From: Candidatus Aminicenantota bacterium
Lineage (GTDB): Bacteria > Acidobacteriota > Aminicenantia > UBA2199
Length of the DNA stretch: 34,898 bases
Assembly: GCA_030610885.1 (NCBI GenBank)
Contig: JAUWQW010000014.1
Coordinates: 1 to 34,898 of the forward strand
Direction of reading: 5' to 3'
In this document: one piece after another, positions 1-34,898 of the stretch
Layout: each line of letters begins with the position of its first letter
How positions within the stretch are numbered: position 1 is the first letter of the stretch
Position numbers and translations under genes: made by a program
The notes under the pieces: model-generated
The model's input: only the letters and a program-made list of their open reading frames with translations
Databases searched by the model: none
Told to the model about the DNA's origin: nothing

Positions 1-1
1 A

Positions 2-1432
2 ATGCAAAAGTGGGCAGAAGATTCTTTAAAAGAGGGGCTTAGACAACTTGATAAAAGAATAGGATGGAGGACACGGGATAAATTATTTAATCTTTTAGAA
101 AATAATCTTGACATAAAAAAATATAGAATCCCTTCATGGAAAAATTTAGATATTAATGCAGAAAAGATTGTAAAAGGAATTATACTAAATGTTAATAGAA
201 ATAGAGCAATTGTAAGAATTGATAAATATACGGGAAAATTAAGTTCAAAAGATGCATTATGGACAAAAAGGAGTTTAAAAAGCATATTAAAGAGGGGGGA
301 TGTTGGCCTTTTCAGGATAAAAGAAATTAATAATAAAAAAATGGAATTAATTTTAAGCCTTGAACAGGAGCCAGATGTTCAGGGTGCTGTATTAGTAGTG
401 GATAATAAAACAGGACAGATAAAGGCAATGGTAGGTGGATATTCATTTAAAGATAGTAAATGGAATAATGCAACTCAGGCTTTAAGACAAACTGGCTCAA
501 CATTTAAACCTATCATTTATACTGCAGCACTTGAGAATGGATATACTCCTGCAACTATTATAAAAGATGAACCATTTTCCTATTTTGATAAATGGACAAA
601 TGAGATATGGGAACCTCAGAATCATGACGGGCATTTTAAGGGATTAATAACATTTAGACGTGCTCTTGAGCAGTCAAGAAATGTTGTGACAGCAAAAATT
701 GTTGAACAAATAGGACCTCAGAGGGTGGTTGAATATGCAAGGAAATTTGGAGTTACTTCAAAATTAAAACCTTTCATGGCAATTTCTCTTGGAGTTTTTG
801 AAGTAACATTAAAGGAAATGGTTGCAGCTTATACTGTTTTTCCTAATTATGGTGTTAGAGTTAATCCTTATTATATAACAGAGATAAGAGATCAAAATAG
901 TAATATTATTGATGAGAATTATCCGGAAAGGAAGCAGGTGGTTGATAAAAATATAGCATTTATTATGAATTACATGTTACAGGGTGTTGTAAAGTATGGA
1001 ACAGGATGGAGGGCTCGATATTTGGAAGCTCCAATAGGTGGTAAAACAGGAACCACAGATGATTATACAAATGCCTGGTTTATTGGTTTCTCATCATCAG
1101 TGACAGTAGGAGTATGGATTGGGTTTGATATTACAAAAAGCCTGGGTAATGATGAGACAGGTTCAAGAGCCGCTGCTCCGGTTTTTGTGAGTTTTATGGA
1201 GAAATATTTGAATAAGTATAAAGAACCTCAGCAATTCAGAAAACCTTCAGGTATAATAATGGTTGATATTGATAAAATAACTGGTAAATTATTAATCGCA
1301 GATTGTATATACCCTTTTAAGGATGCTTTTGTGACTGGAACAGAGCCACTTGAATTCTGTACAGAGGAAGAACACGCGAAATTTATAGATTATTATGATA
1401 CAGAAGAAGATACAATTGATGAAGAAGATTAA
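2..1432 (+). CDS. Penicillin-binding protein 1A-type transpeptidase, C-terminal part (gene truncated by window start)
   Basis: Transpeptidase motifs in the translation: TGSTFKP (SxxK-type), SRN, GGKTGTT (KTG). Confidence 0.9.
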   Translation: MQKWAEDSLKEGLRQLDKRIGWRTRDKLFNLLENNLDIKKYRIPSWKNLDINAEKIVKGIILNVNRNRAIVRIDKYTGKLSSKDALWTKRSLKSILKRGDVGLFRIKEINNKKMELILSLEQEPDVQGAVLVVDNKTGQIKAMVGGYSFKDSKWNNATQALRQTGSTFKPIIYTAALENGYTPATIIKDEPFSYFDKWTNEIWEPQNHDGHFKGLITFRRALEQSRNVVTAKIVEQIGPQRVVEYARKFGVTSKLKPFMAISLGVFEVTLKEMVAAYTVFPNYGVRVNPYYITEIRDQNSNIIDENYPERKQVVDKNIAFIMNYMLQGVVKYGTGWRARYLEAPIGGKTGTTDDYTNAWFIGFSSSVTVGVWIGFDITKSLGNDETGSRAAAPVFVSFMEKYLNKYKEPQQFRKPSGIIMVDIDKITGKLLIADCIYPFKDAFVTGTEPLEFCTEEEHAKFIDYYDTEEDTIDEED

Positions 1433-1440
1433 TTTTTATT

Positions 1441-1476
1441 AAAAAAAGCAGGATTATTAATCCTGCTTTTTTTTTA
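1441..1476 (+). terminator. Rho-independent terminator after the PBP gene (works on both strands)
   Basis: AAAAAAAGCAGGATTATTAATCCTGCTTTTTTTTT hairpin with T-tract. Confidence 0.85.
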
Positions 1477-1501
1477 ATTATATAAAAATGGGCTGCCTGT
1501 T

Positions 1502-1969
1502 CTAATTATCCACTTGCTTTATTTCTTTTTTTTCAACCTTTTCGCCGATTTTTTTTTCTTCTTTTATTTTCTCTTTCTTTTTTATAAGGAAATATGCCAT
1601 ATAAAAATTATCCGGCCTTGTAAGTTTTATTCTGAAATATTCATATCCTCTTAACATTTCTCTTTTTAATCTGTATCTGAATTTTTTGTATTTACCTTTA
1701 TATGGTTTGATAATTGCCATCTCTTCAAATAAAAGCTCTTTCTTTTTATTAAGTATTATAAAATACGGAATTTCATCTTTTTTTGTAAATTTAACTCTAT
1801 ATATTCCCCTGTTATAATCTTTTTTAGCATGAACAAAAACTTTTGGGAAATAAACTCTTCCCAGGTTAATTTCTTCATTCTTGATATTCTGAGTATTTTT
1901 GTCATTCTGGGCATAAAAAATACATGATATGAGTAATATAAAAATAATTGATATAATTATCTTTTTCAT
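1502..1969 (-). CDS. Small secreted or lipid-anchored hypothetical protein
   Basis: 155 aa ORF with N-terminal MKKIIISIIFILLISCIFYA signal; Lys-rich tail. Confidence 0.65.
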   Translation of the reverse strand: MKKIIISIIFILLISCIFYAQNDKNTQNIKNEEINLGRVYFPKVFVHAKKDYNRGIYRVKFTKKDEIPYFIILNKKKELLFEEMAIIKPYKGKYKKFRYRLKREMLRGYEYFRIKLTRPDNFYMAYFLIKKKEKIKEEKKIGEKVEKKEIKQVDN

Positions 1970-2167
1970 CTTATTCTCCTTTTTTATTTCTTTTTGTCAA
2001 GTTTTGCACCCACCATTTTATTCTGTTTAAATTATAGGTCATAATATTTTTAAAAGTCAAGAGAAAAATACTTTTTAATTTTATATAATAATTATATACA
2101 GAAAAATATTTTACAATTTTATTAATGTCGGTTACAATATTTCTGTCTTAATTTTTTAAAAATAGGT

Positions 2168-3274
2168 ATGAATGGAGGAAAAATGCAAGAAATATTGAAT
2201 TATCAAATTCTTAAAATTTCAGCTCACAGGTATTTTATTGGTTTAGGGATAATAATTTTATCAATTATTATTAAAATAATTTTTGATAAGATCATATCTA
2301 AAGGGCTAAAGAAATGGGCTAATAAAACTAAATTTATATATGATGATATATTAATTGAAGCATTAATCCCGCCATTTAGGCTTATGATCGTAATAGCTGG
2401 GATATATTTTGCTACAACATATATACTTTTAGGGAAAATAAGGCTTATTCCTCCAATTGTTGGGAAGATTATGACTGCTATTATTTTGACAATTATACTA
2501 TGGTCAGTTTACAGGTTAACTGAAATAGTAACTGAAATTATGAAGAACATTTTTGATAAATCAGATAAAATTCTTTCAAAACAATTCATCCCGATAATTA
2601 GAACAAGTTTGAGAATAATTGTTCTGATAATAGGTGGAATAATGATTGTTCAGAATCTTGGAATAAATGTTAGTAGTCTTATTGCAGCTGGAGGAATTGG
2701 GGGTATTGCTATTGCTCTGGCAGCTCAGGATTCTTTAGCAAATATATTTGGAACTTTTGTTATGTTTTCAGATAAACCTTTTAAAATTGGGGATTATATT
2801 GAATTTAAAAATGTTTCTGGAGTTGTGGAGTCTATTGGATTAAGGTCAACAAAAATAAGAACTTTTGACAAATCACTTATTTCAGTTCCGAATAAACTTA
2901 TAACATCTGAAATGGTTCAGAATTGGTCTGCAAGACCCAAGAGGAGAATAAAACTCAATATTGGATTAACATACAATTCAGCCTCAGCAAAAATAAAAGA
3001 ATTAATAAAAAATATAAAGGATTACATAAAGAGTAGTAATGATTTTGATAAGGAAGATTTTGTTGTGAATTTTACAGAATTTAAAGACTCATCTCTCTCT
3101 ATCTTTATTAATTGTTTTGCTGCAACAACCAATTACAATGAGTATTTAAGGATTTTAGAGGATTTTAATATTGCTTTAATGAAGATGGTAGAGGATTTAG
3201 AGTTGGAATTTGCATTTCCAACACAGAGTATTTATCTTGAAAAAGGAGAAATAAAAGAGGTAAAAGAGAAATAG
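2168..3274 (+). CDS. MscS-family mechanosensitive ion channel
   Basis: Hydrophobic N-terminus and the MscS-typical segment GGIGGIAIALAAQDSLANIFGTFVMFSDKPFKIGDYI. Confidence 0.92.
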   Translation: MNGGKMQEILNYQILKISAHRYFIGLGIIILSIIIKIIFDKIISKGLKKWANKTKFIYDDILIEALIPPFRLMIVIAGIYFATTYILLGKIRLIPPIVGKIMTAIILTIILWSVYRLTEIVTEIMKNIFDKSDKILSKQFIPIIRTSLRIIVLIIGGIMIVQNLGINVSSLIAAGGIGGIAIALAAQDSLANIFGTFVMFSDKPFKIGDYIEFKNVSGVVESIGLRSTKIRTFDKSLISVPNKLITSEMVQNWSARPKRRIKLNIGLTYNSASAKIKELIKNIKDYIKSSNDFDKEDFVVNFTEFKDSSLSIFINCFAATTNYNEYLRILEDFNIALMKMVEDLELEFAFPTQSIYLEKGEIKEVKEK

Positions 3275-3276
3275 AA

Positions 3277-3501
3277 ATGGAAAATTATTTAAAAGAATTA
3301 ATAGCAATAGAAGGCATGGTTGAGGCAGAGATTATTAAGTCAAAACTTGAGAGTTTTTCAATACCATGTATGCTTAAATTTGAGGCAATTGGCAGGGTTC
3401 TGGGCATTACTACAAATGGACTTGGAAAGGTTCAGGTTATGGTACCTTCAGAATATTATGAAAAAGCAAAAGAGATCATAAAAATAGAGAAACAAGAATA
3501 A
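3277..3501 (+). CDS. DUF2007-like putative signal-transducing protein
   Basis: 74 aa; EAEIIKSKLESFSIPCMLKFE...VQVMVPSEYYEKAKEII pattern; directly downstream of mscS. Confidence 0.7.
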   Translation: MENYLKELIAIEGMVEAEIIKSKLESFSIPCMLKFEAIGRVLGITTNGLGKVQVMVPSEYYEKAKEIIKIEKQE

Positions 3502-3515
3502 GAATAAGGTTGTAT

Positions 3516-3554
3516 GGAACAGGTACACCTGTTCCGAATGAAAGCCCTGACCCC
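3516..3554. repeat. REP-like palindrome followed by a CTGACCCC motif
   Basis: GGAACAGGTACACCTGTTCC (9-bp arms) followed by GAATGAAAGCCCTGACCCC; preceding aacaagaataagaataaggttgtatggaacagg recurs at ~12820. Confidence 0.6.
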
Positions 3555-3631
3555 ATTTTTGGAAGAAAAATAGATAGGGAAAACTTTTATAAATTCACTA
3601 CGTAAAAACTTATATTAAAAAAGGAGAAAAC

Positions 3632-5563
3632 ATGGTTAAAAAAAGATTTGCTTTAATTGTAGTTTTAGCGCTTTTTTTGTCTTTTACGAACGGATTAAGT
3701 GCGTACAAGTGTCAGAAGGAGGATATACCGTTAATTCCTATGAAGGATTTTTTCAGGAATCCCGTGAAGGTTTCGTATAATCTGTCTCCGGATGGAGAAT
3801 ATCTGGCTTTTTTACAACCCTGGAAAACCCGTCTGAATGTTTTTGTTCAGAAGATAGGCAGCAAAAAGGTGATTCGAATAACAAGTGCTGAAAAAAGGGA
3901 TATTGCAGGTTTTTTGTGGGGGAACAACAAAAGAATCGTTTACATTCAGGATTCCGGAGGAGATGAAAATTACAGGGCTTATGCTGTGAATATTGACGGA
4001 TCGAACCCTAAAGATCTGACCCCCTTTGAAAAGGTGAGAACCGGTTTTATTGATGAATTAAAGGATAATCCCGATTACATGCTGATAAGCCTCAATAAAA
4101 GAGATAAGAGAATATTTGATGTTTACAGGGTAAATATTAATACGGGTGAAATGAAGATGGTGGCAAAGAATCCCGGAAATATTCAAGGCTGGATTACAGA
4201 TCATGACGGGAAACTGCGTGTTGCAACAACCACAGATGGGGTGAATAACAGTGTTCTTTACAGGGATAAGGAATCTGATGTTTTTAGGAAAATTGTAACT
4301 GTGAATTTCAAAGAGACCCTGGCACCGTTATTTTTCACTTATGATAATAAGTTTATGTATGTTGCTTCTAACCTCGGAAGGGATAAGATAGCAATTTTCA
4401 AGTATGATATTGCCAATGGAAAGCTCATGGAAAAAATATATGAAGACCCCGATGTAGATGTTACCCGTCTCTTAAGATCCGATGATAGAAAAAAAGTATT
4501 GGGAGTTATTTTAAATAAAGAAAAACGTTATTATCATTTTTTTGATGAACAAAGGAAAAAATTACAGGAAGATTTCGAAAAACGGCTTCCCGGTCTCGAA
4601 ATTTTTATAGCTAGCACCAGCAGAGATGAATCAAAACTGCTTTTGAGAACCTACAGTGATAAAACCAGGGGTTCCTACTACTATTATGACCTTAAAACAA
4701 AGGATTTCAAACATCTTGTGGAAATAAGCCCATGGTTAAAACATGAGTTAATGTGTGATCAAAAAGCGATAAAATATAAATCGAGAGACGGTTTGACAAT
4801 TCACGGATATTTAACCCTTCCAAAGGGAAAGAAAAAGAAAAATCTGCCTGTGATCATTAATCCTCATGGTGGTCCATGGTATAGAGATAGCTGGGGTTAT
4901 AATCCTGAAATTCAGTTTCTGGCAAATCGCGGATATGCGGTGTTGCAGATGAATTTCAGAGGTTCAACAGGATATGGCAGAAATTTCTGGGAAATAAGTT
5001 TTAAAAAATGGGGAAAGGAGATGCAGAATGATATTACTGATGGAGTTAAGTGGCTGATCAAAGAAGGTATTGCTGACCCCAAACTGATTGGTATCTATGG
5101 AGGATCTTATGGCGGTTACGCAACCCTGGCAGGATTGACTTTTACTCCTGATTTGTATGCTTGTGGTGTCGATTATGTTGGAGTTGCCAACATTTTTTCA
5201 TGGCTAAAAGCATTTCCCCCGTATTGGAAACCTTTTATGGAGATGATTTATGAAATGGTGGGGGATCCTGAAAAAGATAAAGAACTGCTTAGATCGGCTT
5301 CACCTTTTTTCCATGTTGACAAAATCAAGGCTCCTCTTTTTGTTGCACAGGGAGCCAATGATCCCCGTGTTCCAAAAGCCGAATCCGATCAAATTGTAAA
5401 TGCTTTAAAGAAAAGAGAAATAGATGTTCCTTATATGATTAAAGATAATGAGGGGCATGGGTTTAGAAATGAGGAAAACCGTTTCGATTTTTACAGAGCA
5501 ATGGAAAAGTTTTTAGGAAAACATCTTGGCGGCAGAGTAGAAAAAACTGAAGCAGAAAAATAA
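3632..5563 (+). CDS. S9 family (prolyl oligopeptidase-like) peptidase
   Basis: Signal peptide, beta-propeller, alpha/beta-hydrolase with GGSYGGYA nucleophile motif, D and H (DNEGHGF) positions. Confidence 0.92.
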   Translation: MVKKRFALIVVLALFLSFTNGLSAYKCQKEDIPLIPMKDFFRNPVKVSYNLSPDGEYLAFLQPWKTRLNVFVQKIGSKKVIRITSAEKRDIAGFLWGNNKRIVYIQDSGGDENYRAYAVNIDGSNPKDLTPFEKVRTGFIDELKDNPDYMLISLNKRDKRIFDVYRVNINTGEMKMVAKNPGNIQGWITDHDGKLRVATTTDGVNNSVLYRDKESDVFRKIVTVNFKETLAPLFFTYDNKFMYVASNLGRDKIAIFKYDIANGKLMEKIYEDPDVDVTRLLRSDDRKKVLGVILNKEKRYYHFFDEQRKKLQEDFEKRLPGLEIFIASTSRDESKLLLRTYSDKTRGSYYYYDLKTKDFKHLVEISPWLKHELMCDQKAIKYKSRDGLTIHGYLTLPKGKKKKNLPVIINPHGGPWYRDSWGYNPEIQFLANRGYAVLQMNFRGSTGYGRNFWEISFKKWGKEMQNDITDGVKWLIKEGIADPKLIGIYGGSYGGYATLAGLTFTPDLYACGVDYVGVANIFSWLKAFPPYWKPFMEMIYEMVGDPEKDKELLRSASPFFHVDKIKAPLFVAQGANDPRVPKAESDQIVNALKKREIDVPYMIKDNEGHGFRNEENRFDFYRAMEKFLGKHLGGRVEKTEAEK

Positions 5564-5580
5564 TATCAATAAGGTTAATT

Positions 5581-5615
5581 AAGGGTGCGGTAGAGATACC
5601 GTACCCTTTTTTTGT
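5581..5615 (+). terminator. Rho-independent terminator
   Basis: AAGGGTGCGGTAGAGATACCGTACCCTTTTTTT stem-loop with T-tract. Confidence 0.8.
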
Positions 5616-5621
5616 TTTTTT

Positions 5622-6536
5622 ATGAAGAGATCATTATTTGTATGTGAGTTACTTTTATTTATCACAGCTTTGATCTGGGGCTTGTCTTTTGTTGCTCAAC
5701 GTAAGGGGATGGAATTTGTTGGTCCGTTTATCTTTAATGGTATTAGATTTGCTCTTGGCAGTCTCTCTTTACTACCGTTATTATTTTTTTATAAAAGAAA
5801 AAAAAACAGAGAATTAAATAATCACAAACCCGGGATTTCATTATTACGTGGTAGTTTTTATGCAGGTATTGTCCTTTTTATTGGAGCAACTCTTCAACAG
5901 ATCGGGATCATAAATACTACTGCCGGAAATGCAGGGTTCATCACAAGTTTATATGTGGTTTTTACCCCATTAATTGGATTATTTTATAAACATAGACCCT
6001 CGAAACAAGTTTGGGCAGGAGTGATTCTTGCAACTACAGGACTATACTTTTTAAGTGTTTCAGGAAGTTTTACGGTTTCTTCAGGTGATATTCTTGTTTT
6101 ATTAAGTGCGATCTTTTTTGCTGTACACGTTTTACTTATAGCTTGGATTTCGCCGAAATTCAATGTTATTAAAATATCAATAATTCAATTTTCCATTACT
6201 TCGATATTAAGCCTGATCATTGCAATTTTTACTGAGGAAATAATATGGGAAAATATTAAATCTGCAGCAATCCCCATTTTATACGGAGGAATAATGGCTG
6301 TTGGAGTTGCATACACCCTGCAGGTTATTGCTCAGCAAAAAGCTAAGCCATCACATACTGCTATAATCCTTAGTTTCGAAGCTTTGTTTGCTGCTATCGG
6401 AGGTTGGCTTATTCTTAACGAGCTTTTTACTTCACGTGAAGTTGTCGGCTGCATTCTAATGCTTTCAGGAATAATTACAGCACAACTAAAATTAAAGATA
6501 AGAAATGTGATCTTTTTTAGGAGGGCTAAAAAATAA
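5622..6536 (+). CDS. DMT superfamily (EamA-domain) transporter
   Basis: Two EamA-like halves, ~10 hydrophobic helices, LIWGLSFVAQRKGMEFVGPF motif. Confidence 0.88.
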   Translation: MKRSLFVCELLLFITALIWGLSFVAQRKGMEFVGPFIFNGIRFALGSLSLLPLLFFYKRKKNRELNNHKPGISLLRGSFYAGIVLFIGATLQQIGIINTTAGNAGFITSLYVVFTPLIGLFYKHRPSKQVWAGVILATTGLYFLSVSGSFTVSSGDILVLLSAIFFAVHVLLIAWISPKFNVIKISIIQFSITSILSLIIAIFTEEIIWENIKSAAIPILYGGIMAVGVAYTLQVIAQQKAKPSHTAIILSFEALFAAIGGWLILNELFTSREVVGCILMLSGIITAQLKLKIRNVIFFRRAKK

Positions 6537-6544
6537 AAGAAGGC

Positions 6545-6662
6545 AAGTAATTTATTTTTTATATAGAAAGAACATGTTTTTTGTAAAATTTACAAAACTT
6601 TCTTGACATCAGTAGTTTTTTATATCAATATAATAATATACATAACAATATAAAAAAAGTTG
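6545..6662 (+). promoter_or_regulatory. Promoter/operator repeat copy 1
   Basis: Contains TTTTGTAAAATTTACAAAA perfect palindrome (6579-6597), TTGACA (6603-6608) and TATCAATATAAT; near-identical to 8224-8345 and 26261-26368. Confidence 0.8.
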
Positions 6663-6732
6663 TGTGTATAGCAGATATTCATTTAAAGAATATGTGGTTA
6701 ATAGATGGATAAAAAAATAAATAGGGAGTTTT

Positions 6733-7371
6733 ATGGATCCAATTGATGAGAAAAATTTACCCAGGGAATTATTAGAACGCCTTAGGCACGGCAGGGAGGA
6801 AACTTCCCTCGAGTATAAAGGGGACGTTCCATGGAGTGACCGCAAGAAGATGCTTGAGATACTCAAAACAATTTTTGCTTTGTCAAATGAGCAAGGTGGA
6901 GGAACTATCATTATTGGAGTTAAGGATAATGGAGAGAGGATTGGATTATCTGAAGAGAATTTTTCAACATATTCCCACGACGACATCAACCGAAAATTAA
7001 AAGGAAAAGCAAATCAGAATATTCACTGTAAAGTGACTAAACATAAAGTTCGAATGGAAGGTAAAGATACTGAAAAAAATTTTGTGTTTATAGAAATTGC
7101 AGAAAGTAAGGAATTTCCTTTGGTTTACACTAGCGGTCCCCTAAAATTTAATCCAAGTGTAAAATCGTATGGCGAAAATATCGCCTTACGCGCTTCTGCA
7201 CTATATATAAGGAATCAGAACGAAAACGGTAATAAGGAAATAGAAACCACAGAAGAATGGCATAACCTAATAGAAAGGACTTTTGCAAAGTACGAACGAG
7301 AAACGCTTCGTCGCTATTCTACAATACGAGGCGAGAAACGCAACCCTTTTGATGAAGAATTAAAAATATGA
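6733..7371 (+). CDS. AlbA_2/Schlafen-type putative DNA-binding/ATP-binding domain protein
   Basis: RHGREETSLEYKGDVPW...LKTIFALSNEQGGGTIIIGVKDNGERIGL motif typical of AlbA_2. Confidence 0.8.
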   Translation: MDPIDEKNLPRELLERLRHGREETSLEYKGDVPWSDRKKMLEILKTIFALSNEQGGGTIIIGVKDNGERIGLSEENFSTYSHDDINRKLKGKANQNIHCKVTKHKVRMEGKDTEKNFVFIEIAESKEFPLVYTSGPLKFNPSVKSYGENIALRASALYIRNQNENGNKEIETTEEWHNLIERTFAKYERETLRRYSTIRGEKRNPFDEELKI

Positions 7372-8111
7372 TTAACGAGATACAACAAAAAATAAAAAAA
7401 AAGGGATATTGGAGGGTCATAATCCGTCCTTCTCAAGAGTTTTATAAGAAAGATCGCTTTGAGTTATCAAAGTTGGTGGGTGTGATAGAAAAAGCCCAGG
7501 TCAGATTAAGGGGATGGCATTACCCGTATATTAATAGAGAAGGACTTTCATGTTCCTTGCAAGATAGAGTTACTAATTGGGTTAAATGTAAAGCCCGCGT
7601 TGACTATTGGGATTTTTCTTTGAGTGGGCAGTTTTCGCGCTTGCTTACTATGAGAGAAGAATACTACATTGACGAAAAAAAGGAACAGGAAATTAAATCA
7701 GATTTTGTATTTAGCAAGTATAAAGTAAAAAGAGCAAAGAGCTTTTTGGAGGTTGTTTCTACAGTATATGAACTTACGGAAATCTACCTTTTTGCCGCAA
7801 ATCTAGCACAATTGGGACAGTATACCGATGTAGACACATTTGAAATAATTATAGAGCTACATGATGTGAAGAATAGGATGCTTTTTTTTTGGGATTCTTT
7901 TCGTCGTGATCTGGTAGAGCCTTATATTTTTGACGGAACGGACAATGTAATTCGTTTTAAGGATACATATAAGAAAGACGAGCTGATTGCCAAATCTGAT
8001 TCTATTGCCATAGAAAAAGCGATTGAGATATTCAAGTACTTTAATTGGATAAATCCGAGCAAGCAAATGCTCCGCGGTGACCAGAAAAAACTACTTAAAG
8101 GAACTTGGTAA
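7368..8111 (+). CDS. Hypothetical protein translationally coupled to the AlbA_2 gene
   Basis: 247 aa ORF overlapping the upstream stop (ATGA-type overlap). Confidence 0.75.
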   Translation: MINEIQQKIKKKGYWRVIIRPSQEFYKKDRFELSKLVGVIEKAQVRLRGWHYPYINREGLSCSLQDRVTNWVKCKARVDYWDFSLSGQFSRLLTMREEYYIDEKKEQEIKSDFVFSKYKVKRAKSFLEVVSTVYELTEIYLFAANLAQLGQYTDVDTFEIIIELHDVKNRMLFFWDSFRRDLVEPYIFDGTDNVIRFKDTYKKDELIAKSDSIAIEKAIEIFKYFNWINPSKQMLRGDQKKLLKGTW

Positions 8112-8120
8112 TTTTGTATT

Positions 8121-8225
8121 ATGCTTTACGAAGTTTTTAATTCATTACAAGAAGCACACGGAGAGGATTATTTTACGTTGCGAGTAAGCGACTTGCCTGC
8201 TACGGTTGGAAATGAAGGGGAATAA
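8121..8225 (+). pseudogene. Probable 5' fragment of a third operon gene cut off by repeat copy 2
   Basis: MLYEVFNSLQEAHGEDYFTLRVSDLPATVGNEGE* ; its stop is formed where repeat copy 2 begins (8223-8225 vs 8224). Confidence 0.4.
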
Positions 8226-8345
8226 GTAATTTATTTTTTCTATAGAAAAAACATGTTTTTTGTAAAATTTACAAAAGTTTGTTGACATTAGAAATTTTTT
8301 ATATCAATATAATATTATATACAACAATATAAAAAGGAGTTATGT
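8224..8345 (+). promoter_or_regulatory. Promoter/operator repeat copy 2
   Basis: Palindrome TTTTGTAAAATTTACAAAA at 8258-8276, TTGACA 8282-8287, TATAAT-like AT tract, AAGGAGTTATG end. Confidence 0.8.
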
Positions 8346-8370
8346 TTAAAAATTATAAAAAGGGAAAGAT

Positions 8371-9225
8371 ATGAAATTTTGGGATGTAGAAATAGAAAAG
8401 AAATTCTTTACAGAAGCAATGAGAAATTTTGCTTCTCCTGAACAATTATTTTATAACTTATTAGATGGTTACTTCGCTTATGTTCCAAAAGGTAAAGGTG
8501 CGGAAGGGCAAACTTTACAAAGTAGGAATTCTCTAATTGGACAATATACTGAAAAATGGAGCAAAGATTTTTTTCAACCTATTGCGGAAAAATTAGGTCT
8601 GTTTGCTGTAAACAGTGTTGTTTGTTCTGAATTGGGTTTGACAACTCAAAGTGATGCTGATTTGGCGTTTTGTACAACTAATGAAACTCAACAAAAGGCA
8701 AAAAATATAAAACTTCTTTTTGAAATTAAAATGAGTATTGTCAACAATTATAAATTCGAAAATAAGCAAGTATTTTTTGTTGGGGACTATAAAACTCATA
8801 AAGGCAACCCATCTATTTTACGTTCTGACTCTATGTTAAAAGCAATTGGTAAATCTATAAATATAAGAGTTTCGGGATCAGAATCAACAATAATTCCTAT
8901 TGTCATTCTTGGGAATAGCCCAATAACGAAAAATTATGCCCAAAAAGTTGATTTTTTAAAAAAAGCAGGGATTATTCAAAGTTTTATTTCCTTGTATCTA
9001 AACCCTACAGACGATTTTATTAAAAACACTGCTAATAAAGGATTTCAAACATTTGATAAATATCAGGAATTAACGGAATACATATCAACTTTAGTTAATT
9101 CAGATATGAATTTCTTTTCTTCAATGTTACCCCAAAAGAAACTTGGAAATATCATTTTCACTTCTTCGCAAGAAAAGAATGATATTTCAAGAGCCGAAAA
9201 ATTTCTTAATCTTATTAGGGAATAG
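8371..9225 (+). CDS. Putative type II restriction endonuclease (PD-(D/E)xK-like)
   Basis: Next to a DNA methyltransferase; SDADLAF...LLFEIKMS is compatible with a D-x(n)-ExK active site. Confidence 0.65.
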   Translation: MKFWDVEIEKKFFTEAMRNFASPEQLFYNLLDGYFAYVPKGKGAEGQTLQSRNSLIGQYTEKWSKDFFQPIAEKLGLFAVNSVVCSELGLTTQSDADLAFCTTNETQQKAKNIKLLFEIKMSIVNNYKFENKQVFFVGDYKTHKGNPSILRSDSMLKAIGKSINIRVSGSESTIIPIVILGNSPITKNYAQKVDFLKKAGIIQSFISLYLNPTDDFIKNTANKGFQTFDKYQELTEYISTLVNSDMNFFSSMLPQKKLGNIIFTSSQEKNDISRAEKFLNLIRE

Positions 9226-9231
9226 AAAATT

Positions 9232-10143
9232 ATGAAGAAAAATAATCAAGGAACAGTAACAAGCTCATTCGGAACAAATGGAAGAGTAAATCACGATTCA
9301 AGTAAATTTTATGATTCAAAACTTTATAAAGAATTAGAAAATAAAAAATATATAAATAAAAGTGTAAATTTATTCCCGGAAAATCTTTTAAATAAAACGG
9401 TTCTTGGTTCTGCGGAAGATATGTCAATGCTTCCTGACAATTCTTTGCATTTAATGGTTACTTCCCCACCTTACAATGTTTCAAAAGAATATGACGAAGA
9501 TTTGTCATTAACTGAGTATTTAGAAATGTTAAAAAAAGTCTTTACTGAAGTTTATAGAGTATTGGTAAATGGAGGTCGTGCTTGTGTTAATGTAGCCAAC
9601 CTCGGCAGAAAACCATACATTCCATTATCAGATTACATTTCTAAAATGATGATAGAAATAGGTTTCAATATGCGGGGGGAAATTATTTGGAATAAAGCGG
9701 CAAGTGCGAGTCCTTCAACTGCTTGGGGGAGTTGGATGTCTGCTTCAAATCCGATATTAAGAGATATTCACGAGTATATTTTAGTTTTCTCAAAAGGTGA
9801 TTACAAAAGAGATAGAAAAAAAATAGAAAAAAACATTAAACAAAGCACTATCTCAAAAGAAGACTTTATGGAATGGACAAAATCAATTTGGACATTTAAA
9901 GCTGAATCTGCTCGCAGAGTGGGGCATCCCGCTCCATTCCCGATAGATTTACCATATAGATTAATTCAATTATATTCTTTCACAACTGATATTATTTTAG
10001 ATCCATTTATGGGAAGTGGAACAACTGCAATTGCCGCACTAAAAAGTAATAGAGATTTTGTTGGTTTTGAGATTAACGAGGACTACATAAGATTAACAAA
10101 AACAAGAGTTGAGCCTTATAGGAGTATGTTTAATCTTGTTTGA
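9232..10143 (+). CDS. DNA methyltransferase (N4-cytosine/N6-adenine type, motif IV before motif I, beta-class-like)
   Basis: TSPPYNVSKEY (motif IV) and DPFMGSGTTAIAAL (motif I). Confidence 0.92.
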   Translation: MKKNNQGTVTSSFGTNGRVNHDSSKFYDSKLYKELENKKYINKSVNLFPENLLNKTVLGSAEDMSMLPDNSLHLMVTSPPYNVSKEYDEDLSLTEYLEMLKKVFTEVYRVLVNGGRACVNVANLGRKPYIPLSDYISKMMIEIGFNMRGEIIWNKAASASPSTAWGSWMSASNPILRDIHEYILVFSKGDYKRDRKKIEKNIKQSTISKEDFMEWTKSIWTFKAESARRVGHPAPFPIDLPYRLIQLYSFTTDIILDPFMGSGTTAIAALKSNRDFVGFEINEDYIRLTKTRVEPYRSMFNLV

Positions 10144-10150
10144 AAACAAA

Positions 10151-10210
10151 ACACATAACACATCGTTGCATCTAACATTTTTTCGCCGACGCTTCATAGC
10201 GGCAGGACAT
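10151..10210. repeat. attC-like half site downstream of the R-M pair
   Basis: ACACATAACACATCGTTGCATCTAAC matches ACACATAACAAATCGTTCCACCTGAC at 26186; no clear second (GTTRRRY) arm. Confidence 0.4.
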
Positions 10211-10253
10211 AAATAGTGACAGATGTCTATTTATTATCTATTATAATTTAAAA

Positions 10254-10955
10254 ATGACAAAATTAACATATGAATGGAGTTTTTTGGAAAAAATATTTTG
10301 TTGGGCTAGATATTTATATTGGTCTGATATTCATTTTAAAAAATTATGTATGTGGCTAGAAAAAGAGAAATTGGGAAAGGAAAACCCTTTAGGGTCACAT
10401 TTTTTTTATCTAATATCCCAGTTTTACGCAAGTTTGTATGTGGTTGTAGAGGGGTGGAAAGATCTGAAATTAAAGGACTCTCTAATAGATAATCTTCTGG
10501 ATAACGAGTTAGTAAAATTACTGAAACGATACCGGAATTCGGTTTATCATTATCAGCCCAAAATGTTAGAAGATAGATACATGGCTTTTTTGAAGAAATC
10601 AGAAACTACGGCGGAATGGACATCTCATCTCCACACAGAATTCTGTTATTTTTACATGAAGTTGTTATACAGTTTTGAAGGAAGTCCAGAACAATTGATG
10701 GAATTCATTAAATTCGCGAAAGAAAATGTAGGATGGTTACCTAAGGGAGAAGCTTCTGGGGCCATTTTTAATGGTATGGAAAAAACAAACAAGGTTAAAA
10801 GAATGTTGTATCAATATAGAGACACATCAAGTACCGCTGCAAAAGATTTGTGTAAAACTATTGTAGACTTAAATAAAATAGCCCGTCAAACCAGAAAAAG
10901 AGATTTACAGTGGAAATTGGAATTTATTCAAAAGAATTTAACACCCCAAAAATAA
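10254..10955 (+). CDS. Hypothetical protein (possible HEPN/Abi-like helical protein, unproven)
   Basis: 233 aa ORF; helical, with LLKRYRNSVYHYQPK resembling the RxxxxH region of HEPN-like proteins. Confidence 0.6.
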   Translation: MTKLTYEWSFLEKIFCWARYLYWSDIHFKKLCMWLEKEKLGKENPLGSHFFYLISQFYASLYVVVEGWKDLKLKDSLIDNLLDNELVKLLKRYRNSVYHYQPKMLEDRYMAFLKKSETTAEWTSHLHTEFCYFYMKLLYSFEGSPEQLMEFIKFAKENVGWLPKGEASGAIFNGMEKTNKVKRMLYQYRDTSSTAAKDLCKTIVDLNKIARQTRKRDLQWKLEFIQKNLTPQK

Positions 10956-10986
10956 ACAAAACAATTTTTTTATAAAAGGAGAGAGT

Positions 10987-11211
10987 ATGTTAAGAAAGGA
11001 AATAGAAGCAATTCTTGAAGATGATTTCATTAACTTTTTGAAACAAAACAACTTGTTGGAAAAATTCCAGAACAAAGAGATAGAATGTAGCCTATGCAAC
11101 ACTCCTATTACTCTCGATAATATATTCGCAATATACTTTGACCAGTCATTCAAATTCTGTTGTAATGACTTTTCTTGCGCTGAAAAATTCAACCAGAGAG
11201 AGAACAGATGA
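10987..11211 (+). CDS. Small Cys-rich (zinc-ribbon-like) protein
   Basis: 74 aa with CSLC...FCCNDFSC; strong RBS-like AAAAGGAGAGAGT upstream; overlaps next ORF. Confidence 0.6.
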   Translation: MLRKEIEAILEDDFINFLKQNNLLEKFQNKEIECSLCNTPITLDNIFAIYFDQSFKFCCNDFSCAEKFNQRENR

Positions 11212-12287
11212 GTATCCTGATTGTTATAATATTTATATTATTGGGAATCATTGTTTACTTTTTAAAAAATCCGGAAAAAGTTGATAAATGGAGTTATTTA
11301 ATCAATAAATTTTTACTATGGAGAACTGAAAGGAGAGAAAAAAAAATAATTTCAAAAGGTCTTGATTATAGAATTAGTAGTGTCGCAAAGAAAATCAACA
11401 ACGAAGCTAATGGGATTATACCTTTCGGAGTAAGAATACATTGGAAAAACGTAGAAGAAATTTCTACATTTGTACAAAAAAACAATGTAATAATTGTCTT
11501 AAAGAAAGAAGACAATTCTGATAAAAACATAATAGATGCATGTATGGCTTTCGTCCCCCAAGCAGTTTTACCTAAGGCTAGGAATGTTATAAGAAACGAT
11601 TTGATAAATTCAATTGACTACTATTTGATAAAAAAAATTTTAATGTCTGGGAATTATGACTCTGCTTACAATTTCTTTGTAAAAAATGTTTTAGATAAAA
11701 ACCATCTTGTAGATCGTCAATTAAAAACAACTATGAATGATTTATCAAATCTAGATTCGATCGGATTTTTCACAAGAGTCCTGCTTGAAGAATACAGAAA
11801 ACTAGGGAATTTAACTTATGGTACCTCAGAAGAATACAGATACAAAAGCGAAACATATGATTTTTTTAGATTTTTGAAAAACCTGTCCCAGAGATCGCCA
11901 GGTGATGACAAACCCCCACTAATTTTCAACGGTAAAAGAATAAAGATTGCAATTATTTTTGTGGCTAAAAAAGCAACTCTAATGAGTTGGGGAGTAGATG
12001 CCCATCTAAACAGAATAAAAGAAGATTGCCGATTAGGTGTTCAAAGAATTTTTGTTTTTTCCTACGCCCAAAGTATTAATGAAGTCATAAAAAGCGAGGA
12101 AGGATATGCCATCAGTGTCAAAAAAAGAAAATCATTTATTCCACTATCTCAAATCGAACGCCGATGTAAAGACCTAAATTGTATCAGATTAGTTAAAAAG
12201 CAGATGTATAAAACATTTGATACGACTGGTCGTAAAAGAACAGCTAAATTTTTGTTATATGAAGTCATTCCAACAGGCGATCTTTAA
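11208..12287 (+). CDS. Membrane-anchored hypothetical protein
   Basis: 359 aa; one N-terminal TM helix then a soluble domain; ATGA overlap with the 74-aa ORF. Confidence 0.7.
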   Translation: MSILIVIIFILLGIIVYFLKNPEKVDKWSYLINKFLLWRTERREKKIISKGLDYRISSVAKKINNEANGIIPFGVRIHWKNVEEISTFVQKNNVIIVLKKEDNSDKNIIDACMAFVPQAVLPKARNVIRNDLINSIDYYLIKKILMSGNYDSAYNFFVKNVLDKNHLVDRQLKTTMNDLSNLDSIGFFTRVLLEEYRKLGNLTYGTSEEYRYKSETYDFFRFLKNLSQRSPGDDKPPLIFNGKRIKIAIIFVAKKATLMSWGVDAHLNRIKEDCRLGVQRIFVFSYAQSINEVIKSEEGYAISVKKRKSFIPLSQIERRCKDLNCIRLVKKQMYKTFDTTGRKRTAKFLLYEVIPTGDL

Positions 12288-12453
12288 ACAATATGTTTTT
12301 ATCATTCCCAGCAGCTAAAAATGAATGATTTGTAAGCGCCTCCCTTTATATTTACAATCATATTTTAATTTATTAAGATTTTTTATTTAAATATATTTCC
12401 AAATATTAATCGGCAGTAGATAGTAGATTAAAAACATCTTCTACTGTATTCTG

Positions 12454-12480
12454 GGATCAGGTCTTGTATTTTGCAATGTT
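12454..12480. repeat. Degenerate RAYT-end-like sequence
   Basis: GGATCAGGTCTTGTATTTTGCAATGTT resembles GGGTCAGGTCTTGTTTTTTGCATTGTT at 27293. Confidence 0.6.
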
Positions 12481-12544
12481 TTTTATAATAAATTTTATTT
12501 TTAAATTCTCAAATATGTATGCTTGATTCCAAGTCCCCTGAAGT

Positions 12545-12778
12545 AATGGTCATATTGAAAGGTTTAATAGAACTATTCAAGAGCAATTTGTGCAATGGCA
12601 TGAGGAGGATTTATACGAAGATATACAAGAATTTAATAGAAAACTAATGGGGGATTTGATCTGGTATAATACAGAAAAACCTCATAGGAGTATTAACAAA
12701 TTATCTCCTATGATGTATTATATTAATGTGGTTATTAAGAATAAAAAAAACTCTCTAATATGTTATGGATTCTTATAG
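12545..12778 (+). pseudogene. Transposase remnant (rve/DDE integrase C-terminus)
   Basis: NGHIERFNRTIQEQFVQWHEEDLYEDIQEFNRKLMGDLIWYNTEKPHRSINKLSPMMYYI; upstream part absent, with a likely 1-nt frameshift before NGHIER. Confidence 0.8.
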
Positions 12779-13057
12779 GTATTTGCTTTATTATATAATA
12801 TTGAGTATGATAAATCATAACAAGAAAAAGAATAAGGGTGTATGGAACAGGATCTTTATTTTTTTTGTATATTTTGTTGACAATATAAATCGTATAAGTA
12901 AAATGTATGTAATGTCAGAATACATAAAATTTTTGAGGAAAATAAAAGAAGTATATGTAAAAAGCCTTAGAAAAAGCTGGAATCAAATTCTTTTAAAATT
13001 ACCGCATAATCTCTTTTATATTAATCAGATAAAATTTTTGAAAAAAGGAGGTTTTAG

Positions 13058-14068
13058 ATGAAAAGAAAAATCTGGATAGGAATCACTATTGTCGTAGTTG
13101 TGGTCATAATGTTAGTCGCGACTGCTCTTATGAACGGCTGTGCAAAGCAGCCGTCGCCAAAGAAATTAGATTTAGTGCTTGCAGTTAATGTTACGACTTA
13201 TTCAGCCCCAGTTTACATTGCTCTGGCGAAGGGCTTTTGGGAAGAAGAGGGTTTGAAAATAACCAGAAAGGATTTTGCTGCTGGTCGATTTTGCTTAGAT
13301 GCAATTCTGGGAGGAAAAGCCGATTTTGGTACTGTGGCAGAAGCACCTATGGTTTTTGTCGGACTGACAGGACAAAAGGCTTTGATAATAGCAACTATGG
13401 CTTCTGGTGACAATGAGATGAAAGTCATAGCTCGAAAAGACCATGGCATCGTTTCACCCCTGGACATAAAGGGCAAGAAAGTTGCGGCACTCGTTAGTAC
13501 TGTGTCAGAATTCTTTTTGTATCTCTTCCTAAATGAGCACGGAATGACGATGTCTAACATAAATCTTGTCAACCTAAAGCCGGCAGAAATGCCCAACGCT
13601 CTGATAAATGGTGACATCGACGCTTTTGCAGTATGGGAACCTTTCGTTTACAATGCCGGCAAAGTATTAAATGAAAAGGCAACAGTCCTCTCTTCAAAAG
13701 GGCTTTATGACATTCCGTTTAATATCGTAATTCCTGAGGAACTTGCGCAGAAATATCCTGAAACTATAAAAAGTATTTTACGAGGATTGGTCAAAGCGGA
13801 GCAATTTATTGGCACAAATAGGAAAGAGGCTTTAGAGATAATTTCAAAGGAAGTTGGACTTTCTACCGATGTTCTTGAAGGGTTAGCCAAAGATATTAAA
13901 TTTGAATTAATGCTAAACAACTCAACTATTGACCTGATGGAGAGAGAGGCAAAATGGGCTATTGAAGCCGGTTATGCTCCGAAAGATGCGAAAATTCCAG
14001 ATTATCGCTCATTGTTCTATACTAAGGCACTGAAAAGTCTCAATCCAAAAGCAGTTACCATTGAGTAA
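13058..14068 (+). CDS. ABC transporter substrate-binding lipoprotein, NitT/TauT/NMT1-like
   Basis: Lipobox-like NGCAK; SAPVYIALAKGFWEEEGL and GKKVA motifs. Confidence 0.9.
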   Translation: MKRKIWIGITIVVVVVIMLVATALMNGCAKQPSPKKLDLVLAVNVTTYSAPVYIALAKGFWEEEGLKITRKDFAAGRFCLDAILGGKADFGTVAEAPMVFVGLTGQKALIIATMASGDNEMKVIARKDHGIVSPLDIKGKKVAALVSTVSEFFLYLFLNEHGMTMSNINLVNLKPAEMPNALINGDIDAFAVWEPFVYNAGKVLNEKATVLSSKGLYDIPFNIVIPEELAQKYPETIKSILRGLVKAEQFIGTNRKEALEIISKEVGLSTDVLEGLAKDIKFELMLNNSTIDLMEREAKWAIEAGYAPKDAKIPDYRSLFYTKALKSLNPKAVTIE

Positions 14069-14084
14069 TTGGTATTTGTGAGCT

Positions 14085-14858
14085 ATGATTCCATTCATTA
14101 AAAAACTCAGCTCGAAGCGACTCGCTATCCTCGTACCAATCCCACTGTTTCTGCTGTTGTGGGAGATAGTGTCACGAGTTGGTTTGTATAATGCCGCCCT
14201 TTTCCCTCCACCCAGCAGAGCTTTATTAGCGCTCATCGAAATGCTGAAGGAAGGAACTCTACTTTCTGATGCTTTTATCAGTGTTAAAAGGGTATCTATT
14301 GGATTTTGTCTTGGTTCATTTGCAGGGATTAGTATTGGCACTCTCACAGGAAGAAGCAAATTTTTCGGAATAACACTCGGGCAGCTTATACAGCTTTTTC
14401 GCCCTATACCTGTGATAGCTTTTGTTTCCTTAACCATTATATTTTTTGGTCTTGGTGAGTTCTCCAAATATTTTCTCATAACATGGGGTGTCTTTTTTCC
14501 TGTCTGGTTGAATACAGACACTGGAATTTCAAGAGTAGAAAGTAGCTATTTAAGGGCAGCCCAAAGCCTAGGGGCAAATACGAGACGACTTCTTACTGAA
14601 GTAATAATCCCTGCAGCTTTGCCTTATATTGCAGCTGGCATGCGAATAGGTATCGCAGTGGCATACATTTGCCTAATCGTCGCTGAAATGACTGGTGCTT
14701 CTGAAGGACTCGGCTATCGTATTGAGATAACTCGTTTAGTATTCAGGATTGATAAAATGATTGGGATTCTGGTTGTCCTCGGAGTGTTGGGGGCATTATC
14801 TGATGGTGCTTTTGTATGGTTTAGAAACAAGTTACTCCCATGGCATAAATGGATTTAA
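14085..14858 (+). CDS. ABC transporter permease (SsuC/TauC-like)
   Basis: LGANTRRLLTEVIIPAALPYIAAGMRIGIAVAYICLIVAEM typical of BPD_transp_1. Confidence 0.92.
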   Translation: MIPFIKKLSSKRLAILVPIPLFLLLWEIVSRVGLYNAALFPPPSRALLALIEMLKEGTLLSDAFISVKRVSIGFCLGSFAGISIGTLTGRSKFFGITLGQLIQLFRPIPVIAFVSLTIIFFGLGEFSKYFLITWGVFFPVWLNTDTGISRVESSYLRAAQSLGANTRRLLTEVIIPAALPYIAAGMRIGIAVAYICLIVAEMTGASEGLGYRIEITRLVFRIDKMIGILVVLGVLGALSDGAFVWFRNKLLPWHKWI

Positions 14859-15688
14859 AAGAGAAATACAAAATGAAAGGAGACAGTGTCGTAATCCCCA
14901 AAATATCAGTTAGAAACTTGACAGTCATTTATAGGGGAAATCATGATACGCCTGCTGTACAAGACTTCTCGTTTAATGTCCCGGCTGGAGGATTTACCAG
15001 TCTTTTAGGAACTTCCGGCTGTGGTAAGTCAACCATAATCAATGCAATTGCTGGTTTTGTTCCCCCAACTAAAGGACAGGTACTGATGGATGGCAACCCA
15101 ATAATGGGACCCGGACCCGACCGTGTCGTTGTATTTCAAGATTATGTACTTTTTCCATGGAAAACAGTTTTGGGAAATGTTGAATTCGGTCCCAGGATGA
15201 GCGGGAAAAGTAAGAATGATTGTGAAAATATTGCCAAAGAATATATTGAACTAGTTGGGTTGCGGGGATATGAGCATAAATATCCTGGAGAACTTTCTGG
15301 TGGAATGGCTCAGAGAGTTGGTTTAGCACGCGCATTGGCAAGTGAGGAAACAGGTGTAATTTTAATGGATGAACCTTTTGGTTCACTCGATGCGCAAACT
15401 CGCTTAATAATGCAGGAATTATTGTTGAAAATCTGGGAGGATCTTCACAAAACCATAGTTTTTGTAACCCATGATGTGGATGAAGCCATATTGCTGGCCG
15501 AAGAAATCATAATAATGACTGCTTCTCCGGGAAGAGTGAAAAAGGTTATAGATGTTCCTATGTCAAGACCTCGTTCTTATCGTGATATAGCCAGTGCTGA
15601 ATATATACAGATTAAAGGAGAAGTGCTTACATTGATAAGAGAAGAAACCCTTAAGATAATGAATGTTTCAAGTTTAGTCAAAAAATAG
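14849..15688 (+). CDS. ABC transporter ATP-binding protein (SsuB/TauB-like)
   Basis: Walker A GTSGCGKST, LSGGMAQRVGLARAL signature, Walker B VILMDEPFGSLD. Confidence 0.95.
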   Translation: MDLKEKYKMKGDSVVIPKISVRNLTVIYRGNHDTPAVQDFSFNVPAGGFTSLLGTSGCGKSTIINAIAGFVPPTKGQVLMDGNPIMGPGPDRVVVFQDYVLFPWKTVLGNVEFGPRMSGKSKNDCENIAKEYIELVGLRGYEHKYPGELSGGMAQRVGLARALASEETGVILMDEPFGSLDAQTRLIMQELLLKIWEDLHKTIVFVTHDVDEAILLAEEIIIMTASPGRVKKVIDVPMSRPRSYRDIASAEYIQIKGEVLTLIREETLKIMNVSSLVKK

Positions 15689-15699
15689 GAGGTGCTCTC

Positions 15700-16353
15700 A
15701 TGTGTATCCAAGATGCCGCAAGCTTTCTTACACAGGTTTTTCTCCCCATAACTATAGGGATGGCAGCATTATTTTACACCTTTGCATTCACTTTTTTCAA
15801 GAACTTACTTCATGAGCTAGATGAATATTTAAAAAATGAACTAAAATCTGATCCTAATAAAGAAATGTCAATAAAAGAAAAAGAAATAAAAAAAAAAGAA
15901 GAGTATTGCAACATTGTCAACTACTGTCATTTAGGAGAACTGATTATGCACCTTCTTTTTTCGTGGTGTACATTTTCTTTTCTTTTTGGCGTGTTTAGCT
16001 ATATGGGTCTGAATTCAATGTATATGACTTCGGATCCAATTTGGTGGAAGATAATACTTGGAATCGTTTTAGCATTCTTGTGTGCATTATCTGTTAGATT
16101 GATATATCGTGACTTAAATAATAAAAAAATTAAAGTAATCGGGCTCGGAACTGCTTTTCTTCTTGCTGTGCCAACCCTGGGCTCATTTTTTATTTTATTC
16201 TTAATATTTTGTCATGATCTATCCAAAATATTGCCAGTTATTCTACTGCTTATGCTAATGGGTTTGGTATTCTATTTACTATACTGGTTCTTTATGTCTT
16301 TTAAATATTCTCCTCTGCGATCTTTGCAGGAATTACGAGGTACCGTAAATTAG
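15700..16353 (+). CDS. Hypothetical multi-pass membrane protein
   Basis: 217 aa, several hydrophobic segments, RBS AGGAGGTGCT upstream. Confidence 0.7.
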   Translation: MCIQDAASFLTQVFLPITIGMAALFYTFAFTFFKNLLHELDEYLKNELKSDPNKEMSIKEKEIKKKEEYCNIVNYCHLGELIMHLLFSWCTFSFLFGVFSYMGLNSMYMTSDPIWWKIILGIVLAFLCALSVRLIYRDLNNKKIKVIGLGTAFLLAVPTLGSFFILFLIFCHDLSKILPVILLLMLMGLVFYLLYWFFMSFKYSPLRSLQELRGTVN

Positions 16354-16363
16354 GTCGGACCAA

Positions 16364-18007
16364 GTGATCACAACCGGGAAAGGAAGTATGGAATTAAAAA
16401 AACATATAATGTTGATTGCAATGCCCACGCCCGTGGGATTTGCGAATACATTAGCAGATGTATCATTTGAGCAAATAGGGTTGGGATATATTGCGGCAGT
16501 ACTTGAGAATAGAGGGCATGATGTTCTCCTATTCGACGCTTATTCAAGGGAGTTAGAGGAATTAAAAATCAACGAAAAAATCGCAGGTTTTAAGCCAGAT
16601 TTCGTGTGTTTATCGCCAACATATCTGTCTTGGGATGTAACAATAAGAATTCTCCAAGCAACGAAAAGGATTAGTCCGGGGATTAAGGCGATACTCGGTG
16701 GTCCCCATGTATCTTTCGAACCTGTTTTAAGTCAAGCTTTAAGGAGATTTGATTGTATTGATTACATAATAAGAGGAGAGGGAGAAAGAAGTATAATATC
16801 TATGGTAGAGGATATTGATACAAAGACGATTAGCAGCACTCCTGGAGTGTGTTATAGAAATAAAGATGGAACACTCCACATTTCGGATGAGTTGTCTGAG
16901 CAAGTAGAAAATCTGGACGAACTTCCTTTTCCTTTAAGAGATATTGAGCCACTGTCAGGAAAATCGATGCGTATTACCACTTCGAGAGGATGTTATAGCA
17001 AAGGCAAGGGTTGTGGTTTTTGTCAAATGCCTCTTCAAAATCCACATGGCTGGAGAGGTAGAAGCCCAAAGAATGTTGTTGACGAAATTGAATTTTGGGC
17101 AAAGAAGGGGCATAGAAGTTTCGTATGTGCAGAGGGTGATTTCTTAGGCCTATCCAAGTATGGAATCAAAAGAGCTGGCGAAATCGGGGAGGAAATACTG
17201 CGAAGAAATCTAGATATTCGTCTTAGGGTATTTGGTGGAGTTTCTGGTATAATTGCTGCTGAAAAAGATGGTGTTCTCTCCACATTAAAAAAAGCTGGTC
17301 TCGAAAGAATGTATCCGGGCGTCGAAGCAGGTAATGAAGAGGATTTGAAACTCTATGAAAAGAATATCACAATAGACCAAATTAAAAAATCAATTGACAT
17401 TCTCAGAAAAAGGAGTATTGGTTTGCAAATTGGGTTCATTATGTTTAATCCATGGAGCAACAGTAACCGACTGATAGCCAATGTTTCTTTACTTAAGCAA
17501 ATTGACCAGGCTCACTTATGGTTTAATTTTGCATACAGACTCGGTCTGTTTCCGGGAACACGACTACTTAGTAGAGTATGTGAAGAGGAATTATTACTTA
17601 AGCCTATGGATAGTGTAGGATTAGGAAGCGAGCTTGTTCACAATTATCGGTTCAAGGTGCCTTATATAGCACAGATTGTGGACGCGTGCGCAGAGATTCT
17701 CCGCGCAGAAGTAGTTATTCGAGTAGATAGATTGCTTATTACTGCTGGAGTGCTTACTTCTGATTCCACTCTGGATGAAAATAACTATCCTCTAGATTCT
17801 CGCAGATCAAACATGAAAAGAGAGTATGAAAAATTCAAAGAGATTCTCGCGAATCTTAATAATATTACTTTTTTTAGCATATTAGAACTTTGTGAACGTA
17901 ATGGCTTAGATAAAGAATTAGAAAATATTATCAGTCGTCACCTTACCAATCTGGAGGAAAATGTACCATATGTCGAGAAGTTATGTAATAACGTGACAGC
18001 GATATGA
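16364..18007 (+). CDS. B12-binding-domain radical SAM protein
   Basis: N-terminal cobalamin-binding-like Rossmann region (FEQIGLGYIAAVLENRGHDV), then TTSRGCYSKGKGCGFCQMP; ATG at 16388 is an alternative start. Confidence 0.88.
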   Translation: MITTGKGSMELKKHIMLIAMPTPVGFANTLADVSFEQIGLGYIAAVLENRGHDVLLFDAYSRELEELKINEKIAGFKPDFVCLSPTYLSWDVTIRILQATKRISPGIKAILGGPHVSFEPVLSQALRRFDCIDYIIRGEGERSIISMVEDIDTKTISSTPGVCYRNKDGTLHISDELSEQVENLDELPFPLRDIEPLSGKSMRITTSRGCYSKGKGCGFCQMPLQNPHGWRGRSPKNVVDEIEFWAKKGHRSFVCAEGDFLGLSKYGIKRAGEIGEEILRRNLDIRLRVFGGVSGIIAAEKDGVLSTLKKAGLERMYPGVEAGNEEDLKLYEKNITIDQIKKSIDILRKRSIGLQIGFIMFNPWSNSNRLIANVSLLKQIDQAHLWFNFAYRLGLFPGTRLLSRVCEEELLLKPMDSVGLGSELVHNYRFKVPYIAQIVDACAEILRAEVVIRVDRLLITAGVLTSDSTLDENNYPLDSRRSNMKREYEKFKEILANLNNITFFSILELCERNGLDKELENIISRHLTNLEENVPYVEKLCNNVTAI

Positions 18008-18099
18008 ATTGATAGTGGATTTTAACTCGAAAGTTGAGCAATGAGTTTGGGCGCGAAAACTAAGTTTTCACAACACAAACACAGTTTCTGCAGTCCAGT

Positions 18100-18353
18100 A
18101 TAATTGGGGCTTTTTTTGCCGGAATTGCTGGAAGTCTTTATCCCCGAATTATGTAGATACTGTATTTGAAAAGATAAAAGAGATTAATAAAGAAGGAACA
18201 ACCATTCTCCTTGTTGAGCAGAATGCGAGAATGGCTTTTGAATATGCAGATAGAGGTTATGTATTTGAAATAGGTAAAATCGCTTTTGAAGATAAAGCAA
18301 AAAATCTCCTTGAAAATGATAAGGTCAGAAAGTCATTTTTAGGAGAAATTTAA
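18100..18353 (+). pseudogene. Decayed branched-chain amino-acid ABC transporter: LivM fragment joined to LivF C-terminus
   Basis: IIGAFFAGIAGSLY (LivM-like), then in another frame SPNYVDTVFEKIKEINKEGTTILLVEQNARMAFEYADRGYVFEIGKIAFEDKAKNLLENDKVRKSFLGEI* (LivF-like). Confidence 0.8.
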
Positions 18354-18384
18354 TCTCAATTGCAATTTATAATGTTCTGCCAAG

Positions 18385-18433
18385 AAAATAGTTTAGAGGA
18401 AGATACATTTACTTCAAAATAGCAATTTACATC
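18385..18433. repeat. Direct repeat flanking AOR module, copy A
   Basis: aaaatagtttagaggaagatacatttacttcaaaatagcaatttacatc; matches 20934-20982. Confidence 0.85.
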
Positions 18434-18434
18434 C

Positions 18435-19043
18435 CTAACAAACTTTTACTGAAAAAAATACAAGATCGTTTTGTAATACAAATTCCCCTTTCTCTATTAA
18501 ACTGTATCCAACTGGTTTTTTATTCAATAAAATCTCTTTGTTTCCATGCCAGAAATCCTTTGATTGATTTGTCAGGAAATCTGTAAGATCGGAAGATTTA
18601 AAAAAAATACCCTTTTTCAAAAAGTCGGGGCCCAGTTCTTTCATCACTATATTGAAAAATTTTAAATTGACCATACATTTTTCTTGCGAGGGGGTATCTG
18701 GACCCTTTTTATATGTAATTGAATCGCGGAAAGATGCATAAAAACTTCCACGTCTCATTACTGCACCCACTAACCCGGGCATAGCTCCTGAAAGTGCAAT
18801 GGATGAGCCATCATGTATGACAGTTTTATCAATATCATCCACTGGTTTTCCATCCAGGAAGATAGTGCTAATCCTTTCTGCAATGTAATCTGAACTTATC
18901 TTCTGCTGCATACAGAGAAGCTCATTTAAGCTGCATCCTGCCCGAGACCAGATTATAAATCCCTTTTGAAGGATAGGGAGTATTCTCGCTAATACATGTT
19001 CCTCAACACATAAAGAGAGAGTTGTTAATTTACTATTATTCAT
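18435..19043 (-). CDS. AOR-associated hypothetical protein (MoaD-like central region possible)
   Basis: Contains FLDGKPVDDIDKTVIHDGSSIALSGAMPGLVGAVMRRG; next gene after the AOR subunit on the same strand. Confidence 0.7.
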   Translation of the reverse strand: MNNSKLTTLSLCVEEHVLARILPILQKGFIIWSRAGCSLNELLCMQQKISSDYIAERISTIFLDGKPVDDIDKTVIHDGSSIALSGAMPGLVGAVMRRGSFYASFRDSITYKKGPDTPSQEKCMVNLKFFNIVMKELGPDFLKKGIFFKSSDLTDFLTNQSKDFWHGNKEILLNKKPVGYSLIEKGEFVLQNDLVFFSVKVC

Positions 19044-19106
19044 TTCATATTAAAACAGCTGCCAGGGCTTGAGAAACCCCATCAGTTTAAAACGCCTTGC
19101 TTTTAT

Positions 19107-20843
19107 TTACCAATTATATAACTGGTCCAAGTCTTCGTCTTTTATATCGAAAGTTACATTATGTGGGGGAAAGGCCTCGGTATAGAAATATTCGGGCAAT
19201 CTATCATGCTTTGCAGTAAAACCAGCGTCAGTATTAAATTTTCTTTCCATTTTAAGAATGGATTTTCCAAGGGCGGTCACGTCATCTGCAGTCAGTGTAA
19301 GGCCGTAAAAGGCATTCAGTAAATCGATAAGTGCCTGGAATGTTTCGGGTTGATCCAAAACAGCAAAGGCGATAAAAAGGCACATACCTGTTGAATCTAT
19401 TGCAGCAGTAGCAATCTGGAGGTTTCTTGAGAGATCTACCTGGCCTTCTGTTTTTAGCGGATCAACATCTCCTCCCACTTTAAGAATATTTGTTGCAATA
19501 GCATACCCGGAAGTATGGTCAGCACCCATAGTGGATGTAGCATAGGTAACCCCGATACCTTTTATAGCCCGTGGATCATAGGCAGGCATGGCCTGACCCT
19601 TAACCACAGGAGCTCTCTCCACCCCGTAGGCTTTAGCAGTAATCGCTGCTCCATTTCCCAGTATGCGGCCAAGAGGAGTGCCTTTTCCTACTTCTTTTAT
19701 AAAATTGATAGCAGCCTCTCCATCCCCGAATTTGGCCAGACCTGCTTCCATTGCCACAGCAATAGCGGCTCCCATTTCAATAGTATCAAGCCCGAAATCA
19801 TCATCCAGGCGGTCCAACATAGCAATAGTATCCAGATCATCGATTCCACAATTGGCCCCGTGAGCCCAAACAGTCTCATATTCGGGTTGTTTTGTCAGAA
19901 AATTTCCCTGTTTATCGTTATAGATTCCAGAGCATTGGATCACACAGCCTCTGTGGCATCCGTGAGTAGCGAGTCCTCCTCGTTTTGTTTGCAGCTCAAC
20001 CTCAGATTCACCGCTTATTTTTGAAGCGCCGCTGAACTTTCCTGATTTAAAATTGTTTGTGGGGAATCCACCTGATTCGTTAATGATGTTTGTCAACACA
20101 TTGGTTCCATATGTGGGAAGTGCTTCTCCTGTAACTGGATGTTTTTTCAGACCTTTGACAAAAATTTTATTAGCCTCTTTGAATTTTTCTGGGTCTTTTG
20201 GAGTTCGCATACTTTTCCCTGTATCATCCAGAACGATCACTTTAACCCCTTTAGATCCCATAACAGCACCTGTACCTCCGCGGCCAGCGTGTCTCGTAGG
20301 CCTTAGTTCCATATCGGTACATGCAATTGAGGCAGCACTCATCTTCATCTCTCCAGCAGGGCCTATAGAAATAGTTGATATTTTGTCTCCGTATTCATTT
20401 TTCATCTTGTCCACAACATCATAATTTCCGAGCATTTTCAGGCTGTTATCTATGTCAATCTTTACTTCATCCTTATTAATGACAATCTTATAGAGATCGT
20501 GTCCTTCTGGTTTCCCTTCAATAATAATTGCTGCATATCCCAATCTTGCAAGCATTTGACCAGGTTGTCCACCTGAATTAGATTCTTTAATTCCGTTGGT
20601 AAGTGGACTCTTACATCCGATTGAAATACGGCCGGACATTGAAGCAGAAGTTCCACTTAATAAACCAGGGGCAATGACAAGTTTGTTTCTTGCACCTAAC
20701 GGATGGCAGAGAGGAGGAACTTCCTTTGAAACAATCAAAGATGTCATTCCCCTGCCGCCGTTTCCCGCATAACCTCCTAAAGGCTCTTTTCTCCAGGTTG
20801 GCCCCCCTTTTGCACCCACATCGATTCTTAAGATAAATTCCAT
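19107..20843 (-). CDS. Aldehyde ferredoxin oxidoreductase family tungsto/molybdo-enzyme
   Basis: Full-length AOR pattern: GAKGGPTWRKEPLGGYAGNGGRGMTS, RHAGRGGTGAVMGSKGVKVIV, HGCHRGCVIQC cluster region. Confidence 0.93.
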   Translation of the reverse strand: MEFILRIDVGAKGGPTWRKEPLGGYAGNGGRGMTSLIVSKEVPPLCHPLGARNKLVIAPGLLSGTSASMSGRISIGCKSPLTNGIKESNSGGQPGQMLARLGYAAIIIEGKPEGHDLYKIVINKDEVKIDIDNSLKMLGNYDVVDKMKNEYGDKISTISIGPAGEMKMSAASIACTDMELRPTRHAGRGGTGAVMGSKGVKVIVLDDTGKSMRTPKDPEKFKEANKIFVKGLKKHPVTGEALPTYGTNVLTNIINESGGFPTNNFKSGKFSGASKISGESEVELQTKRGGLATHGCHRGCVIQCSGIYNDKQGNFLTKQPEYETVWAHGANCGIDDLDTIAMLDRLDDDFGLDTIEMGAAIAVAMEAGLAKFGDGEAAINFIKEVGKGTPLGRILGNGAAITAKAYGVERAPVVKGQAMPAYDPRAIKGIGVTYATSTMGADHTSGYAIATNILKVGGDVDPLKTEGQVDLSRNLQIATAAIDSTGMCLFIAFAVLDQPETFQALIDLLNAFYGLTLTADDVTALGKSILKMERKFNTDAGFTAKHDRLPEYFYTEAFPPHNVTFDIKDEDLDQLYNW

Positions 20844-20933
20844 AAAAACCTCCTTTAAATTTAATTATATAATAATTTATTGCCTTTGTATTTTAGAGGA
20901 AATATTTTTTTATTTCAATATATATATCAGAAT

Positions 20934-20982
20934 AAAATAGTTTACTGGAAGATACATTTACTTCAAAATAGCAATTTATATC
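20934..20982. repeat. Direct repeat flanking AOR module, copy B
   Basis: aaaatagtttactggaagatacatttacttcaaaatagcaatttatatc; 32 nt identical core with copy A. Confidence 0.85.
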
Positions 20983-21033
20983 ACTTACATAAAAGATTAT
21001 TTTGTGTCGAATAGATTGAGTTGGATATGATCT

Positions 21034-22365
21034 TTAGTTTCGTTGTCTCTTTATTTGTGCTTTTTGAGTATAATCCGCAAATAAAAATTTTTGAGATACA
21101 AATGATTTCATTTCATCTTCTTTAAAAACCTTTATTCGTCCATATTCTCCGTCAAAGCCTTCCTTTATGTACACTTCTCTATTTCTCATCCTTCTGATAG
21201 CTTCCGAAAGTTCAACTCCTGCTTTTATTTCAATTTCTTTTAAGGGTAAATCAAGAAGTATTTTTAGTTCAGAGCCTACTTTTTTTATTACAGAAAAATA
21301 TAGATCATTTACTTTTTTACTATTTGGGCCTACCATTAAAATTTCAGATAGAAGCTCTTTTAATGGAATTATTGAGTTGAAAGGAAGTTGGTTTGCTCTT
21401 TTATTTATATCTTCGCGGTCTGAAAGTTTTGCAATTCGATTCATAACTCCTACAGTTACTTTTTTTCCACACTCTGAACATATCCCATTATGTTTAAGTG
21501 TTTGTACAGGGCTCCAGCAAATATTGCATTTTCTATGCCCGTCAAAAAAGTATTTACCTTCCTGCGGAAAGAGGTCAATTGTACCAAGGAAGAGTTTTGG
21601 GTTTCCTTTTTTCATTGCAAGGATAATTGAATCATAGCAAAGTTCTGTATTGAAAAGGTTTGCATTTCTCCCCAATTTTTCAGGAGAATGAGCATCAGAA
21701 TTAGAAATAAGTGTGTATTTGTCTAAAAAACCGCACATCCAGTTCATGGGTGCGTCAGTAGATAGACCTGTTTCCACAGCACTAATATGATCAGATAGAT
21801 CAGCATAACATTCCTCAATAGTATCAAATCCGGATTTACTTCCAAGAGCTGAGAACCATGGTGTCCATATATGTGCTGGAACAAAAAAATTTTTATCAGA
21901 TGCATTGATAGCTATTTCAAGCAAATCTCTTGAATCAAGACCTAAAATAGGCCTGCCATCAGATGTTATGTTACCACCTATTTTGACCAATTCATTCTGG
22001 ATCTTTTCTACTGTTTCAAAATCAGGTGCAAATATGATATTATGCACCTTACGTACCTGTCCATATCTTTTATAAATATTACTAATCTCAGAAGTAAGGA
22101 GGAATCTTATTTCCTGATCAGGAATAAATGGAGTTTCAAGGGCTTTATTTTTTTTGTATTTGTCTTTTAATTTAAAAAGTCCGGGTTCAGCAGGTTCAAG
22201 TTTTTCTTTAAGCTCTTTTGTCCATCCAGGGTGAGTAAAATCTCCAGTACCAACAACCTTAATTCCTTTAATTCTTGCCCAATAATCTAAATATTCAGGT
22301 ATAAGGTTTTTGCTTGTTGCAATAGAGAAGTGTGAATGTATGTGAAAGTCGCCTATAAATTTCAT
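21034..22365 (-). CDS. PHP-domain protein, endonuclease Q-like
   Basis: DFHIHSHFSIATSKN, SDAHSPEKLGRNAN and a zinc motif CNICWSP...CSECGKK; EndoQ-like architecture. Confidence 0.85.
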   Translation of the reverse strand: MKFIGDFHIHSHFSIATSKNLIPEYLDYWARIKGIKVVGTGDFTHPGWTKELKEKLEPAEPGLFKLKDKYKKNKALETPFIPDQEIRFLLTSEISNIYKRYGQVRKVHNIIFAPDFETVEKIQNELVKIGGNITSDGRPILGLDSRDLLEIAINASDKNFFVPAHIWTPWFSALGSKSGFDTIEECYADLSDHISAVETGLSTDAPMNWMCGFLDKYTLISNSDAHSPEKLGRNANLFNTELCYDSIILAMKKGNPKLFLGTIDLFPQEGKYFFDGHRKCNICWSPVQTLKHNGICSECGKKVTVGVMNRIAKLSDREDINKRANQLPFNSIIPLKELLSEILMVGPNSKKVNDLYFSVIKKVGSELKILLDLPLKEIEIKAGVELSEAIRRMRNREVYIKEGFDGEYGRIKVFKEDEMKSFVSQKFLFADYTQKAQIKRQRN

Positions 22366-22421
22366 AGTGTAGTTCTTGATTCATATTATCAAATAGAACC
22401 TTTAAATACAAGCTTTTGATT

Positions 22422-22464
22422 TAAGAAAAGGGAGATTCCTGAGGTTCTTCTCACACAAAAATCT
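22422..22464. repeat. Direct repeat copy A flanking the sigma54/peptide locus
   Basis: taagaaaagggagattcctgaggttcttctcacacaaaaatct; matches 26041-26083. Confidence 0.8.
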
Positions 22465-22560
22465 TATTTATGAAAGAAATAAAATTTAATTTGACAAGTA
22501 TGTTTTAATTTGTGAAAATGTAAGCAAATTTAGTTAAGCATAAATAAATCAGGAGATTGA

Positions 22561-24015
22561 ATGCTTGAGATAATAAAGAACAAGATATGGGAGCTATTAA
22601 AAGACAAGGAAGTTTCATTAGTGATGATCTTTCACAGAGACGGAGAGATTCTGTGGCATAGAGGTAGAGAGATTAGAGGTAAGTCAATTGAAAAAGGTGA
22701 GGGTTTTTGCAAGAGTTATATAATAAAAAGTATGAAGGATTTAAAAGGAGTAGAGAAAGAAGATATATTAGTAACACTATCAGGTGAAGGTGGTTCGGAT
22801 TCAGCTGAGTATTTATCAATAAAGAGTTTATTGATATTGCCTATATTGCCTGTATTAATATTGCCTATGAAAGATGAATTTTTCCTATATATAGATAGTG
22901 GTAGTAAAGAGTTTTTTACAGAAATGGAGATAAATTCATTCAGGTTACTTGGAGGGTTGTTATGTGAGGCATTTCATTATATAAGGCAGAGGAGTGGTTC
23001 CAAGGAGATTACAGGTGAAAGTGATATAATTGAAGGTATACGAGATTTGGTATTGAAATATTCAATTGAGGATGAGCCTGTTTTATTGACAGGAGAGACA
23101 GGTTCAGGCAAGACACATATAGCTAAGTTAATTCATAATTATTCAGGTAGGAGAGGAAAATTTGTTTCAGTAAGTACACCTTCTATGCAAGAGACTCTTT
23201 TTGAGGGTACATTATTTGGTCATAAGAAGGGATCATTTACAGATGCGATAACTGATAAAAAGGGATTGGTAGAGGGAGCAGAGGAGGGTACGTTATTTTT
23301 TGATGAGATATCAGAGGTACCTATATCATGTCAGTCGAAGTTATTGAGGTTTATAGATACAAAGAGATATAGAGTGTTAGGAGAGAATAGGGAGAGAGAA
23401 GCAGATGTAAGAATTATAGCAGCGACAAACAGGGATTTATCCGAAGCAATTAAGAACAAGGATTTTAGAGAGGATTTATATTATAGGTTGAATACCTTTG
23501 AGATAGAGATACCTCCGTTGAGAGAGCGTAAAGAAGATATAAGAGAATTTGTATTGGAAAATGCAAGGTGTTTAAAGGGTAAAGTCATGGGGCAAGGTTT
23601 TTGGGAGGAATTAGAGAATTATAATTGGCCTGGAAATATAAGGGAGTTGATATCAGTGATGAAACGTGTTGGAGTGTTGAGTAAGAATCATGAATTAACA
23701 GGAGAAGATGTTAGGGCAAGTATTGCTCATTATTCATATAGAGATAAATTAAATTATAATAAAAGCAGAGAAGATAAGTTAAGCAACATATGGAAACAGA
23801 TAGAGTCTGGAAAAACATTCTGGGAAGTTGTATGGAAACCCTTTATGGACAGGAAACTTAATCAGATTGAAGTAAGGACAATAATAGATAGAACATATCA
23901 AGAGGCTAATTTAAAATTAAAAAATACAGCAAAAAATCTTGGTATACAAGAAAAAGATTATAAAAAATTTTTAATTTATTTAAAAAGACACAAAGTTTAC
24001 CCTAAAGGTAACTAA
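22561..24015 (+). CDS. Sigma54-dependent enhancer-binding regulator with GAF-like N-terminus
   Basis: TGETGSGKTH Walker A, GHKKGSFTDA (GAFTGA variant), GTLFFDEIS, RIIAATNRDL, DLYYRLNTFEIEIPPLRERKEDI; HTH_8-like C-terminus. Confidence 0.93.
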   Translation: MLEIIKNKIWELLKDKEVSLVMIFHRDGEILWHRGREIRGKSIEKGEGFCKSYIIKSMKDLKGVEKEDILVTLSGEGGSDSAEYLSIKSLLILPILPVLILPMKDEFFLYIDSGSKEFFTEMEINSFRLLGGLLCEAFHYIRQRSGSKEITGESDIIEGIRDLVLKYSIEDEPVLLTGETGSGKTHIAKLIHNYSGRRGKFVSVSTPSMQETLFEGTLFGHKKGSFTDAITDKKGLVEGAEEGTLFFDEISEVPISCQSKLLRFIDTKRYRVLGENREREADVRIIAATNRDLSEAIKNKDFREDLYYRLNTFEIEIPPLRERKEDIREFVLENARCLKGKVMGQGFWEELENYNWPGNIRELISVMKRVGVLSKNHELTGEDVRASIAHYSYRDKLNYNKSREDKLSNIWKQIESGKTFWEVVWKPFMDRKLNQIEVRTIIDRTYQEANLKLKNTAKNLGIQEKDYKKFLIYLKRHKVYPKGN

Positions 24016-24113
24016 TATGTTGGCATAGGCAACTGATTTGTTACCCTATCATTATTAGCTTATAATAAGTGTATATGGATTTTTCATTAAATAAAGGTAA
24101 CAGATATGTTACC
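24007..24113 (+). promoter_or_regulatory. Cluster of three GGYAAC-N6-GTTRSC inverted repeats (candidate upstream activator sites)
   Basis: 24007-24024 GGTAACTAATATGTTGGC; 24028-24045 GGCAACTGATTTGTTACC; 24096-24113 GGTAACAGATATGTTACC. First two are 21 bp apart. Confidence 0.75.
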
Positions 24114-24186
24114 TGTTCTCAAATTAATAAAAATCAAAAAAATCCCAAAACTCTTATTATTGCTTGCTTTTTAAATTTTATCTACT

Positions 24187-24203
24187 TTGGCATCATTCTT
24201 GCC
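24187..24203 (+). promoter_or_regulatory. Sigma54 -24/-12 promoter
   Basis: TTGGCATCATTCTTGCC; GG (24189-24190) and GC (24201-24202) separated by exactly 10 nt. Confidence 0.82.
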
Positions 24204-24308
24204 TATAGTATATTTAAGGTTAATGTTAAAAGTTTTGTGAAGAAAAGGCTTTAATGACTTTAAAAGATAAACTTTTGACATTACGTAAATTTAAAAAAGG
24301 AGGAAACA

Positions 24309-24494
24309 ATGAAAAAATTTTTAGCTGTTAGTTTACTTACGGTTATGCTAATCTTAAGTTTTAGTTTAGCACTTGAAGCACTTGGTGGGGCTATACCCAG
24401 AGAAAGTATGAGTTCGAATGGACATTGGCTTTACAACGAGCACGGTGAAAAAGTAGGGTGCAAATCCCCTGGTAGCGATTGTTTTTGGTCATAA
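24309..24494 (+). CDS. Small secreted two-cysteine peptide precursor
   Basis: MKKFLAVSLLTVMLILSFSLALEALGGAIPRESMSSNGHWLYNEHGEKVGCKSPGSDCFWS; signal peptide, RBS AAAGGAGGAAACA. Confidence 0.8.
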   Translation: MKKFLAVSLLTVMLILSFSLALEALGGAIPRESMSSNGHWLYNEHGEKVGCKSPGSDCFWS

Positions 24495-24515
24495 TATTTA
24501 AATTTGTTATAATTT

Positions 24516-24545
24516 TCAGGAAGGAGGATAATTTCTCCTTCCTGA
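24516..24545 (+). terminator. Intra-operon hairpin (attenuator or mRNA-processing/stability element)
   Basis: TCAGGAAGGAG-GATAATTT-CTCCTTCCTGA perfect 11-bp stem; no U-run, so probably partial read-through. Confidence 0.6.
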
Positions 24546-24555
24546 TCTTATTAAA

Positions 24556-25560
24556 ATGAGAAAAAAAATATATTATTTAATTTTATTTTTTACTATTTTC
24601 TTATTTTCATATTGTAATAGAAATAGTAGTTTAAGTTATAAATTAATCTCTCCTGAAATTAAATCTACAGAAACCATTTATCGTTCAGAGAATATTCCCT
24701 TTGTTTCATGTCAAGCAAGGATTAAGAATAAGATAATTGCCATTTCAAATGATATTGTGTTAATAGATTTAGATAAAAAACAAGATAGAATCATTTTTAA
24801 GAATGGGATAGGACCAGATCAAGTATATAAACCTTCTCGTTTAAGAATATATAATCAAGATATTTATATAAACTCTTTTTATCCATTAAACCATATCTTC
24901 AAAATATCGGGTATAAATGAAGAAATAAAATTAGAGCAAGTTAATTTTGGGATCAATAGTTTTGATATAGACGACCTTAAATTTATCTCTGAGGACACAT
25001 TGGTTTTGGCTAATGTCTATTGGCCAGAGCATTTAATAAAGATTTATGATTCAAAAAAGCATAGGATATTAAAAAAGATTAGGAAATCCAAAAAAGATAA
25101 GTTGATGATGAAATTTAATATAAATAAAGCTTCAATTTGTGTGGTTAAAGATAAATTATATATTATAGAGAGTATTGCACCTGAAATTATTGTCTTCTCT
25201 CTTAAAAAATATACAATGGTTGAAAAAATAGTTCTTAATCCTCCTTTTTATAAACCTCATCCAAAAAAATATAAAGTAAAAAAATATGATGATAAAAGCC
25301 ATAAACAATGGATGTCTTCATGGACTTCAATAAATAATATTTTAACTGATAAAGCATGGATTTTAATTAAGTATAAGAAAGGGTATGAACCACTATATTT
25401 TTATGAATTTATAGACTTAAAGAATAAATCTAACAGGTTATATATTCCCGAAACGTCTAGTAACATATTCGAATTTAGTATAGAAAAAGATTTAATAAAA
25501 GTCTGGGCAACAAAATTAGATGGAGAGAATATTGAATGGATAACAGAAAAATATTTGTAA
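24556..25560 (+). CDS. Lipoprotein, probable 6-bladed beta-propeller type
   Basis: Lipobox-like FSYCNRN; 334 aa beta-rich; KNGIGPDQVYKPSRLRIYNQDIYI blade-like pattern. Confidence 0.65.
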   Translation: MRKKIYYLILFFTIFLFSYCNRNSSLSYKLISPEIKSTETIYRSENIPFVSCQARIKNKIIAISNDIVLIDLDKKQDRIIFKNGIGPDQVYKPSRLRIYNQDIYINSFYPLNHIFKISGINEEIKLEQVNFGINSFDIDDLKFISEDTLVLANVYWPEHLIKIYDSKKHRILKKIRKSKKDKLMMKFNINKASICVVKDKLYIIESIAPEIIVFSLKKYTMVEKIVLNPPFYKPHPKKYKVKKYDDKSHKQWMSSWTSINNILTDKAWILIKYKKGYEPLYFYEFIDLKNKSNRLYIPETSSNIFEFSIEKDLIKVWATKLDGENIEWITEKYL

Positions 25561-25988
25561 TCCTTTTAATACTTTTATTATCATTTTGCTCAAAAAAAAA
25601 TGCCCAAAACGATTATATTCTTAAAGAATGTGACAGTGAGTTTCTTCTCTATTCAGATCCTTCAACAGATTGTTGTTCTTGTATAAAGACTGCTTTGTTA
25701 GCATTAGATAGATACTATAATAAAGATAGGCAAATATATATTCTTTTAAAGAAATCGAGTATAGTTGACAATTTTATAAGCTCTATTGAAAGCGAATTTG
25801 AACACAACAGGCTTATTTTTTTGAAAAAAGCACCCTTTTTATTAAGAGTACCACATCCATCTATCCTTTTTCTTCAAAATGGTAGAATCTATATGTATAT
25901 TTATATTACGAATGATGAATTTTTACTATCTAAAAATATTCAAAAAGTAATAAAATTACTAAATTTTTTTTATATTCAAGCAGAATAA
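25536..25988 (+). CDS. Thioredoxin-fold-like lipoprotein with CCSC motif
   Basis: LLLSFCSKK lipobox; FLLYSDPSTDCCSCIKTALLALDRYY; RVPHPSILFLQNGRI candidate cis-Pro region; overlaps upstream gene by 25 nt. Confidence 0.65.
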   Translation: MDNRKIFVILLILLLSFCSKKNAQNDYILKECDSEFLLYSDPSTDCCSCIKTALLALDRYYNKDRQIYILLKKSSIVDNFISSIESEFEHNRLIFLKKAPFLLRVPHPSILFLQNGRIYMYIYITNDEFLLSKNIQKVIKLLNFFYIQAE

Positions 25989-26040
25989 AATTAACGCAAA
26001 CAGAGTAGAGTAGTGAGGTAATGGATGACCCCAGAATGCA

Positions 26041-26083
26041 TAAGAAAAGGGAGATTTCTGAGGTTCTTCTCATACAAAAATCT
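26041..26083. repeat. Direct repeat copy B flanking the sigma54/peptide locus
   Basis: taagaaaagggagatttctgaggttcttctcatacaaaaatct. Confidence 0.8.
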
Positions 26084-26185
26084 CATTAGAAAAGAATTAG
26101 AAAATGAATTTACCAAGTATTCTAGTAAAATGAACGAATTAAATAAATTTCAAGAAGAATACTTGCTGTCAGAATTATAAAAGAA

Positions 26186-26260
26186 ACACATAACAAATCG
26201 TTCCACCTGACCGCTATTTCGCTGGTGCTCAGACCGGGTTTGCAGCTCAACTGAGGCGTT
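26186..26260. repeat. attC-like recombination site
   Basis: ACACATAACAAATCGTTCCACCTGACCGC...GCAGCTCAACTGAGGCGTT: AAC/GTT terminal pairing and TAACAAWTCGTT ... CTYAACTSARGCGTT resemblance to integron attC sites. Confidence 0.55.
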
Positions 26261-26368
26261 CTATAGAAAGAACATGTTTTTTGTAAAATTTACAAAAGTT
26301 TGTTGACTTTAGAAATTTTTTGTATCAATATAATATTATACATATAACAATATAAAAGGAGTTATGTG
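26261..26368 (+). promoter_or_regulatory. Promoter/operator repeat copy 3
   Basis: Palindrome TTTTGTAAAATTTACAAAA at 26279-26297, TTGACT 26303-26308, AAAGGAGTTATG end; starts at the end of the attC-like site. Confidence 0.8.
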
Positions 26369-26477
26369 AATGATAAAAAAGAAATATCAACAATTGTTGT
26401 TATACAACCGATTTGGAGGAATAACAACAGTGAATATATACAAACGTTGTGCTTCATGCTAGGAAAAACCATCACAT

Positions 26478-27230
26478 ATGGATAACATTATAAAATTAGA
26501 TAAACAGAATATTTCAGAAGAGCATATCTGCTGTGCGATTTCAGACAAGAAATGTAAAGCAGGATATGAAGCGAAAAAAGATTGGATTACAAAGCAGTTT
26601 GCAGATGGATTTGTTTTTAAAAAACTTGATGTTAGAGGCAAAGTATTTATTGAGTATGTTCCTGCTGAGAATGCATGGAGTCCAATAGACGCATCTGGTT
26701 ATATGCTGATTAATTGTTTTTGGGTGTCTGGACAATTTAAAAATAAAGGAAATGGTAAAAGGCTCTATGATGAATGTTTAAATGATTCAAAAGATAAAAA
26801 TGGAATTGTAGTTATTACTGGTGCTAAGAAACTTCCTTTTATGTCTGATAAGAAGTTCTTTCAAAAGCAAGGATTTGAACTGTGTGATACGGCTGAGCCA
26901 AATTTTGAACTTTGGTACAAAAGATTAAAAATGAATGCACCAACGCCGAAATTTAAAGAATGTGCTAAAAACGGAGAATGTGACAACAAAAATGGATTGA
27001 CAGTTTATTATACAAACGGCTGTCCATTTACAGAATATTATGTAAACACAGAACTTGTAGACGTTGCAAAAGAAAAAGGATATAAATTAAAAGTGATAAA
27101 GATTGAGAGTAAGGAGCAAGCTCAAAATCATTTTGTTCCATTTACGAATTATAGCATTTTTAAAGATGGGAAATTTGTAACACAGCACATATTAAATGAT
27201 AAATATTTTGATAAGTTTATAAGAGAATAA
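26478..27230 (+). CDS. yoaP: GNAT acetyltransferase with YoaP-like C-terminal domain
   Basis: GNAT core (INCFWVSGQFKNKGNGKRLYDECL) followed by a thioredoxin-like/YoaP-type tail (LTVYYTNGCPFTEYYV...YSIFKDGKFVTQHILNDKYFDKFI). Confidence 0.75.
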   Translation: MDNIIKLDKQNISEEHICCAISDKKCKAGYEAKKDWITKQFADGFVFKKLDVRGKVFIEYVPAENAWSPIDASGYMLINCFWVSGQFKNKGNGKRLYDECLNDSKDKNGIVVITGAKKLPFMSDKKFFQKQGFELCDTAEPNFELWYKRLKMNAPTPKFKECAKNGECDNKNGLTVYYTNGCPFTEYYVNTELVDVAKEKGYKLKVIKIESKEQAQNHFVPFTNYSIFKDGKFVTQHILNDKYFDKFIRE

Positions 27231-27291
27231 AAAGCACGAAAGCACAACAATGTGTATAATCCATAAGGGTTTCAGAGGTTTTCGTGAAAAA

Positions 27292-28200
27292 GGGGTCAGG
27301 TCTTGTTTTTTGCATTGTTAATTAATATGTGATAAAATTTAAATATGTCACGTCCATTAAGGATTGAATTTGAAGGTGCTTTTTATCATATTATTTCAAG
27401 AGGCAATGAGAAATCTGAAATATTTAGGGATACTAAAGATAGAAAGGATTTCCTTGGGATTATAGAACTTTTGGTTAAGCGTTATCATTGGAAAATTCAC
27501 ACTTATTGTTTAATGGATAATCATTATCATCTGTTGATAGAAACACCGTTACCTAACTTATCTACTGGAATGAGGCAATTAAACGGGATTTACACCCAGG
27601 GTTTTAATCGGAGATGGGATCGAGTAGGTCATTTATTTCAGGGTAGGTTTAAGTCATATATTGTTGAAAAGGAGAGTTATCTTTTGGAATTAAGCCGTTA
27701 TATTGTTTTGAACCCGGTACGAGCTGGTATTGTTAGAAATGTTGAGGACTGGGAGTGGTCCTCCTATAGGATTTTATCTGGAATTAAAAAGAAAAAGGAT
27801 TTTATATTTACAGATACTTTATGGTCATATTTTTCAAGCGATGTTATTGATGCCCAAAAGGAGTATAGAGATTTTGTTTATTCTGGTGCAGGGCAAGATG
27901 ATAAGTTGTTTAAATCAGCAAAAGGTGGATTTATTTTAGGTGGAGAAGGATTTGCAAAATCAATAATGCAAAAGTTGAAGACCAGAAAAATAGATGAAAT
28001 TACCAGAAAAGAGAGATATCCGGATCGTCCTGAATTAGAAAAGATATTTCATGAGAAATCTCGTGATGAGGAGGTTGATGTTGCGATTAATGAATGGGGA
28101 TATGTGTTAAAGGAGGTAGGTGATTTTGTTAATTTACATTATTCAACAGTCAGTAGGATTGCAAAAAAGATGAGTTATGCAAAAAACAAGACCTGACCCC
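27292..28200 (+). mobile_element. RAYT-type element with perfect 24-bp inverted ends
   Basis: Left GGGGTCAGGTCTTGTTTTTTGCAT (27292-27315), right ATGCAAAAAACAAGACCTGACCCC (28177-28200). Confidence 0.88.
27345..28196 (+). CDS. REP-associated tyrosine transposase (IS200-like, Y1/HUH)
   Basis: MSRPLRIEFEGAFYHIISRGNEK, MDNHYHLLIETP, GHLFQGRFKSYIVEKESYLLELSRYIVLNPVRAGIV. Confidence 0.95.
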   Translation: MSRPLRIEFEGAFYHIISRGNEKSEIFRDTKDRKDFLGIIELLVKRYHWKIHTYCLMDNHYHLLIETPLPNLSTGMRQLNGIYTQGFNRRWDRVGHLFQGRFKSYIVEKESYLLELSRYIVLNPVRAGIVRNVEDWEWSSYRILSGIKKKKDFIFTDTLWSYFSSDVIDAQKEYRDFVYSGAGQDDKLFKSAKGGFILGGEGFAKSIMQKLKTRKIDEITRKERYPDRPELEKIFHEKSRDEEVDVAINEWGYVLKEVGDFVNLHYSTVSRIAKKMSYAKNKT

Positions 28201-28294
28201 CATGATTTACCCCGGCAGGGATTGATATTTTTGTTCCGGGCCGTTCATTCGATTTTTGGCTGAAGCGGAAAGAAATGAGTGAATAAAGTATATT

Positions 28295-28328
28295 TAACAA
28301 GATAAATCAAAAGAGGAAACCTGACCCC
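28295..28328. repeat. REP-family fragment
   Basis: aagataaatcaaaagaggaaacctgacccc; matches 32189-32218. Confidence 0.7.
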
Positions 28329-28445
28329 AAAAGCAAAAGGCTTGTAAAGATACTTAACATATAAATGAAAATTGTATATATGAAAAAAAATTAAGAAAGG
28401 CTGGGAATCCTTGATATCAAATGATAAAGGTTTTTTTAGAAAAGT

Positions 28446-28462
28446 TGGCATAAAAATTGCTA
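28446..28462 (+). promoter_or_regulatory. Second candidate sigma54 -24/-12 promoter
   Basis: TTGGCATAAAAATTGCT; GG and GC separated by exactly 10 nt. Confidence 0.7.
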
Positions 28463-28501
28463 TGTATTTAATACAATAAAAAATTAAAAAAAGGCGAAAT
28501 T

Positions 28502-28630
28502 ATGGGTAATGGCAAGAATTTTATGAAAAGTGGGCATCCGCAGCACAAAAAACGGCAGCTAAAGGAAGAAATATTGCTGTTTGGTGCGCTTTTCCACAGG
28601 AAATTTTTGACATTACGTTTTGAGAATTAA
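28502..28630 (+). CDS. Possible 42-aa small protein downstream of the second sigma54 promoter
   Basis: MGNGKNFMKSGHPQHKKRQLKEEILLFGALFHRKFLTLRFEN*; position only. Confidence 0.3.
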   Translation: MGNGKNFMKSGHPQHKKRQLKEEILLFGALFHRKFLTLRFEN

Positions 28631-28824
28631 GAAGAGATAATGAAAGTATTAAAATCATCAAATTATTATTGAAGGAGGTAATATTTTGAAAAATGTTTAC
28701 AAAAATGATCTTTATTGGTCAAAGTAAATATAGTTTATTTTGGTTTTTAATTAAAATAATAAAAGGAGGAAAAGATGGATGAAAACAAAATGAAATTATA
28801 TTGGGTAATGGGGAGGTGTTAAAA

Positions 28825-29916
28825 ATGAAAGAAAAAGAATATACTTTTTTTAGGCTTAATCAGGATAGTGGAATAGAAGATAATGAGAAAGTAGGGAAAC
28901 CCTTCAAAATTGAAGAGAATAACCTGGGAACTGCAAAGTATGTGATTTTCAGTGACCTTCATAAAGGTACTGGGCGTAAAAAATCTGATGCATTCTTGCA
29001 AAACGAATATACATACTGCTATGCATTGAATTATTATCTAGAAAAAGATTTTAAACTAATACTTGCAGGAGATATTGAAGAAGGATGGGGATTTAAATTA
29101 AAGAATGTTATTAAACGCTATAAAAATACTGTTTTTTATTGTGAAAAGAAATTTGTAGAAAAAGGAATCCAAAGAGAAGAAGGTTACTATTTTCGAATTA
29201 TTGGAAATCATGATAAAGGATGGGGAAAGAAAAGAGTAAGAAAATTATTAATTCCGGCTTTAGGCAATAATGAAGTTAAAATATACACATCAGTTTTTAT
29301 TGGGGATAGGATATTAATATTACATGGGCATCAAGGTGATGCTACTTCTGATAAGTTGAAAGGTATAGCTAAAAATGTTGTTAGATTTGTTACTCAAACC
29401 GTTTTTTCCTGGTTTGGTAGAAAAAAAGATAGGGCTGCAACTAGTGCACAAATCAGAAAAAAGCGTGATAAATATCTATATGAATGGGCAAAAGATAGAA
29501 AATTACTTCTGATTGCTGGTCATACGCATAGATATATTTTCAAATCATCATCAAATGTAAATATTACAAAGGATGATCTTGATAAATTTGAACAGGAATT
29601 AAAAATAGAAAAAGAAAAAGATGAGAAGGATTCAATAAAAATACTTCGATTGGAAGAATACATTAAAATCGTGAAAGAAGACATATCAGAGGTTGGAGAT
29701 ATACCTTGCTATTTTAACACTGGAGCAGGTGACTATATTGATGGTATAACCGGTATTGAGATTGATAATGGAGAAATTAAAATAATAAAGTGGAATTCAC
29801 CAAGATTTAATTATAAATTTACAGGCATATTACCAGATGCATTACCCGATCCAAAAAGAATTGAAGTGTTTTCAGAAAGTATTGATGAAATATTGAATCA
29901 GATTCCTACGATTTAA
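28825..29916 (+). CDS. Calcineurin-like metallophosphoesterase
   Basis: VIFSDLHKG, AGDIEEGWG, GNHDKGWG, LHGHQGD, AGHTHRY motifs. ATG 28825 after GGGGAGGTG preferred over TTG 28801. Confidence 0.9.
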   Translation: MKEKEYTFFRLNQDSGIEDNEKVGKPFKIEENNLGTAKYVIFSDLHKGTGRKKSDAFLQNEYTYCYALNYYLEKDFKLILAGDIEEGWGFKLKNVIKRYKNTVFYCEKKFVEKGIQREEGYYFRIIGNHDKGWGKKRVRKLLIPALGNNEVKIYTSVFIGDRILILHGHQGDATSDKLKGIAKNVVRFVTQTVFSWFGRKKDRAATSAQIRKKRDKYLYEWAKDRKLLLIAGHTHRYIFKSSSNVNITKDDLDKFEQELKIEKEKDEKDSIKILRLEEYIKIVKEDISEVGDIPCYFNTGAGDYIDGITGIEIDNGEIKIIKWNSPRFNYKFTGILPDALPDPKRIEVFSESIDEILNQIPTI

Positions 29917-29934
29917 TTTGACTTTAATTATCAG

Positions 29935-30066
29935 GGAAAAAAGAGGGACGATAGGTTTGTCAATACTTTTTTACTCTTCTTTATTAACCATTTCAATAGC
30001 TGTTCTAATTGAATTCAATAGCATAGTCTTATGTCTCTCTTAAAAATCAAAAAATTAAGATACAAC
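29935..30066. repeat. ~130-bp direct repeat flanking the KAP gene, copy A
   Basis: agagggacgataggtttgtcaatacttttttactcttctttattaaccatttcaatagctgttctaattgaattcaatagcatagtctta...; matches 31981-32110. Confidence 0.88.
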
Positions 30067-30162
30067 TTATTTTTTCCTGTAATTTGAAAATTTTTCATAA
30101 ATCTATTGACAATGAATAACAATTCCCCTAATATTTCATTAAAATGAAAAAAGGATTTTCCT

Positions 30163-31836
30163 ATGGTGCCTAAAGTTATCCATAATGATGAACCTACAAG
30201 TGTTGACGGATTGAATCGGGACCATTTTGCACACGCCCTTGCACGAATAGCTGAGACATGTGATACACCACTAGTAATAGGTCTTTATGGTACTTGGGGA
30301 ACAGGTAAAACCTCTCTTATGAAGCTCATAGAGAAAAAATTGAACCCAATGGAAACGCACTCTGTTTGGTTTAATGCCTGGCAACACCAATTTGATGAAA
30401 CTCCTGCTCTTGCTTTACTTCACACAATCGTGGACAAATTTAAAATGAAGCAAGAGGCAAAAAAACTCCTAATGGTAATTGCAGGGGCATTTGGAACGAT
30501 GCTGCTGAAAGCAACAACAAATTTGAACATAAAAGATATCGACAATCTTGGCAAACGATATGAAGAAGAACGTTTTCTTGTTGGAGAAGCCCGTGTACGT
30601 CTACATCAGCATTTCAAGCATCTGATTAAAAAAGCAAGAGGAAAGCGTCGGATTGTTTTTTTTATTGATGATCTAGATCGATGTATGCCTTCTAAACTGC
30701 TAAATTTATTAGAATCATTGAAGCTGTATCTTAACCTTACTGGGTGTATATATTTTTTAGGAGCTGATCGAACAGCATTAGAACGGAGCATACAATATCA
30801 TTATAAAGATGTAGAATTAAATGAAGCTAGGTATCTCGACAAAATAGTTCAACTTCCTTTCACTATTCCTCCTATTGCACAAGAGTCAATGGAGGAGTTT
30901 GTTGAACCGTTATTATCAAAAAATTTAATACATTGTAAAAAGTTACTGATAAAAGGTCTTGGTGATAATCCTCGGCAAGTTAAAAGATTTATTAACACTT
31001 TAACATTGAATCATCAACTTGCGCTTAGCTTGAATATTTCTGCATATAATCCAAAAGTGCTTGCTTTGTTGCTATTGATCCAATTACGCAACTCTAAACT
31101 GTTTAGGATAATTGTAAATCAGCCGGCCATATTACAAAAACTGAAACAAACCAGCGATAAAACGAAAGCTCTAAGAGATGAATACTTAGAAAAGGATATT
31201 AAATTAAAAGAAGCTCTTGATTTAGTCGATCTTCCATCAGTTGGATTATTCTCACAGTATATCTATTTAACTCAGATAGCCAGAGTAATCAAAGATGAAG
31301 CTGAGCCAGAGGATAAATTAAATTTGAAATTAATGCTTTCAGATCACCAAAAATGGTTTTACTCAGGAGGTAAGACAGGCCGGCGATTGAACCTCGGCGG
31401 AGCTGACCTCATTGGAGTCGACCTCAGTAAAACCAACCTCCGTGAAGCTGCCTTTAGCGGAGCCAATCTCAGTGAAGCTAACCTTCGTGAAGCCGACCTT
31501 ACAGGAGCCCACCTCAGTGGAACCAAGCTAGATGGAGCCAACCTTCAGAAAGCCCTCCTTATAGGAGCCTACCCTACTGATGCGCGCTTTCGTAAAGCTT
31601 TCCTTCAGGGAGCCAGCTTTCAGGGAGCCAAACTTATGAGAGCCAAACTTCAGGGAGCCGACTTCGAGAATGCAGAACTTGAGAGGGCAAATCTCAGTGA
31701 AACTGACCTCAGCGAAGCAGAAAATTTAACTCTCGAACAACTATCCAAAGTAAAAACCCTTTATAAAGCCAAATTAGATCCAAATATTTTGGGTCAGATC
31801 AAAGAAAAATATCCTCATCTTTTGAAAAAACCATAA
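30163..31836 (+). CDS. KAP-family P-loop NTPase with C-terminal pentapeptide repeats
   Basis: GLYGTWGTGKTSLM Walker A, IVFFIDDLDRC, then repeated A(D/N)LxxA pentapeptides (residues ~408-525). Confidence 0.9.
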   Translation: MVPKVIHNDEPTSVDGLNRDHFAHALARIAETCDTPLVIGLYGTWGTGKTSLMKLIEKKLNPMETHSVWFNAWQHQFDETPALALLHTIVDKFKMKQEAKKLLMVIAGAFGTMLLKATTNLNIKDIDNLGKRYEEERFLVGEARVRLHQHFKHLIKKARGKRRIVFFIDDLDRCMPSKLLNLLESLKLYLNLTGCIYFLGADRTALERSIQYHYKDVELNEARYLDKIVQLPFTIPPIAQESMEEFVEPLLSKNLIHCKKLLIKGLGDNPRQVKRFINTLTLNHQLALSLNISAYNPKVLALLLLIQLRNSKLFRIIVNQPAILQKLKQTSDKTKALRDEYLEKDIKLKEALDLVDLPSVGLFSQYIYLTQIARVIKDEAEPEDKLNLKLMLSDHQKWFYSGGKTGRRLNLGGADLIGVDLSKTNLREAAFSGANLSEANLREADLTGAHLSGTKLDGANLQKALLIGAYPTDARFRKAFLQGASFQGAKLMRAKLQGADFENAELERANLSETDLSEAENLTLEQLSKVKTLYKAKLDPNILGQIKEKYPHLLKKP

Positions 31837-31876
31837 TTGTGGACAATGCTTTATAATAATAAGTAGGAGCAATAAA

Positions 31877-31981
31877 ATGAACAGAATAAAATTCTCTTAT
31901 TCCCTCATAATAGCCATTGTGCTTCTTGGCATAGGCCTTACGTCCGATGCGGTGGAATTTAGGCGAGAAAAGCGCCCATAG
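31877..31981 (+). pseudogene. Probable truncated ORF ending at repeat copy B
   Basis: MNRIKFSYSLIIAIVLLGIGLTSDAVEFRREKRP* terminates at the repeat boundary. Confidence 0.35.
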
Positions 31982-32110
31982 AGGAAAGAGGGACGATAGG
32001 TTTGTCAATACTTTTTTACTCTCCTTTATTAACCATTTCAAGAGCTGTTCTAATTGAATTCAAGGGTATAGTCTTATATTCCTGTTAAAAAAAGAAAAAT
32101 GAAGATGCAA
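31981..32110. repeat. ~130-bp direct repeat flanking the KAP gene, copy B
   Basis: Same sequence as 29935-30066 with scattered substitutions. Confidence 0.88.
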
Positions 32111-32186
32111 CCCCATCTTTTTTTTATAAATCGTTGTTTTCTTGCTTTGAAAAAAGGATAAGAAATGAATGGAGGAAGGGTGTTTG

Positions 32187-32229
32187 GCAAGATAAATCAA
32201 AAGAAGAGACCTGACCCCCATGATTTACG
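32187..32229. repeat. REP-family element
   Basis: ggcaagataaatcaaaagaagagacctgacccccatgatttac; joins sequences seen separately at 28295-28328 and 28193-28211. Confidence 0.7.
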
Positions 32230-32277
32230 AAAACCATCGGTAAGGAATAAAATTTAAATAGTAAACTCACTTCTTGA

Positions 32278-33342
32278 TTAATCTCTCCCACCATTTTTAT
32301 TTTTTTCTTGTATCAATTTTTTAAGACTGTTATAAATTTTATTTGTTCCTATATTAAATAATGGTTCCTCCGGAAAATTTAATAGATAAGCGCACGAAAT
32401 GAAGTAAAAAACTACAACTGTCCACAAATCATTATAAAATATATTAGGGCTGTTTTCGTTTGCTTCAAACCATTTTTGGGCTAATTCTTTGCCTCCAATC
32501 GTCTGACCATGATCGTTTGAAAATTGCCATTCTTCAATTCCTGTTGTTAGATATTTACCTAACATTGAGAGCGCATTTTCAGTAGTTGTACCAGCTATAG
32601 AAGGAGTCTTTTTCATAAGCTTAAAGAGTTCATCTAAATCATTCCTTGCGTTTTTATCTAATTGCAACTCAGAGGGCGTTATCTTTATTGGAATGCCTTT
32701 CATATCAACTGGGTTAGGGATATCATATAATCGTGTATATTCAAGTGGAATTGTTTTACTTTTATCATCATTTTTTGTATGTCTGATTTTTTCTTGCCAT
32801 TTTTCATATTGGTATTTGATATCATCTGATACGTAAATCAAAGATTGTTTTCCACTCCTAGCAGCAGTCTCTAAACGCTTTGAAACATTTATATGAAGGC
32901 CTGCAATATCGCTATCATCTACTCCATCTCTTATTGTAACAGCTGGCCCAATATGAATACCTATAGCTACATCACGAGGAAACTTTTTATGTAATAGACG
33001 TAATAGATTGTATGGTGACGTGAACCAACACATTTTAAGTACAAATCCATATGTTATTGATGATGCAACTAAATCTTGAAAATCCTCTTCATTATTTTCA
33101 ATAGCAGTGAACGTAATTATTTCATCTCCAGTATTACGCGGTTGGTTGATTAATTTCTTGAATTGGTTTTTACCGAAAATCTTCCCACTATTCTTTAAGT
33201 ATTCAAACGCACGATCTACCGCCCAATGGTAGGATAGTAGATAATACCGTGCAAAACTATACGGTGAGGCCTCAGAAGCAACCTCTGTACTGCCAATAAG
33301 ATCTGCGAAAAAAATAAGATAATTTTTTAATTCATCTGACAT
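32278..33342 (-). CDS. Class III nucleotidyl cyclase-like protein
   Basis: IFFADLIGSTE and TGDEIITF candidate metal-binding Asp motifs; IGIHIGPAVTIRDGVDDSDIAGLHINVSKRLETAARSGKQSLIYVSDD cyclase-like segment. Confidence 0.75.
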   Translation of the reverse strand: MSDELKNYLIFFADLIGSTEVASEASPYSFARYYLLSYHWAVDRAFEYLKNSGKIFGKNQFKKLINQPRNTGDEIITFTAIENNEEDFQDLVASSITYGFVLKMCWFTSPYNLLRLLHKKFPRDVAIGIHIGPAVTIRDGVDDSDIAGLHINVSKRLETAARSGKQSLIYVSDDIKYQYEKWQEKIRHTKNDDKSKTIPLEYTRLYDIPNPVDMKGIPIKITPSELQLDKNARNDLDELFKLMKKTPSIAGTTTENALSMLGKYLTTGIEEWQFSNDHGQTIGGKELAQKWFEANENSPNIFYNDLWTVVVFYFISCAYLLNFPEEPLFNIGTNKIYNSLKKLIQEKNKNGGRD

Positions 33343-33448
33343 ATTAAAAAACCGCTACAAAAAAGTTATTATGAAAAAATCCAAATCTGTCCTCCCTAAT
33401 AAAGTTTCCATATAAATTTAAATTATGTATAGAATTCATTATTGTCAT

Positions 33449-34171
33449 CTATAGTAGTTTTAGTTTTTCGGATTTGTCAAAATGTTCTACACCTTCGCTT
33501 TTCTTAAGTTTATAAACTATTAAATAAGTAAAAGGGGTTGCTAAAACTTCATACATTGTTTTAAACAACCATCCCCACAAGCTTGATATAACTAATAAGT
33601 TAGTGTCGAAAATCCCGCCAAATGCAATGAAAGCGAAAGTAAAGGTATCAACACCTTGTCCAACTATAGTAGACGATATAGTTCTAATCCAAAGTTTTCG
33701 ACCAGATGATATTATTTTAAGTTTGGACATTATGAATGAGTTAGTTATTTCACCTAACAAATATCCAATAAGTGATGCAAAAACTACTCTTGGAACCAAC
33801 GATAATACAGTCGAAAACTGCTCTTGCAGTGGCCAACCTGGAGCAGGTGGTAAAACAACAGCTATCCATAGAATAAGTGCCATGAAAAAATTCATTGCAA
33901 AACCAAGGTAGATAATCTTTCTGGCTCTATTAAAACCGTACACTTCAGTCAAAATATCACCAAATATATAACTAATCGGAAACACTAAAATACCTGCAGT
34001 AAATGTTGTTGGACCAAATTTAAATAGTTTTTGAGCTGCAATATTAGATATCAAAAATGAAGCAACAAAAACTATTCCAACAATATGTAAATGTTTTGGA
34101 GTCCAATCACGAGAAGACTCTGCAATTTTTAATTTTGATTTGTGATTATTAGACATGATGATATCCTCCAA
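33449..34171 (-). CDS. yhhQ: Queuosine precursor transporter (YhhQ/VUT family)
   Basis: FLISNIAAQKLFKFGPTTFTAGILVFPISYIFGDILTEVYGFNRARKIIYLGF hallmark. Confidence 0.9.
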   Translation of the reverse strand: MEDIIMSNNHKSKLKIAESSRDWTPKHLHIVGIVFVASFLISNIAAQKLFKFGPTTFTAGILVFPISYIFGDILTEVYGFNRARKIIYLGFAMNFFMALILWIAVVLPPAPGWPLQEQFSTVLSLVPRVVFASLIGYLLGEITNSFIMSKLKIISSGRKLWIRTISSTIVGQGVDTFTFAFIAFGGIFDTNLLVISSLWGWLFKTMYEVLATPFTYLIVYKLKKSEGVEHFDKSEKLKLL

Positions 34172-34721
34172 GTTTTGTTAAGTTGAAACTGTACCAATTA
34201 AATCCCTTTGGGAGAAAGCTTTGGTTCATAAATTGGAAGTAGTTCAAGTAGGCTAAATGATTCCCAAAATAATTATCTTTAACAGCTCTACCTAATAATT
34301 TTTTATATCCAATTGAATATGCAATTTGTTTTGCTTCGCTACATATAAAAGATCCGATATTGTAGATATCCCTGCACGGTTTAGCTATTAAATGACACAG
34401 TTCAATTGCATCATCTGGTATACATTCTAACTCTAATGTAGATAAAGTAAAGAAGCCAAGGATCTGACTGAAACTACAGTTAGTCACAACTTGAGTTTGG
34501 CATGAAACATTTACCCATCGTTCGATTATATCGTCTGTTAAAAACGGTGCGATATCACTTGAAACAAATGAAAGGGCGCGTTTGGTTTTTATCCAGGAAC
34601 AGAGAGTTTCATAGTCTTCAATATTTAGATTCCTCAGATTATATTTTATCGAAACAAGATTTGTGTTAATTGCCTCTAACTTGGGATATCTTGCTCTGAC
34701 CATGCCATCTTGGTACAACAT
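34149..34721 (-). CDS. Hypothetical, possibly GNAT-fold protein
   Basis: 190 aa; NLNIEDYETLCSWIKTKRALSFVSSDIAPFLT resembles GNAT N-termini; overlaps yhhQ start. Confidence 0.5.
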   Translation of the reverse strand: MLYQDGMVRARYPKLEAINTNLVSIKYNLRNLNIEDYETLCSWIKTKRALSFVSSDIAPFLTDDIIERWVNVSCQTQVVTNCSFSQILGFFTLSTLELECIPDDAIELCHLIAKPCRDIYNIGSFICSEAKQIAYSIGYKKLLGRAVKDNYFGNHLAYLNYFQFMNQSFLPKGFNWYSFNLTKLGGYHHV

Positions 34722-34898
34722 TCTTATCTCATCAGTGTTAATAGTGTATCCAAAATAAGATTACATACTTATTTTTTTTCACCATATTGAAATATTAAAG
34801 TAATTAATATAAATAGTCAAGGGTACGAATTGACTCATTAAAAATCTATATGAAACAGGTATCGTTGCCTCATTAGAAAATCTACACGAAATTATACT

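Follow-up and report, generated by a model that had tools for sequence, protein, structure and literature searches.

A predicted NVEALA-like operon for an exported cysteine peptide, a propeller lipoprotein and a thioredoxin-fold lipoprotein in Candidatus Aminicenantes

Organization of the locus

The window, by which we mean the whole stretch of 34,898 nucleotides analysed here, corresponds to contig C124 in a draft genome of 2.5 Mb (a Candidatus Aminicenantes MAG, G000 below). It carries, all on the plus strand and in this order, the genes for an enhancer-binding regulator (EBP), a short exported peptide, a propeller lipoprotein and a thioredoxin-fold (Trx-like) lipoprotein, the last two overlapping by 25 bp. 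The original prediction had named these four open reading frames, and its coordinates proved exact. The features of the locus are:

22422..22468, plus strand: 47-bp direct repeat, left copy, 94% identical to 26041-26087
22561..24015, plus strand: EBP (Sigma54_activat, Pfam, 2.2e-56)
24007..24024, plus strand: UAS palindrome 1, GGTAAC-N6-GTTGGC
24028..24045, plus strand: UAS palindrome 2, GGCAAC-N6-GTTACC, exactly 21 bp past site 1
24096..24113, plus strand: UAS palindrome 3, GGTAAC-N6-GTTACC
24187..24203, plus strand: sigma54 -24/-12 promoter TTGGCATCATTCTTGCC, GG-N10-GC, from a strict pattern search
24267..24390, plus strand: 5'UTR, RBS and signal-sequence DNA, 124 bp identical to G000:C18
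24309..24494, plus strand: exported precursor, 61 aa, C51 and C58 conserved, core GHWLYNEHGEKVGCKSPGSDCFWS
24516..24545, plus strand: intercistronic hairpin, 13-bp stem, between the peptide and propeller genes
24556..25560, plus strand: predicted lipoprotein, 6-bladed beta-propeller (AlphaFold2, PDB matches, hhalign)
25536..25988, plus strand: predicted lipoprotein, thioredoxin fold, CxxC C46-C49, P106/P108 loop
26041..26087, plus strand: 47-bp direct repeat, right copy, pairing with 22422..22468

The 47-bp repeats flank the module, and a scan of three genomes of the genus placed their core pattern at these two sites only; the repeat was not found at the syntenic place in G002. Homology to a second EBP copy, on contig C47, starts at 22470, right after the left repeat. 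Upstream, a PHP-type frame of 443 aa (21034-22365) is devoid of a UvrD helicase domain, into which its counterpart in G002:C107 (L187) runs on. Downstream lies a Y1-type (IS200-like) transposase (27345-28196), and short repeats at 27808-27882 and 28109-28200 recur beside a propeller locus on G002:C108. A phage or plasmid origin of the module was considered and set aside: PHROG gave no match of note, viral contigs held no relatives, and what the window propeller matched on plasmids was attributable to chance.

The peptide and its second copy

The precursor has a hydrophobic signal, and its two cysteines lie within GCKSPGSDCFWS; searches of Pfam, NCBIfam and PHROGs gave no match. Coding conservation, on which the original prediction depended, was found: for most pairs in the window's subfamily pS of the core (0.67-1.0), close to saturating, is far above pN (0.18-0.37), the exception being one close pair (0.30 vs 0.16), and the core is, judging from these ratios, under purifying selection. 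The string ALEALGG, to which the original prediction had drawn attention, is indeed present, but the only other peptide to carry it is the second copy of this genome, and homologs from other genera do not; in an N/L-x-EAL motif comparison, LALEAL occurs in both peptides of this genome and is missing from most homologs.

The second copy, on contig C18, is identical to the window over the 124 bp of 5'UTR, RBS and signal sequence and diverges beyond them, with a different Cys core, a different redoxin and a propeller of another subfamily. A similar contrast is seen between the two paralogous loci of G009, in which none of the 18 synonymous sites of the leader differ while core, propeller and Trx gene have pS values of 0.24, 0.28 and 0.34, respectively. 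Fixed leaders next to differing cores and partners suggest that leaders are exchanged or converted as core-partner pairs change, and are what would be expected of cognate pairs. The DNA of another EBP, 93% identical, runs up to the edge of contig C47 and ends there; C47 and C18 may be the two ends of a second copy, collapsed in assembly.

The hairpin region between the peptide and propeller genes folds with -23.7 kcal/mol (z -4.06), and strong hairpins of unrelated sequence occupy the same junction in G019 (z -4.85) and at G000:C18 (z -5.07). Such a structure could be a means of making the peptide in excess over its partner.

Recurrence of the module

A peptide search of 100 relatives returned the second copy and homologs in four genomes, with a propeller gene next each time; homologs in named records are without exception Candidatus Aminicenantes MAGs. 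Searching 143 genomes of the class with a peptide HMM, which is blind to neighbouring genes (E<1e-3), added seven loci: two in G009 and one each at G012:C24, G012:C1050, G006, G005 and G038. G012:C1050 ends at a contig edge; at the other six, where flanks are readable, the peptide adjoins a propeller in every case and a Trx/redoxin gene is present in four. G045, which scored more weakly in the same search, has peptide, propeller and Trx-like gene in that order. The peptide-propeller(-thioredoxin) module is found at a minimum of 12 loci in four families of the class, beyond chance, as the original prediction of a conserved neighbourhood would have it. The full order is seen in G000 (twice), G002, G019, G021, G012, G009 (twice), G005, G038 and G045, and peptide and propeller without Trx in G044 and G047. 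Peptide genes are in tandem in G012 and G005, the two of G012 being followed by propeller and Trx in overlapping genes, and at G002:C143 a sigma54 promoter precedes a Cys peptide, a propeller and a Trx-like gene. No family peptide with readable flanks was found without a propeller.

Small frames are easily over-read, and the locus might be nothing but a functionless frame beside two unrelated lipoproteins. The excess of pS over pN in the core and the recurrence of the neighbourhood in four families contradict this explanation, to which we assign a negligible probability.

The propeller, on the other hand, can be found by itself: in G002 and G015 a window-type propeller is retained where peptide and Trx are missing. 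These peptide-less propellers fit a role in immunity or reception better than one in peptide maturation, although they do not prove it. The copy in G002 (G002:C108, L083 5984-7070) is conserved (96.7% in DNA), its peptide and Trx genes being missing. Among 76 PF17170-type propellers picked without regard to peptides, three have a Cys peptide upstream, compared with four of 204 others, these four being propellers of the window type or Trx genes linked to propellers. A general enrichment of Cys peptides ahead of PF17170 propellers was therefore rejected as not significant (p 0.39), and with a peptide ahead of so few of them the fold alone does not imply one.

The two lipoproteins

The predicted six-bladed propeller of the original prediction is supported by its AlphaFold2 model (pLDDT 86, pTM 0.84), which has six blades and whose best PDB matches are beta-propellers such as Drp35, YncE and B. 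fragilis BF0058; BtuG2 is also among the matches. The most conserved stretch, PPFYKP.PKKY...DD..H..WMS.WT (residues 229-257), forms an insertion between blades 4 and 5 of the model. The window propeller gave no direct Pfam match, PF17170 included, while the C18 paralog matches PF17170 directly (1.3e-24) and hhalign relates the window family to PF17170-type propellers with a probability of 95 (E 1.9e-8).

For the Trx-like protein, AlphaFold2 gives a b-a-b-a-b-b-a thioredoxin fold with FetE and ResA as top PDB matches (E ~2e-3, probability 1.0). The active pair C46-x-x-C49 and the Pro loop are invariant, and the cis-Pro position is present. The thioredoxin-like context proposed for the CCSC motif therefore stands, but the extra Cys of that motif is not conserved. 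Compared with the redoxins of other loci by hhalign, the window protein scores a probability of 8.5, the alignment being confined to the surroundings of CxxC. Like Campylobacter jejuni FetE and the ResA-type envelope thioredoxins, it combines a thioredoxin fold and CxxC with a lipoprotein or membrane anchor; it differs from them in sequence (~15% identity), and the FetE gene does not lie beside a peptide and a propeller.

FetE belongs to an iron-uptake cluster (PMC10783030), and propeller lipoproteins, as the BtuG2 match illustrates, can bind cofactors. The Cys peptide might accordingly carry metal, haem or electrons and be loaded or reduced by the propeller and the Trx-like protein. The spacing and number of cysteines differ among the peptides of the loci, however, and the module has no conserved metal transporter next to it, so that we consider this role improbable.

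Sigma54 control

Control by sigma54, as originally predicted, is supported by the promoter TTGGCATCATTCTTGCC, which the prediction had not mentioned, by an rpoN gene in the genome and by three palindromes of 18 bp each upstream of the promoter. The promoter, by its sequence a textbook match, sits ~105 bp 5' of the peptide start codon; in three genomes of the genus the strict pattern has 13 matches, versus none for the reversed pattern. The plan of the palindromes, with exactly 21 bp from site 1 to site 2 and another 65-80 bp to the third, is common to four loci (the window, G002:C143, G047 and G044), each with its own half-site (GGTAAC, GTTAAC, GATAAC and GTTAGG, respectively). Shuffled sequences reproduced it 24, 6, 0 and 1 times per 1000 for the four loci, and it was not found at seven other sigma54 promoters. 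The promoter of G002:C143 is 87% identical to that of the window over 116 bp, but the peptide it precedes is unrelated to that of the window and the propellers share only 18% identity.

Elsewhere in the genus, sigma54 promoters also control exported envelope proteins, and the peptide could likewise be a structural or stress peptide of the envelope, with the propeller and Trx-like proteins as assembly factors. Those promoters, however, carry a different palindrome (TGTCCT-N6-AGGACA) and no three-site array, and the diversification of peptide cores behind fixed leaders also speaks against an envelope role, which we regard as quite improbable.

The EBP contains an AAA+ domain with the L1 loop GSFTDA, which we take to be a variant of GAFTGA. 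Its N-terminal ~145 aa, presumably the sensor region, matched no family, its C-terminal region, with a conserved FWEVV.KPF...LN, matched no HTH model, and no transmembrane or periplasmic part is evident. It shares 36-38% full-length identity with the module-adjacent EBPs of G044 and G047. The idea that an EBP is a core component of the module was not borne out: it adjoins the module only in the window's genus and in G044/G047, lies ~3 kb off in G021, and its relatives in G021, G012 and G015 mostly adjoin other genes. Given these relatives and the promoters of modules outside the genus and G044/G047, which are mostly sigma70-like or not recognisable, the EBP is ruled out as a universal partner; in two genera, sigma54 control is superimposed on the module without belonging to its core.

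A signalling role is another candidate: once secreted, the peptide would act as a pheromone or sensing ligand, and the propeller would report on it as a receptor in the periplasm or at the surface. Cognate peptide-propeller pairs, tandem peptide copies and on-demand sigma54 control from an adjoining EBP would suit such a role; against it, the loci have no conserved transmembrane signal transducer or two-component partner, and the EBP itself does not appear to reach the membrane or periplasm. We hold signalling to be possible but doubtful.

A second sigma54 regulon, with the palindrome TGTCCTAAAAATAGGACA, was seen upstream of several exported proteins and lipoproteins (L150-L158, in G000, G001 and G002). 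The 5'UTR hairpin sequence, considered as a genome-wide motif, gave one match only.

Comparison with known systems

Used as a query, the C18 propeller pointed to plasmids of Phocaeicola. The annotation of Phocaeicola vulgatus pPvulCL10_1 lists NVEALA, a 6-bladed beta-propeller and a redoxin, the last two genes overlapping; the plasmid carries another NVEALA-propeller set, with a CTSC-motif gene after it. On a B. fragilis plasmid, the protein encoded next to NVEALA, on its 3' side, matches a TolB-like 6-blade model below threshold. The analogy of layout drawn in the original prediction thus holds in order and gene overlap. The exported Cys peptide is a further likeness, the propellers are homologous, and so is the redoxin of the C18 copy (C18 against the P. 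vulgatus locus: propeller 9e-14, redoxin 3e-8). Membership of the peptide in the NVEALA family, on the contrary, was rejected, as no tested peptide reached the PF14055 cut-off; none of the 143 class genomes held an NVEALA above it, while one control genome was positive. Since the layout matches and the peptides do not, these loci are NVEALA-like in build and not NVEALA members. They also differ in that the window propeller passes no Pfam model (PF17170/DUF4934 in NVEALA loci) and in the sigma54/EBP control of the window's genus.

Double-glycine and RiPP clusters (bacteriocins, GG-Bacteroidales) resemble the locus in their small precursor with fixed leader and diversifying core and in a hairpin 3' of the peptide gene. 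The window leader is instead of Sec type, no NCBIfam precursor model matched the peptide, and a RiPP reading was rejected because no modifying enzyme, peptidase or ABC exporter is common to the loci, a radical SAM gene being found near the G044 copy only. In the open-access literature searched, no paper was found that names NVEALA or DUF5128, and no function for such loci.

Proposed mechanism

Computation supports the gene order, the conservation of coding sequence, the folds as predicted, the promoter and the palindromes, whereas peptide excess, a disulfide, binding and a biological role are inferred. The EBP, on a cytoplasmic cue, would bind the three upstream palindromes and activate the sigma54 promoter, giving a transcript that begins with the small peptide gene and whose intercistronic hairpin would keep peptide output above that of the partner proteins. 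The peptide would be exported by its Sec signal, its two cysteines forming a loop made or checked by the Trx-like lipoprotein, and the propeller lipoprotein would bind its own peptide at the cell envelope. An NVEALA-like exported disulfide-peptide operon with Trx handling and a cognate propeller, for immunity or as a receptor, is a reading to which we give about an even chance. Its likeliest role would be that of a secreted antagonistic or kin-recognition peptide; the loci have no conserved exporter, protease or killing gene in common, so the case for antagonism comes from the evolutionary pattern alone. The missing Trx of G044 and G047 and the non-canonical lipoboxes of the propeller and Trx-like protein (Y or F ahead of Cys) count against this reading, whose data are from MAGs and whose peptides are short.

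NVEALA-propeller-redoxin loci were already annotated on plasmids of gut Bacteroidota; new here is that a phylum far removed from them has an NVEALA-like layout, whose peptides differ and which has a clear sigma54 switch. This sets the core (peptide, propeller, thiol protein) apart from accessory parts. As the gene order is that of the Bacteroidota loci, the Aminicenantes operon may reveal the role of this type of peptide. More tentatively, we suggest a cross-phylum class of secreted disulfide peptides, each with its own propeller lipoprotein (immunity or receptor) and thiol oxidoreductase. Recombination would keep their leaders uniform, core and propeller would change in concert, and every Aminicenantes locus would have an EBP/palindrome code of its own. 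The finding of this layout in Aminicenantes also predicts cognate peptide-propeller pairs, among them those of Bacteroidota, which can be grown in the laboratory.

Other peptide clusters in relatives

In G047 (L023 2330-9500) and G044 (L024, L110, L112), clusters combine several sigma54-promoted Cys peptides with propellers; they also hold an exported Cys-rich protein of 231 aa, and a conserved 5'UTR hairpin lies 3' of their promoters. At G021:C588 (L177 9520-9879) we observed a leader of class I lanthipeptide type (NF038153, 6.7e-9) with a core that contains Cys.

Follow-up and report, generated by a model that had tools for sequence, protein, structure and literature searches.

A putative self-contained sigma54 switch for peptide genes in a Candidatus Aminicenantota bacterium, with a private enhancer array that co-varies with the predicted recognition helix of its regulator

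Sigma54 activators are abundant and, to our knowledge, the way in which their residues read individual bases is poorly known. A locus in a Candidatus Aminicenantota bacterium, analysed here within a window of 34,898 nucleotides (the whole stretch of contig JAUWQW010000014.1 that was presented), carries such an activator directly followed by inverted repeats and a sigma54-type promoter. It raises the question of which sites the regulator recognises and whether those sites are its own. Sequence comparison across related loci makes it very probable that this locus is a local, self-contained sigma54 switch serving peptides that are exported or modified, working through a private operator that co-evolves with the regulator. 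Its upstream half consists of the following elements:

22561 to 24015, plus strand: sigma54 activator (bEBP) of 484 aa, assigned from PF00158, AlphaFold models and Foldseek
23950 to 23988, plus strand: codons of the predicted recognition helix, residues 464-476, EKDYKKFLIYLKR, placed by the model helix and by covariation with the UAS
24007 to 24024, plus strand: UAS site 1, GGTAACTAATATGTTGGC, overlapping the regulator stop codon
24028 to 24045, plus strand: UAS site 2, GGCAACTGATTTGTTACC, 21 bp from site 1
24096 to 24113, plus strand: UAS site 3, GGTAACAGATATGTTACC, ending 73 bp before TTGGC
24187 to 24203, plus strand: -24/-12 sigma54 promoter, TTGGCATCATTCTTGCC, with a core common to the paralogous loci C92 and C102

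The first-pass annotation had described three inverted repeats and a -24/-12 element here, and all four sequences were found where it had placed them. The three sites share GGYAAC-N6-GTTRSC, as it had noted, and this pattern has no other match in the 34.9-kb window. The stop codon of the regulator (TAA, 24013-24015) does lie inside site 1, and the centres of sites 1 and 2 are separated by 21 bp, the two helical turns that had been proposed, and those of sites 2 and 3 by 68 bp. The sites are upstream of the promoter, but the earlier range of about 75-195 bp was slightly long: we measured 73 bp (end of site 3) to 180 bp (start of site 1) to the start of TTGG. TTGGCATCATTCTTGCC itself has the GG-N10-GC arrangement of a sigma54 promoter, and transcription would start near 24214. 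A fit free of any positional constraint, which sought three 6-N6-6 palindromes sharing one half-site in the stretch from the regulator stop to the promoter, picked exactly sites 1-3 (33 of 36 matches), a result equalled by none of 60 dinucleotide shuffles. Once the 21-bp geometry was required, the score was 37 of 42, again equalled by no shuffle (0 of 200).

Pattern and profile searches of the genome showed that the site pair is unique to the locus. Sites 1 and 2, taken together as a 39-bp unit, occur once in 2.5 Mb with three mismatches allowed, and exact GGTAAC-N6-GTTACC also occurs once. The motif is private and not genome-wide, so that the enrichment test suggested for it would fail although the idea behind it is right; relatives of the regulator in the same genome have different sites. 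The genome does encode rpoN (PF04552, E 2.5e-45, at C101), the lack of which had been named as a ground for refutation.

The regulator matches PF00158 (E 2e-56, 190.6 bits) and is composed of a GAF-like region (residues 1-144), an AAA+ domain (151-316), a linker with an FWEVVWKPF motif and a predicted HTH (435-476). Structure matches give the AAA+ domain an NtrC1/FleQ type fold, and its loop reads GSFTDA, a variant of GAFTGA, as is looked for in an AAA+ domain that interacts with sigma54. For the N-terminal 144 residues the best structural match is 2qyb (probability 1.00, E 3e-3, TM 0.6). In the structure model the C-terminal helices span residues 435-448, 453-459 and 464-476. No Pfam HTH family was matched at the C-terminus (hits up to E 0.1), and because this includes the Fis-type model (PF02954), the HTH call is based on a model built from a 15-sequence alignment together with the covariation described below. 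When the HTH alignment was used as a profile against the PDB, the hits were at chance level only, and a scan of the genome's contigs returned distant AAA+ matches only. Paralogues in the same genome are cut by contig ends, and their regulators are seen only in part.

The regulator is present in 25 of 60 relatives and, with a profile of the C-terminal region, in 35 of 142 genomes of the class. We compared sixty regulator loci, including that of the window. A promoter scoring at least 19, with weights that were hand-set before the control counts, was found within 350 bp after the regulator stop in 39 of the 60, and in 1 of 60 reverse complements, 0 of 60 reversed sequences and 0 of 48 upstream controls; in about one third of the 60, either no promoter reaches the threshold or three sites cannot be fitted clearly. 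Under the unconstrained fit, 26 of 44 loci place sites 1 and 2 exactly 21 bp from each other, and across 41 loci the mean excess palindrome score was 4.16 at 21 bp compared with 0.7-1.3 at the other spacings from 17 to 26. The gap between the end of site 3 and TTGG is most often 72-73 bp; smaller peaks at 60-61 and 85 lie about a helical turn to either side. On contig C5 of the same genome, an extra gene stands between regulator and enhancer and the 21/73 geometry is kept.

Two further promoters of this genome were rejected as family members: that at C102, where the sites are of another type (GTGTAAA-N5-TTTACAC) and no 21-bp pair was seen, and that at C122, which follows a response-regulator type activator and has long repeats. 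The same HTH type exists outside the class, where most of 20 loci examined lack sites and a nearby promoter. One locus of another class, L192, has a promoter scoring 22.0, sites 21 bp apart and a 72-bp gap; its sites are of the ATACC type, as its helix predicts, with a score that does not beat all shuffles.

While the geometry is shared, the letters of the half-site change from locus to locus. They read GGTAAC in the window and TTCGTT and ATACCC at C92 (as TTCGTT-N6-AACGAA) and C5 of the same genome, and at other loci we found TTCGGA, GTTAGA, TTACG, TAAACC, GTCTACC, TTCTGG, GTCAGG and others. Over 25 loci, which were selected for good fit so that the correlation describes well-fitted loci and not all, UAS similarity correlates with HTH identity (r = 0.59, and 0.60 given AAA+ identity, Mantel p 0.0005), and the correlation with AAA+ identity given the HTH is 0.02. 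By segment, the correlation is 0.21 for the AAA+ domain, 0.20 for the linker, 0.28 for helix A and 0.43 for helix B, and it is strongest (r = 0.64) for the recognition helix segment, residues 464-478. The nearest HTH neighbour also predicts the UAS (similarity 0.78 versus 0.48, permutation p 0.0002, 23 loci with duplicates removed).

Individual loci follow the same trend, those outside the 25-locus set in part. Regulators with the FLIYLKR HTH have related half-sites, GGTAAC in the window and GTCAAC and GGTAAC in genome G045, and L105, which is outside the 25-locus set, has the FLDFL helix of the TTCGGA regulators and TTCGGA-type sites. These comparisons support the earlier prediction that the motif belongs to the regulator's own HTH, in that the geometry follows the regulator family and the half-site co-varies with the predicted recognition helix. 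In G045 and in G035 one site type is present in two copies; for the most part the loci of the family differ in half-site, suggesting that each activator would serve mainly its own operon. The 25 loci, a tandem pair among them, thereby combine one geometry with varied half-sites and recognition helices, and yield predicted activator/promoter pairs that should not cross-talk. They also offer a testable residue-to-base rule, YHKFMTFLHDY going with GTTAGA and YHKFMRF[LI]HEQ with (G/A)TTACG.

How the two change together is suggested by copies within one genome. The window and C92 are identical at 90 of 90 bases of the left flank up to the HTH, fall to 54% in the HTH and 36% in the UAS region, and return to 90% over promoter and leader. 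The tandem copies of G044, whose regulators are almost identical outside the recognition helix, agree at 98.6% over the 1,070 bp of GAF and AAA+, at 71% from the recognition helix to the stop, at 46% in the UAS region (with GTTAGA and GTTACG sites, respectively) and at 90% over promoter and leader. In both comparisons one block, made of HTH and enhancer, holds most of the differences, between flanks that are 90-100% identical. We give about even chances to the proposal that the HTH and its enhancer array are exchanged together, as one block that sets specificity. Since the operators lie directly behind the HTH codons, a single recombination could replace both. If so, block exchange would provide duplicated sigma54 peptide loci with new private operators and leave sensor, motor, promoter and leader unchanged, a route by which duplicated peptide loci could escape cross-activation, and the fixed geometry would turn these loci into a natural recognition-code experiment for sigma54 activators. 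The sensor parts of same-genome copies are very similar where they can be compared, and a need for separate operators does not follow from them.

The mosaic may have arisen by block exchange or from flanks homogenised by gene conversion, and the latter is part of the main competing explanation: ordinary gene-adjacent sigma54 control, in which HTH and UAS drift slowly at each locus and conversion outside the operator keeps the flanks identical. We regard this as possible though somewhat improbable. In Clostridiales, too, most activators act on a single operon next to them, and the more alike the DNA-binding domains, the more alike the UAS (PMC6615313); gene conversion could account for the 98.6% identity of the gene bodies in G044. 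Sharp edges such as those of the block that differs between the window and C92 do not arise from drift alone, while conversion that spared exactly the HTH and UAS block could produce them.

Whether the palindromes are protein sites at all also had to be considered. Site 1 overlaps a stop codon and site 3 with its flank is terminator-like on the minus strand, as would be expected of terminators of the regulator gene or of RNA structures. A terminator scan called none of the three on the coding strand and no Rfam family matched in the window, and on these grounds we rejected that reading; the arms are, moreover, repeated at 21 bp within the locus and covary with a protein helix, which leaves it barely credible. 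The genome also has about ten other sigma54 activators, any of which might own the sites. That the sites belong to one of them is very unlikely: across loci they track the recognition helix of the adjacent gene, not its AAA+ domain.

Downstream of the promoter, the locus continues as follows:

24273 to 24285, plus strand: end of the conserved 5′ leader, TTTTGACATTACG, with 18 exact copies in the genome
24309 to 24494, plus strand: open reading frame for a 61-aa peptide with a signal-peptide-like start, EALGGAIP and two Cys
24516 to 24545, plus strand: terminator-like stem of 13 bp with a T-rich tail, between the peptide and the next gene
24556 to 25560, plus strand: probable lipoprotein of 334 aa, no family match
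25536 to 25988, plus strand: probable lipoprotein of 150 aa with DCCSC, overlapping the 334-aa gene, no family match

A paralogous peptide at C18 has the same first 26 aa (the signal region up to EALGG) and a different tail, and is followed by a gene for a 6-bladed propeller (PF17170). At other loci, too, the genes in the position of the 334-aa lipoprotein encode 6-bladed propellers; a propeller fold was looked for in the window's protein and no support was obtained. The first genes of family loci often encode small GG-leader or cysteine-rich peptides, others often have a signal-like start, and radical-SAM enzymes are found at several loci. The reversed control of TTTTGACATTACG has no copy in the genome.

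We propose that the 22561 regulator binds three 18-bp palindromes that begin at its own stop codon, two of them on the same helix face and the third ending 73 bp from the promoter. In line with NorR (PMC2941729), the three sites together would most likely seat up to three dimers and nucleate the AAA+ ring. A signal reaching the GAF-like domain would let the ring contact the sigma54-polymerase at 24187 by looping and so drive expression of the short exported peptide; some transcripts would read through the 24516 stem and reach the two lipoprotein genes. Recognition helix and operator would change together, their adjacency allowing both to change as one DNA block.

Several other elements were observed. 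Copies of TTTTGACATTACG mostly stand about 20-25 nt ahead of a start codon; one is at 28605-28617 of the window. At eight or more of these places the motif forms the end of a dispersed repeat of about 113 bp (ATCTCCCTGAAATGCAGATTTTAAC...), several near contig ends, and the two copies examined had no Rfam match. Direct repeats of 47 nt, 94% identical, at 22422-22468 and 26041-26087 lie on either side of the regulator, peptide and lipoprotein genes. At 28446-28462 there is another sigma54-like promoter, TTGGCATAAAAATTGCT, preceded by a stretch similar to the one upstream of the C102 promoter. At C102 (L022), a GG-leader peptide (MATINKTNSLKEVKVSELKEEEIAKIKGG...) with the same promoter core and GTGTAAA-N5-TTTACAC sites precedes a radical-SAM type gene reading CNLRCIYC, with no adjacent activator in the examined stretch. 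The window also holds a gene resembling REP-associated tyrosine transposases (27345-28196; 76.6 bits, just under the cut-off of 80), enclosed by perfect 24-nt inverted repeats, GGGGTCAGGTCTTGTTTTTTGCAT (27292-28200), and a KAP-type NTPase with pentapeptide repeats (30163-31836) whose partial similarity to QatA is far under the cut-off.

Compared with described systems, the parts are of known kinds; the fixed geometry, the linked co-divergence and the mosaic pattern appear new when judged against the open-licence literature, and an earlier description of the family elsewhere is possible. At norVW, NorR needs three enhancer sites for ring assembly and ATPase activity (PMC2941729), and the window regulator likewise joins a GAF-like sensor to an AAA+ sigma54 activator with three enhancer sites adjoining its gene. 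It differs in that there is no norVW target and the operon makes an exported-looking peptide, in that the half-site varies by locus, and in that the sites lie on the 3′ side of the regulator gene, where they overlap the stop codon; against the NorR model it scores 229 bits, under the cut-off of 476.

Sigma54 regulons in Clostridiales and Desulfovibrio often comprise one activator and one neighbouring operon with its own UAS motif (PMC6615313, PMC4641369), and, as here, motif similarity in Clostridiales follows that of the DNA-binding domain (PMC6615313). Unlike those collections, the loci described here belong to a single family of related regulators, with spacings that are fixed at 21 bp and mostly 72-73 bp, their same-genome copies differ mainly in HTH and UAS, and their sites are not the TGT/ACA half-sites 9-12 bp apart that make up many Clostridiales and Desulfovibrio motifs. 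The paralogous C92 locus resembles the GG-leader radical-SAM clusters (TIGR04148/04149/04150): behind the same promoter it has a GG-leader peptide, a TIGR04148 maturase (446 bits, cut-off 300) and a TIGR04150 pseudo-rSAM protein, also over its cut-off. The window peptide, by contrast, has a signal-peptide-like start and no GG leader, and no TIGR04148 maturase was found beside it. Sigma54 has been linked to the cell exterior (PMC3162934), and the peptide or signal-like first genes at family loci fit this link. Finally, a LacI-family study (PMC2978694) similarly used regulators adjoining their operators to derive amino-acid/base rules, for a different regulator family with a different HTH. For sigma54 activators, the shared layout with its changing sites makes such a protein-to-DNA recognition code directly testable.
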